From Candidatus Doudnabacteria bacterium (GTDB taxonomy: Bacteria > Patescibacteriota > Doudnabacteria > UBA920): a stretch of DNA of 44,732 nt. This document shows, piece by piece, positions 1 to 44,732 of the stretch. Position 1 is the stretch's first letter. Each line of letters starts with the position of its first letter. Below the pieces are notes generated by a model. The model saw nothing but the letters and a program-made list of their open reading frames with translations. It made no database searches and was not told the DNA's origin. The stretch lies in assembly GCA_020850635.1 (NCBI GenBank), contig JADZEH010000022.1, positions 1 through 44,732 of the forward strand, read 5' to 3'. Made by a program: the position numbers and the translations under genes.

Positions 1-8
1 CAGCCTAC

Positions 9-28
9 CACAAACGCATGCGTTTGTG
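9..28. repeat. 20-bp perfect palindrome
   Basis: The sequence cacaaacgcatgcgtttgtg equals its own reverse complement. No T-run follows, so it does not look like a terminator; a protein-binding site is possible. The rest of 1-123 holds no convincing gene. A looser inverted pair, ccccagac at 46-53 and gtctgggg at 99-106, is also present. Confidence 0.6.
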
Positions 29-123
29 TCCGGGATACCATTCACCCCCAGACAGGCGGAAACAAAAAAAACGACCATTGCTCTTGCAACGGCCGCCAGT
101 CTGGGGTTCCCTGGTAAAGAAAA

Positions 124-155
124 AGAGAGAGCGACGCGCGATGGTCGCTCTCTTT
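124..155 (-). terminator. Rho-independent terminator of the 191-616 gene
   Basis: A 9-bp perfect stem, gagagcgac (127-135) with gtcgctctc (144-152), encloses an 8-nt loop. Read leftward it is followed by a run rich in T (complement of 112-123). It lies 36 bases beyond the stop codon of the leftward gene. The other side also has TTTATATT, so it could serve an upstream rightward gene as well. Confidence 0.75.
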
Positions 156-161
156 ATATTT

Positions 162-183
162 GCAGCTCGTGCGATGAACTGCC
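162..183. repeat. 22-bp direct repeat, copy 1
   Basis: This copy, gcagctcgtgcgatgaactgcc, matches the copy at 682-703 at 20 of 22 positions in the same orientation. The two flank the 191-616 gene. It lies between that gene's stop codon and its terminator, and here the stem part is degraded. Confidence 0.7.
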
Positions 184-190
184 GTTCGTA

Positions 191-616
191 CTACTCGGCC
201 TTCTTGAGAAGGCTGAGGACAGGCCCCCACTTCTCAATCTGATCCTTCTCGGGAAGCCATGGATAATCCTCAACCGCGACGATCCAAGGGCTCTCCTGCT
301 GGATCAGGGCTAAGACCGCCGGACGAATCGCATCGACGACCTCATGAGGCACCCCACCTCCATCACCAAAGAATCGAAAATATACTCGATCCTCGACCTC
401 GGTTTCGGTGAGAAAGGGCTTAAAGACAATGATCCCCCCACCCAAGGGCGAGACGGAGAAACCCGCCTTAAAGGCTATCTCGTGTGACCACAGGTGATGA
501 TTCCCTATGACGACAGTCAACCTACCATCGAAAAAAATCACCTCAAAGTTAACAGCCCAATGACGACGCCATTTTTCAAAGCGCTCGCCTTCGATTGCGA
601 AAGCCGTAATCTCCAT
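191..616 (-). CDS. Orphan 141-aa protein, GC-rich accessory gene
   Basis: I do not recognise this 141-residue protein. It has no obvious signal peptide or long membrane segment. It mixes beta-strand-like stretches (FEVIFFDGRLTVVIG near residues 24-38) with a Trp/Pro-rich C-terminal part and ends in KKAE. The start is well supported: AGGAGGAG lies just before the ATG, a strength of Shine-Dalgarno signal that most core genes here lack. GC content is high, 38 of 60 bases in a hand-counted sample (301-360). It stands alone, has its own terminator on the left, and is flanked by 22-bp direct repeats at 162-183 and 682-703. A recently acquired or mobile orphan gene is my inference. Confidence 0.75.
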   Translation of the reverse strand: MEITAFAIEGERFEKWRRHWAVNFEVIFFDGRLTVVIGNHHLWSHEIAFKAGFSVSPLGGGIIVFKPFLTETEVEDRVYFRFFGDGGGVPHEVVDAIRPAVLALIQQESPWIVAVEDYPWLPEKDQIEKWGPVLSLLKKAE

Positions 617-678
617 ACTCCTCCTACTGTCAATCTACAATTTTCAGAAAACCATACTTATGACTTTCTGGAAAAAGT

Positions 679-705
679 AGGGCAGTCCGTGCGATGAACT
701 GCCCT
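679..705 (-). terminator. Terminator of the interrupted 743-1156 unit
   Basis: An 8-bp perfect stem, agggcagt (679-686) with actgccct (698-705), is followed in leftward reading by actttttcc. It sits downstream of the leftward ORF ending at 743 and contains repeat copy 2 (682-703). Confidence 0.65.
682..703. repeat. 22-bp direct repeat, copy 2
   Basis: This is gcagtccgtgcgatgaactgcc, the intact hairpin version of the copy at 162-183. It forms most of the terminator at 679-705. Two related terminators in tandem would explain the pair; a duplication or cassette boundary is the alternative. Confidence 0.7.
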
Positions 706-742
706 TTGTCCAACACTAGATGCAACATTGCCGAAAAAGTCT

Positions 743-1156
743 TTACAGGGGAAAGTGCATGGCCATGTGTGCAACGACGCCGTCAGTGTTGACACACCGT
801 CCAGTAGAGAGAAGTCTCTTTCGTCCAGTCGAACCAACCTCCCTGTTTGACTCCACACGGAAAGGAGACTCCCCCTGACAAGTAAGACTTGCCAAATTGC
901 AAAATTGATCCAGCCCGATCGTAATCGAGATCACCATTGTGATAATCTCAATTACTTCGACACTCTCGGGATCATCCAACATTGAATAACAAGTACACCG
1001 GGAACCATTGCGGGTTGAGCGAGCATGAATCGTGACTGCCGACTCAATGGCTGCGAGCGACTAGGCTAGGCTATCTTTCAACTGAACCAGAGTGCCTTCC
1101 CTGTATTGTTTCAGCTCCTCGATGTTCTCTTGAAGCTCTATTTCGAACCTCTTCAT
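743..1156 (-). pseudogene. Orphan gene interrupted by an in-frame amber codon
   Basis: A strong SD (AAGGAGGACAAA) precedes an ATG at 1156 that opens a 31-codon frame rich in Glu, Lys and Gln, ending at TAG (1061-1063). The same frame continues without another stop to TAA at 743, giving about 137 codons in total. A single C-to-T change (CAG to TAG) would explain the stop; the flanking peptides read DSLA and SLAAIES. A consensus promoter lies upstream (1241-1269) and a terminator downstream (679-705), so the whole stretch looks like one expression unit. It could be a nonsense-mutated orphan, a short 31-aa peptide gene (1061-1156), or a consensus error. A second usable ATG at 982 has no SD. The product is not recognised. 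Confidence 0.45.
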
Positions 1157-1240
1157 TTTGTCCTCCTTATCCAACATTTTCGTCATGGGCCACAGATCTG
1201 ACCCCTTCTTTTTCTTCTCCTGTTTTTATTTTGATTAACC

Positions 1241-1269
1241 AGTATACCTCAAAAACACTGATTTGTCAA
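1241..1269 (-). promoter_or_regulatory. Consensus sigma70-type promoter, leftward
   Basis: Reading leftward, TTGACA (1264-1269), a 17-bp spacer and TATACT (1241-1246). It should drive the interrupted unit at 743-1156 with a leader of roughly 78 nt. It is one of the best promoter matches in the window. Confidence 0.75.
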
Positions 1270-1332
1270 TAATATGACGGCAGAAAATACATTTTGTTGC
1301 TGATTGTCTTTTATATAAAGGAGATTAAATTG

Positions 1333-1361
1333 TTGTATTTTTCCCGACAACATGCTATAAT
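1333..1361 (+). promoter_or_regulatory. Promoter of the TrmB-like gene, leaderless
   Basis: TTGTAT (1333-1338), a 17-bp spacer and TATAAT (1356-1361). The ATG begins 7 nt after the -10 box, where transcription should start, so the mRNA is probably leaderless. A small inverted repeat, gttgt (1332-1336) and acaac (1347-1351), lies inside the promoter and could be an operator for the regulator itself. Confidence 0.7.
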
Positions 1362-1367
1362 ACGGAC

Positions 1368-2135
1368 ATGATCAATGATTTACTCAGCCAATTCGGCCTA
1401 AATGACAAAGAAATAGAGGTTTATCTATCAGTTCTACAAAGCGGACCTGTTTCAGCGACCCAAATTTCTCGTTTAACAAAGATCAAACGCACTACGGTCT
1501 ACACTGTTATCAAGCAACTAGAAACACAAGGGTTCCTTAATGAAGACATCGGCCATACCCCTAGTTTGTTTTTTGCCACCAAGCCTGATGATTTACAAGC
1601 CATCATCCAACGTCGTGAGCGTGATCTTGAGGCGCAAAAGATGTTAGTTAGTCAGATGATCGCTGAACTTAAACCGTTAACGAAAGAAGCGACTATACCC
1701 ATCCCCAGAATCAGATATATAGAAGAAGCTCAGATAGAGGATTATCTCTACAAACAATTTCCGGTGTGGGATGAGAGTACGGCGCAGAGTACCGACAAAA
1801 CCGTATGGGGGTTTCAAGACAAACAATTTGCAGATAAATTTAAACAGTACATTGAGAAACACAATGCACCACGTTTACAAAAACAGATTTCAATCAAACT
1901 CATTAGCGATGCCAGGTATAACCAAACTGAGGTTGCAAAAAAGAATTACTCTCTGCTGGAAATAAAGTTTTGGGAACGATGGCAGGAGTTTACCGCAACT
2001 ACTTGGGTAAGGGGCGACTATGTCATAATGATTGTCCTTAATGAACATCCCAACTATCTAGTAGAAATCCACGATAAGACTTTAGCCCATAACATGCGCG
2101 AATTATTTAAAGGAATCTGGGAGAAGATTGATTAA
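1368..2135 (+). CDS. TrmB-family transcriptional regulator
   Basis: This 255-aa protein has a TrmB-type winged helix at about residues 8-65: LNDKEIEVYLSVL, then VSATQISRLTKIKRTTVYTV and a wing. A coiled segment follows (about 75-105), then a longer C-terminal domain. The family senses small ligands, often sugars, and binds operators near its own or neighbouring promoters; the ligand here is unknown. There is no SD, and the -10 box is placed for a leaderless start. It precedes yebC with its own -10-like sequence between them, so the two are probably separate units. Autoregulation through the small inverted repeat in its promoter is inference. Confidence 0.85.
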   Translation: MINDLLSQFGLNDKEIEVYLSVLQSGPVSATQISRLTKIKRTTVYTVIKQLETQGFLNEDIGHTPSLFFATKPDDLQAIIQRRERDLEAQKMLVSQMIAELKPLTKEATIPIPRIRYIEEAQIEDYLYKQFPVWDESTAQSTDKTVWGFQDKQFADKFKQYIEKHNAPRLQKQISIKLISDARYNQTEVAKKNYSLLEIKFWERWQEFTATTWVRGDYVIMIVLNEHPNYLVEIHDKTLAHNMRELFKGIWEKID

Positions 2136-2165
2136 ATAGTGTGGTCGCAGTAAAATACCAGAACC

Positions 2166-2891
2166 ATGTCCGGACATTCAAAGTGGTCAACAATCAAACG
2201 CGACAAAGGAGCGAAGGACGCCAAGAAAGGCGTTCTGTTTTCCAAGTTGTCCAAAAAAATTAGTCTCGCTGTGAAAGATGGGGGATCGGGTGACCCTTCT
2301 CACAACTTAAAACTCCGCACAGAAATTGACGCAGCTAAAGCCCAAGGCTTTACTAACGACAACATCGACCGCGCGATTAAAAAAGGGTTAGGACAGGATG
2401 GTGGTGGTAATATAGAGGAAGTCGTTTACGAAGGCTATGGTCCATTTAGCACAGCATTTATTATAGAAGCGGTTACAGACAACACTAACCGCACCGTTGG
2501 CAACGTCAAAAAAATCTTTACCAAGGCCGGAGGAAGCTTAGGAGCCTTGGGTTCAGTCTCCTGGCAATTCCAAACCCGCGGAGAAATCTTAGTAGAACGA
2601 GGGAGTACAGACTTAGAGGCCCTAGAACTCACCGCCATCGATGCCGGGGCAACTGACGTCGTCGAATCCGACGAAGGGCTAGCCATTTACACAGAACCGA
2701 CCCAGCTTACCAAAGTCCGAATAGCCATCGAGGAAACAGGAGCTAACATAGTTCACGCCGAAATTACCAAAGAAAGCACCCAGCCTGTTATAATCACAAA
2801 CGAAGCTGATCGAAATATAATTGAACAACTCATCGCCACGTTTGAAGATGATGAAGATGTTATCGCTGTTTACACCAACGCCCAATTTTAA
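2166..2891 (+). CDS. yebC: YebC/PmpR-family protein (TACO1-like)
   Basis: The 241-aa protein begins with the family signature MSGHSKWSTIKRDKGAKDAK and is full length. It carries the NDNIDRAIKKG segment and the GPFSTAFIIEAVTDNTNRT stretch typical of the fold. YebC proteins act as transcriptional regulators and, in recent work on some homologues, relieve ribosome stalling at polyproline-like motifs. It lies 12 bases ahead of ruvC, the common yebC-ruvC pairing, so co-transcription is likely. TAAAAT at 2151-2156 is a possible -10 box 9 nt before the ATG; there is no SD. Confidence 0.95.
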   Translation: MSGHSKWSTIKRDKGAKDAKKGVLFSKLSKKISLAVKDGGSGDPSHNLKLRTEIDAAKAQGFTNDNIDRAIKKGLGQDGGGNIEEVVYEGYGPFSTAFIIEAVTDNTNRTVGNVKKIFTKAGGSLGALGSVSWQFQTRGEILVERGSTDLEALELTAIDAGATDVVESDEGLAIYTEPTQLTKVRIAIEETGANIVHAEITKESTQPVIITNEADRNIIEQLIATFEDDEDVIAVYTNAQF

Positions 2892-2903
2892 AACAAACGC
2901 ACT

Positions 2904-3374
2904 ATGACTATTTTAGGGATTGATCCAGGTACTGCCACCACTGGCTTTGGGGTTATCAAAAAACACGGAAACAGTTGGCAAGTTGTAGACTTCGGTGTAA
3001 TCAGTACCAACAAAACTTTAACTGATGCTGAACGTCTCTGCATTATTGCCGACGACTTAACCGCTCTCATAAAAAAACATAAGCCCGCGCGTATAGGTGT
3101 GGAAAAACTTTTCTTTGCGACTAATCAGAAAACCGCAATTACAGTTGCTCAGGCACGTGGCATTGCTTTACTAATCGCAGAGCAACATAAAGTACCGATC
3201 CACGAATTCACACCGCTCCAAGTAAAAAACAGAATTTGTGGTTATGGTAAAGCTGATAAAAAACAAATTCAATTTGTGGTGCAACAAACTTTTAAACTTA
3301 AAAAAATTCCTAAACCCGATGACGCCGCAGACGCGCTAGCTATTGCCTTATGCACAGCGGTCACTAGAGTATAG
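2904..3374 (+). CDS. ruvC: Holliday junction endonuclease RuvC
   Basis: This is the 156-aa RuvC resolvase, which cuts Holliday junctions with RuvA and RuvB. Catalytic acidic residues are recognisable: Asp in LGIDPGTATTGFGVI near the N-terminus, Glu in GVEKLFFATNQKTA, and the C-terminal pair in PDDAADALAIALC. Length is normal for the family. It starts 12 bases after yebC with no SD. ruvA (42129-42683) and ruvB (16470-17495) are both in this window but in other units, so the usual ruvCAB cluster is split three ways. Confidence 0.95.
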   Translation: MTILGIDPGTATTGFGVIKKHGNSWQVVDFGVISTNKTLTDAERLCIIADDLTALIKKHKPARIGVEKLFFATNQKTAITVAQARGIALLIAEQHKVPIHEFTPLQVKNRICGYGKADKKQIQFVVQQTFKLKKIPKPDDAADALAIALCTAVTRV

Positions 3375-3400
3375 ACAAAACTGTTCATGGATGTTAGAAT
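3372..3400 (+). promoter_or_regulatory. Likely promoter of the small Ala/Pro-rich gene
   Basis: TAGACA (3372-3377), a 17-bp spacer and TAGAAT (3395-3400), preceded by TGt as in an extended -10. It would give a leader of about 100 nt before the ATG at 3509. Confidence 0.45.
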
Positions 3401-3476
3401 GAAACCACTGTTCGTCCGCCTTCCATTGAAAACTAATGTTGGGTTGGAATACCGAATAAGAAAAACAACTAACTCA

Positions 3477-3494
3477 CTGAGTGATATCACTCAG
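3477..3494. repeat. 18-bp palindrome next to the ribosome binding site
   Basis: The sequence ctgagtgatatcactcag is perfectly palindromic and ends one base before the SD (aaggag, 3496-3501) of the 3509 gene. As RNA it could form a hairpin beside the SD; as DNA it could be an operator. Confidence 0.6.
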
Positions 3495-3508
3495 CAAGGA
3501 GAACAAAT

Positions 3509-3676
3509 ATGTTCTTAGACGATAACGATGGCGCAATGCCACACGACGACGCTGCACAGGCTCCTGCTGCAATGCCAACAGATGCACCTGCAACAACAAT
3601 GCCAGCTGGCGAAGAAATGCCAGCTTCAACAGAAGCTCCAACTGAAGCTCCTGCAGAAGAAACTCCAGCAGCATAA
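3509..3676 (+). CDS. Small acidic Ala/Pro/Glu-rich protein, 55 aa
   Basis: The 55-residue product starts MFLDDNDGAMPHDD and continues as a low-complexity run of Ala, Pro, Glu, Met and Thr ending in ETPAA. There is no signal peptide or predicted fold, so it should be disordered and acidic. The start is set by SD aaggag (3496-3501), which is unusual for non-exotic genes here and suggests high expression. A strong terminator follows. Similar tiny Ala/Pro-rich ORFs are, to my recollection, frequent in Patescibacteria, but the function is unknown. Confidence 0.7.
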   Translation: MFLDDNDGAMPHDDAAQAPAAMPTDAPATTMPAGEEMPASTEAPTEAPAEETPAA

Positions 3677-3678
3677 TT

Positions 3679-3706
3679 AAAAACCCCGACATTTGTCGGG
3701 GTTTTT
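3679..3706. terminator. Bidirectional terminator
   Basis: A perfect 12-bp stem, aaaaaccccgac (3679-3690) with gtcggggttttt (3695-3706). It sits between the convergent 3509-3676 gene and tyrS, with T-rich sequence in both reading directions. Confidence 0.9.
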
Positions 3707-3712
3707 AATTGC

Positions 3713-4888
3713 TTATTTTATAGTCACAAACTTCCGCTTTCCAACCTGTAATAACAGGTTGTTTTGTTTACCGATCGTCACAGACTGGCTCGGGGCAACC
3801 TCACCATTTATCCTCACACCTTTTTGCTCAATCAGTCTTCGAGCCTCTGACTTACTAGCTACTAACTTAGCCATCAGTAATAATTCCGTAAGCTGGTAGT
3901 TACCAGGAGTAATCTTTACAGTCGGAATATCGCTAGGTAATTCTTTTTTAGAGAACTGCGAAATGAAATGAGTTCGCGCTTCTGACGCTTTTTTATCACC
4001 GTGGTACAAAGCAGTAATGCGTTCCGCTAAAACTAATTTTTGATCTCGAGGATTTTGATTCTTTGTAATTACAGCCTCAATTTCTTTTAGAGATACTCGG
4101 GTTGCTAGAGTAAAATACTTTTCAATTAACTCATCGCTGATCGACATAATTTTTCCAAACATGTCTTTAGGTTCATCGAGCAAATTTACAACATTACCCC
4201 AAGATGATGACATCTTTCGTCCATCAGTACCTTCAAGTAATTCCGTAGTCAAAATTTGTTGTGGAGTTTGACCGTAAGCTGGTTGTATCGTACGTCCAGC
4301 AAGTAAATTAAATCGTTGGTCTGTACCACCAAGCTCAACATCGGCTTTAACGGCAACACTGTCGTATCCTTGCATCAACGGGTAGAGAAGTTCACGCAAA
4401 CTAACACGCTTCCCAGCTTTCATTCTCTTACTAATATTTTCTCTGGCCTCAAACTCATGCAAACCAAAAAGATTTGCCATCGAACCAATCTCGGCCAGGC
4501 CAAGTTTCTTCAACCACTTCGAATTAAAATGCGTTTCAGTTTTAGTTTTATCTAAAATTTTAAACGCTTGGGTTAAATATGATTTCAAATTTGATTTAAC
4601 TTGCGCCTCAGTAAGCATTGGGCGCTCAGAATCTTTGTCTGAAGTGTCACCAATTAAACCAGTAAAGTCACCGACAATAAAAACAATCTTGTGACCTAAT
4701 TCCTGGAAAGCCCGAAGCTTCCACAGCACCACAGCTCGTCCAATATGAATATTGGGACTAGTTGGGTCTATCCCTAGCTTTACGCGCAACTTCTTTTTAC
4801 CGAGCAACAAACTCCGAAGTTCTTCTTTGTTTATAACTTCGGTAACTCCACGGCTCAATAACTCATCAATTTGTTGTTGTTTGTTCAT
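3713..4888 (-). CDS. tyrS: Tyrosyl-tRNA synthetase
   Basis: This class I aminoacyl-tRNA synthetase attaches tyrosine to tRNA-Tyr. The 391-aa reading from the ATG at 4888 is preferred over an upstream GTG at 4921, because the family begins near MNKQQQIDELLSRG. The HIGH-type motif is PNIHIGRAV, the KMSKS-type loop is GRKMSSSW, and YDSVAVKADVELGGTDQRFN marks the tyrosine pocket. A C-terminal S4 RNA-binding domain (LVASKSEARRLIEQKGVRING) is present. It runs leftward into the shared terminator at 3679-3706. A TATACT-like box lies just upstream of the ATG. Confidence 0.95.
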   Translation of the reverse strand: MNKQQQIDELLSRGVTEVINKEELRSLLLGKKKLRVKLGIDPTSPNIHIGRAVVLWKLRAFQELGHKIVFIVGDFTGLIGDTSDKDSERPMLTEAQVKSNLKSYLTQAFKILDKTKTETHFNSKWLKKLGLAEIGSMANLFGLHEFEARENISKRMKAGKRVSLRELLYPLMQGYDSVAVKADVELGGTDQRFNLLAGRTIQPAYGQTPQQILTTELLEGTDGRKMSSSWGNVVNLLDEPKDMFGKIMSISDELIEKYFTLATRVSLKEIEAVITKNQNPRDQKLVLAERITALYHGDKKASEARTHFISQFSKKELPSDIPTVKITPGNYQLTELLLMAKLVASKSEARRLIEQKGVRINGEVAPSQSVTIGKQNNLLLQVGKRKFVTIK

Positions 4889-4962
4889 AAAAAACTTTAA
4901 TAACTGGCTTAAGTATATCACAAATATTAATTCAGTTAAGCCTCTTTATAACCCATTCTTCG

Positions 4963-4990
4963 TTACAAACCCTTCGTTTTGTCGTATAAT
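4963..4990 (+). promoter_or_regulatory. Promoter of the PBP1 gene
   Basis: TTACAA (4963-4968), a 16-bp spacer and TATAAT (4985-4990). The ATG at 5001 is 10 nt after the -10 box, which leaves a leader of only a few bases. Confidence 0.65.
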
Positions 4991-5000
4991 ATAGAATACT

Positions 5001-7802
5001 ATGAATACTATAAAACAATACTATCGAAAATTGGTTAGAAAATTCCCGGTTTTTGCACCAAAAAGTTTAGGAATCTGGGCGTTCCGAATTGGAGCCGCAG
5101 GGATCCTACTTCTCTCGTTCCTGTTTATTTTTTACAGCTATAATTTACCCAACCCAAATAAACTCTTAAATCGTCAGGTTCCAGAGAGTACAAAAATTCT
5201 CGCTCGTGATGGTTCAGTTCTTTACGAAGTCCATGGTGAAGTAAATCGAACTTTAGTTGAGCTTGACCAGATTCCAAAAGATTTACAAAACGCAACCATT
5301 GCCATTGAAGATAAAGATTTTTATAAACACGGGGGAATTTCCATCACTGGTTTAATCCGCTCAGTAATTGTTGACGTCCTCTCTGGATCTAAAGAGCAGG
5401 GTGGAAGTACTATTACTCAACAGTTTGTAAAGAACGCTGTTCTCACTAGAGAGAAAGCCTTTTCACGTAAGCTAAAAGAAATTATTTTATCGATTGAAAT
5501 CGAAGCGAAGTTTTCAAAAGAAGATATTCTCAAGCTTTACTTAAACGAAATTCCTTACGGACGGAACGCTTACGGAATCGAAGCTGCAAGTCGAGCTTAC
5601 TTTGGTAAAGCTGCAACAGAATTATCTTTAGCTGAAAGCGCCTACTTAGCGGCTCTTCCTCAAGCCCCAACTTACTACAACCCTTACGGACCAAACCGAG
5701 AAGCTCTTGATAATCGAAAAAATATCGTACTCAACAGCATGAGAGAGCAAGGGTACATTACCGAAGAACAGGCCGAACAAGCTAAGAATCAAGAGGTTAT
5801 CTTTAATAAAGTGAAGACTTCTATTATTGCCCCTTACTTCGTATTTTATGTTGAAGATTACTTAGCAGAAAAATATGGAGAAAAAACTTTACAAGAGGGT
5901 GGCTTGCGCGTCTACACTACACTTGATCCCAAACTTCAAACTATCGCTGAAACAGCAGTCCGCGAAGAACTTGCTAAGGTAACACGATACAACGCTCACA
6001 ATGCTAGCTTAGTCGCTATAGACCCTAAAACAGGGCAAATCCTGGCGATGGTTGGTGGTAAAGATTATTTCGGCGAGTCTGAACCAGCTGATTGTGTTCC
6101 AGGAAAGTCTTGTACTTTTGAACCAAACGTTAATGTGGCCACGGCCGAACGACAGCCAGGAAGTAGTTTTAAACCATTTGTTTATGTAACTGCATTTACT
6201 AAAGACCATGGTTATTCACCAGCAACTCCGCTCTGGGACGTTATCACGAATTTTGGTAATTACACACCGCGTAACTTTAACGGCAATGAAAACGGGCCAG
6301 TCACAATGCGCCAAGCTTTAGCTGGAAGCTTGAATGTCCCCGCAGTTAAAACCTTGTCTCTTGTTGGAGTTGATAACGCTGTTCAAACTGCTCGTGACCT
6401 AGGAATTACGTCACCACTTTCTGATTGTGGTTTGTCTTTGGTACTTGGAGGTTGTGAAGTTAAACTTGTCGATCATACCGCAGCTTATTCTGTTCTAGCC
6501 AATGGCGGCAAGCATAACGAAAAAACTCCGATCTTAAAAATTGAAGACGCTAAAGGTGAAATATTGGAAGAGTTTGAACAAAACGAAAACCAAGTAATAG
6601 ACCCTCAAGCCGTTTACCAAGTTGTGAACATCATGAGTGATAACGCCGCACGTAGTTATGTTTTTGGTGCAGGCTCACCACTTACCCTTGGCAGTAGACC
6701 TGTTGCTGCAAAGACTGGAACCACCAACAACTTTAAAGACGGTTGGACGCTTGGCTTCACTCCATCACTTGCCGCTGGTGTTTGGGCTGGAAATAATAAC
6801 GGTGATCCAATGAAAGCTGATGCTGTGCAAATTGCCGGTCCAATCTGGAATCGCTTTATGCGCGATGCTCTTAAAGATACTCCGGTAGAAGAATTTAAAA
6901 CCCCAGATGGGATTCAACGAGTAACAGTAGACATTCTCTCTGGTAAACTGCCAACTCAATTTAGTGGTGCCGCTCGAACTGAAGTCTTTGCTGACTACAA
7001 CACCCCCAAAGAACAAGATAATGTTCATGTTGGTATATTAATTGATGGTTTAACTGGCCAACCAGCAACCGACCAAACTCCGTCTGATCAAATTACCACT
7101 AAGATTTACACTAATATTCACAGCGAACGCCCAGATAACCCAAGTTGGGAAAACCCTGTAATCGCTTGGGCGTTAGGTCATGGATATGAACTCCCTCCAA
7201 CTGGCGCAACCTACACAAATGAAGTTCCTAACAACGATACTCCGATTAATGAAAGACCAACCGTAAACATTACCAGCCCTGAAGATAATGAAAACGTGGG
7301 CAATGGTGGTTTTAGCGTGGAAGTTGAGGCTGAGTCTGAAAACGGCATTGCAAAAGTTGATATCGCAATTGATGGAGATATTGTAAGGACTGTTACTGAG
7401 CGTCCTTACACTGCAAATATCGGCAGTAAACTTTCTCAAGGAACTCACACTATTTCTGCTCGAGCAACAGACAAAAAAGGTGGGACCAACGCCACCAGTA
7501 TAAAGATTAAAGTTGGTGGTCCAGTGAGTTTTAATATTATAGAGCCCTCGAGTTCCGATATTCTCACCGACTTTCCAATAATCTTAATTGCCAGATCTTC
7601 TCAAAACTTTAATACCGTCAATTTCTATTACCAACAAGGAACCACTACTAAATTTATAAGTAGTGGTTTCGAGGAAGAGGTCGGAGGAAGCCTTGAATAC
7701 AGTGCTGTCTGGGACTCTAAACCCCCGACAGGTATTTATCAAGTCTTCGCTCGGAGCGATACAGGGCTCTCTGCAAGTAAGATCCCTATTGCAGTTCAAT
7801 AA
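5001..7802 (+). CDS. Class A penicillin-binding protein (PBP1A/1B type)
   Basis: This 933-aa bifunctional enzyme polymerises and cross-links peptidoglycan at the outer face of the membrane. It has a membrane anchor at about residues 28-46. The GT51 glycosyltransferase domain has catalytic Glu103 in AIEDKDFYKHGG, then GGSTITQQFVKN and LYLNEIPYGRNAYG. The transpeptidase domain has the SxxK motif at Ser388 (SSFK), SLN at 443-445 and KTG at 571-573. After the transpeptidase come two beta-rich Ig-like segments (PTVNITSPEDNENVG onward and the last ~80 residues), an extension often seen in surface-associated PBPs. It has its own promoter and terminator. Confidence 0.95.
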   Translation: MNTIKQYYRKLVRKFPVFAPKSLGIWAFRIGAAGILLLSFLFIFYSYNLPNPNKLLNRQVPESTKILARDGSVLYEVHGEVNRTLVELDQIPKDLQNATIAIEDKDFYKHGGISITGLIRSVIVDVLSGSKEQGGSTITQQFVKNAVLTREKAFSRKLKEIILSIEIEAKFSKEDILKLYLNEIPYGRNAYGIEAASRAYFGKAATELSLAESAYLAALPQAPTYYNPYGPNREALDNRKNIVLNSMREQGYITEEQAEQAKNQEVIFNKVKTSIIAPYFVFYVEDYLAEKYGEKTLQEGGLRVYTTLDPKLQTIAETAVREELAKVTRYNAHNASLVAIDPKTGQILAMVGGKDYFGESEPADCVPGKSCTFEPNVNVATAERQPGSSFKPFVYVTAFTKDHGYSPATPLWDVITNFGNYTPRNFNGNENGPVTMRQALAGSLNVPAVKTLSLVGVDNAVQTARDLGITSPLSDCGLSLVLGGCEVKLVDHTAAYSVLANGGKHNEKTPILKIEDAKGEILEEFEQNENQVIDPQAVYQVVNIMSDNAARSYVFGAGSPLTLGSRPVAAKTGTTNNFKDGWTLGFTPSLAAGVWAGNNNGDPMKADAVQIAGPIWNRFMRDALKDTPVEEFKTPDGIQRVTVDILSGKLPTQFSGAARTEVFADYNTPKEQDNVHVGILIDGLTGQPATDQTPSDQITTKIYTNIHSERPDNPSWENPVIAWALGHGYELPPTGATYTNEVPNNDTPINERPTVNITSPEDNENVGNGGFSVEVEAESENGIAKVDIAIDGDIVRTVTERPYTANIGSKLSQGTHTISARATDKKGGTNATSIKIKVGGPVSFNIIEPSSSDILTDFPIILIARSSQNFNTVNFYYQQGTTTKFISSGFEEEVGGSLEYSAVWDSKPPTGIYQVFARSDTGLSASKIPIAVQ

Positions 7803-7836
7803 AAAACACTTTCGTAAATATTCGAAAGTGTTTTTT
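7800..7836. terminator. Bidirectional terminator
   Basis: Complementary arms aaaaaacactttcg and cgaaagtgtttttt surround a short AT loop at about 7800-7836. It separates the convergent PBP gene and jag, overlapping both stop regions. Confidence 0.85.
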
Positions 7837-8302
7837 ATAATTTGCGAATTGTAGTGCGACGACTGCTTCCATCACCAGTGCTCTCACTTATCATTTCTGG
7901 GAAATTTTCTTGGATATAAGCGTGGACCAAACGACGTTCATAATTTGGCATGGGCTCTAAGGTAACAGCTTGGCCAGTATTTTTTACTTTCTCCGCAGCA
8001 TGCTTCGCCATTTCTTTTATAAACCAAATCCGCTTTTGGCGATAGTCATCAACGTCAATTGAGAAGTGCGGAACGTTACCATAACTTAATTTTTTTACGG
8101 CCATCTGCTGGACCAACAACTGTAAAGCATGGAGATTACTACCTTGTCGACCAATTAAACTCTGGGTGTCAGTTGTGTGTAAATTAAACACCAAACCCGA
8201 AACTTCTGACTCTTCAACTTCAACACGAACCTCGATCTCCATCTGTTTAACGAGTGAGGTAATTATGTCTTTGATTGTTTCAATAGCTTCGTGCTTGTCC
8301 AT
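7835..8302 (-). CDS. KhpB/Jag RNA-binding protein (KH-R3H)
   Basis: This 155-aa protein has a KH domain with the loop IGRQGSNLHALQ (about residues 50-62) and a C-terminal R3H domain (PMPNYERRLVHAYIQENFP). KhpB/Jag proteins bind RNA and affect cell division and elongation in Gram-positive bacteria. The N-terminal Jag-N domain of longer homologues is absent. It starts 9 bases after yidC in the leftward rpmH-rnpA-yidD-yidC-jag cluster, the classical origin-side gene order. Confidence 0.92.
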   Translation of the reverse strand: MDKHEAIETIKDIITSLVKQMEIEVRVEVEESEVSGLVFNLHTTDTQSLIGRQGSNLHALQLLVQQMAVKKLSYGNVPHFSIDVDDYRQKRIWFIKEMAKHAAEKVKNTGQAVTLEPMPNYERRLVHAYIQENFPEMISESTGDGSSRRTTIRKL

Positions 8303-8311
8303 AATTTTGAA

Positions 8312-9034
8312 TTATTTGATAGCAACAATCTTGGCTTCATCCTTCTTTGACTGCCAAATTATAAAATACTGCTGACCGATGGCAAACAAAGTTGTGACTG
8401 CCCAATACAACGGCAAACCTGCAGGTAAACGCCAAGCAATGAAAATCGACAACAAAGGTAAGACGTAAGTGGTCTGGATGGCCATAGCAGCCGCTGTAGC
8501 GTCAGAAGATTTCACTTTTGGAGCCATCATGCGTGATTGCCAGAATTGAAGCGCTCCAGCCAAAATCGCTAACACAATATTTGGCTGTGAAAGGTCTAAG
8601 AAATTTAAGAAAGTTGGATCGAGAAATTCTGGTCGGGCCACAAACGTGTACAACCCATCTAAATTACCGTGCAAAGCTTTTGAAAAAACTTGGTACAACG
8701 CAATTAAAATTGGTAGCTGAATCAAAAGCGGCAAACAAGATGACAATGGATTGATCTGATGCTCTTTATACAAATCCATCATGGCCTTAGCTTGGCCTTC
8801 TTTATCATTCTTATGTTTCTCACGAAGCTCATTTAACTTTGGTTGAAGCGAACTCATCTTCTGCTGGCTCTTGAGCGACTTGTGCATAGACGGCGCTAAA
8901 ATCAACCGAATGATTATCGTCAATAAAATAATAACCAAACCAATATCATGCCCTGGGATGATATTGTAAAAGTAAATTAAGAGGTTAAGTAACGGTCGGT
9001 AAATAACTTCGCTGTAGATGTCTAAAAGAAACAT
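8312..9034 (-). CDS. yidC: Membrane protein insertase YidC/Oxa1
   Basis: This 240-aa YidC/Oxa1 protein inserts proteins into the cytoplasmic membrane. Five hydrophobic segments are visible, and the conserved Arg of the hydrophilic groove lies in IIIRLILAP. A charged cytoplasmic hairpin follows (HKSLKSQQKMSSLQPKLNEL). It has the short form without the large periplasmic domain found in Gram-negative YidC. Gaps to yidD and jag are 5 and 9 bases, so they form one operon. No lipoprotein signal is visible, unlike many Firmicute homologues. Confidence 0.95.
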   Translation of the reverse strand: MFLLDIYSEVIYRPLLNLLIYFYNIIPGHDIGLVIILLTIIIRLILAPSMHKSLKSQQKMSSLQPKLNELREKHKNDKEGQAKAMMDLYKEHQINPLSSCLPLLIQLPILIALYQVFSKALHGNLDGLYTFVARPEFLDPTFLNFLDLSQPNIVLAILAGALQFWQSRMMAPKVKSSDATAAAMAIQTTYVLPLLSIFIAWRLPAGLPLYWAVTTLFAIGQQYFIIWQSKKDEAKIVAIK

Positions 9035-9039
9035 AAATT

Positions 9040-9291
9040 TTATTCTGCTTTTTTATTAAGATTAACTAAATCAATAGAAGGTTTGGTCCACGGATTACAC
9101 CGCAAGACTCTGAGAAGTCCTTTATACGAACCTTTTATGGTGCCGTACTCTAACACAGACTCTTTAGCGTATTCACTGCAGGTTGGATAGAAATGACAGA
9201 ACCCATAAGGGTACTTTGCTTTCAACCAACTGTGATCAGGAGACAGAGTCTTTTGATATAGAGTTATTAAACTAATGATGATATATCTCAT
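9040..9291 (-). CDS. yidD: Membrane protein insertion efficiency factor YidD
   Basis: The 83-aa product has the family core CHFYPTCSEYAKES and RVLRCNPWTKPSIDLV with its conserved cysteines. An N-terminal amphipathic stretch (IIISLITLYQKTLSPD) should attach it to the membrane. It assists YidC-dependent insertion and sits in its usual place between rnpA and yidC, one base from the rnpA stop and five from yidC. Confidence 0.95.
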   Translation of the reverse strand: MRYIIISLITLYQKTLSPDHSWLKAKYPYGFCHFYPTCSEYAKESVLEYGTIKGSYKGLLRVLRCNPWTKPSIDLVNLNKKAE

Positions 9292-9292
9292 A

Positions 9293-9634
9293 CTATTTAT
9301 TAACTACTTTGATTTTTTGCAAAAAAGACAGAAACTGCTGAGCGATCTCCTTGTTCTCAAGTTTCGTGATTGATGCTTTAACAATAACAACATAATCACC
9401 AGATCTCAAATTTTTTATCTGACTACGAACAGTTTCTCGAAGAACACGTCGTACTCTATTTCTCTCAACTGCGCGTTTGGAGATTTTTGTAGAAACTACA
9501 AAAGCCACGCGAGGCGCAACATTAGGCTTAAACAAAGCTTTAAGCACAAAAAGTTGAGAAAAAAAACGCCGCCCATGCGTTGTTACTGCGTTAATTTCAG
9601 TAGTTTTAGCGAGGCGGTGTTTAGTAGATAGCAT
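9293..9634 (-). CDS. rnpA: Ribonuclease P protein component
   Basis: This 113-aa basic protein is the protein subunit of RNase P, which trims the 5' leaders of precursor tRNAs. The family signature KISKRAVERNRVRRVLRE is present, with aromatic residues of the cleft upstream (RRFFSQLFVL). It starts 7 bases after rpmH, the typical rpmH-rnpA arrangement. The RNase P RNA gene is not recognisable in this window. Confidence 0.93.
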   Translation of the reverse strand: MLSTKHRLAKTTEINAVTTHGRRFFSQLFVLKALFKPNVAPRVAFVVSTKISKRAVERNRVRRVLRETVRSQIKNLRSGDYVVIVKASITKLENKEIAQQFLSFLQKIKVVNK

Positions 9635-9641
9635 GGGTGGT

Positions 9642-9776
9642 TTATACGGTTAAACGCTTACGTCCTTTTTGGCGGCGACTTGCCAAGACATTACGACCTG
9701 ATTTGGTCTGCATACGTTTTCGGAAACCATGTACGCGCTTTCGACGGCGGACTTTCGGCTGATAGGTTCTTTTCAT
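9642..9776 (-). CDS. rpmH: 50S ribosomal protein L34
   Basis: The 44-aa product starts [18 protein letters not shown] and ends KGRKRLTV, an unmistakable L34. It is the first gene of the leftward cluster beside the origin. AAGGA precedes the ATG by about 7 bases, so unlike most core genes here it has a modest SD. Its promoter is at 9810-9838. Confidence 0.97.
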
Positions 9777-9809
9777 GAGGATATCCTTGGTAAATTCAAA
9801 TCTTGCATA

Positions 9810-9838
9810 ATTATAATGAAATAAAACAATTTGGTCAA
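9810..9838 (-). promoter_or_regulatory. rpmH operon promoter
   Basis: Reading leftward, TTGACC (9833-9838), a 17-bp spacer and TATAAT (9810-9815), about 33 bases before the rpmH ATG. Confidence 0.8.
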
Positions 9839-9976
9839 TACTGATTTACTTATCCACCCAACTTGATTTTGTTTAAAGCCATTTTTAGGGGGTTGGGGAC
9901 TAATACGCACATCTTGTACACACCTTATTAACAGGGTAAGAGTAATTTGGCTTAAATAAGGGATAATACTCTCTCG

Positions 9977-10005
9977 TTTACATGTTGATAACTGGCTGGT
10001 ACAAT
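9977..10005 (+). promoter_or_regulatory. dnaA promoter with embedded DnaA boxes
   Basis: TTTACA (9977-9982), a 17-bp spacer and TACAAT (10000-10005), with start near 10012 and a leader of about 75 nt. A box-like 9-mer (9983-9991) lies inside the spacer and another (10023-10031) in the leader, so DnaA probably represses its own gene. Confidence 0.65.
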
Positions 10006-10087
10006 TCAAATTGATATATAAGTTATCCCCAGAAACCGATAAAAATACCAAGAAAAAAGGCCATTTTAGCTCAATTAAACACAGTCC

Positions 10088-11464
10088 ATGAATAATCAAC
10101 AGCTCTGGCAAGCCATATTAGGAAACCTTGAAGTGAGTTTAAGCAAAGCGAACTTTAATACCTGGTTTAAAAACACTGGGATTGTTGAAAAAGGCCCAGA
10201 TTTTATCATAATAGGAGTCCCAAGTACTTTTTCAAAAGACTGGATCTCTCGTAAATACCAAACCGACATTTTAAAAGTCTTAAAATCAATCTCTCCAGAA
10301 ATTCGTGAAATCAAATATCAAGTTGGGACTCAAAAACCAGTACCAGTTGTAAAAAACAGTATCTCCCAAGCCACGGTTCAGAGCCTTTCTGCAAGCGCCC
10401 CAGTCTACAACAACCCCGCTCCAACTACCCAAAACGCCTCTTTCCCCAACTTAAACCCAAAATATGTTTTTGATACTTTCGTAATTGGTAAACATAACGA
10501 ACTTGCACATGCAGCTAGTGTTGCGGTTTCTAAAAACCCCGGCTCCCAATACAATCCACTATTCATTTACGGTGATGTTGGACTTGGAAAAACTCATTTA
10601 ATGCACGCGGTAGGGAATAAGCTCCTCCAAGATCGCAGTGGAGCTAAAGTGTTGTACGTTACCAGTGAAAAATTTACCAATGACTACATTCAAGCCATTG
10701 GAAGTAAGCGTATGGATGAGTTTAAAAAACTCTACCGCACTGTCGACATGCTGTTAATCGACGATATTCAGTTCATCGCTGGTAAAGAAGGGACCCAAGA
10801 AGAGTTTTTCCACACTTTCAACGAACTTCGAGACAAGGGTAAGCAAATCATTATGACGGCGGATCGTCTTCCTAAAGATATTCCAGCGATTGAGCATCGT
10901 TTAATCTCTCGTTTCGAGTGGGGGATGGTCGCAGATATTCAAGCACCTGACTTTGAAACAAGATTAGCTATCTTACAAACCAAAGTTGCAAAAAAAGGTG
11001 TCTCAATTAGTGATGAGATTGTTTATTTCATCGCCGAAAACATTAGTAGCAACATTCGTGAACTAGAAGGCGCTTTAAACCGGCTTTTGGTTTATCAGCA
11101 AATGGAACACAAGAGCTTAACCCTAGACCAGGCTCGAAAAATTTTGGGGACAATGATTACCCAAAAGAAAAAAGTAACGACTTTAAAGAAGATCGCTATG
11201 TCAGTTGCCGAATTCTACAACATTACTGTTGAAGATTTAATAAAACAATCGAGACGAAAAGAGTATGTAAAGCCGCGTCAGATTGCTATGTATGTGTCGA
11301 GAAAAGAACTAGGTAGTTCGTTCCCAACCATCGGTGAATTCTATGGCGGCAGAGACCACACTACAGTTATGCACGGTGTTGAAAAGATCGAAAAGCTTAT
11401 GGTTCAAACCGATAGCCTTAAACAAGAAGTGGATTTAATCCTGGATAAGCTGTATATAACCTAG
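10088..11464 (+). CDS. dnaA: Chromosomal replication initiator DnaA
   Basis: This 458-aa initiator opens the origin in its ATP form. Domain I is N-terminal (LWQAILGNLEVSLSKANFNTWF), followed by a low-complexity linker at about residues 85-120. The AAA+ domain has Walker A GDVGLGKTHL and Walker B LLIDDIQFIAGKEGTQEEFF. The C-terminal domain IV has the box-binding signature GGRDHTTVMHGVEKIE. There is no clear SD. Its position between rpmH and dnaN is classical. Confidence 0.97.
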   Translation: MNNQQLWQAILGNLEVSLSKANFNTWFKNTGIVEKGPDFIIIGVPSTFSKDWISRKYQTDILKVLKSISPEIREIKYQVGTQKPVPVVKNSISQATVQSLSASAPVYNNPAPTTQNASFPNLNPKYVFDTFVIGKHNELAHAASVAVSKNPGSQYNPLFIYGDVGLGKTHLMHAVGNKLLQDRSGAKVLYVTSEKFTNDYIQAIGSKRMDEFKKLYRTVDMLLIDDIQFIAGKEGTQEEFFHTFNELRDKGKQIIMTADRLPKDIPAIEHRLISRFEWGMVADIQAPDFETRLAILQTKVAKKGVSISDEIVYFIAENISSNIRELEGALNRLLVYQQMEHKSLTLDQARKILGTMITQKKKVTTLKKIAMSVAEFYNITVEDLIKQSRRKEYVKPRQIAMYVSRKELGSSFPTIGEFYGGRDHTTVMHGVEKIEKLMVQTDSLKQEVDLILDKLYIT

Positions 11465-11700
11465 GGGAAACTCACTGATAAGTCTCTGATAACCCACGGA
11501 AAAAACTGGACAAGTTGTGTATTAAAAAAATAATCATTCTTAACAACAAAAACTATCCACCGCTTACCACCACGACTGCCCACACTCTATACACACAAAC
11601 AACACCGATAAAGTTTAATAGCCATTAGTTGTTCAGAGAGTTGTCCGCTTATCCACCACCCTTACTACTGTTACTAATTTTATTTATATCTAATATAACT
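11465..11700. other. dnaA-dnaN gap with DnaA-box-like sites
   Basis: This 236-bp gap contains TTATCCACC (11649-11657), CTATCCACC (11553-11561) and several near-matches, plus an AT-rich run at 11521-11545. It could be part of the origin. A weak promoter, TTACTA (11662-11667) then 17 bp then TATATC (11685-11690), could drive dnaN with a leader of about 4 nt. Confidence 0.5.
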
Positions 11701-12795
11701 ATGAAGATAATCTGTACCCAAGAAAATTTAAAAAACGGTTTAGGAATTGCCGGTAGGATTATCGGAAACACTAACACGTTACCAATCTTGAACAACGTTC
11801 TTCTGAAAACCGATAACGGTTTGTTGTACATCACAAGTACAAACCTAGAGATTGGATTGCGTACCCAAGTCCGATGCAAAGTTGAAGAACCAGGAGAAGT
11901 TTGTTTACCAGCAAAAATAATCTCTGAGCTCATTGGCGCCCTTCCTTCTGGAAACATCGAACTCGAAACAACAGAAACCGGTGTTGAGATTAAAGCAGAA
12001 AATTACAAAACCAAGATTCACAGCTTGCCAGCTGACGAATTTCCAAATATTCCCAAGATTGAACGAAAGCAAGTGCTACAGCTTGGAGCCCAAGAATTTA
12101 AAAAAGCTATTGAGTCGGTTATCTTCGCTGCTTCAAGTAATGAAACCCAACCAGAAATCTCGGGAATGTTATTAAGGGTTAGTCCAGAAGGTTTAAGGTT
12201 TGTAGCTACCGACCGATATCGTCTTGCTGAGAAGATTATGCCAGTCACAACAGAAGATTCTCGAGATGTAATTGTGCCTCATCGCACCGTTCAAGAAGCA
12301 GCGCGAATCATTGGCACTCAAACCGAAGACTTTGAACTCATTCTCACCGACACTCAACTCGCGATTATCTTAAACGAAACAGAGTTAATTAGCCGTTTGG
12401 TTGATGGCCAGTATCCACCATATCAGGAAATCATTCCAGACAGCGCTCCAACAACCTTAACTCTAAAAACCAGTGAACTTCTCAATGCTTTAAAGACTAG
12501 CGGCATCTTTTCCAGGTCAAACAACAGCGTAGCCATGGAATTTGATTCCGGGACTAACCAAGTTAAAATTTCAGCATCATCACACGATCTAGGAGAAAGC
12601 ACAATTACTGTTTCGGGGGAGGTTAAAGGAGACTCAGGAATTATTTTACTTAATCACCGATATGTCATTGAGGCACTTCAAACTATCGATGATGATACGA
12701 TTACCGTGAAAGTCATTAATGATAGCGCACCGGTCATTTTTACGCCTCAGGCGGCCATTGGGTATCTCTACCTGGTGATGCCAATTAAGAACTAA
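11701..12795 (+). CDS. dnaN: DNA polymerase III beta sliding clamp
   Basis: The 364-aa beta clamp encircles DNA and tethers polymerase III. The ATG at 11701 (MKIICTQENLKNGL) is chosen, because an upstream in-frame ATG at 11629 would add a hydrophobic tail not found in the family and would run through the DnaA boxes. Three clamp repeats can be followed, including FVATDRYRLAE and the usual C-terminal end YLVMPIKN in place of the common PMRL. recF follows after 5 bases. Confidence 0.95.
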   Translation: MKIICTQENLKNGLGIAGRIIGNTNTLPILNNVLLKTDNGLLYITSTNLEIGLRTQVRCKVEEPGEVCLPAKIISELIGALPSGNIELETTETGVEIKAENYKTKIHSLPADEFPNIPKIERKQVLQLGAQEFKKAIESVIFAASSNETQPEISGMLLRVSPEGLRFVATDRYRLAEKIMPVTTEDSRDVIVPHRTVQEAARIIGTQTEDFELILTDTQLAIILNETELISRLVDGQYPPYQEIIPDSAPTTLTLKTSELLNALKTSGIFSRSNNSVAMEFDSGTNQVKISASSHDLGESTITVSGEVKGDSGIILLNHRYVIEALQTIDDDTITVKVINDSAPVIFTPQAAIGYLYLVMPIKN

Positions 12796-12800
12796 GCCCT

Positions 12801-13892
12801 ATGAGAATCAAAAACATACAACTCAAGAACTTCCGTAATTACCCAGAGCTTAATTTGGACGTGACTAACGATATGGTTGTCCTCTCTGGACCCAACGCAG
12901 TGGGTAAAACTAACCTGCTCGAGTCGGTATACTTCATGTCTTTGTTTAAGTCGTTCCGCGACGATGCCGATTATATTTTTATGAAAGGCCAAACCGCGAC
13001 TGAAGTAAAGATGACGATTGATAAAAATGGAGAAGAACACGAAATTGAAGTTTATTTGGAGTTCCGCGACAAGATTTATGCCAACTTTAAAATTGATGGG
13101 GTAAAGAAGAAGCGTAAGGAAGCTCAGAACTTTGTCCAAGTCGTAATTTTTGATCCAACCGATGTTGACCTCTTTACCAAAACACCAGAAGCTCGACGTA
13201 AGTATCTAAACATGGTCTTGTCTCAAAAGAGCACGGACTATCTTGATTGGCTGTCTCAGTACAAACGGATTTTGTTTCAGAAGAATAAACTTCTTCAAGA
13301 TATTCGAGCAGGTAAATCTAATGGTGAGGGTTTGGAAGAGTGGAATAATCAATTAGTTGATATTGGTTCAGAAATTATTTTTGCCCGTCGTGGGTTTGTA
13401 AACTTTTTAAACCAAACAATCTCTGAAGTTTATACAGCAATCTCGCAATTTCATCGTCCGGTGGAAGTTTTCTATGAAAGCATTCCGGGGGACACCTTAG
13501 AAGAAGTGAAACAGAATTTTACCGAACAACTTGCTGAGCAGGCGTCTCGCGAACGGATGATTTCTTCCAGTTTAGTTGGCCCTCACCGCGATGATTTCTG
13601 TTTGAAGAGCGAAGGCTTGCTCTTGCCACCGTTTTCTTCTCGTGGTGAACGCCGCAGTCAGATTTTAGCTTTGAAAATCCTAGAATTAGAGTTTTTAAGT
13701 ACTGATGGCGACAAACCAATCCTTCTACTCGATGACGTTTTGTCTGAACTAGATGATACTCGCCGAACTTTCTTGCTCCGCTATCTTTATGGAAAGTTCC
13801 AGACCTTAATTACTTCTACTCATCCGCTGGAAATGGCTGGCCAGCATGTGACATTAAGCCCCTCGACTCAAGACGAAGAAGTGGCTTCCTAA
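12801..13892 (+). CDS. recF: RecF recombination/repair ATPase
   Basis: This 363-aa SMC-like ATPase loads RecA at gaps with RecO and RecR. Walker A is GPNAVGKTNLLE (about residues 30-41), an ABC signature-like stretch lies at FSSRGERRSQILALK, and Walker B is PILLLDDVLSELDDTRR. It follows dnaN by 5 bases, as in many bacteria, but gyrB does not follow. A perfect DnaA box and a terminator lie just after the stop. Confidence 0.95.
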   Translation: MRIKNIQLKNFRNYPELNLDVTNDMVVLSGPNAVGKTNLLESVYFMSLFKSFRDDADYIFMKGQTATEVKMTIDKNGEEHEIEVYLEFRDKIYANFKIDGVKKKRKEAQNFVQVVIFDPTDVDLFTKTPEARRKYLNMVLSQKSTDYLDWLSQYKRILFQKNKLLQDIRAGKSNGEGLEEWNNQLVDIGSEIIFARRGFVNFLNQTISEVYTAISQFHRPVEVFYESIPGDTLEEVKQNFTEQLAEQASRERMISSSLVGPHRDDFCLKSEGLLLPPFSSRGERRSQILALKILELEFLSTDGDKPILLLDDVLSELDDTRRTFLLRYLYGKFQTLITSTHPLEMAGQHVTLSPSTQDEEVAS

Positions 13893-13898
13893 ATTCTA

Positions 13899-13907
13899 TT
13901 ATCCACA
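13899..13907 (+). promoter_or_regulatory. Perfect DnaA box
   Basis: TTATCCACA matches the consensus DnaA box exactly. It lies 7 bases after the recF stop and overlaps the left arm of the recF terminator. It could be a DnaA titration or regulatory site. Confidence 0.6.
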
Positions 13908-13934
13908 CCCTCATTGCCTCAGTGGGGGTGTTTT
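13905..13934 (+). terminator. Terminator after recF
   Basis: Arms acaccctca (13905-13913) and tgggggtgt (13923-13931), with one or two G-T pairs, are followed by TTT. It closes the dnaA-dnaN-recF cluster. Confidence 0.65.
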
Positions 13935-13996
13935 GTTATGCTTTAAGTAGTTACAAAAAAGCGTATGAATCTTACTTCGAGAGGGGGTGAAAAAAC

Positions 13997-14392
13997 TTGA
14001 ATTCACGACAATTTCTTTTGATTGGCGGTGTTGTCCTTCTTCTCGTTGCCATTCTCGGTTTCGTCGGTATTACTGGTCCTACTGCAGCAGATAGTATCTT
14101 TGGTGCAGGTTGGTTCTTTGATAACGGTGAAAACTGGGCTCACTTAGTTCTTGGTGTTGTTGCTTTGATTGCAGCTTATACGTTGCCAGCAAACTTACAG
14201 CGTCCATTAGTTATGGTACTAGGTGTAGTTGGTATCTTAGTTGGCTTGTACAGCTTAGTCATTAGCGAATCTTTCCTTGGTTCTGCATTACAGAATCCTG
14301 CTGATACGATTCTTCATTTGGCTGTTGGTGCTTGGGCTCTCTGGGCTTCATGGCGCAAAGATGCTATGCCAGTCGCTACTCAGTCAGTATAG
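13997..14392 (+). CDS. Small four-helix membrane protein (DUF4383-like)
   Basis: This 131-aa hydrophobic protein has about four membrane segments: residues 6-26, 48-63, 68-88 and 103-117. The WAHLVLGVVALIAA and ILHLAVGAWAL stretches resemble DUF4383-type integral membrane proteins; the assignment is by eye. TTG is taken as start, because GGGGGTGA lies about 7 bases before it and no ATG is suitably placed. Function is unknown. It forms its own unit, closed by a strong terminator. Confidence 0.7.
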   Translation: MNSRQFLLIGGVVLLLVAILGFVGITGPTAADSIFGAGWFFDNGENWAHLVLGVVALIAAYTLPANLQRPLVMVLGVVGILVGLYSLVISESFLGSALQNPADTILHLAVGAWALWASWRKDAMPVATQSV

Positions 14393-14402
14393 TTCTATAG
14401 AT

Positions 14403-14433
14403 AAAACACCTCGCTTATTAGCGAGGTGTTTTT
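14403..14433 (+). terminator. Terminator
   Basis: A perfect 12-bp stem, aaaacacctcgc (14403-14414) with gcgaggtgtttt (14421-14432), then T and G. It ends the 13997-14392 unit. Confidence 0.9.
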
Positions 14434-14458
14434 GTATCAAGGAGATTTTATTTTGTCT

Positions 14459-14557
14459 TTGAAGTCACAATTTGTGACTTCAAGATTCTCATCTCTAAGA
14501 TTCCATATTGGAATCTTAAGTTCCTCATCTTTATGGTCACAGTTTGTGACCTTAAAG
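14459..14557. repeat. Three successive palindromes upstream of the ORF6N gene
   Basis: Palindrome 1 (14459-14483) has perfect 12-bp arms around one base, core GTCACAATTTGTGAC. Palindrome 2 (14496-14518) has 10-bp arms of unrelated sequence (taagattcca/tggaatctta). Palindrome 3 (14529-14557) has 13-bp arms with one mismatch, core GTCACAGTTTGTGAC. Cores 1 and 3 match the palindrome inside the following gene (14860-14890). The stretch is also an open frame from a TTG after aaggag (14438-14443) to TAA at 14570-14572, in which the cores read SQFVTS and SQFVTLK, close to the SQIVTLK of the ORF6N protein. Confidence 0.8.
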
Positions 14558-14634
14558 GCCGAGCCTGGATAACGTTAAGAATATTTTAGGAAAAGTTTAA
14601 AGGTTCTTGAACTGGCTAGGGGTAGTATAAAAAT

Positions 14635-15177
14635 ATGACTACATCAAAAGAAGTTAATAGTGAAGCAGGACTGCCAGTGGAGTTCATTGCCCATCGGATT
14701 TATATAATTCGTGACCAAAAAGTGATGCTAGATAGTGATTTAGCAGGATTATATGAAGTTTCGACAAAAGTCCTGAATCAGAGCGTGAGACGTAATACCG
14801 AGAGATTTCCTAGTGATTTTATGTTTCAATTAAATAGCAAAGAAATAGATGATGTTTTATCTTCAAGGTCACAAATTGTGACCTTGAAGAGAGGTTCTAA
14901 TGTTAAATATGCGCCATTGGCATTCACAGAACAAGGTATCGCTATGCTTTCGAGTGTCCTTCGAAGTGATAGAGCGGTGCAAGTGAATATCGCTATCATG
15001 CGTGCGTTTGTGCAGTTGAGAAAAGCCTTAGTCAGCCACGCCGACCTTAACGAAGCGCTGAGTGATATCAAAAAAGACTACGGCGGAAAATTTGCAGTAG
15101 TCTTTAAAGCTTTAGATAAATTGTTTGAGAAACCTGAACCAAAGAAAAATAAGATTGGTTTTAAGGAAAAAGATTAG
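14635..15177 (+). CDS. ORF6N-domain DNA-binding protein
   Basis: The 180-aa protein has an ORF6N domain at about residues 15-125: VEFIAHRIYIIRDQKVMLDSDLAGLYEV, NTERFPSDFMFQL, and YAPLAFTEQGIAMLSSVLRS. A charged C-terminal helix follows. ORF6N is found in phage and mobile-element proteins and is thought to bind DNA; no enzyme activity is implied. There is no SD; TATAAA lies close to the ATG. Codons 76-85 contain a perfect 31-nt palindrome related to two palindromes upstream, so autoregulation or element insertion is possible. Its end overlaps the stop region of the convergent gene at 15174. Confidence 0.9.
   Translation: MTTSKEVNSEAGLPVEFIAHRIYIIRDQKVMLDSDLAGLYEVSTKVLNQSVRRNTERFPSDFMFQLNSKEIDDVLSSRSQIVTLKRGSNVKYAPLAFTEQGIAMLSSVLRSDRAVQVNIAIMRAFVQLRKALVSHADLNEALSDIKKDYGGKFAVVFKALDKLFEKPEPKKNKIGFKEKD
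14860..14890. repeat. 31-nt palindrome inside the ORF6N coding sequence
   Basis: Perfect 15-bp arms surround one central base (14875); the core is GTCACAAATTGTGAC. In frame it encodes SSRSQIVTLK. It shares its core with the palindromes at 14459-14483 and 14529-14557. Confidence 0.9.
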
Positions 15178-15659
15178 CGTTGTTTTTTTTGAGCAGCGTA
15201 GTTGGCCAGGAGCCAAGAGCTGGATTGAATCTTGCCACCTTTTCCAACATTGAACACCATAGCGCACCTTATTTTCTTGCAAGTATTTATATCGGTGTAG
15301 AGTGAGGACGTGGGATCAGCTGCGTTCTTTTTGTTGCGATCACCCCCGTTGGCAAACACGTCTGGTTTAATTTTCGCAAGAGTGGCTGAGACGCTCATGT
15401 CCGATGCTTGTGGTTTATGGTTAGTCAGCACAACTTTGTCGACATCACGCAAAGCTTCCAAAACTTCTTTACGTTCCTTCTCGCTCATGAAAGGTTTACC
15501 TTTTTTCTTTTTGAGCCAATTGTCATTGTTGAGAATGACCACAAGTTTTGTGCCAAGTTTTTTAGCTTCATGAATAAGTCGGATGTGTCCTGGGTGGATA
15601 GGATCAAAGCCACCACTAACCGCTACTACAACTTCTTTTTTTTGTGTGACTTTTTTCAT
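15174..15659 (-). CDS. Cytidylyltransferase-family nucleotidyltransferase
   Basis: This 161-aa protein has the nucleotidyltransferase fold of the RfaE/TagD/CoaD class. GGFDPIHPGHIRLIHEAK near the N-terminus carries the HxGH nucleotide-binding motif. NNDNWLKKKKG and FANGGDRNKKN follow. The C-terminal ISSTxIR motif of the class is only loosely matched by IQSSSWLL. These enzymes transfer a nucleoside monophosphate to a phosphorylated sugar, alcohol or cofactor precursor; the substrate cannot be told. It is the last gene of the leftward tsaE operon and overlaps the convergent ORF6N stop by 4 bases. Confidence 0.8.
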   Translation of the reverse strand: MKKVTQKKEVVVAVSGGFDPIHPGHIRLIHEAKKLGTKLVVILNNDNWLKKKKGKPFMSEKERKEVLEALRDVDKVVLTNHKPQASDMSVSATLAKIKPDVFANGGDRNKKNAADPTSSLYTDINTCKKIRCAMVFNVGKGGKIQSSSWLLANYAAQKKQR

Positions 15660-15662
15660 AAA

Positions 15663-16223
15663 TTAAACTGCTGGTTTAGCTAGGGGTTTGTTGGGGTGAA
15701 TTTCTTTGGCGTCGTTGAGTTCGTACAAATCTAAAATGATCTTCACGAGTTTGTCGGGGTTGGGGACGTTTTGGAATTCAAAGCGTTCTGTGGTTCCAGC
15801 GGTTTGAATGAGGACAGTGCCAAAACCAAAGACGTTGCTGAGGATGCCACTGGTTTGGCTGGTGACATCTTCAATTTTTTCGATGTGGAGTTCGGAGATA
15901 ACGTGGTGGAATAGTCCTTCTTGATCGATATCAACAATCCGAATATTGGTGATGATGTGAAGGTTTAGGTAGTAGAGAACGATGATAATAAATAAGCTTA
16001 GCGCTAGGAACATAATGTAAACTTGGGTGGCTAGTTCGGTAACCAAGGCCATCTTCCCTGTGAAAATTACTGGAGCAGAATCAGGGGCGATTATATAAAA
16101 AGCAATAAGTACTATTAAGAAGATGCCCCAGATGCCAAGTTTTAAGGCCAACATAATCCAGTGTTCACGCACGGCGATGTAAATTTTTTCTTCAGCGGTT
16201 TGCCCGGGAAATAATCGATGCAT
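15663..16223 (-). CDS. Bacterial PH-domain membrane protein
   Basis: This 186-aa protein has two hydrophobic segments (about residues 28-48 and 66-86) followed by a bacterial PH-like (YdbS/bPH2) domain. That domain includes ITNIRIVDIDQEGLFHHVISELHIEKIEDVT and a Gly-rich turn, FGFGTVLIQTAG. The domain faces the cytoplasm in the usual topology. The function in this family is mostly unknown. It lies 3 bases from both neighbours in the operon. Confidence 0.8.
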   Translation of the reverse strand: MHRLFPGQTAEEKIYIAVREHWIMLALKLGIWGIFLIVLIAFYIIAPDSAPVIFTGKMALVTELATQVYIMFLALSLFIIIVLYYLNLHIITNIRIVDIDQEGLFHHVISELHIEKIEDVTSQTSGILSNVFGFGTVLIQTAGTTERFEFQNVPNPDKLVKIILDLYELNDAKEIHPNKPLAKPAV

Positions 16224-16226
16224 GAT

Positions 16227-16457
16227 TTAGAAAGTAGTAGTTACGGCTTGTTGAAGTTTTAACAGAGTTGAGAACGAAAGTGTGAGTGTGGTTAAGAAGA
16301 AGACGATAAAGATGGTACTAAGAACTAGGGAAAACAAGCGATTAGCCCCGTATTTGATAGTGATATAAACCGTGAACAAACCAAACAAAACAAAAATGCC
16401 GGTAATAATATAGTAAAGTCCGGCAGTTATGAGAGTGAGTGATTGAGTGAAATCCAT
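16227..16457 (-). CDS. Small two-helix membrane protein
   Basis: I do not recognise this 76-aa protein. It has two long hydrophobic stretches (about residues 7-33 and 42-65) joined by a short basic loop (KYGANR). The layout resembles small pilin-operon or holin-like membrane proteins, but nothing in the sequence decides. It is embedded in the operon between ruvB and the PH-domain gene, 3 bases from the latter. Confidence 0.65.
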   Translation of the reverse strand: MDFTQSLTLITAGLYYIITGIFVLFGLFTVYITIKYGANRLFSLVLSTIFIVFFLTTLTLSFSTLLKLQQAVTTTF

Positions 16458-16469
16458 AAAAGGAGATCG

Positions 16470-17495
16470 TTAGAAAATAGTTTTTTGTTGTTGTTCAATG
16501 CCGATATGCTTACGACCAAGGTCAGTAAGTTCTCGGCCTTTTGGTGTGCGCATGATAAGTCCTTGGCGAAGCAGGAACGGTTCATGGACATCGGTGATAG
16601 TGTCTTGTTCTTCACCGGTGGCTGCAGCTAGAGTACTAAGTCCGACTGGACCCCCACCAAACTTATGTTGAATGATTTCAAGAAGTTTGCGGTCGTGTCG
16701 GTCGAGGCCAAGCTCATCAATGCCGAGCATCTCTAGGCTTTCATGAACGATATCTGGTGTAATTGTATCATGGCCTTTTACCTGGGCAAAATCCCGAACA
16801 CGTTTGAGTAGGCGGTTGGCGATACGAGGAGTGAAGCGGCTGCGTTCTGCTAAGGCGTGACTAGCTTCAGCATCTATTTCAGTCTTAATTATCGTTGCCG
16901 CCCGTTCGATGATTTGTTTTAAGTCCTCGGGTTCATAGTAGTCGAGATGATAGGTGAGGCCGAAACGATCTCGAAGAGGAGCGGAGATCATACCGATGCG
17001 AGTGGTTGCACCGATGAGCGTGAACTTTGGGAGATCCATACGCACGCTTCGTGCTCCAGGGCCCTTGCCGATAACGATATCTAAAAAACCATCTTCCATA
17101 GCGGGGTAGAGGATTTCTTCGACGACTTTGTTGAGACGATGAATTTCATCAATGAACAAAACGTCGCCTTCTTCAAGGTTGGTTAGGAGCGCGGCTAAAT
17201 CACCAGCGCGTTCGATGGCTGGGCCAGACGTGGTTTTTAAATTGGCTTTAATTTCTCGTGCAATAATTAGAGCCAAAGTCGTTTTACCAAGACCTGGAGG
17301 ACCATAAAGTAAAACGTGTTCGAGATTTTCTTGGCGACCTTTAGCCGCTTCAATGACAATGTGTAAATTATCTTTTAAACCTTGTTGGCCGACGAAATCA
17401 TCAAACTTTGCGGGGCGCAAAGAATTTTCAAACACGCGTTCTTCAGGAGAATCGTCGATGATGATGTCTAAATTGTCGGCGGACGAGGTAATCAT
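16470..17495 (-). CDS. ruvB: Holliday junction helicase RuvB
   Basis: This 341-aa AAA+ motor drives branch migration with RuvA. Walker A is [13 protein letters not shown], Walker B is [12 protein letters not shown], and sensor 1 with the arginine finger region is [18 protein letters not shown]. The C-terminal winged helix ends [16 protein letters not shown]. Length is normal. It begins 2 bases after pepA in a leftward operon, away from ruvA and ruvC. Confidence 0.97.
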
Positions 17496-17497
17496 AT

Positions 17498-18934
17498 TTA
17501 TCGTTTTGGAAGAGTTCGGAGGTAGTGAATAATTGAGTGAGTCATAACCCCAGTGGGGCCATCTTTATCCCAGGCCGTACCAGCGATATCAAGGTGAAGC
17601 CAAGGGATTTTTTTGTCTATGAATTCGTAGAGGAACAAAGCTGCGGCAATCGCTCCTGCTCCTTTCCCAATATTGGCTAAATCGGCGACGGAGCTTTTGA
17701 TTTCTTCACTGTATCCAGTATACAACGGGAGGAAGTGTGTGTCTTCTCCGCAGTCTTGGGTGGCTTTGGCAAAATCTTTGTTGTTTTTGCTGTTGTTACC
17801 AAACGCTCCAGTGATTTTTGTACCCAAAGCTCCAACTACGGAGCCTGTTAAGGTGGCGATGTCTATAATAAAGTTTGGTTTGTAATGCTTTTGGGCGTAG
17901 GCGATACCATCAGCGAGGACCATGCGACCTTCCGCATCTGTGTTAAGAACTTCAACCGTTTTTCCAGAGTAAGTTTTAACAATGTCGCCGGGCTTCGTAG
18001 CTTTTCCAGAAGGTAAGTTTTCGGAAGCACAGATTATCCCAACAAGATGAAGAGGTAATTTTAGCGCACTAGCGATTTGTAAGATGGCGATGACTGTGGC
18101 GCCACCGATCATATCAAATTTCATCTCGTGCATATCTTTTGATGGCTTGATGGAAATACCACCACTGTCAAAAGTAATTCCTTTTCCGATAATCGCGATG
18201 GTCTTTTTGGCTTTAGGGTTGTAATCCATGAGAATCATTCGGGCTTCTTCGTCTGAGCCCTTGGACACAGATAAAATTCCGCCCATGCCAAGTTTAGCCA
18301 TGTCAGTTTCGTTGAGTGATTTCACCGAGAACTTGTTTTCTTTACCAACCTTCTCCGCGGCTTCAGCTAGGGTGGTTGGTGTGAGTTTGTTGGCTGGTCG
18401 GTGAGCCAATTGTTTTAAAGTTTGTAGCGCTTCGCCAAAAACCAAAGCTTCTTTAATCTCGTTATCGATTTTTTTATCTGAAAACAGAACCAGAGTTTCG
18501 AGTTTATGTTTGTCGGCGTCTTCTAGTTTAGTGCGATGTTCGTGGAATCGAAATGAATCCTTAAAAGCGTTGCTTAAAATTTTTGGAGCAAGGATTTTTT
18601 CTTGGCCAGCAGGTAAGACGATGCCCGTAGTGGCGTGTTTGGTGATATGAGCACCGATAGCTTTGAAAATAGTTTTACTCGCGTCGGTATTTTTGTTTTT
18701 TCCGAGTTGGACTAACAAAATTCGTTCGGTAAATTTTCGATCTTGAGGATAAAACAGGACCGAGCTTCCAGCTTGGTCCGTTAAATCTGCAAAATTGAGG
18801 TGGTGATGAAGTGAATCTTTAAATCCACTTTTCTCCAATGACTTTAAAACAGTTTTGCCGATAACAGGGATGACGAGGAGGTTGAGTTTTGTTTGTCCGA
18901 TAGTGTTTGTTTTAGAAGTCAGGATGTTCAGCAT
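17498..18934 (-). CDS. pepA: Leucyl aminopeptidase (M17)
   Basis: This 478-aa protein is a cytosolic two-metal M17 aminopeptidase that releases N-terminal amino acids. The C-terminal catalytic domain has [16 protein letters not shown] with its metal-binding Lys and Asp, and [17 protein letters not shown] with the catalytic Arg. The N-terminal macro-like domain (about residues 1-160) is divergent, as usual. It starts 11 bases after the VanW gene and ends 2 bases before ruvB. Confidence 0.93.
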
Positions 18935-18945
18935 AGTGTTATAGA

Positions 18946-20247
18946 TTAAGGGGTTTGATCTTCGTTGTCTGGAGTGCTCTCAGTTGAGGGCGCAGTTTGA
19001 TTAATTTGTTCTGAGTTCGTTTGTTCTACTGGTGGGGCTAGGGTTGGAGTGGTTGGTGGCGGGGTCGTCACAAAAGTTTCTTCTTTGTGGAATAGGGCTG
19101 GTGGTAAATAGACAGAGTTAAAGGTGTCGGTTTTGGTCTCGCCGTTGTTGGTGACGTGTCTGACCCAGGTGGCCTTCATCGAACCATCGCTTTTTCTGTC
19201 GTACTGGACTGGTTTCTCGAGTTCGACTTCGCGATCGTCTTTGGTGCCGTAAAAGTCAAAGATTAAAGTGTTGGCGTCCTTGAGGTATGGCCAGACTAAG
19301 ATAGCTCCGGGAGTATCGTTGGTGAATTTTAGATCAATCACGCCTGGATAAATTGTGGCGTCTGTTCCTTGGGGAGCATAGTATTGCACGGCGTAGGAGT
19401 GATTTTTGCGTTGGACAATAGGTAGGCCAGCGTTCATAGCAGCGCGGAAAGTGGTTGAGGAGACTTGGCATAGTCCACCACCGAGTTCCGGCACGGTTCC
19501 AGAGGCTTTAATCACGAGTTCTGGAACAAAACCAAATTCCTTCTCAACAGGGCCTAAATATTTGTTAAAACTAAATTCTTCCCCAGGCATAATAATGACG
19601 CCTTTGAATTTTTCTACTCCAACCGCGATATTGATACGACGGTTTTTAGGACTCCCGTTAAATTTAGATTCACCATGACCAACTAGTTCGCGAATGCCGA
19701 GGTTGTTTGTGGCCGCGAGTGGCTTTCGAGGCTGGACAATTGCAATTGCTAAGTCAGTGTTTTGATAACCTTCTTCTAAGGCCGCGATGATATTGAAGGT
19801 TGTGGTGTAAGCGTCAACTGAAATCCCCAAGGTTGGGGGAGTGAAGCTTACTGCTCGGTTATTTTTAATTGTGAGTTCAGGATTTTCCGATTTACTCTCA
19901 ATACTTTCGGCTTGCTCTTTAACCCAGCGATATATTAACTCAGGATTGTAGCGATAGGTTTGGTAAGTAGAATTAGCGGGGCGTTTACTACCTAGATAAT
20001 AGTAGCCAACTAAAGTGTTGAGAGACTGTCGCGGAATTAATATAGTGGAGGCTCGTTGTCGTTTGTACGTTCCAGCCCATGCCTTAATAGTGGATTCGCT
20101 TGCAGTTAAAGAATACTCATCTTTAGAGACAGTGAGTGTTCTGGTTTCATCTTGAGCAAAGCTTGTTGTTGGCCCAACAAAAAACAGACCAGCGACGAAG
20201 ATGGTTGAGCTAAAAGTTAAAGCTAATTTATAGTTGACGAGGGGCAT
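18946..20247 (-). CDS. VanW-family exported protein
   Basis: This 433-aa protein has an N-terminal signal peptide (hydrophobic residues 8-28, likely cut near SFAQ). A middle region resembles the putative peptidoglycan-binding domain of VanW proteins. The VanW core follows: GVIIMPGEEFSFNKYLG, ELGGGLCQVSSTTFRAAM and RKNHSYAVQYYAP. The C-terminal tail is Pro/Thr-rich. VanW proteins are exported and linked to cell-wall context, but their activity is not established. The tsaE stop and this ATG share one base (TAATG), so translation is probably coupled. Confidence 0.88.
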   Translation of the reverse strand: MPLVNYKLALTFSSTIFVAGLFFVGPTTSFAQDETRTLTVSKDEYSLTASESTIKAWAGTYKRQRASTILIPRQSLNTLVGYYYLGSKRPANSTYQTYRYNPELIYRWVKEQAESIESKSENPELTIKNNRAVSFTPPTLGISVDAYTTTFNIIAALEEGYQNTDLAIAIVQPRKPLAATNNLGIRELVGHGESKFNGSPKNRRINIAVGVEKFKGVIIMPGEEFSFNKYLGPVEKEFGFVPELVIKASGTVPELGGGLCQVSSTTFRAAMNAGLPIVQRKNHSYAVQYYAPQGTDATIYPGVIDLKFTNDTPGAILVWPYLKDANTLIFDFYGTKDDREVELEKPVQYDRKSDGSMKATWVRHVTNNGETKTDTFNSVYLPPALFHKEETFVTTPPPTTPTLAPPVEQTNSEQINQTAPSTESTPDNEDQTP

Positions 20248-20675
20248 TAAGATTTTAAATTGATAGTGATTGTGTTTTTAGGGAGGTGAGCGGAGATTTT
20301 ATCTGCCCACTCTATGACGGTTAGTGTTTGGGGTTGGCCCCAAAACTCTGTCAGGCCAAGGTTTTCTGCTTCGGTAAAGGAGGTGGTTCGATAAAGGTCG
20401 AGATGGTATAGTCTTACTTCCCGATTTTTAAGCTTAGGGTTGGTCAGGCGGCCAGTGAATTCTTGAAGTAAAATGTAGGTAGGGCTGGTAATGGTTTTTG
20501 GGATACCGAGAAGCTTGCCTAGTTTTTGGGTGAAAGTTGTTTTACCAGCTCCAAGGTCGCCGACTAGGGCAATAATCTCTGAGCCTTTAAGGTTATGAAC
20601 GAACCTTGGTAAAAAAGAATCAATCTCCGATATATTGAGTGAGTACTTATGTTCCATTTCGGCCTGAATTTGCAT
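20247..20675 (-). CDS. tsaE: tRNA t6A synthesis ATPase TsaE
   Basis: This 142-aa P-loop protein works with TsaB and TsaD to make N6-threonylcarbamoyladenosine at position 37 of ANN-decoding tRNAs. Walker A is LVGDLGAGKTTFTQKL, and TSPTYILLQEF and HLDLYR follow as in the family. VIEWADKI is the conserved Trp-containing motif. tsaB is elsewhere in the window (37261-37629). It opens a leftward operon from a promoter whose predicted start leaves a leader of about 7 nt. Confidence 0.93.
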   Translation of the reverse strand: MQIQAEMEHKYSLNISEIDSFLPRFVHNLKGSEIIALVGDLGAGKTTFTQKLGKLLGIPKTITSPTYILLQEFTGRLTNPKLKNREVRLYHLDLYRTTSFTEAENLGLTEFWGQPQTLTVIEWADKISAHLPKNTITINLKS

Positions 20676-20688
20676 AGAGAATATCTGT

Positions 20689-20717
20689 ATTGTAGCGAGA
20701 TTGACCGAAATAGTAAA
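20689..20717 (-). promoter_or_regulatory. tsaE operon promoter
   Basis: Reading leftward, TTTACT (20712-20717), a 17-bp spacer and TACAAT (20689-20694). It overlaps the divergent promoter at 20701-20729, so the two may compete. Confidence 0.7.
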
Positions 20718-20729
20718 CTGAGATATAGT
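20701..20729 (+). promoter_or_regulatory. Promoter of the DHH-like gene
   Basis: TTGACC (20701-20706), a 17-bp spacer and TATAGT (20724-20729), giving a leader of about 33 nt. A second TATAAT (20761-20766) lies too close to the ATG to be its -10 box. Confidence 0.7.
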
Positions 20730-20768
20730 GTAGAGCTCAATAATCTCGCTTAAGTCTCTCTATAATAA

Positions 20769-21911
20769 ATGGACGATAAAATTCAAAAACAAGCCGTCGA
20801 TTTTTTGCGTAATGCCCAGACAGTGGGGGTAGTGGTGCAGTCCAACGCTAATCTCGACAAAGTTGCGACCGCAATAGCTTTATATCGAATGCTTGAATTA
20901 CAGGGTAAAGCTGTGAGTTTGGTTTCAGCGATGCCTTTACCTGAGGTCACCTCATTTTTAAGTGGTGGTATTGCTCCAACAACCGCCTTAGGTGGCACTG
21001 CGTCTTTAGAGTTGATTGTCTCCACAAAATCAGCAAAACTTGACCAACTTAGTTATCAGGTTGAAGAAGATGGTATTCATATTTTTTTACATCCTCGAGA
21101 AGGCTTATTTAAACAGGGCGATGTTCAGGTCCAAGAAACTTCCGCACCACTCGATGCTTTAGTTTTAGTGGGGGTAAGTACACCAGAGGATCTTGGGGTT
21201 ATCTATCAACAACATGCGGATCAATTTTTTAATACACCCAAAATCGTTTTTGATACGAGCCCTGACAATACTTACTTTGGAACGGTGAATGTAGTTGATG
21301 TCACTGCGAGTTCTCTAGGCGAGCTTGTTACAGATTTATTACTTTCAACTGAGCCAGGTTGGGTTCAGGGTGAAGTCGCGACTGCATTGCTTGCAGCTAT
21401 TACCGCCAGTACTAATAGTTTTCAAAGTGTGAAGACAACTCCTCGAACTTTTGCTTTAGCTTCAGATTTAATTACAGCTGGGGCAAAACAACAAGAGGTT
21501 GTGAAGCATCTTTACAAAACAAAACCGTTCCCACTGCTTAAGCTCTGGGGTCGAGCTTTGGCTCGGGCGCAATTTGTTGAGTCAGCCTCCTTACTCTACG
21601 CGTTACTAACTGCGAGTGATTTTGAAAAAACCGAGACCACTCCTGAGTTTGCCGAAGGAGTACTTCAGGAACTTCTTGATAATAGTACTGGAGCTCAAGT
21701 GGTTGCTTTATTAGCAGAAGTCCCAAACGGTGTGAAATTAGTAGTCGCAGCTATGCCTCATGTTTCTCTTGCGAAGTTGGTTGAGTCATTAGGTGGAACA
21801 ACCCTCTCAACTACGACCATTCGCAACTTGTATATTCAGCATGTTATTCAGCTTCCACTGTCGGACATCTCTCAGGCTGAGCAACAACTGCTTCGAGCTT
21901 TTCAAACCTAA
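20769..21911 (+). CDS. DHH-fold protein with lost catalytic residues
   Basis: The 380-aa protein follows the plan of DHH phosphoesterases (NrnA/RecJ type), but the catalytic motifs are altered. Motif I (HxxPDxD in active enzymes) reads NANLDKV at residues 26-32. The Asp of motif II is replaced in LVLVGVST. The DHH motif reads DTS at 162-164, although the following PDNTYFG and ASSLGELV fit. The motif IV Asp is replaced in ITASTNSF (211-218), while KTTPRTFALASDLITAGA still matches. The C-terminal DHHA1 half is degenerate. It probably keeps the fold without metal-dependent hydrolysis; a binding or scaffold role is inference. There is no SD; a 22-nt palindromic terminator follows. Confidence 0.7.
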   Translation: MDDKIQKQAVDFLRNAQTVGVVVQSNANLDKVATAIALYRMLELQGKAVSLVSAMPLPEVTSFLSGGIAPTTALGGTASLELIVSTKSAKLDQLSYQVEEDGIHIFLHPREGLFKQGDVQVQETSAPLDALVLVGVSTPEDLGVIYQQHADQFFNTPKIVFDTSPDNTYFGTVNVVDVTASSLGELVTDLLLSTEPGWVQGEVATALLAAITASTNSFQSVKTTPRTFALASDLITAGAKQQEVVKHLYKTKPFPLLKLWGRALARAQFVESASLLYALLTASDFEKTETTPEFAEGVLQELLDNSTGAQVVALLAEVPNGVKLVVAAMPHVSLAKLVESLGGTTLSTTTIRNLYIQHVIQLPLSDISQAEQQLLRAFQT

Positions 21912-21937
21912 CGACCTGAAATTTCAGGTCGTTTTTT
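21911..21937 (+). terminator. Terminator
   Basis: Arms acgacctgaaa (21911-21921) and tttcaggtcgt (21922-21932) form a perfect 22-nt palindrome followed by T-run 21932-21937. It begins on the last base of the preceding stop codon. Confidence 0.9.
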
Positions 21938-21949
21938 GTAAGATCGTGT

Positions 21950-21955
21950 TATAAT
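21950..21955 (+). promoter_or_regulatory. -10 box of the pilB-like gene
   Basis: TATAAT at 21950-21955 is placed for a leader of about 24 nt. No clear -35 box is visible, since that position falls in the preceding terminator. Confidence 0.5.
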
Positions 21956-21985
21956 AAAGAGGCAAGTTACTTTTCTGAAACAAAA

Positions 21986-23629
21986 ATGAACAACAATTTT
22001 CTAAGTAGTAATCCTCAAGATTTACAGCGGGCATTGCAAGACGAAACTCGAGAGATGCAAGAACGTGAAGCCGCTTCAAGGGCCAAGTCTTTAAACTTGC
22101 CGTACATTAATTTGCATAACTTTCCGTTAGACTTGAATGTCTTATCTTTATTTACAGAAGAGGAAGCCAAAGAGATACAGGCCGTACCATTTTATAAAGA
22201 TGGGAGATCGGTTAGAGTGGCCACTGTTAATCCTAATAACCCACTGCTCCAGCAAAAATTGGCCGAGTTGAATAAGTATACTTTTTCTTTGTATCTCATA
22301 TCTCAATCAAGTTTCGAACAAACACTGCGCTTCTATGGAAAAGTCATGGTTGTAAAAACAACCTTCACAGATTCTATCCAAATTGAAAGCGGGGTTGATT
22401 ATCCTCAGGTCTTGCGTGATTTAAATGAAGCCGATCAATCGAAAGTCACGCCACTCCAGCTCTTAACGAATTTTTTTGGCGCGGCTTTATCTTTTGGCGC
22501 TTCCGATGTCCACATTGAACCGGAAGAATCTTTTGTAAAAATTCGATTTCGTATTGATGGCGTTCTCCAAGACTTATTACACATCCCTAAAACCACTCAA
22601 CGTGCTTTAACTGCTCGAATAAAGTCGTTATCAAATTTAAAATTGAACATCGATAATTTACCACAAGATGGTCGGTTAACCGTGTATAAAGGTCAGGACA
22701 AGATCGATGTGCGTGTCTCAACGTTGCCTTCCGCTTATGGCGAAGGAGTCGTGATGCGCTTGCTCGGAACAGGGACTCAGGGTTTGAAAATTGAAGGACT
22801 TGGATTACAAGGCAAAGCCTTAAAAGTTGTTCGTGATGGTTTAGATCAACCAAATGGCATGATTATTACCACTGGTCCAACTGGTAGTGGTAAAACTACA
22901 ACTTTATACGCCTTTTTAAACCAGCTAAATGTGCCGGGAGTAAAAATTATTACACTTGAAGACCCGGTTGAATACAAGTTGGAGGGAGTTCAGCAAACAC
23001 CAATTGATCACAATGCTGATTTTAGTTTTGCGAAGGGGTTAAGAGCAATTTTAAGACAAGATCCTGATGTTGTTATGGTTGGTGAAATTCGTGACGCTGA
23101 AACTGCAGAAACTGCATTACAAGCGGCATTGACTGGTCATATTGTGTTATCGACATTGCACACCAACGATGCTTCTGGCGCTATTCCTCGTTTAGTTACA
23201 ATGGGAGCCAAGCCATTTATTATTGCTCCAGCGCTGATGGTGGTTATTGCTCAGCGCTTGGTTCGTGTTTTATGTTCAACTTGTAAAAAAGAAACAACGT
23301 TAGCTGAACCGCTACTAAAAAAAGTTCATGAAATTATAGACGCGATTCCTAAAAATGCTGAAGTCGAAGTTCCGGCAAAGTTTGTGTTTTATAACGCACC
23401 TGGTTGTGAGGCTTGTCATGGTCTTGGGTATAAAGGACGTCTAGGTATTTTTGAAGTCATTGGTGTGACCGAACCGTTAAAGGAGTTGATAATGGCTAGT
23501 GCCTCAGCTGGACAAATTCGCACGTTGGCTCAAAGTGATGGTATGATAAGTATGACTCAAGACGGCTTACTAAAAGCTTTAAACGGAGTTACTGATGTTG
23601 AAGAAGTTTTTCGCGTAGCTGGCGATTAA
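21986..23629 (+). CDS. Type IV pilus assembly ATPase (PilB/GspE)
   Basis: This 547-aa hexameric ATPase powers pilus extension or type II-like secretion. It has an N-terminal GspE-N/MshEN-type domain (about residues 30-130). Walker A is TTGPTGSGKTTTLY, the Asp box is around TLEDPVEYKLEGVQQ, Walker B is DPDVVMVGEIRDAETAE, and the His box is LSTLHTNDASGA. A zinc-binding loop has two Cys pairs (CSTC and CEAC). No other pilus gene is adjacent, so its partners must lie elsewhere. A stand-alone CBS gene follows after 15 bases. Confidence 0.93.
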   Translation: MNNNFLSSNPQDLQRALQDETREMQEREAASRAKSLNLPYINLHNFPLDLNVLSLFTEEEAKEIQAVPFYKDGRSVRVATVNPNNPLLQQKLAELNKYTFSLYLISQSSFEQTLRFYGKVMVVKTTFTDSIQIESGVDYPQVLRDLNEADQSKVTPLQLLTNFFGAALSFGASDVHIEPEESFVKIRFRIDGVLQDLLHIPKTTQRALTARIKSLSNLKLNIDNLPQDGRLTVYKGQDKIDVRVSTLPSAYGEGVVMRLLGTGTQGLKIEGLGLQGKALKVVRDGLDQPNGMIITTGPTGSGKTTTLYAFLNQLNVPGVKIITLEDPVEYKLEGVQQTPIDHNADFSFAKGLRAILRQDPDVVMVGEIRDAETAETALQAALTGHIVLSTLHTNDASGAIPRLVTMGAKPFIIAPALMVVIAQRLVRVLCSTCKKETTLAEPLLKKVHEIIDAIPKNAEVEVPAKFVFYNAPGCEACHGLGYKGRLGIFEVIGVTEPLKELIMASASAGQIRTLAQSDGMISMTQDGLLKALNGVTDVEEVFRVAGD

Positions 23630-23644
23630 TATTATGACAAAACT

Positions 23645-24112
23645 ATGAAAATCAAAGATTTGATGACTAAAAATGTAATTACGGTGAAGCCAACTGATAC
23701 CGTAAATCAAGTGGCCGACGTTCTCTCCGAGCATCATTTTACAGGGGTTCCTGTTGCAGACGAAGAGGGCAAGCTTCTTGGTTTGATTTCAGAACGTGAT
23801 TTCATTGCCTCGGATTCCAAAATTTATTTACCGACCTACATTAAACTTTTAACAGAGTTTGATTTTATTAAGCATGATGAGAAGCGTTTATCTCCGGCTG
23901 TGCAAAGCATTATTAATGCAACAGCCAAAGACATTATGAATAGTGAGCCCGTTACAGCAAATGCAGAAATGGATATTGAAGAGTTGGCGAACTTGTTTGG
24001 TCAAAAACGTGTAAATCCAGTTCCAGTGGTCGATCAAAACAACAAACTAATTGGAATTATTTCTCGAAGTGATCTGATAAAACTTTTTTCGTTGAAGCAC
24101 TTGAAAATTTAG
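23645..24112 (+). CDS. CBS-domain pair protein
   Basis: This 155-aa protein consists of two CBS domains: MKIKDLMTKNVITVKPTDTVNQVADVL, then a second starting TAKDIMNSEPVTANAEMDIEELANLF and ending GIISRSDLIKLFS. CBS pairs bind adenine nucleotides and act as sensors. With no fused enzyme here, it is probably a free regulatory module. It lies 15 bases after the PilB-like gene and may be co-transcribed; a regulatory tie to pilus extension is only a guess. Confidence 0.88.
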   Translation: MKIKDLMTKNVITVKPTDTVNQVADVLSEHHFTGVPVADEEGKLLGLISERDFIASDSKIYLPTYIKLLTEFDFIKHDEKRLSPAVQSIINATAKDIMNSEPVTANAEMDIEELANLFGQKRVNPVPVVDQNNKLIGIISRSDLIKLFSLKHLKI

Positions 24113-24129
24113 TGAATTTGTGCTATACT
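24101..24129 (+). promoter_or_regulatory. Promoter of the PKD-domain gene
   Basis: TTGAAA (24101-24106), a 17-bp spacer and TATACT (24124-24129) with an extended TGc. The leader is about 45 nt and has no SD. Confidence 0.8.
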
Positions 24130-24180
24130 TAACGTAACAAAATATTTAAGTAAGAAACAAAAAGAGAAAAGAAAAGTTAT

Positions 24181-25734
24181 ATGCCAAAATCATCTGCTCA
24201 AAAGAGAGCTATTGACCAAAAAGTCGGTGTGGCAGAGCGTGACTTACGCTCTGCGTTTGCGTTTGTAGCAAAAAAACGTGCCAATATTTGGTTTACTGCT
24301 GCTGGTGTCTTATTTGTTCTAGGGATTGCTTTCGCATTCTTAACGGTTGGTGATAGCGCCATGCAAGGAAATGCGGCGTTTTTGAGAGCCTCGACTTCTG
24401 CTCCTAACAGGACTGCAACTTCAGGGACAGCGAGCGTTCCAGTTCCATTACATCCATCATATTCCGATCCGACAACCGGTATCGTTCCATCTGGTGTCTC
24501 AGGTTCAACAGCGACCCCAACGACTCGGGTGGCAAATCCTACAACAGGAACCACAAGTGGAAATACTCCAACAGTTGGCATTAATAATACCGCAGGAAAC
24601 CCTTACGCCGATTATAGTCGAGATTGTTCATGGAAACGACCCGACCAATGTGCTGTAACTATTGAAGCCGCGACAAGTTCGGTTCAGGGTCAGCAAATGG
24701 ATTTTAAAGTTTACGCAACGCCACAAGTAAAACAGTGTGGACCTGGTGATCCAGGGTACATTGCTGGTAATCCAAACAGCTGTCAGTATATTTTAATGTT
24801 ATGGCCAAGTGTACAAATTGATTGGGGAGATGGTTCTAAACAGAGTTCAAGCATTCGTACAGCTTATAAGCATGCATACTTAACAGCGGGGACCTACACC
24901 GTTACTGTTAACGCTCGATACAACAGACAACAATTTTTCTCACCCGATGGTTCTGTGACACCAATTGAATCGTATAATATTGCTCCGGTTACCAAAACAA
25001 TTACGGTTACCGCTGCGTCATCGGCTGTGTTAAGAACTTCTCTTAATTCAGGAAGTAGACCAGCAGGTGCAGTATCCCAAAATGCCCGAGCAGTGGAATT
25101 TGCGAAAATTGATATCACAAACCCAACAAGCAGCGTTAAAACTCTAAACGCCGTATTGATTGGTTGTAAAGATGGTTATGCGCCACAACGAAACAATGGT
25201 ACTGCAGCGCCACAGCCTTTTGCCTCAAACAAGTTCTTCACAGTCCAGAGTACGAGTGGTGGAGGACAGGCGGTGACATTCTCTAGTGCTCGTGAGTTTT
25301 TTGGAATGTTCCCTGGGGCGCAATTCCAATTTGATTCTCAACTTCTCTTAAAGTGTATGGGTGGAGCATTTAGAGCAGGAGCTCGTTCAGGCAACAGTGC
25401 GATTACAGTTCCTGCGAATGGAACAACCACTGTCAGTTTGATTGCTGATGTTGGTCAGGTTGATCCTTGTACCAGGCTTCAACTGGGTATAATGGCTGGT
25501 TACGAAGGCGGGGGAAGTGGTCCGTTAATTGCCAACTCAACGATGGGTAATCTTCAAATCGTTCCTGGAACCAATCCATTAACCGGAGAAACCTGTACTG
25601 CCGCCACGGTTGGTGGTAGTGGAGCTGGGGCAACTGGTGGTTCAGCTTCTGCGGCCGCAGCTTCTAAAACTCCTGCGAGCACTGGAACATCGGGGACCAA
25701 AGGAACTCAAACTAGTAATACTGGCGGAAAATAA
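24181..25734 (+). CDS. Membrane-anchored PKD-domain surface protein
   Basis: This 517-aa protein has a cytoplasmic basic N-terminus, one membrane segment (about residues 37-56) and a long Ser/Thr/Pro-rich linker. A PKD-like domain follows at about 210-285 (VQIDWGDGSKQSS, then HAYLTAGTYTVTV). The next ~200 residues are unassigned, with several Cys that could form disulfides. The end is a Gly/Ser/Ala-rich tail. PKD domains act in cell-surface adhesion or as spacers in exported proteins. It has a strong promoter and its own terminator, so it is probably abundant at the surface. I do not recognise it beyond the PKD domain. Confidence 0.75.
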   Translation: MPKSSAQKRAIDQKVGVAERDLRSAFAFVAKKRANIWFTAAGVLFVLGIAFAFLTVGDSAMQGNAAFLRASTSAPNRTATSGTASVPVPLHPSYSDPTTGIVPSGVSGSTATPTTRVANPTTGTTSGNTPTVGINNTAGNPYADYSRDCSWKRPDQCAVTIEAATSSVQGQQMDFKVYATPQVKQCGPGDPGYIAGNPNSCQYILMLWPSVQIDWGDGSKQSSSIRTAYKHAYLTAGTYTVTVNARYNRQQFFSPDGSVTPIESYNIAPVTKTITVTAASSAVLRTSLNSGSRPAGAVSQNARAVEFAKIDITNPTSSVKTLNAVLIGCKDGYAPQRNNGTAAPQPFASNKFFTVQSTSGGGQAVTFSSAREFFGMFPGAQFQFDSQLLLKCMGGAFRAGARSGNSAITVPANGTTTVSLIADVGQVDPCTRLQLGIMAGYEGGGSGPLIANSTMGNLQIVPGTNPLTGETCTAATVGGSGAGATGGSASAAAASKTPASTGTSGTKGTQTSNTGGK

Positions 25735-25745
25735 TAAATCATTTC

Positions 25746-25775
25746 AAAACTACGGCTTAACGGCCGTAGTTTTTT
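25746..25775 (+). terminator. Terminator
   Basis: An 11-bp stem, aaaactacggc (25746-25756) with gccgtagtttt (25763-25773), then further T. It closes the PKD-protein unit. Confidence 0.9.
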
Positions 25776-25800
25776 ATTTCCCCAAGCTCAAAAAACCCGC

Positions 25801-25806
25801 TACAAT
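25801..25806 (+). promoter_or_regulatory. -10 box of polA, leaderless arrangement
   Basis: TACAAT ends 7 nt before the polA ATG (25814), so the transcript should begin at or one base before the start codon. The -35 region is weak. Confidence 0.55.
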
Positions 25807-25813
25807 AAAGGAT

Positions 25814-28600
25814 ATGCCGACAAAAAAAGCTCAACATCGATACATGTTAATCGACGGAAACGCCCTCATTCACAGGGGTTTTCATGCTGTGCCATATCTC
25901 ACTAATAAATCTGGTGAACCGACGAATGCAGTTTATGGTTTTACCATGATTCTTCTTAAAGCTATAAAAGATTTAAACCCAACTCATATTGCATGCGCTT
26001 TTGATTTAGATGGACCAACGTTTCGTCATGAGAAATATGCTGACTACAAGGGTACTCGAGTTAAGTCTGCACAAGAACTTTACGACCAGATTCCTCGAGT
26101 CAAAGAAGTAGTTCGCGCTTTGAATATTCCAGTGTTTGAGTTAATGGGCTTTGAGGCGGATGATGTATTAGGAACTTTGGCTAAGAAAATTTGTGTGGAG
26201 CATAAAAATACTTGTGATGTTATGATCGCCACTGGCGATATGGACGCCCTTCAGCTCGTGGACAAGTGCGTTAAGGTATACACCCTGCGTCGTGGTATTA
26301 CCGACACCGCTGTTTATGACGAAAAAGCAGTGGTTGATCGTTATGGTTTAACTCCTAGCCAGATGATTGATTACAAAGCGTTGCGCGGTGATCCTTCTGA
26401 CAACATCAAGGGTGTTGCTGGGATTGGAGAGAAAGGTGCCGTCGCACTTCTTCAAGAATTTAAAAGCATCGATAATTTATACAAACAGATTCACGCTAAT
26501 AAAGTTGGTGACAAAATAAAACCTCGAATTCTCGAGTTGCTAAAAGACCAAGAAGATTCAGCTCGTCTTTCTCATGAACTTGCGACTATTCAATGCGATA
26601 TTCCTGTTGAGCCAGACCTTACCCCTTATGTGTTTAACGAAAAGGCGTTAAACGCTACTTTAGATTTGTTTAAAGAGTTGGAGTTTAAGAGCTTAGTCGC
26701 TCAGTTACCAAAGAGGTATGGAAGCAATGGTGCCAATGCAGTACAGTCAGTTGCCACTGTTTCAGAGGTCGAGCAGGAAAAAATCGTCCCCAGTCAAAAG
26801 AGTTGGAAGGCTGATTACGTATTTATAGATACCGAACAAAAGTTAGAAAAGTTTTTAGTTAAACTAAAACAACAAAATGAGTTTGCTCTCGATACTGAAG
26901 CAACTGGCCTAAATCCGATCACTGCTCGTTTAGTGGGTGTGTCATTTAGTTTTGAGCAAGGTACGGGATATTACATTTCTGCCGAACTCTTGAAAAAAAG
27001 CAAAGAGCTTCAAGAGATTATTGCTAATCAAGCAGTTAAAAAGATCGGCCATAATATCAAGTACGATTACGCGGTGTTACAAAATGAACATTTGACCATG
27101 GGTAGTGTCTATTTCGACACCATGATCGCCTCATATTTGCTAAACGCTGGAACTCGCCAGCACGGTTTAGATGCCCTGGCTTTCAACGAACTTGGCCATC
27201 AAATGCAGCCTATCGAAGAATTGATTGGTAAAGGCAAGGATCAAATTGGGATGCAGGATGTTGATCCAGTGAAAGTAAGTTGGTACGCGGCAGAAGACGC
27301 CGACGCCACTTTTCGCTTAAAAGAGCTTTATCAACCACGTCTCAAAGAAGAGGGCGTTGAAGATATTTTTTATAACATCGAAATGCCACTGATTGAAGTC
27401 TTGGCTTCTATGGAGCGATGGGGAATTAAGGTTGATGCTGAGTTACTAAATAAGTTATCAATAGAAGCTGAAAAAACTATCAACGCTTTAGAGAAAGACA
27501 TTTATAAACTAAGCGGGGAAGAGTTTAATATTGCTTCACCAAAACAATTAAAAGAAGTTTTGTTTGAAAAGTTGCGATTGTATTCTCCCGATAACAAAAA
27601 AACAAAAACAGGGTTATCGACAGCAGCTGGAGAGTTAGAAAAAATGATCGATCAGCACCCCGTTATTCAAAAAATTCTTGAATACCGTGAACTAACTAAG
27701 CTTCAGTCAACGTACTTACTGGCCTTGCCAAAGTTAATAAATGAAAAGACAGGGCGCATTCATACAAACTATAATCAAACTATAGCGGCGACTGGGCGGT
27801 TGTCGAGTACGGATCCAAATTTACAGAATATTCCTGTGCGTGGAGTGGGTTTGGGTTCAGAAGTTCGCAAAGCGTTTATAGCAGAAAAAGGCTGGACGCT
27901 TTTATCGCTCGATTATTCACAGATTGAGTTGCGTGTGGTGGCTCATATTGCTCAAGACAAAACCATGATGCGGGTTTTCCAAAATGATGAAGACATTCAT
28001 ACTGAAACCGCGATGGCTGTGTTTAAAGTGCCGGCAGATGAAGTGACTCCTGACATGCGTCGTGACGCCAAAACTATCAACTTCGGTATTCTGTACGGAC
28101 TCTCAAGCTTTGGTTTATCAAGTCGCATTGGCGAGGTAGGGCGTAGTGAAGCCAAAGCTTTTATTGAGGCTTACTTTGAAGCTTATCCAGATGTAAAACG
28201 CTATATGGACTCGATTAAGACAGATGTTAACAGAGACGCTTTTGTAAAAAATGAATTGGGCCGAACCAGGCATTTTCCAGAAATAAAATCTAGTCAGTTT
28301 TTTATTCGAGCAGCAGCAGAACGAGCGGCAATTAATTTTCCAGTACAAAGTTTAGCTGCGGACATCATAAAAGTTGCTATGATTAATGTTGATAAAGAGA
28401 TAGAAGGACATGAAGCAGAAATAAAAATGTTATTGCAGGTTCATGATGAATTAGTTTTTGAAGTTCGAGAAAATATGGTGGAGAAATGGGCTAAAAAAAT
28501 CAAGCCAATCATGCAAGAGGCGATTAAATTATCTGTACCAGTGCGGGTTGAAACCAAAGTGGGTAAAAATTGGGGCGAAATGGACAAGCTTGACATATAA
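25814..28600 (+). CDS. polA: DNA polymerase I
   Basis: The 928-aa enzyme is read from the ATG at 25814 (MPTKKAQHRYMLIDGN); the longer in-frame opening upstream would run through the preceding gene and its terminator. Domain one is a 5' nuclease (CAFDLDGPTFRHE, GFEADDVLGTLA, LRGDPSDNIKGVAGIGEKG). Domain two is a 3'-5' exonuclease with acidic residues apparently intact (ALDTEATGLNP, GHNIKYDYAVL, WYAAEDADATF). The polymerase has motif A LLSLDYSQIELRV, motif B RRDAKTINFGILYG and motif C LLQVHDELVFE. Proofreading residues are often lost in PolA of other lineages, so their presence is worth noting. It repairs DNA and processes Okazaki fragments. Confidence 0.95.
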   Translation: MPTKKAQHRYMLIDGNALIHRGFHAVPYLTNKSGEPTNAVYGFTMILLKAIKDLNPTHIACAFDLDGPTFRHEKYADYKGTRVKSAQELYDQIPRVKEVVRALNIPVFELMGFEADDVLGTLAKKICVEHKNTCDVMIATGDMDALQLVDKCVKVYTLRRGITDTAVYDEKAVVDRYGLTPSQMIDYKALRGDPSDNIKGVAGIGEKGAVALLQEFKSIDNLYKQIHANKVGDKIKPRILELLKDQEDSARLSHELATIQCDIPVEPDLTPYVFNEKALNATLDLFKELEFKSLVAQLPKRYGSNGANAVQSVATVSEVEQEKIVPSQKSWKADYVFIDTEQKLEKFLVKLKQQNEFALDTEATGLNPITARLVGVSFSFEQGTGYYISAELLKKSKELQEIIANQAVKKIGHNIKYDYAVLQNEHLTMGSVYFDTMIASYLLNAGTRQHGLDALAFNELGHQMQPIEELIGKGKDQIGMQDVDPVKVSWYAAEDADATFRLKELYQPRLKEEGVEDIFYNIEMPLIEVLASMERWGIKVDAELLNKLSIEAEKTINALEKDIYKLSGEEFNIASPKQLKEVLFEKLRLYSPDNKKTKTGLSTAAGELEKMIDQHPVIQKILEYRELTKLQSTYLLALPKLINEKTGRIHTNYNQTIAATGRLSSTDPNLQNIPVRGVGLGSEVRKAFIAEKGWTLLSLDYSQIELRVVAHIAQDKTMMRVFQNDEDIHTETAMAVFKVPADEVTPDMRRDAKTINFGILYGLSSFGLSSRIGEVGRSEAKAFIEAYFEAYPDVKRYMDSIKTDVNRDAFVKNELGRTRHFPEIKSSQFFIRAAAERAAINFPVQSLAADIIKVAMINVDKEIEGHEAEIKMLLQVHDELVFEVRENMVEKWAKKIKPIMQEAIKLSVPVRVETKVGKNWGEMDKLDI

Positions 28601-28631
28601 CTCAAAAAAATATCTTCATCATGGGACTATG

Positions 28632-28640
28632 TGGTATAAT
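28632..28640 (+). promoter_or_regulatory. Extended -10 promoter of the 28681 gene
   Basis: TGGTATAAT is an extended -10 box without a good -35. The leader is about 34 nt and ends with AGGA about 9 bases before the ATG. Confidence 0.6.
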
Positions 28641-28680
28641 AGGGGGCTGGGTAAAATAACTAATTGTTAGGAAACAAAGA

Positions 28681-29844
28681 ATGACTAATTTAAAAAGGAT
28701 AGGAACAGGTTTAATTGCATTTATTGTGGCTTTTTCGCTCCCAAGCTTAGCTTTTGCTGCAATCACAGTAGGCTCTACTTCTTTAACAACAACCTCAACG
28801 TTAAGTCTTCAAGGTGGTAATGTTGGTATTGGAACTAGTGTTCCAGGAAAGGTATTGGAAATTAACTCTGCTACTGGGGCAAATTTGCGACTTACGTATA
28901 ATGACAGCGACGGTTCAGCCGCTAATTATGGAGATTTATCAGTGACCTCAAGTGGGGACGTGACCCTCGCACCTAGTGGTGGTGACTTAAACGTTACCGG
29001 TAATGGTATTTACAGTGGATTGTTAGCCGTCGGAGGAAGTTCAATTGACTCAACGGTTTATTTAAATTTATTAAATACTGGCGCTTATGGTGGTGATGGC
29101 GTGACTCGATATGGTTATTCTGCCGATTTAACCGCTACGGATTTATCAAATGTTACTGCGGGTTATTTTTCAGCGGGAAGTTCTTATGGAGTTTCTGGAG
29201 CAGATCATAATGTTTTAACTGGTCTTGACGTGCATACAAATTTTACTGGGGCAGGACGGGTAGATAATTCTCAAGGAATTTATATCCAAGTCGCTAACTC
29301 TAGCACTGGTAATATGAAGGATGCATACGGTATTTATAATCAAATACTAGGTTATAATGTAGCAGGTACCAGTGGGCCAACTACTAATGCAATACTTTAT
29401 TACGGTGATTTAGTAAATACATCATCATCAAATTCGTATCAGTCTGCCTCAATTTTCCATGGTAAAATTAGAACCTTAGGTGGAACCTCTGGTTATGGCA
29501 CGGCTTATGGTTTAAATTTATCTGGTTGGAGCACCCCCGGAGCTACTGTGACTACCAGTTATGGTATTTATATGGATAACTCAATTGATATCGGTACAAC
29601 AAAGTACGCTCTTTATTCCGATTCAAACTCTAACTCATATATCAAGACCAATTTAGGGCTGGGGACTAATTTGCCAACTGAACAGTTAGATATAAACTCT
29701 AACAATATTCGTATAAGAACAGCAAAAACCCCGGCTACCGCTGCCGAGGCCTGTAACCAAGGAGAAATTTCTTGGGATGCAAGTTATATGTATATTTGCA
29801 TAGCTGATAACTCGTGGCACCGCAGTGCTCACGCAACTTGGTAG
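28681..29844 (+). CDS. Exported tail-fibre-like beta-rich surface protein
   Basis: This 387-aa protein has a signal peptide (hydrophobic residues 9-24, likely cut at AFA|AI). Repetitive beta-rich sequence follows, starting with a GGNVGIGTSVPGKVLEI segment that resembles phage tail-fibre and adhesin shafts. The body is rich in Gly, Ser, Thr, Asn and Tyr and has no catalytic motif. It ends in a small Cys-containing module (CNQGEISWDASYMYICIADN), which also occurs at the end of fibre-like proteins. Cell attachment or an outer coat role is inference. It is followed by a strong terminator and another exported protein. Confidence 0.7.
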   Translation: MTNLKRIGTGLIAFIVAFSLPSLAFAAITVGSTSLTTTSTLSLQGGNVGIGTSVPGKVLEINSATGANLRLTYNDSDGSAANYGDLSVTSSGDVTLAPSGGDLNVTGNGIYSGLLAVGGSSIDSTVYLNLLNTGAYGGDGVTRYGYSADLTATDLSNVTAGYFSAGSSYGVSGADHNVLTGLDVHTNFTGAGRVDNSQGIYIQVANSSTGNMKDAYGIYNQILGYNVAGTSGPTTNAILYYGDLVNTSSSNSYQSASIFHGKIRTLGGTSGYGTAYGLNLSGWSTPGATVTTSYGIYMDNSIDIGTTKYALYSDSNSNSYIKTNLGLGTNLPTEQLDINSNNIRIRTAKTPATAAEACNQGEISWDASYMYICIADNSWHRSAHATW

Positions 29845-29857
29845 TATAAAAAGTGAT

Positions 29858-29881
29858 AAACCCGCCATTACGGCGGGTTTT
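29858..29881 (+). terminator. Terminator
   Basis: A perfect 9-bp stem, aaacccgcc (29858-29866) with ggcgggttt (29872-29880), then T. Confidence 0.88.
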
Positions 29882-29900
29882 AAAGTAATTAAAATATTCA

Positions 29901-29909
29901 TGTTATAAT
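29901..29909 (+). promoter_or_regulatory. Extended -10 promoter, leaderless arrangement
   Basis: TGTTATAAT (29901-29909) ends 7 nt before the ATG at 29917, which fits a leaderless mRNA. The -35 region is poor. Confidence 0.65.
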
Positions 29910-29916
29910 TAACATT

Positions 29917-32076
29917 ATGAATATTAATCTGAAACATATACAAAAACTTACAGCCTCCGTGATCGTTCTTGCGATTGTGTTTGGCTTGGGTGCGTTAACT
30001 GCCAAGTTTTATCGACCGATTGTCGAGGCTGCTCCTAACGACCCGTTAGCAACCACAGTCACTGTAAATGATGACGTTTTCGCAGTTGAAGTTACGGCAA
30101 CAAAAATTTATATAGGTGGGAACTTTACACAAGTAAATGGCGTAGGCAGAAATTATTTAGCCGCTTTAAATTTAGATGGAACTCTCGATGCTTCCTGGGA
30201 TCCTAATGTAGATGACACTGTTTTAGCAATTTATGCTACTGATACTGCCGTATACGCTGGTGGTAATTTTGGAACAGTTAACGGTGCTACTACTAGAAGT
30301 CGAGCTGCTGCTTTTTCTATTGCTAACGGAGTGAATACTGGTACAGCAACAGCCTGGGATCCAGAGTTAGATGGGAACGTTTTAGCGATCACTGGAAGCG
30401 GCACAAAGATCTATTTAGGTGGTGAGTTTACAGATGTTAACGCCGGAACAACCAGGAATAGCATCGCAGCCGTCGATTCGACTACTGGCGCGGTTGACGC
30501 AGCTTGGAATCCAAATCTTAGCGGTGCTGTTGAAGAAATATTGATTAATGACTCAAAGGTTTATGCGGTTGGGCTTTTTGATAATGTAAATGGATTAACT
30601 CCGAGAGGTTATGGTGCAGCTTTCAACTTAGCGGATGGAGCTGATGTCGGTACTGCTTTGGCTTGGAATCCTGCAACAAATGGTGATGTGGATGATATTG
30701 CTTTCTACAATAATCAAATATATATAGTTGGTGAGTTTACGCAGGTTGGTGTGGAGTTAATAAACTATGCGGCAAGGGTGCATCCGACTACGGGAGCAAT
30801 AGATAACTCATGGGATCCTGAAGCTGACGGATCTATTTTTGCGATTTCTATCTCGGATGATGGAAATATTTTCCTCGGAGGTGCTTTTGATAATCTTGGC
30901 GGGGTTGATCATAAGTGGGTTGGGTTAGTCGATAGTACTGATGGCTCTGCTTCTTCTTGGGATCCAGTACTGCGCATTGCGGTTATAGATACGGTATATG
31001 ATTTAGGTATATCAGATACCACTGTGGCAGTTGTTGGGGATTTCAATAGGGTAAACGGAAGCGCGGACCATGCAAACTTTGCTCAATTTGAATTTCCCGA
31101 AATTGAATTTACTGCAAGCACATCAAATGGCCTTGAGTCAGCTACAGCTGTAAATATTGAGGTTAGTTTAGATTTTGCAGCAGATATTGATACAACTGTG
31201 GCTTATGCAGTTACCGGAGGGACCGCTACTGGCGCCGGTACGGACTATACCTTAGCTTCAGGCACAGCAACTATCCTTGCGACTGAGACTACGGTAGACA
31301 TTGCCACCACTGTTGTTAGTGATTTAACTGACGAAGTTGATGAAACGATTATTATAACCCTTACCAATCCAACAAACGCTTTCTTGGGAACCAATACAAC
31401 CCATACTTATACAATTACCGACGACGATGAGGCTATAAGTGCCGGTGGTTCTTCCAGTGGTTCGAAAGCTGTAAGTTCAGAATCTCATCCACAGGGGACT
31501 GTAATAAATATTGATGGGACTTTGTATACCATCATGAAGAATAACCAAAATCAAGTAGTTCGCAGACCTTATACATCCGCTGGAGCTTTTCTTTCTTATG
31601 GTTTCAATTCCTTTGGGATAGTTGTTGAAGCTAGTGAAGCAGACAAGAATCTTAATGTAGGCGATTTTATTCCTCCGCAAGATGGTAGGGTGGTTTGTTC
31701 TGATAGAGGATCAGATCTAGGGACTTGCTACCTAATTACCAATAGACAAAAAGCAGGTTTTGTATCTGAAGATGTCTTTGCTGGCTCAGGATTTAGCTTC
31801 GAGAATGCAATTTATGGTGACATTTCATTTTTGTCTACAACTTCTAATATAGAAACTGCTTCGCAAGCTCACTTACCAGGAACTATAATTTTGAATAATA
31901 ACACTATCCAGCTAGTTTCTAATTCTGGGTTGTTAGGCTTCCCATCTTTTGAAACTTTCTTGTCTTGGGGATACGATCTCAGTATGGTCATACCATCAAA
32001 TAGTTTTGATACTTCTTTAGTCCAAAATTCAGTTGTTGGACTTCGCCAAGCCGGTCAGATATTGATGAGTTATTAG
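29917..32076 (+). CDS. Large exported surface protein with propeller-like repeats and Calx-beta domain
   Basis: This 719-aa protein has an N-terminal hydrophobic signal (about residues 13-30). About seven repeats then recur with the pattern SWDPN...D(G/D)xV..I......Y.GG.F..V.G, as in 'delta-60'/propeller-like repeats (residues ~45-385). A Calx-beta-like domain follows (FTASTSNGLESATAVNIEVSL to TITDDDE, ~395-510). The last ~200 residues contain two copies of a motif with GT(V/I)I near the start and FLS(Y/W)G(Y/F) near the middle, similar to wall-associated repeats. It looks like a large adhesin or S-layer-like component. No enzyme motif is seen. Confidence 0.75.
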   Translation: MNINLKHIQKLTASVIVLAIVFGLGALTAKFYRPIVEAAPNDPLATTVTVNDDVFAVEVTATKIYIGGNFTQVNGVGRNYLAALNLDGTLDASWDPNVDDTVLAIYATDTAVYAGGNFGTVNGATTRSRAAAFSIANGVNTGTATAWDPELDGNVLAITGSGTKIYLGGEFTDVNAGTTRNSIAAVDSTTGAVDAAWNPNLSGAVEEILINDSKVYAVGLFDNVNGLTPRGYGAAFNLADGADVGTALAWNPATNGDVDDIAFYNNQIYIVGEFTQVGVELINYAARVHPTTGAIDNSWDPEADGSIFAISISDDGNIFLGGAFDNLGGVDHKWVGLVDSTDGSASSWDPVLRIAVIDTVYDLGISDTTVAVVGDFNRVNGSADHANFAQFEFPEIEFTASTSNGLESATAVNIEVSLDFAADIDTTVAYAVTGGTATGAGTDYTLASGTATILATETTVDIATTVVSDLTDEVDETIIITLTNPTNAFLGTNTTHTYTITDDDEAISAGGSSSGSKAVSSESHPQGTVINIDGTLYTIMKNNQNQVVRRPYTSAGAFLSYGFNSFGIVVEASEADKNLNVGDFIPPQDGRVVCSDRGSDLGTCYLITNRQKAGFVSEDVFAGSGFSFENAIYGDISFLSTTSNIETASQAHLPGTIILNNNTIQLVSNSGLLGFPSFETFLSWGYDLSMVIPSNSFDTSLVQNSVVGLRQAGQILMSY

Positions 32077-32097
32077 TTAAAGTAATTTAGTTTAACC

Positions 32098-32121
32098 AAA
32101 ACCGCCCTGATGGGCGGTTTT
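32098..32121. terminator. Bidirectional terminator
   Basis: A perfect 10-bp stem, aaaaccgccc (32098-32107) with gggcggtttt (32112-32121). It separates the convergent surface-protein gene and rpsT. Confidence 0.88.
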
Positions 32122-32122
32122 A

Positions 32123-32386
32123 TTATTGAAGTTTAGCGATAGCTTTGGCTAAACGGCTCTTTTTGCGAGAAGCGGTGTTCTTGTGGATTACACCTTTCTT
32201 AGCAGCTTTGTCTAAAGCGGCCATCGCAGCTTTTAAGGTTTCGACTGCAACATCTTTTGTGCCGGCAGTGATTGCTTTTTTGGTTGTTTTTACAGCGGAC
32301 TTAAATTTGTCCTTAGTAATGGTGTTATAAGCTTTGCGGCGGGCTGCTTGGCGCATGGCTTTGGCAGCGGACTTAGTATTTGGCAT
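32123..32386 (-). CDS. rpsT: 30S ribosomal protein S20
   Basis: This 87-aa basic protein starts MPNTKSAAKAMRQAARRKAYN and ends KSRLAKAIAKLQ, the S20 pattern of three helices binding 16S rRNA. There is no SD. A TATACT box (32392-32397) ends 5 bases before the ATG, so the mRNA should be leaderless or nearly so. It is a single-gene unit. Confidence 0.95.
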   Translation of the reverse strand: MPNTKSAAKAMRQAARRKAYNTITKDKFKSAVKTTKKAITAGTKDVAVETLKAAMAALDKAAKKGVIHKNTASRKKSRLAKAIAKLQ

Positions 32387-32391
32387 AGGAA

Positions 32392-32397
32392 AGTATA
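32392..32397 (-). promoter_or_regulatory. -10 box of rpsT, leaderless arrangement
   Basis: Read leftward it is TATACT, five bases before the rpsT ATG. No convincing -35 box is visible. Confidence 0.6.
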
Positions 32398-32699
32398 GTG
32401 TGATTACTCAGCTGTTTAGGCAGGTGAGCGTGGATTAATAAATTTTTAGATGGTCTTGTTGCCGCAGCATTGGCAACAAATCAGTTTGGTTTCCAAAGAA
32501 TACCACATTCTATCAAAGTTGACAAGAGCTTCTACCTTCTATAAACTTCTCATTATATGTCAGCAATATCACGAAAAAATAACTTCTTCTATTACTACAG
32601 CACTCACAAACAGAGGCTGTGGTAAGTTTGTAATCCAAAAGATTGTGTATTTCCCACCGCCCCCTGTGGCGGTTTTATTTTTGGTTAAGGAGGAAGGTT
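32398..32699. other. Gene-free stretch with two inverted repeats
   Basis: I see no supported gene between the rpsT promoter and the GTG at 32700. It holds an inverted repeat with perfect 8-bp arms, ttgttgcc (32456-32463) and ggcaacaa (32472-32479). A second, accgcc (32656-32661) with ggcggt (32668-32673), is followed by TTTATTTTT. The latter could be a terminator or the 5' leader hairpin of the next gene. An 86-codon open frame at 32450-32710 has no SD and no protein-like character. Confidence 0.5.
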
Positions 32700-32888
32700 G
32701 TGGAAGATAATGACCGAGAACAAAAGGTTGCTTGGAAAGAGGAGTTTTGCGAGAAAAGTCCCAATGGTCGCCATGAAGAAGGATCAACTGGTTCTTGTGG
32801 TCACAAAGACCTAGGTGGTCCGCAATGGATAAACTGCAAGTACTGCGAGCGAGGTCTGTACCGGACCGGTAAGCAGGGTTGGTATTAG
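32700..32888 (+). CDS. Small Cys/His-rich (zinc-ribbon-like) protein, 62 aa
   Basis: GTG at 32700 is chosen because AAGGAGG (32687-32693) lies 6 bases upstream; the in-frame ATG further up has no SD. The 62-aa product is hydrophilic and has FCEKS, SCGHKD and CKYCERGLY. The Cys and His spacing suggests one zinc site ending in a CxxC knuckle. I do not recognise the family. Like the GC-rich orphans, it stands alone with a strong SD and a terminator 3 bases after the stop. Confidence 0.65.
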   Translation: MEDNDREQKVAWKEEFCEKSPNGRHEEGSTGSCGHKDLGGPQWINCKYCERGLYRTGKQGWY

Positions 32889-32891
32889 GAG

Positions 32892-32922
32892 GATACCCGA
32901 CAACAAATTGTTGTCGGGTATC
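32892..32922. terminator. Bidirectional terminator, 15-bp arms
   Basis: Arms gatacccgacaacaa (32892-32906) and ttgttgtcgggtatc (32908-32922) are perfectly complementary around one base. It serves the 32700 gene and the convergent uvrB. Confidence 0.85.
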
Positions 32923-32924
32923 AT

Positions 32925-34970
32925 TTATTTCTTTTTCAATTTTCTGAGCTTGGTGATTTCAGTAAGACGATCGCGAAGTTGAGCGGCAAGTTCGAATTCC
33001 AAGTTTTTTGAGGCCAAGTCCATTTGATCGTTAAGTTCATCGACGTAGTACTTGAGTTCATCTGGTTTCATTGTGGTGACATCGACTTCTTTAAGGTTGT
33101 CTACTGGAACTTCTTCTTTGCCGCCACTCATACGAGTATCGGAGATTGCTTTTATAATAGAGGCGGGGTTGATGCCGTTTTTGGCATTGTAGGCTTCTTG
33201 GACTTTACGACGACGAGTAGTTTCTTTAATGGCGCGATCCATCGAGCCAGTGATTTTGTCCGCGTACATTATAACGTGTCCATTTAGATGACGAGCAGCA
33301 CGCCCCATAATCTGCATAAACGCTGTTTCACTGCGCAAGAACCCTTCTTTGTCAGCGTCTAAAATGGCGACCAAAGAAACTTCAGGAAGATCGAGTCCTT
33401 CACGAAGCAGGTTAATACCGATAATGACATCGTAAACACCAAGACGTAAATCACGAAGAATTTCTAAGCGTTCAAAAGTTTCAACTTCAGAGTGAAGATA
33501 CTGCGCTTTGATTCCAGCTTCTTTGGTGTACTCTGCAAGTTCTTCCGACATGCGCTTGGTTAAAGTTGTCACAATAACGCGTTCGTGTCGGCCGACTCGT
33601 TCTTTGATTTGTTCCATAAGGTGATCAACCTGATTTTTGATTGGTTGAATTTCAATAGTTGGGTCGAGTAAACCAGTCGGACGATTAATTTGTTCACTGA
33701 CTGTAATTTTTTTAAGCTCCTCCGGTGGAGGGAGTTTCTTTAGTTTTTTGTTTTCGTTTTCATTTAAGCTTTTTTGCAGTTCATAAGGTCCAGGAGTAGC
33801 AGAAACGTAAACAACCTGATTTACTTTACCTTCAAATTCAGCAAACTTAAGCGGACGGTTATCCAGTGCGCTTGGTAATCTAAACCCGTAGTCTATTAAG
33901 GTGGTTTTACGAGATTTATCACCTTCGTACATGGCGCCAACTTGAGGAATGGTTTGATGTGATTCATCTATAAATAGCAAAAAGTCGTCGGGGAAGTAGT
34001 CGATGAGGGTCGAAGGGGGATCACCGGCGGCACGGCCTTCCATAACTCTGGAATAGTTTTCAATCCCAGCAACAAATCCGGTATTGGTGAGCATTTCTAA
34101 ATCAAAGTTGGTGCGTTGTTCAAGGCGAGCCGCTTCTAAAATTTTTCCTTGGCTGCGCAAGAGCTTCAATTGATCAAACAATTCTACGCGAATATTTTCA
34201 ATACCAGCTTTTACTTTATCTTCAGGGGTAACGAAATGCTTAGCTGGAAAAATTGTAAATTCATTTAGTTGTTCCAGAGCTTCACTGCTAACAATGTGTA
34301 ACCGCTCGATTTTTTCAATTTCATCACCAAAAAATTCGAGACGGATAATGCTGTCTTCTCCTGCGAGAACGATTTCTAAAGTGTCACCTTGCAAGCGAAA
34401 AGTTCCGCGACGTAAATCGTAACCGTTGCGTTGGAATTGCAAGTCAGTAAGTCGACGTAAAAGTTTGTCGCGTTTGTATTCTTTACCCTTTTCAATTTTA
34501 AGAGCGAGTTCTAAGTAGTTTGCTGGGTTACCCAAACCATAAATACAAGAGACAGAGGCGACGATTAAAACATCTGGACGTGAGAGTAATGATTGAGTGG
34601 CGGCGTTGCGCAGTCTATCTATTTCCTCGTTAATTTGAGTTTCTTTTTCAATGAATGTATCAGAGCGGGGAATGTAAGCTTCTGGTTGATAGTAGTCATA
34701 GTAGCTTACAAAGTAGTGAACCGCATTGTTTGGAAAAAATTCTTGGAATTCACTAGCTAATTGGGCAGCTAAAGTTTTGTTGTGACACATTACCAAAGTT
34801 GGCTTTTGGATTTGATTGACCACATTAGCCATCGTAAAAGTTTTACCACTACCAGTCACGCCTAAAAGAGTCTGGTGTTTGTACCCAGACTCCAAAGAGT
34901 TTAGTAAGCCTTTAATGGCTTTTGGTTGGTCACCAGCTGGCTGATATTTAGTTTCGAGTTTAAATTGCAT
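32925..34970 (-). CDS. uvrB: Excinuclease ABC subunit UvrB
   Basis: This 681-aa helicase-like protein verifies damage in nucleotide excision repair with UvrA and UvrC. Walker A is [15 protein letters not shown], the beta-hairpin is in [17 protein letters not shown], and the DEAD-like box is [13 protein letters not shown]. Helicase motif VI is [13 protein letters not shown]-terminal UVR motif (about residues 640-675) provides contact with UvrC. It is full length. There is no SD, and the transcript should be leaderless. Confidence 0.97.
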
Positions 34971-34976
34971 GAATTG

Positions 34977-34993
34977 AGTATAGCTAAAGTATA
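34977..34993 (-). promoter_or_regulatory. Tandem -10 boxes of uvrB
   Basis: Two TATACT boxes in leftward reading lie at 34977-34982 and 34988-34993. The nearer ends 6 bases before the ATG, fitting a leaderless start; the farther would give a leader of about 11 nt. -35 boxes are weak. Confidence 0.6.
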
Positions 34994-35003
34994 CGAGTCT
35001 TGT

Positions 35004-35038
35004 CTAAAAAAAGACGAAAGCATGTTTCAGCTTTCGTC
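35004..35038 (-). terminator. Terminator overlapping the 35027-35440 stop codon
   Basis: A perfect 9-bp stem, gacgaaagc (35013-35021) with gctttcgtc (35030-35038). Read leftward it is followed by a run of seven T (35006-35012). The stop codon lies in the loop. Confidence 0.88.
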
Positions 35039-35440
35039 ATCATCCTTCCAAAAGGAAGGAGGTAATGGATCTCTCTCAAATCTCGCCAGTCGTCGTTGAG
35101 CGCTTAGCCGCGGCTTGACCCTTTCTTTTAAATATAATGCCTTGGCGTTACGGATGAGATGGACGGTCTTGGTAGAAATCACTGCGGTTAGTGTTCGCTG
35201 AGCCGTCCAGAGGAGTATTCCTGTTTTATGGGCTCCCAAGAACGCGAAGTAGATCGGCCACAGGAACACAGCCATTGCCAAAGCGGGTCCACTAACCATA
35301 CCATCAGGATCCATGTCCATGTGAAATCTCTGATAGGCGTCTTTCCCTCCCTTGTATGCACCATATAGGTACAGACCGAAGGTAAGAATAAAAAGAACCG
35401 TTGGCCCCCAAGTTGGTTCAGTTCCGTATTGGTACATCAT
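35027..35440 (-). CDS. Orphan two-helix membrane protein, 137 aa
   Basis: I do not recognise this 137-residue protein. Membrane segments are likely at about residues 13-31 and 52-70, followed by a basic cytoplasmic-type tail ending in acidic WKDDDES. TAGGAGGA lies just before the ATG, a strong SD. GC is high for the window (32 of 60 bases at 35221-35280). It is a single gene with its own promoter, a 5' hairpin in the predicted mRNA (TCGGC-CACC-GCCGA, 35455-35467) and a terminator overlapping its stop. It belongs with the other GC-rich orphans. Confidence 0.75.
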   Translation of the reverse strand: MMYQYGTEPTWGPTVLFILTFGLYLYGAYKGGKDAYQRFHMDMDPDGMVSGPALAMAVFLWPIYFAFLGAHKTGILLWTAQRTLTAVISTKTVHLIRNAKALYLKERVKPRLSAQRRLARFERDPLPPSFWKDDDES

Positions 35441-35473
35441 GAGTCCTCCTAGTTCGGCGGTGGCCGATCAGGG

Positions 35474-35513
35474 AGCATATCATATTGTCGCTTCTTAATC
35501 AATGCCTTATAAT
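35474..35513. promoter_or_regulatory. Interleaved divergent promoters
   Basis: Rightward: TTGTCG (35485-35490), 17 bp, TATAAT (35508-35513), start at the ABC ATPase ATG (35520). Leftward: TTGATT (35497-35502), 17 bp, TATGCT (35474-35479), start near 35467-35468. The two occupy the same DNA face region, so they should exclude each other. Confidence 0.7.
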
Positions 35514-35519
35514 ACTTTC

Positions 35520-36476
35520 ATGGAAAACGTTATTGAAGTAAACCAGCTCCAGAAGACCTATCCGTTACCTCGAGCCGAACGAAAAACTAAAGGATCTACT
35601 TTCGAAGCCGTTAAAGGCATCTCATTCTCTGTAGAAAAGGGTGAGATTTTTGGTATTCTCGGACCCAATGGTGCTGGCAAGACTACCACATTAGAAATTT
35701 TAGAAGGGATTAAAAGGCCTTCAAGTGGCACCCTTACCGTACTTGGTCTTGATGCTGTAAAAAATGTTGATGCGGTAAAAAAACGTATCGGCGTTCAGCT
35801 TCAAAGTAGCGAGTATTTACCAAACTTGTCTTTAGCAGAACAGATTAATATGTTTGCTGCCCTTTATGAGCGTAAAGTTAATCCGCTTGAGCTTTTAGGA
35901 TTTGTTGGCTTAGCGGAAAAGGCTGCGGAACAAGTTCAAAATTTATCAGGTGGCCAGAAGCAACGTTTCACTATTGCTACATCGTTGGTAAATGACCCGG
36001 AAATTCTATTTTTAGATGAACCAACTACGGGACTTGATCCACGTGCCCGTCGTGATTTGTGGAAGCTTATCCGTGAAATCAACACTAAAGGAATTACGGT
36101 CGTTATCACCACACACTACATGGAAGAAGCTGAATATTTATGTAATCGCGTGGCGATTATGAACAAGGGTATGATCTTAACAATCGATGATCCTCGCAAG
36201 CTCATTGATGATTTAGCCCATACTACCCAAGTCTCCTTTTTCACTAATGAACCAGTTGATGAGAGCTTCTGGAAAAACATGCCAGAAGTTGAGAAGGTTT
36301 ACAGCAAGTATCCAAAAGTGATTTTAGAGATCTCGTCTTTAGATCATATTGGCAATATTATTACTGTTCTTAAAAATAACAAGATTGAATTTAGTGGATT
36401 TGTTGTGAAGACGGCGACGCTAGAAGATGTCTACTTAGATTTAACTGGCCATGAGCTAGAAGTGGAGCATTCGTAA
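35520..36476 (+). CDS. ABC-2 type exporter ATPase
   Basis: The 318-aa ATP-binding subunit is read from the ATG at 35520, which lies 6 bases after TATAAT; an upstream ATG at 35502 would fall inside the promoter. Walker A is GPNGAGKTT, the signature is NLSGGQKQR, and Walker B is ILFLDEPTTGLDP, with H-loop THYMEEAE. The C-terminal ~90 residues are the usual DrrA-like extension. It pairs with the permease one base downstream. The substrate (drug, lipid or polysaccharide) cannot be told. Confidence 0.92.
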   Translation: MENVIEVNQLQKTYPLPRAERKTKGSTFEAVKGISFSVEKGEIFGILGPNGAGKTTTLEILEGIKRPSSGTLTVLGLDAVKNVDAVKKRIGVQLQSSEYLPNLSLAEQINMFAALYERKVNPLELLGFVGLAEKAAEQVQNLSGGQKQRFTIATSLVNDPEILFLDEPTTGLDPRARRDLWKLIREINTKGITVVITTHYMEEAEYLCNRVAIMNKGMILTIDDPRKLIDDLAHTTQVSFFTNEPVDESFWKNMPEVEKVYSKYPKVILEISSLDHIGNIITVLKNNKIEFSGFVVKTATLEDVYLDLTGHELEVEHS

Positions 36477-36477
36477 T

Positions 36478-37224
36478 ATGAGCAGAGCCTTTTTACAACT
36501 TTTTAAAGTAAATTCACTGTTGTTTTACCGAAATCCTGCCGCTTTGTTTTGGACAGTGGCCATGCCTGCAGGATTTTATACGTTGCTTTCGTTCGTCCCC
36601 CTGGAACGTTTAATTGGTACGAGTTATAACTACGCGACCTTCTTGCTTCCAGGTATGATCGCTTATGTCATCATGCAGGGTGGGATTTATGGTTTAGCCT
36701 ATTGGCTGGTTGATATGCGTAGCCGGGGAGTAATAAAGCGTTTTATCGTTACCCCAGTGAAGCCGTATCAAATGGCGGTGAGTGTGGTGGCATCTCGTCT
36801 AGTTGTAATGTTGCTTCAAGTGGTGATGCTAACTTTAATTGGTGTTTTGGTTTTCCACGTTCCTTTTCATTGGAATATTCTTTCGATCGTTGCGTTTACT
36901 TTGCTGGGTGGAACAGTGTTCTTGATCTTAGGTTTGTTTATTTCATCTTTCGCTAAGACTTATGAAACCGCCGCACCAATTACCGCGGCAATCGGCTTGC
37001 CCTTAACAGCACTGGGTAATATCTTTTTCCCAATCGAGAAGTTGCCTGAGATTGTCCAGTGGTTAGCTAGAATTTTACCGATTACTTCTCTAGCTAATGG
37101 ACTACGTAATGTTTATTTAGCTCCATTTGATTGGCATTTAGTTTACAAAGATTTTTTGGTGTTGTTATTGTGGGCGATAATTATGCTTGCTTTAGTTGTC
37201 TGGCGATTTAGACTGGAAGAATAA
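36478..37224 (+). CDS. ABC-2 type exporter permease
   Basis: This 248-aa protein has six hydrophobic segments typical of ABC-2 permeases of the DrrB type: NPAALFWTVAMPAGFYTLL, FLLPGMIAYVIMQ and later helices. The family motif near the last periplasmic loop reads LGNIFFPIEKLPEIVQWLARILP. It starts one base after the ATPase stop, so the two form one transporter operon, ended by a strong terminator. Confidence 0.92.
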   Translation: MSRAFLQLFKVNSLLFYRNPAALFWTVAMPAGFYTLLSFVPLERLIGTSYNYATFLLPGMIAYVIMQGGIYGLAYWLVDMRSRGVIKRFIVTPVKPYQMAVSVVASRLVVMLLQVVMLTLIGVLVFHVPFHWNILSIVAFTLLGGTVFLILGLFISSFAKTYETAAPITAAIGLPLTALGNIFFPIEKLPEIVQWLARILPITSLANGLRNVYLAPFDWHLVYKDFLVLLLWAIIMLALVVWRFRLEE

Positions 37225-37234
37225 TTTGGAAATA

Positions 37235-37262
37235 AAAAAACACCTCATGCGAGGTGTTTTTT
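37235..37262. terminator. Bidirectional terminator
   Basis: A perfect 12-bp stem, aaaaaacacctc (37235-37246) with gaggtgtttttt (37251-37262), between the convergent permease gene and tsaB; it overlaps the tsaB stop. Confidence 0.9.
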
Positions 37263-37629
37263 AGTTGAAATTTGTGGAAGTGTACTCGATGGTGATTTTC
37301 TTACCGCCCTTGAATGAAGCTAGATTGGCTAAGTCAGTTGGAACCTTGTCTTTGGTGATGGCGATTAGTGGGATTTTGTTGGCAAACGCTAAACCTTGAG
37401 CCAAAGTCACCCCAACCCGTGTTCCTGTAAAAGACCCTGGTCCGCTGCACACGATAATTTTGGTGACTTCAGCGACCGAGACCTTATTCTTTTTCAAAAA
37501 CTGTTGCAGATGATCGAGTGTTTTCCAGTTTTCATTATAAGCGATTTCAAAGTGTTGTTCTCTAACAACTTTATCAACCAAAGCAAATCGCATGGCTTTG
37601 AAATCGGTTGTGTCTATATATAAAATCAT
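37261..37629 (-). CDS. tsaB: tRNA t6A synthesis protein TsaB (short form)
   Basis: This 122-aa protein keeps the N-terminal half of TsaB/YeaZ: ILYIDTTDFKAMRFALVD and IIVCSGPGSFTGTRVGVTLAQGLAF. The usual second half of about 100 residues is missing, leaving a short tail. TsaB scaffolds TsaD and TsaE in t6A synthesis. The N-terminal half carries the dimer interface, so function may be retained. It overlaps the end of murE by 4 bases (ATGA), so translation is coupled. Confidence 0.85.
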   Translation of the reverse strand: MILYIDTTDFKAMRFALVDKVVREQHFEIAYNENWKTLDHLQQFLKKNKVSVAEVTKIIVCSGPGSFTGTRVGVTLAQGLAFANKIPLIAITKDKVPTDLANLASFKGGKKITIEYTSTNFN

Positions 37630-38930
37630 AATTTGGCGAGTTCCTCTCGAACGACAGCTCGGTCATCCCAATCAATATAGTTGCCATGAGCCACAGCCAT
37701 TTTCTGTTCACTGCCTTTACCCGTGATCAAAACTAAATCGCCAGGCTTGGCTTGCTTAACTGCAAAGGCGATAGCTTCACGGCGGTCAAGAATAGCAAAT
37801 AGGTTTTCGCCAATGACTTTGCCTTGCTCAAATGCTCCACTCGCGACTTCGTTGATGATCTCTTGAGGGTTGTCATCGTAAGGGTCTTCGTTGGTAACAA
37901 TAACAACACCGGCCGTTTTACCAGCCATTTGTCCGAGAGTGTGACGACGGGCGCGATCACGACCACCACCCGTGCTTCCAAGAACATGAATTATGCGCTT
38001 TTTTGGCCACTGGGCAATTGTGTCATAGAGCGCTTGGAGAGAATAAGGCTCTGGGGCGTAGTCAATCAAAACTGTAAAAGGTTGGTCTTGAATAATTTCC
38101 ATTCGACCTGCAACAACTGCAATTTTTTCGAGAGCAGTTTTACAAGTTTCAAGAGAAATATTTTGTGATTGTGCCACTGCGCTTGCCGCTAAAGCATTAT
38201 AAACGTCGAATTGGCCTTTGAGCTGTAATTTAAATTGAGTATTTTGTAGTTGAAAACTGACACCGTTTGGCGTAGCTTCCACATTCGTTGCGAGTAAGTT
38301 AGCTGATTCATTTTTGATACCAAAACTAATATGTATTGTTGCTGGAAAATTGATGAAGTACTCAAAATGGTCATCATCTGCATTAGCGACAATAGCGGTT
38401 GGGCGTCCAGTATGGTTTTGTTTCAGCGCAGCGAACAATAAGCCTTTGGCTTTTTTGTATTGATCAAATCCCCCATGAGCTTCGATGTGTTCTGGGGTGA
38501 GATTGGTAAAGACAGCGACATCAAAGTTGATTCCTAAATGTCGGTTCTGTTCTAAACCTTGGCTGGAAATTTCTAATACTACGTATTCAAAGTTATTGCG
38601 TACCATTTCCCGAAGCCATTTTTGCATGAGCCAACCAGATGGGGTAGTCATCTTCATATCGTTGAGCTTCTCGGTATCAGAAACTTTAAAATTTACAGTT
38701 GAAATTAATCCAGTTTTATGACCAGCTTCTCCTAAGATGGCCGAGATTAAATTAACGGTTGTGCTTTTACCGTTTGTGCCAGTTACGCCAATAACTTTGA
38801 TGTCTTTCGATGGATTGCCAAAATAGGCGTTCGCTAGTAATGCGATACCCCCGTGCCAGTAAGGTTGGAGAGCTTTGAATATTGAGCGGGGAATAACCGC
38901 TCGACCAATGTTTTTTAAGGTTTTTAACAT
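37626..38930 (-). CDS. murE: Mur ligase, MurE-type (UDP-MurNAc-peptide synthetase)
   Basis: The 434-aa ligase is read from the ATG at 38930 (MLKTLKNIGRAV); the open frame extends 39 codons upstream through the neighbouring promoter. The ATP-binding motif is GVTGTNGKSTTVNL, and TPSGWLMQKWLREM and SSQGLEQNRH fit MurE. It adds the third residue of the stem peptide. The specificity motif, DNPR in diaminopimelate enzymes, reads DDNPQ here, so the amino acid used is uncertain. The N-terminal UDP-binding domain is shortened. A TATACT box 6 bases before the ATG suggests a leaderless mRNA. Confidence 0.85.
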   Translation of the reverse strand: MLKTLKNIGRAVIPRSIFKALQPYWHGGIALLANAYFGNPSKDIKVIGVTGTNGKSTTVNLISAILGEAGHKTGLISTVNFKVSDTEKLNDMKMTTPSGWLMQKWLREMVRNNFEYVVLEISSQGLEQNRHLGINFDVAVFTNLTPEHIEAHGGFDQYKKAKGLLFAALKQNHTGRPTAIVANADDDHFEYFINFPATIHISFGIKNESANLLATNVEATPNGVSFQLQNTQFKLQLKGQFDVYNALAASAVAQSQNISLETCKTALEKIAVVAGRMEIIQDQPFTVLIDYAPEPYSLQALYDTIAQWPKKRIIHVLGSTGGGRDRARRHTLGQMAGKTAGVVIVTNEDPYDDNPQEIINEVASGAFEQGKVIGENLFAILDRREAIAFAVKQAKPGDLVLITGKGSEQKMAVAHGNYIDWDDRAVVREELAKL

Positions 38931-38936
38931 AGATAT

Positions 38937-38942
38937 AGTATA
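38937..38942 (-). promoter_or_regulatory. -10 box of murE-tsaB, leaderless arrangement
   Basis: Read leftward it is TATACT, ending 6 bases before the murE ATG at 38930. Confidence 0.6.
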
Positions 38943-38993
38943 TAGAAAAGTTGGAAGCATAAAAAGTCTGAGTATGTATGATTCTTCATAGAC

Positions 38994-39022
38994 TTGTCTT
39001 TTTTCATTAAATTCAGTATAAT
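38994..39022 (+). promoter_or_regulatory. Promoter of the 39082 orphan gene
   Basis: TTGTCT (38994-38999), a 17-bp spacer and TATAAT (39017-39022); start near 39028. The leader begins with a hairpin, TTTGGG (39031-39036) with CCCAAA (39043-39048), and ends with SD GAGGAGG. Confidence 0.75.
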
Positions 39023-39081
39023 GGCACAGCTTTGGGCAATGCCCCAAAACTAAGAAAATCAGAACGAGGAGGAATCGCCCA

Positions 39082-40425
39082 ATGCGGTTTCAGAAGTCGG
39101 TATCTTTGCTCCTTTGCGCCTTGGTGGCGCTCGTCGGTTTGTCCTTCGAGGCTCAAGCTCTCGCTGTACGCGTGAAGGGAAATCCTTTCCAGGGTCTCAG
39201 CGCGATTCAGCAACCTGAGACAAGCAATGTGTTCTACGGCGTGAAGAATCAGCCTGAGAGCCTCTGGCAGTTGGCTGGTCCGGAAATCGTCCGGGTGGAC
39301 GTCCAGGCCAATGGGTTGTGGTCCCAGACCACCGTCTTTACTGGAGAGCCGAAGACGACATTCGTATCGCTTGGTATCCAAGGCGGTGCGATTTTTGTGA
39401 CGACGCTCGAAGGCGAGATCGTTATCGCCAGCATGGCGACGGGTGACGCCGTTAGTTACGACGGCCTCGTCCCGGGAGTTCGCTACGGACTCATCTTCGA
39501 TGATCCGAGCATGACGGAAATCGGTGTCTACGACACCAATGATCCTCTTCGGCTCGTGCACTATCTCAATCGCTCCTCGGCGCGCTACATGCGGACCGAA
39601 GCGCCAGAAGCGGTAGCAGCGGGATGCTCGACGATCATGGCTCTGGGGCTACGTCGCGTTTGGGATGTGGACTTTCGGAGTTCGTCGGGCTCAACTCGCC
39701 GGTACCTCGTTGTTGATAGCGGAAACTTACTGTTGGCGCCAAGGCTGCTTCAGGTTAGTTACGACTTCACGTCGATGGCTAGCAGCGTGACAGTTATCGC
39801 TACCGGGAGTGTTGGTGAGAATTGGTTTGGTGGAGCCTACTCCAATCCCAATTTCTTCATCACAACGAAGGCCGGGCAGGTGAAGAAGATCAACGTCAAT
39901 ACCGGCGTGATCACGCTTGTCAGTACGACGGCAACACAACCTTTGTTCTACTCGGATTTGGTTGTCAGGACTGAGAGTGGCGTCCCTCAAGTATACTGCG
40001 TGGACTATTACGGAAGGCTTCGTAAGGTCAACGGCAATACCGGGGCGACGACCTTACTTGCTCAGCTTCCTGGCGCTTGCCATTCCATCACTCTCGACGG
40101 TAGTCTCTTGGTCATCACTGGCCAGGAATCCGCCTATGGTTTCAAAGCCTCCATCTGGAGGGTGAACTTTTCCGGAAGTACGGTAACCCTATTCGCTCAG
40201 GGCCCGGCATTTTCAGGAGCGTTCTATGGAATCACAGAGGCGAGTGGGGCGAACAACTACCACGTGATCCAGAACAACACTGGGAGCGTGATCCAGGTCA
40301 ACTCATTCGCCGGACCATGGCCTTTCGTCTGTTCCGCGTCTGGTGGTCAGAACCAAGAGATCACCCGCGATGGTTCGCGGATGATTCTGGGTGACTTCTC
40401 TCAGGGGAGTATCCAGTTTTACTAG
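39082..40425 (+). CDS. Exported orphan beta-propeller-like protein, GC-rich
   Basis: The 447-aa protein has a signal peptide (hydrophobic residues 7-20, likely cut near AQA). Repeating beta-rich blocks follow with patterns such as GQVKKINVNTGVITLVS and GRLRKVNGNTGATTLLA, suggesting a beta-propeller. No catalytic motif is visible and the family is not recognised. GC is high (35 of 60 bases at 39301-39360), unlike its neighbours. GAGGAGG precedes the ATG. It is a single gene read against murE and the kinase operon, with its own promoter, 5' hairpin and terminator. Transfer from a more GC-rich organism is inference. Confidence 0.8.
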   Translation: MRFQKSVSLLLCALVALVGLSFEAQALAVRVKGNPFQGLSAIQQPETSNVFYGVKNQPESLWQLAGPEIVRVDVQANGLWSQTTVFTGEPKTTFVSLGIQGGAIFVTTLEGEIVIASMATGDAVSYDGLVPGVRYGLIFDDPSMTEIGVYDTNDPLRLVHYLNRSSARYMRTEAPEAVAAGCSTIMALGLRRVWDVDFRSSSGSTRRYLVVDSGNLLLAPRLLQVSYDFTSMASSVTVIATGSVGENWFGGAYSNPNFFITTKAGQVKKINVNTGVITLVSTTATQPLFYSDLVVRTESGVPQVYCVDYYGRLRKVNGNTGATTLLAQLPGACHSITLDGSLLVITGQESAYGFKASIWRVNFSGSTVTLFAQGPAFSGAFYGITEASGANNYHVIQNNTGSVIQVNSFAGPWPFVCSASGGQNQEITRDGSRMILGDFSQGSIQFY

Positions 40426-40451
40426 ACCGAACCTGTCGTCGTTGGTCTCTC

Positions 40452-40495
40452 GGCCTCGAATCAGAAGCAATTCTGGTTCGGGGCTCTTTATTTAT
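40452..40495 (+). terminator. Terminator of the 39082 orphan gene
   Basis: An 11-bp stem with a few G-T pairs, cctcgaatcag (40454-40464) with ctggttcgggg (40473-40483), extended by G-C and G-T pairs and followed by CTTTATTTAT. Confidence 0.75.
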
Positions 40496-40512
40496 CTAAA
40501 TTTATTCCGAAC

Positions 40513-40539
40513 AAAAAACGTTCTAAGCTAGAACGTTTT
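40513..40539 (-). terminator. Terminator of the ruvA-femX-kinase operon
   Basis: Arms aaaacgttct (40515-40524) and agaacgtttt (40530-40539) pair fully. Read leftward a T-run follows. The kinase stop codon lies in the hairpin. Confidence 0.85.
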
Positions 40540-41095
40540 GTAAGTGTTGTTGATAGAACTGTTGTACTTGTCTTTCTAAATCTTCTAGTGACCCGTTGTT
40601 GTCTATTATCACCGTCGCATGTTGTTTGAGTGAGGGAATGGCTGACTCTGTTGGTCCTTTGTGTTGCTCTATAAATTGGTCATAAGTTGTTTCGTTCTCA
40701 CCATGTTTTTCTCCGCGACCTATCATCCTTTTGTATCGAGTTTCTGGAGCAACGTCGACATAGGCAACTGTTAGATCAAAATGCTTTTGCAAATAGTTTA
40801 AAGTTTCAGGGAATCTAATGCTGTCAAAAATTACAACTTCTTCGGGTTGATTCGCAATCAGTAGCCCTAAAGCAGTGTTAAAAGTTTCTGGTCCAAATCC
40901 TTGATTCATTAGTTGGGGAAGGAGTTGTAAGTTTTCACGATTTTTTTGCACTCCCCACATTTCCAGGTTTTGTTTTAAAAAATTGGAACTACTTGCTCTA
41001 CCAATCTTTAAATTATTTGCACACTTTTCTAAAATTTTTATTGCGGTATCTTTACCACAGCTCATCTCTCCCACAAAAGCAATTACGTGTTTCAT
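40523..41095 (-). CDS. P-loop kinase (AAA_18/dephospho-CoA kinase-like)
   Basis: This 190-aa P-loop protein starts MKHVIAFVGEMSCGKDTAIKILE, with Walker A GEMSCGKDT. VVIFDSIRFPETLNYLQ serves as the Walker B/DxxR-like region, and a lid with Arg residues follows (RYKRMIGRGEKHGENE). It resembles small nucleotide or dephospho-CoA kinase-like proteins that are common and unassigned in Patescibacteria; the substrate is unknown. It starts 4 bases after the FemAB-like gene in a leftward operon headed by ruvA. Confidence 0.75.
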   Translation of the reverse strand: MKHVIAFVGEMSCGKDTAIKILEKCANNLKIGRASSSNFLKQNLEMWGVQKNRENLQLLPQLMNQGFGPETFNTALGLLIANQPEEVVIFDSIRFPETLNYLQKHFDLTVAYVDVAPETRYKRMIGRGEKHGENETTYDQFIEQHKGPTESAIPSLKQHATVIIDNNGSLEDLERQVQQFYQQHLQNVLA

Positions 41096-41099
41096 TAGG

Positions 41100-42125
41100 C
41101 TAATACTTCATCTGATTAATAAATCGATTGATTTTTCTGAGCACTCTGTACATTAAATAAGCGGAGTGGTTGTTGATTATATCATAGGCTCCTGCGTACT
41201 CAATCACGTAACCACCAAAACCTTGTTTGAAACGAGCGAAGCCAGCTTCTTTACCAACAGAGGTTTCCAGTCCATCGAAATCGTAGCCACTAAGGCCACG
41301 GCGCTTGGCATCGAGCATAGCAGTGTAGTGGAGTAAGTAGGGGGCCATGGTATTACGATGTTCATTTGATGATCCACCGAATAAATAAGTCCGAGTGCTA
41401 CCAAAGTCTACCATCATTCCTGTAGCCACAATTGAGCCAGCATACATCGCTGAGTAAACCGAAACTGTTACTTCTGCTGTGTCTTGATGAGGTTTAAAGA
41501 AGTTTACGATGGTATCGTAGTAAGTAAATGGGTGAGTGTGATAACCTTGGCGCTTAGCCGTCTCTAAAATTAAGTTTATTGCTCTCGAATAAAATTCTTT
41601 ATGATCACCAACTCCAGCGGTTTCTTTTTGAATTTCAACGTTGTGTCGCTGTGCCACTTTAATGTTGTACCGAGTTTTAGGGTGCATGGTTTGAAGAATT
41701 TCTTCTGCTGTTGGTTTTAAATCGATAATTAAAGTTCGGGCCGGTTGAATGTTGATCGATTTTTTCCCTTGGGGTTGGGTGAGTTTAAATTTTGGCTCAA
41801 TACGAATAAATAAGCTTCTTGGAAAGAGCGTTTTTATTTCATCGATAAAAAAGTTTAAGACTTCTTCGCCAACATCATCTTTTTTAACCGGACCATATGG
41901 TAAATAAAGATAGTTTGCTGTGCCAAACAAAGGCATGCTAATCACTTGGGCAGCTAAAATAATATCGTCTTCGTTTTTAACCACGAAACGACGAATATCT
42001 TTGTTACTGTATTCACGTTGGAGTTCACCCCATTGCCACGCTTGTAAAAATGAGCCACTAGTTTGTTTTGAGACAAACTCATTGTAGTCACGTTCGTCTT
42101 GTTCAGTGCATTTATATAGTTGCAT
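41100..42125 (-). CDS. FemAB/FemX-like peptidyltransferase
   Basis: This 341-aa protein has the tandem GNAT-like architecture of FemABX enzymes, which add amino acids from aminoacyl-tRNA to peptidoglycan precursors. Recognisable parts are SGSFLQAWQWGELQ, TLIIDLKPTAEEILQTMHPKTRYNIKVAQR, and YLFGGSSNEHRNTMAPYLLHYTAMLDAKRRG. The coiled arm of some family members is absent. With murE and PBP1 in the window it points to a cross-bridged wall. It lies 3 bases from ruvA and 4 from the kinase gene. Confidence 0.88.
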   Translation of the reverse strand: MQLYKCTEQDERDYNEFVSKQTSGSFLQAWQWGELQREYSNKDIRRFVVKNEDDIILAAQVISMPLFGTANYLYLPYGPVKKDDVGEEVLNFFIDEIKTLFPRSLFIRIEPKFKLTQPQGKKSINIQPARTLIIDLKPTAEEILQTMHPKTRYNIKVAQRHNVEIQKETAGVGDHKEFYSRAINLILETAKRQGYHTHPFTYYDTIVNFFKPHQDTAEVTVSVYSAMYAGSIVATGMMVDFGSTRTYLFGGSSNEHRNTMAPYLLHYTAMLDAKRRGLSGYDFDGLETSVGKEAGFARFKQGFGGYVIEYAGAYDIINNHSAYLMYRVLRKINRFINQMKY

Positions 42126-42128
42126 GGG

Positions 42129-42683
42129 CTATCGGCTTAACATTTTCAAAGCTGCTTTAAGTTGATCTTCCGTGGAGGAAGAGTTGTCGAGTTTTTGTAA
42201 GGCTTCGCGAACTTCGCGAGAAGAGTAGCCAAGGTTGATTAAGGCGTCATAAATATCGCTGGATCCAGTTGAGGTTGGGTTAGCGAGGACCCCGATTTTT
42301 GTTTTAAGTTCTAAGATGATACGCTCTGCAGTTTTTTTACCGACCCCACTCATGCGAGTGAACAGTTCGGCGTCGTTGTTGGCGATAGCTTGTTCTATAG
42401 TGGCTGGTTTAGCTGCGGAAAGAATACCAAGGGCGACTTTGGGGCCAACACCAGAGACGGTAATGAGCATTTCAAAGAATTGGAGGGTGTTGAAGTCGGG
42501 GAGACCAAATAAGGTCTGGCCATCGTCATTTACTCGAAGGTGGGTGTAAAGTTCGATTTCTGAGTCAGTTGAGTGCTCCATGAGCTCAGGTGTCACAAAA
42601 ACTTTGTATCCTAAGCCTTGGTTCTCCACGATCAAGAATTGGAGGGTTTTTTGGAGAATGCGTCCTTTTAAGTAAGCGATCAT
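42129..42683 (-). CDS. ruvA: Holliday junction protein RuvA
   Basis: This 184-aa protein binds four-way junctions as a tetramer and recruits RuvB. The N-terminal OB fold starts MIAYLKGRILQKT. Helix-hairpin-helix motifs are VSGVGPKVALGIL and MSGVGKKTAERIILELK, and the C-terminal domain III ends LKAALKMLSR. It heads the ruvA-femX-kinase operon. An extended -10 box (TGCTATACT in leftward reading, core 42690-42695) ends 6 bases before the ATG. Confidence 0.96.
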   Translation of the reverse strand: MIAYLKGRILQKTLQFLIVENQGLGYKVFVTPELMEHSTDSEIELYTHLRVNDDGQTLFGLPDFNTLQFFEMLITVSGVGPKVALGILSAAKPATIEQAIANNDAELFTRMSGVGKKTAERIILELKTKIGVLANPTSTGSSDIYDALINLGYSSREVREALQKLDNSSSTEDQLKAALKMLSR

Positions 42684-42689
42684 ATGCTA

Positions 42690-42695
42690 AGTATA
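42690..42695 (-). promoter_or_regulatory. Extended -10 box of ruvA, leaderless arrangement
   Basis: Read leftward it is TATACT preceded by TGC; transcription should begin at the ruvA ATG itself (42683). Confidence 0.65.
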
Positions 42696-42730
42696 GCATC
42701 CATTGAAGAAAGCAGCTTAAATTGGTACAG

Positions 42731-42759
42731 TTGACTTTTCCTAATAAATATGGTAAAAT
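42731..42759 (+). promoter_or_regulatory. Promoter of the 42816 orphan gene
   Basis: TTGACT (42731-42736), a 17-bp spacer and TAAAAT (42754-42759) with extended TGG. Start is near 42765. The mRNA would open with the hairpin TCGC-TTCG-GCGA (42766-42777), a UUCG tetraloop. Confidence 0.78.
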
Positions 42760-42815
42760 GTGGAATCGCTTCGGCGAGCGGCTTTGCCGTAGTTTTGGTT
42801 TACAAGGAGACTGAT

Positions 42816-44180
42816 GTGACAACACTTCAGTATCGTGCAGCGCATCTGTTGATCGCTGCGTGGGTTCTTTTCTTTTTTGTGTCTCCTGTGAGGGACATGA
42901 TCAGCATCATGAAAGAAGAGGAGAACGTGAGGCAGTCTCTCGTTCCTACTCTCACTCAGCAGGAGTTTGAACATCGGCTCGATGAATGGATTCGTTCTTC
43001 GAGCCATGAGAGTGATGCCGGTTTCCCTGACCCAAGTTTTTACCCGAAGTGGGTTGCTGAAGGTCAGGTGCTGGAGGTCATCGGTCGAAAGATTGACAAT
43101 CAGCCAATGGAAGTGAGTCAAGACGTGATCAGGCTTCGTCATAGATTGATGTCGATAACGCCAGTCATCAACCAGACTCAGGCTCAGATGAGTGCCAAGC
43201 ATGGTGGCGCGCAAATGGCACGGGTTTGTGAGGATTACTTCAGCTCTCACGAAAACCCCACCCTTGCTTTCGATAAGGCAAGAAGTGACCGTTCGTCGTT
43301 GCCTTCGTGGTGGGTTGCCTATCTGGCCTCTTTGCCGTTTATGGCCTTGTTCTTCGGTCTCAGGCTGAAGCGTGAGGGGCTCCAGATATTCCCCGAACTC
43401 GTTGGTTTCTGGCGTCCTTGCGGAGCAATCCTGGCGTGGCCGGTGATGATGTGGAAGTACCCCAAGGACATTGATCCTCGCGATCAACTTCTCAGGAGCC
43501 TCCGCTATGCGTCGGTCATACTGGGTGCGATTCTGTCCGTGTTCTCTGGCGGAGTTGGCGTCGTAAAGGCGCAAACGAAGGACAATGGTGGCAAAAAGTC
43601 CGTTTCCGGTTTCGTCTTTTCAGGTGTGGACCTGGGCGACGTTGCGGGGGATGGTCCGAAGCCTTCGGCCTTCAACATTCTGCAGTTCAACCTCGAGAAA
43701 AGCTGGGTGCGTTCGACGACGTTCGTCGACAACTCCTCGCTCTCGGAGAGGATCGACGTCGGGATCACCAAGAAGCTCGGCCAGTTCACTCTCAAGCCCT
43801 ACGCCGGAGTCGGTGTGAATGCAAACTTTGACGGCCCGGATACCTATTCGGTGGTCGCTGGCTCCCAGTTCCATTGGGCCAGACCGCCTACAGTCTCGGT
43901 TTCTGTGCCCGTGCTGCACGTTTCAAAGGAGTTGAACGGGGCGCACGCGACCAAGTTCTCTATGCTTGGTCAAGCCACCACTCCTTCTCGGTTGAAGAAG
44001 GATCTCAGGGTTGGAGTCGAGTGGAATGTTGGGAAAAAGCTGGGTTCAAGGGCGTCATGGTACGCTGGACCCGTGATTTCTGGCAATTTCTGCCGATTCT
44101 TGAAGAATCTCGAGTTCGGCGTGCTTTTCAACCGTGACCGGTCTGTGACCGTGACGGCACGTCGGGTCTGGGTGTTCTAA
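42816..44180 (+). CDS. Orphan membrane protein with beta-rich C-terminal half, GC-rich
   Basis: The start is GTG at 42816, 6 bases after AAGGAG (42804-42809). The open frame extends upstream to 42750, but that lies inside the promoter. The 454-aa product has membrane segments at about residues 9-26, 163-184 and 230-250. Residues ~263-454 are rich in alternating strands (QFTLKPYAGVGVNANFDG, LRVGVEWNVGKKLG) and end in WVF, like an outer-membrane barrel. The family is not recognised. GC is high (34 of 60 bases at 43681-43740). It is a single gene with its own promoter, UUCG 5' hairpin and GC-rich terminator. Confidence 0.75.
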   Translation: MTTLQYRAAHLLIAAWVLFFFVSPVRDMISIMKEEENVRQSLVPTLTQQEFEHRLDEWIRSSSHESDAGFPDPSFYPKWVAEGQVLEVIGRKIDNQPMEVSQDVIRLRHRLMSITPVINQTQAQMSAKHGGAQMARVCEDYFSSHENPTLAFDKARSDRSSLPSWWVAYLASLPFMALFFGLRLKREGLQIFPELVGFWRPCGAILAWPVMMWKYPKDIDPRDQLLRSLRYASVILGAILSVFSGGVGVVKAQTKDNGGKKSVSGFVFSGVDLGDVAGDGPKPSAFNILQFNLEKSWVRSTTFVDNSSLSERIDVGITKKLGQFTLKPYAGVGVNANFDGPDTYSVVAGSQFHWARPPTVSVSVPVLHVSKELNGAHATKFSMLGQATTPSRLKKDLRVGVEWNVGKKLGSRASWYAGPVISGNFCRFLKNLEFGVLFNRDRSVTVTARRVWVF

Positions 44181-44202
44181 CAAGGAGGAAATTGGAGTTT
44201 CC

Positions 44203-44247
44203 GGGGTCTGGGCAGCATCACTTTTCGCTGCCCCGACCCCTTTTTTA
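44203..44247 (+). terminator. Strong GC-rich terminator
   Basis: Paired blocks ggggtc (44203-44208) with gacccc (44235-44240), and gggcagc (44210-44216) with gctgccc (44227-44233), are followed by TTTTTT (44241-44246). It ends the 42816-44180 gene. Confidence 0.9.
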
Positions 44248-44299
44248 TTGTCAAATCCATGATTTTATCTAGATTTTAACTAATTGTGGATATCAGATC

Positions 44300-44328
44300 T
44301 TGACATGGGGATTACTGCTTGATATCAT
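44300..44328 (+). promoter_or_regulatory. Promoter of a candidate non-coding RNA
   Basis: TTGACA (44300-44305), a 17-bp spacer and TATCAT (44323-44328). No gene with an acceptable start follows within the next 200 bases, which end in a terminator. Confidence 0.65.
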
Positions 44329-44334
44329 TTAGAG

Positions 44335-44539
44335 GTGCACAAATACCTAATAAAATAAGCCAAAACGAAAGGCCCCTTTTTGCGTATGCAGAAATGGTGC
44401 ATTTTTGCGTTTAGTAGCACTTCTTCGGAAACATCGGGTTCGAAGAAATCCTATTAAATACAGGTTTATTCTAAGTTTCCATACTAAACTCTATATTTAG
44501 TATGGGCTTTCAACGGTACGCGTGTAGCGTACTTTTTTT
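44335..44539 (+). ncRNA. Candidate structured small RNA, about 200 nt
   Basis: The interval runs from the predicted start near 44335 to a terminator, gtacgc (44516-44521) with gcgtac (44527-44532) then seven T. Within it are hairpins atgca/tgcat (44386-44390, 44398-44402), ttcttcg/cgaagaa (44421-44427, 44441-44447) and ccatactaaa/tttagtatgg (44479-44488, 44496-44505). The 8-mer tttttgcg occurs twice (44377-44384, 44402-44409). No ORF with SD or protein-like sequence is present. It does not resemble tmRNA, SRP RNA or RNase P RNA by eye. The role is unknown: a regulatory RNA, a tracr-like RNA for genes beyond the window, or an attenuator. Confidence 0.5.
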
Positions 44540-44633
44540 GTTGAATTTTTTCACTTTTGGCAATTTTGTTGTCAAGGATGAAAATTCAAAGAGAAAAATT
44601 TCATATTGAGTAGGGAAGAAACCTCATGAATTC

Positions 44634-44732
44634 GGGCTGTCACTTTCTTTCCCACATCCACTATTAATACTGCTCACGCACCCCCTCCGTGAGTAGCTGG
44701 AACAGTAATGGATATGTCTAAGGCAAAAGCCC
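44634..44732. other. Nested-stem element at the window edge
   Basis: Outer arms gggct (44634-44638) and agccc (44728-44732) enclose nested arms: atcca (44656-44660) with tggat (44709-44713), tactg (44668-44672) with cagta (44703-44707), and ctcacg (44673-44678) with cgtgag (44688-44693). The apical loop is C-rich (caccccctc). It could be a structured RNA or a leader element cut by the window end. No gene is visible from 44540 to 44732. Confidence 0.35.

Follow-up and report, generated by a model that had tools for sequence, protein, structure and literature searches.

Hairpins at the 5′ end are known stabilisers of single mRNAs. In E. coli, the ompA and papA messages carry 5′-terminal stem-loops that act as mRNA stabilisers, and such elements have been appended to bla (PMC3997798, references 93-95 there). 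In B. subtilis, mRNAs are stabilised by a 5′ hairpin, which protects them even from a distance, and BsRppH, the decapping enzyme, requires two or more unpaired nucleotides at the 5′ end (PMC3997798). For Patescibacteria, our literature search for surveys of Shine-Dalgarno (SD) sequences or start sites gave nothing relevant. Here, we find a hairpin at the predicted message start at two to three times the chance rate in the SD-bearing orphan genes of a Candidatus Doudnabacteria bacterium and its relatives, while conserved genes show no such excess. The genome analysed (G000) comprises 868,613 bp on 38 contigs, about 84 kb of which were masked, and its UvrB (71% identity to that of Candidatus Doudnabacteria MAG-296) places it in Doudnabacteria; the window is the whole stretch of 44,732 nt from this genome, and an orphan is a gene without a tblastn match in the sampled relatives.

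Three orphan leaders in the window

In G000, GC3 is bimodal: 99 genes of at least 80 aa have a GC3 of at least 0.5, and an SD of at least five matched bases precedes 68% of the high-GC3 genes versus 22% of the low-GC3 genes. These GC-rich, strong-SD genes lie dispersed between low-GC genes, few of which have an SD, and most of the GC-rich ones are orphans. The class also holds purL-like, pyrF-like, S6-like, radical SAM and CDP-alcohol transferase proteins, and a minority of the 59 high-GC3 SD genes has a Pfam match (26 families in total, several of them on the same protein in some cases). Its members in the window are 191-616 (minus strand), 35027-35440 (minus strand), 39082-40425 and 42816-44180, and the last three concern us here.

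The first of these, an orphan ORF of 137 aa (35027-35440, minus strand), is preceded by a predicted sigma70-type promoter at 35474-35502, composed of TTGATT (35497-35502), 17 nt and TATGCT (35474-35479). If the base that follows the −10 hexamer is taken as position 1, so that the canonical +1 falls at about 7, the hairpin TCGGC-CACC-GCCGA (35454-35467; −6.5 kcal/mol) opens with its outer pair at position 7. The SD, AGGAGG (35445-35450), follows 3 nt past the hairpin, and an intrinsic terminator of 9 bp and T7 lies at the ORF end (35013-35038; −14.5 kcal/mol). The second ORF (39082-40425, plus strand; 447 aa with a hydrophobic N-terminus) has the promoter TTGTCT-17-TATAAT (38994-39022), which matches 10 of 12 consensus bases, a hairpin TTTGGG-CAATGC-CCCAAA with its outer pair at position 9 (39031-39048; −5.3 kcal/mol), the SD AGGAGG (39067-39072) and an intrinsic terminator with a 15-bp stem (40452-40485; −30.3 kcal/mol for the folded stretch). 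The third (42816-44180, plus strand), which opens with GTG and codes for 454 aa that include two hydrophobic segments, is read from TTGACT-17-TAAAAT (42731-42759; again 10 of 12, with TG before the −10), and its predicted message opens at position 7 with TCGC-TTCG-GCGA, a stem capped by a c(UUCG)g tetraloop (42766-42777; about −4.7 kcal/mol). In the leader fold, a second hairpin, GCGGC-TTT-GCCGT (42778-42790), adjoins the first; the SD AAGGAG (42804-42809) and, behind the gene, the intrinsic terminator GGGGTC-TGGGCAGC..GCTGCCCC-GACCCC followed by T6 (44203-44240; −28.0 kcal/mol) complete the unit.

All three hairpins claimed by the first-pass annotation are thus present in the sequence, each 0-2 nt from the predicted start (outer pairs 7, 9 and 7). 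The coordinates it gave for the two plus-strand hairpins hold, while the minus-strand one, placed at 35455-35467, was one base off. The promoter of 35027-35440 is weaker than the other two, and the consensus scan missed it because of its 8/12 match, whereas the weight matrix found it with a score of 9.7. When each leader is folded to its minimum free energy, the hairpin forms the first stable helix, and pairing of the SD is weak or lacking. Given that the intrinsic terminators behind all three genes are unusually strong, we read each unit as a monocistronic message that is capped by one hairpin in front and another behind.

What else could these structures or genes be? A U tract after the stem is absent from all three leaders, and terminator or attenuator identity was rejected on this ground and because the excess described below persists once U-tract stems are excluded. 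A known leader RNA or riboswitch was rejected as well, there being no Rfam match at gathering score in the window. None of the three orphans has a Pfam or PHROG family, or a homologue in 60 relatives, which makes a covariation test on these genes impossible; a phage origin was sought for 39082-40425 and a plasmid origin for 42816-44180, in either case with no match.

Enrichment and anchoring of stems at the predicted 5′ end

Three data sets were compared: G000 itself, a relative from a different genus (G007), and 49 leaders from the same order that were picked by the pattern of a promoter plus GGAGG alone, with the first two genomes excluded. Promoters were called by a weight matrix blind to the leader sequence. 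A simple test called an uninterrupted stem of at least four pairs, with its outer pair at positions 5-9 and a dG of −1.5 or lower, and used dinucleotide shuffles as the control. By this test, 15 of the 50 orphan leaders with an SD of at least five bases carry a stem in G000 (shuffles 6.8±2.4; 0 of 200 reach the count), one of these matches (window 3474-3641) being a doubtful ORF with a terminator. The corresponding count in G007 is 11 of 58 (4.7±2.1; 2 of 200), and 12 stems were found among the 49 same-order leaders (7.3±2.4; 16 of 500). Conserved genes stay at their own shuffle level (9/94 in G000 and 7/85 in G007); because the start-codon picker favours SDs, some internal starts are to be expected among those conserved genes that have an SD of at least five bases.

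A stricter test kept the first ten bases, including the 5′ arm, shuffled the remainder, and required a dG of −3 or lower and an outer pair at positions 6-8. Across the three data sets pooled, 22 of 157 orphan-SD leaders have such a stem, against an expectation of 7.1±2.5, and not one shuffle in 1000 reached this value. The leaders of conserved or SD-less genes do not depart from expectation (4/120 versus 3.0; 4/114 versus 3.5), and the two classes differ accordingly (22/157 versus 8/234; Fisher p=0.0003). Dropping terminator-like stems, that is, those with a U tract, leaves 19 versus 6.5±2.4 expected in the pooled set (0 of 500) and 6 versus 2.4±1.4 in the same-order set (11 of 500). The hairpin difference between the gene classes is therefore real. 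It holds across G000 as a whole, in the second genus and in the order set when SD-bearing orphans are scanned against shuffled leaders, and the background rate in conserved and SD-less genes bears out the statement that core promoters give no such leaders. In a small set from other orders (n=13), there was no excess (1 versus 1.5 expected).

The size of the effect is another matter. By the simple test, 15-30% of the class carries a stem, about half to two thirds of these stems being in excess over chance, so that the window, with its three out of three, gives too high a rate. Most class leaders (about 80%) have no detectable hairpin, and the first-pass annotation went too far in assigning one to each well-defined orphan mRNA. 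The probability that the first nucleotides are paired, computed over whole leaders, is clearly above shuffles in the order set (0.51 versus 0.38±0.04), weakly above in G000 (0.42 versus 0.37±0.03) and not above in G007. Among the strongest promoters of G000 (threshold 11), the hairpin contrast shrinks to 3/20 versus 4/46.

Where do the stems sit? Most often they start at positions 6-8, where the canonical +1 lies, while anything from 1 to 83 nt separates them from the SD. As this gap varies with the start staying at the predicted +1, the stems appear to be anchored to the 5′ end and not to the ribosome site. Moreover, structure is kept rather than sequence: the stems of different genes are unrelated in sequence, the excess survives when the 5′ arm is held constant, and two diverged paralogues that share 34% identity have kept a GTCG..CGAC 5′ stem with differing loops. 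UUCG or GNRA tetraloops close four of the stems, as compared to 0.18 in shuffles. Together, the anchoring at +1, the differing sequences and the stable tetraloops of some stems point to an element of the RNA that is coupled to its 5′ end.

Two further loci of G000 were noted in passing. At C25:64113-64628 (plus strand; L055:4113-4628; leader TCGCAAGGAGGAACGCGACATG), a 5′ stem TCGC..GCGA encloses the SD and stops just before the start codon; this could be a translational switch. Two near-identical small conserved genes, S15-like by eye, lie at C27:1112-1390 (plus strand) and C28:3979-4257 (minus strand), with near-identical promoters and leaders, and represent either a recent duplication or an assembly copy.

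An initiation motif and the competing explanations

A second feature, overlooked by the first-pass annotation, exceeds the hairpin in statistical strength. Behind the −10 box, T(T/C) occupies positions 7-8 in 24 of 50 orphan-SD leaders of G000 versus 11 of 120 others (p=6e-8), and TCG in 12 of 50 versus 1 of 120 (p=1.5e-6); in conserved or SD-less genes of this genome, position 7 is mostly A (51%). Examples in the window are 42766-42768 and 35465-35467 (minus strand). The motif is weaker in G007 (11/58 versus 7/114, p=0.011), and the order set has the consensus G-T-(T/C) at positions 6-8 (57%, 59% and 74%). Seventeen of 60 relatives have TCG at position 7 together with a promoter and an SD; the matches number 22 at offset 7 and 14 at offset 9. 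The notion that TCG is special to G000 was relaxed, other genera preferring GTT or GTC at 6-8. Since the motif occurs with and without stems, and often without (17/24 in G000), it is a separate feature, be it an initiation motif or a tag at the mRNA 5′ end.

This raises the main rival to decay protection, namely that selection acts on the initially transcribed sequence. T(T/C) at positions 7-8, frequently as TCG, or else G-T-Y at 6-8 might be a promoter element that sets start-site choice or promoter escape, and the hairpins might partly be a by-product or themselves aid the escape of RNA polymerase. The class contrast in G000, the consensus in the order set and the many stemless occurrences all speak for such a role. 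Yet some stems open with other bases, and the enrichment of stems even with the 5′ arm held fixed implies that the 3′ arm is selected, too; on balance, we consider a role in initiation or escape rather unlikely.

Less probable still is that the stem serves translation, either by soaking up the leader so that the SD remains single-stranded or by forming a ribosome standby site. It would fit that a strong SD defines the class, that little of this SD is paired in the window leaders, and that in a number of cases the stem ends 1-14 nt from it. A device acting on the ribosome is harder to reconcile with an SD gap of 1 to 83 nt behind a stem whose start is fixed at +1, and with the two stems that enclose the SD (C25:64113; G007 C5:12160).

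A further reading is chance combined with the selective eye of the reader, or terminators left over from upstream genes: the background stem rate is about 3-10% per leader, and a few matches are terminator-like (window 3474-3641; G007 C1:33398 and C5:33533). This reading is already disfavoured and quite improbable, given that the excess remains after such stems are dropped and was replicated in two further data sets. DNA inverted repeats serving as repressor operators over +1 would be suitably located just 3′ of the −10 box, but this reading was rejected and strikes us as the most improbable of all, as sequence and arm spacing differ from gene to gene with no common palindrome, and stable RNA tetraloops recur.

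Proposed protection from 5′-end-dependent decay, and known stabilisers

Which machinery could such a stem oppose? Genes for RNase J and RNase Y were found in the genome, with scores of 598 and 594 bits, respectively, and none for RNase E/G; beyond four generic NUDIX proteins, no RppH was identified. RNase J, RNase Y and the NUDIX decapping candidates would make up a 5′-end-dependent decay pathway that a hairpin could block. With RNase J and RNase Y encoded and RNase E/G not found, protection from this kind of decay appears to be the best explanation for the stems, and we give it an even chance of being correct. We propose that in a subset of the SD-bearing orphan genes of the Doudnabacteria order, nucleotide 1 or 2 of the mRNA opens a short stem-loop, leaving 0-2 unpaired 5′ nucleotides. 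As the decapping enzyme of B. subtilis needs at least two of these, the stem would deny a landing site to the pyrophosphohydrolase, and it may do the same to RNase J as a 5′→3′ exonuclease; the monocistronic, terminator-capped messages would live longer as a result. The computations establish that the stems exist, that they are anchored at the promoter-predicted +1 and specific to the class, that related genera have them, too, in different sequences, and that genes for RNase J and RNase Y are there. From these, we infer the actual transcription start, the protection and its benefit. The observation generalises beyond the window, and the mechanism is plausible.

Taken together with the motif, the data tentatively suggest two mRNA classes transcribed from similar sigma70-type promoters in Doudnabacteria: a conserved class that mostly starts with A, often lacks an SD and is free of 5′ stems, and one of accessory genes, which combines a G/A-U-(U/C) or UCG start with a strong SD and often a 5′-terminal hairpin. 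This joint picture is possible rather than probable. If true, motif and hairpin would form a built-in stability and expression tag for lineage-specific genes, separating accessory from core genes by leader sequence only. Such a class-wide and lineage-wide bias would mean that, in the minimal genomes of an uncultured Patescibacteria order, new genes are sorted post-transcriptionally, and a testable prediction follows as to the positions of transcript starts and the nuclease that matters.

How does this compare with known systems? Riboswitches and Rfam leader RNAs share a structured 5′ leader with the orphan messages, which, unlike them, have no conserved sequence or fold past one small stem. 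Closer are the ompA and papA stabilisers of E. coli, likewise stem-loops at the extreme 5′ end, independent of sequence, with few unpaired nucleotides and upstream of a good SD, the starts in our case being predicted ones. These, however, concern single genes or engineered leaders and act against RppH and RNase E, whereas the enrichment described here spans a gene class, in a lineage without detectable RNase E/G. The B. subtilis aprE leader, too, combines a 5′ stem-loop with ribosome binding, in a host that, like this genome, has RNase J and RNase Y for decay, and stabilisers of the aprE type act against RNase J and RppH. While aprE is an individual gene, in Doudnabacteria many unrelated orphans bear unrelated stems, to which the T(T/C)/TCG motif is added.
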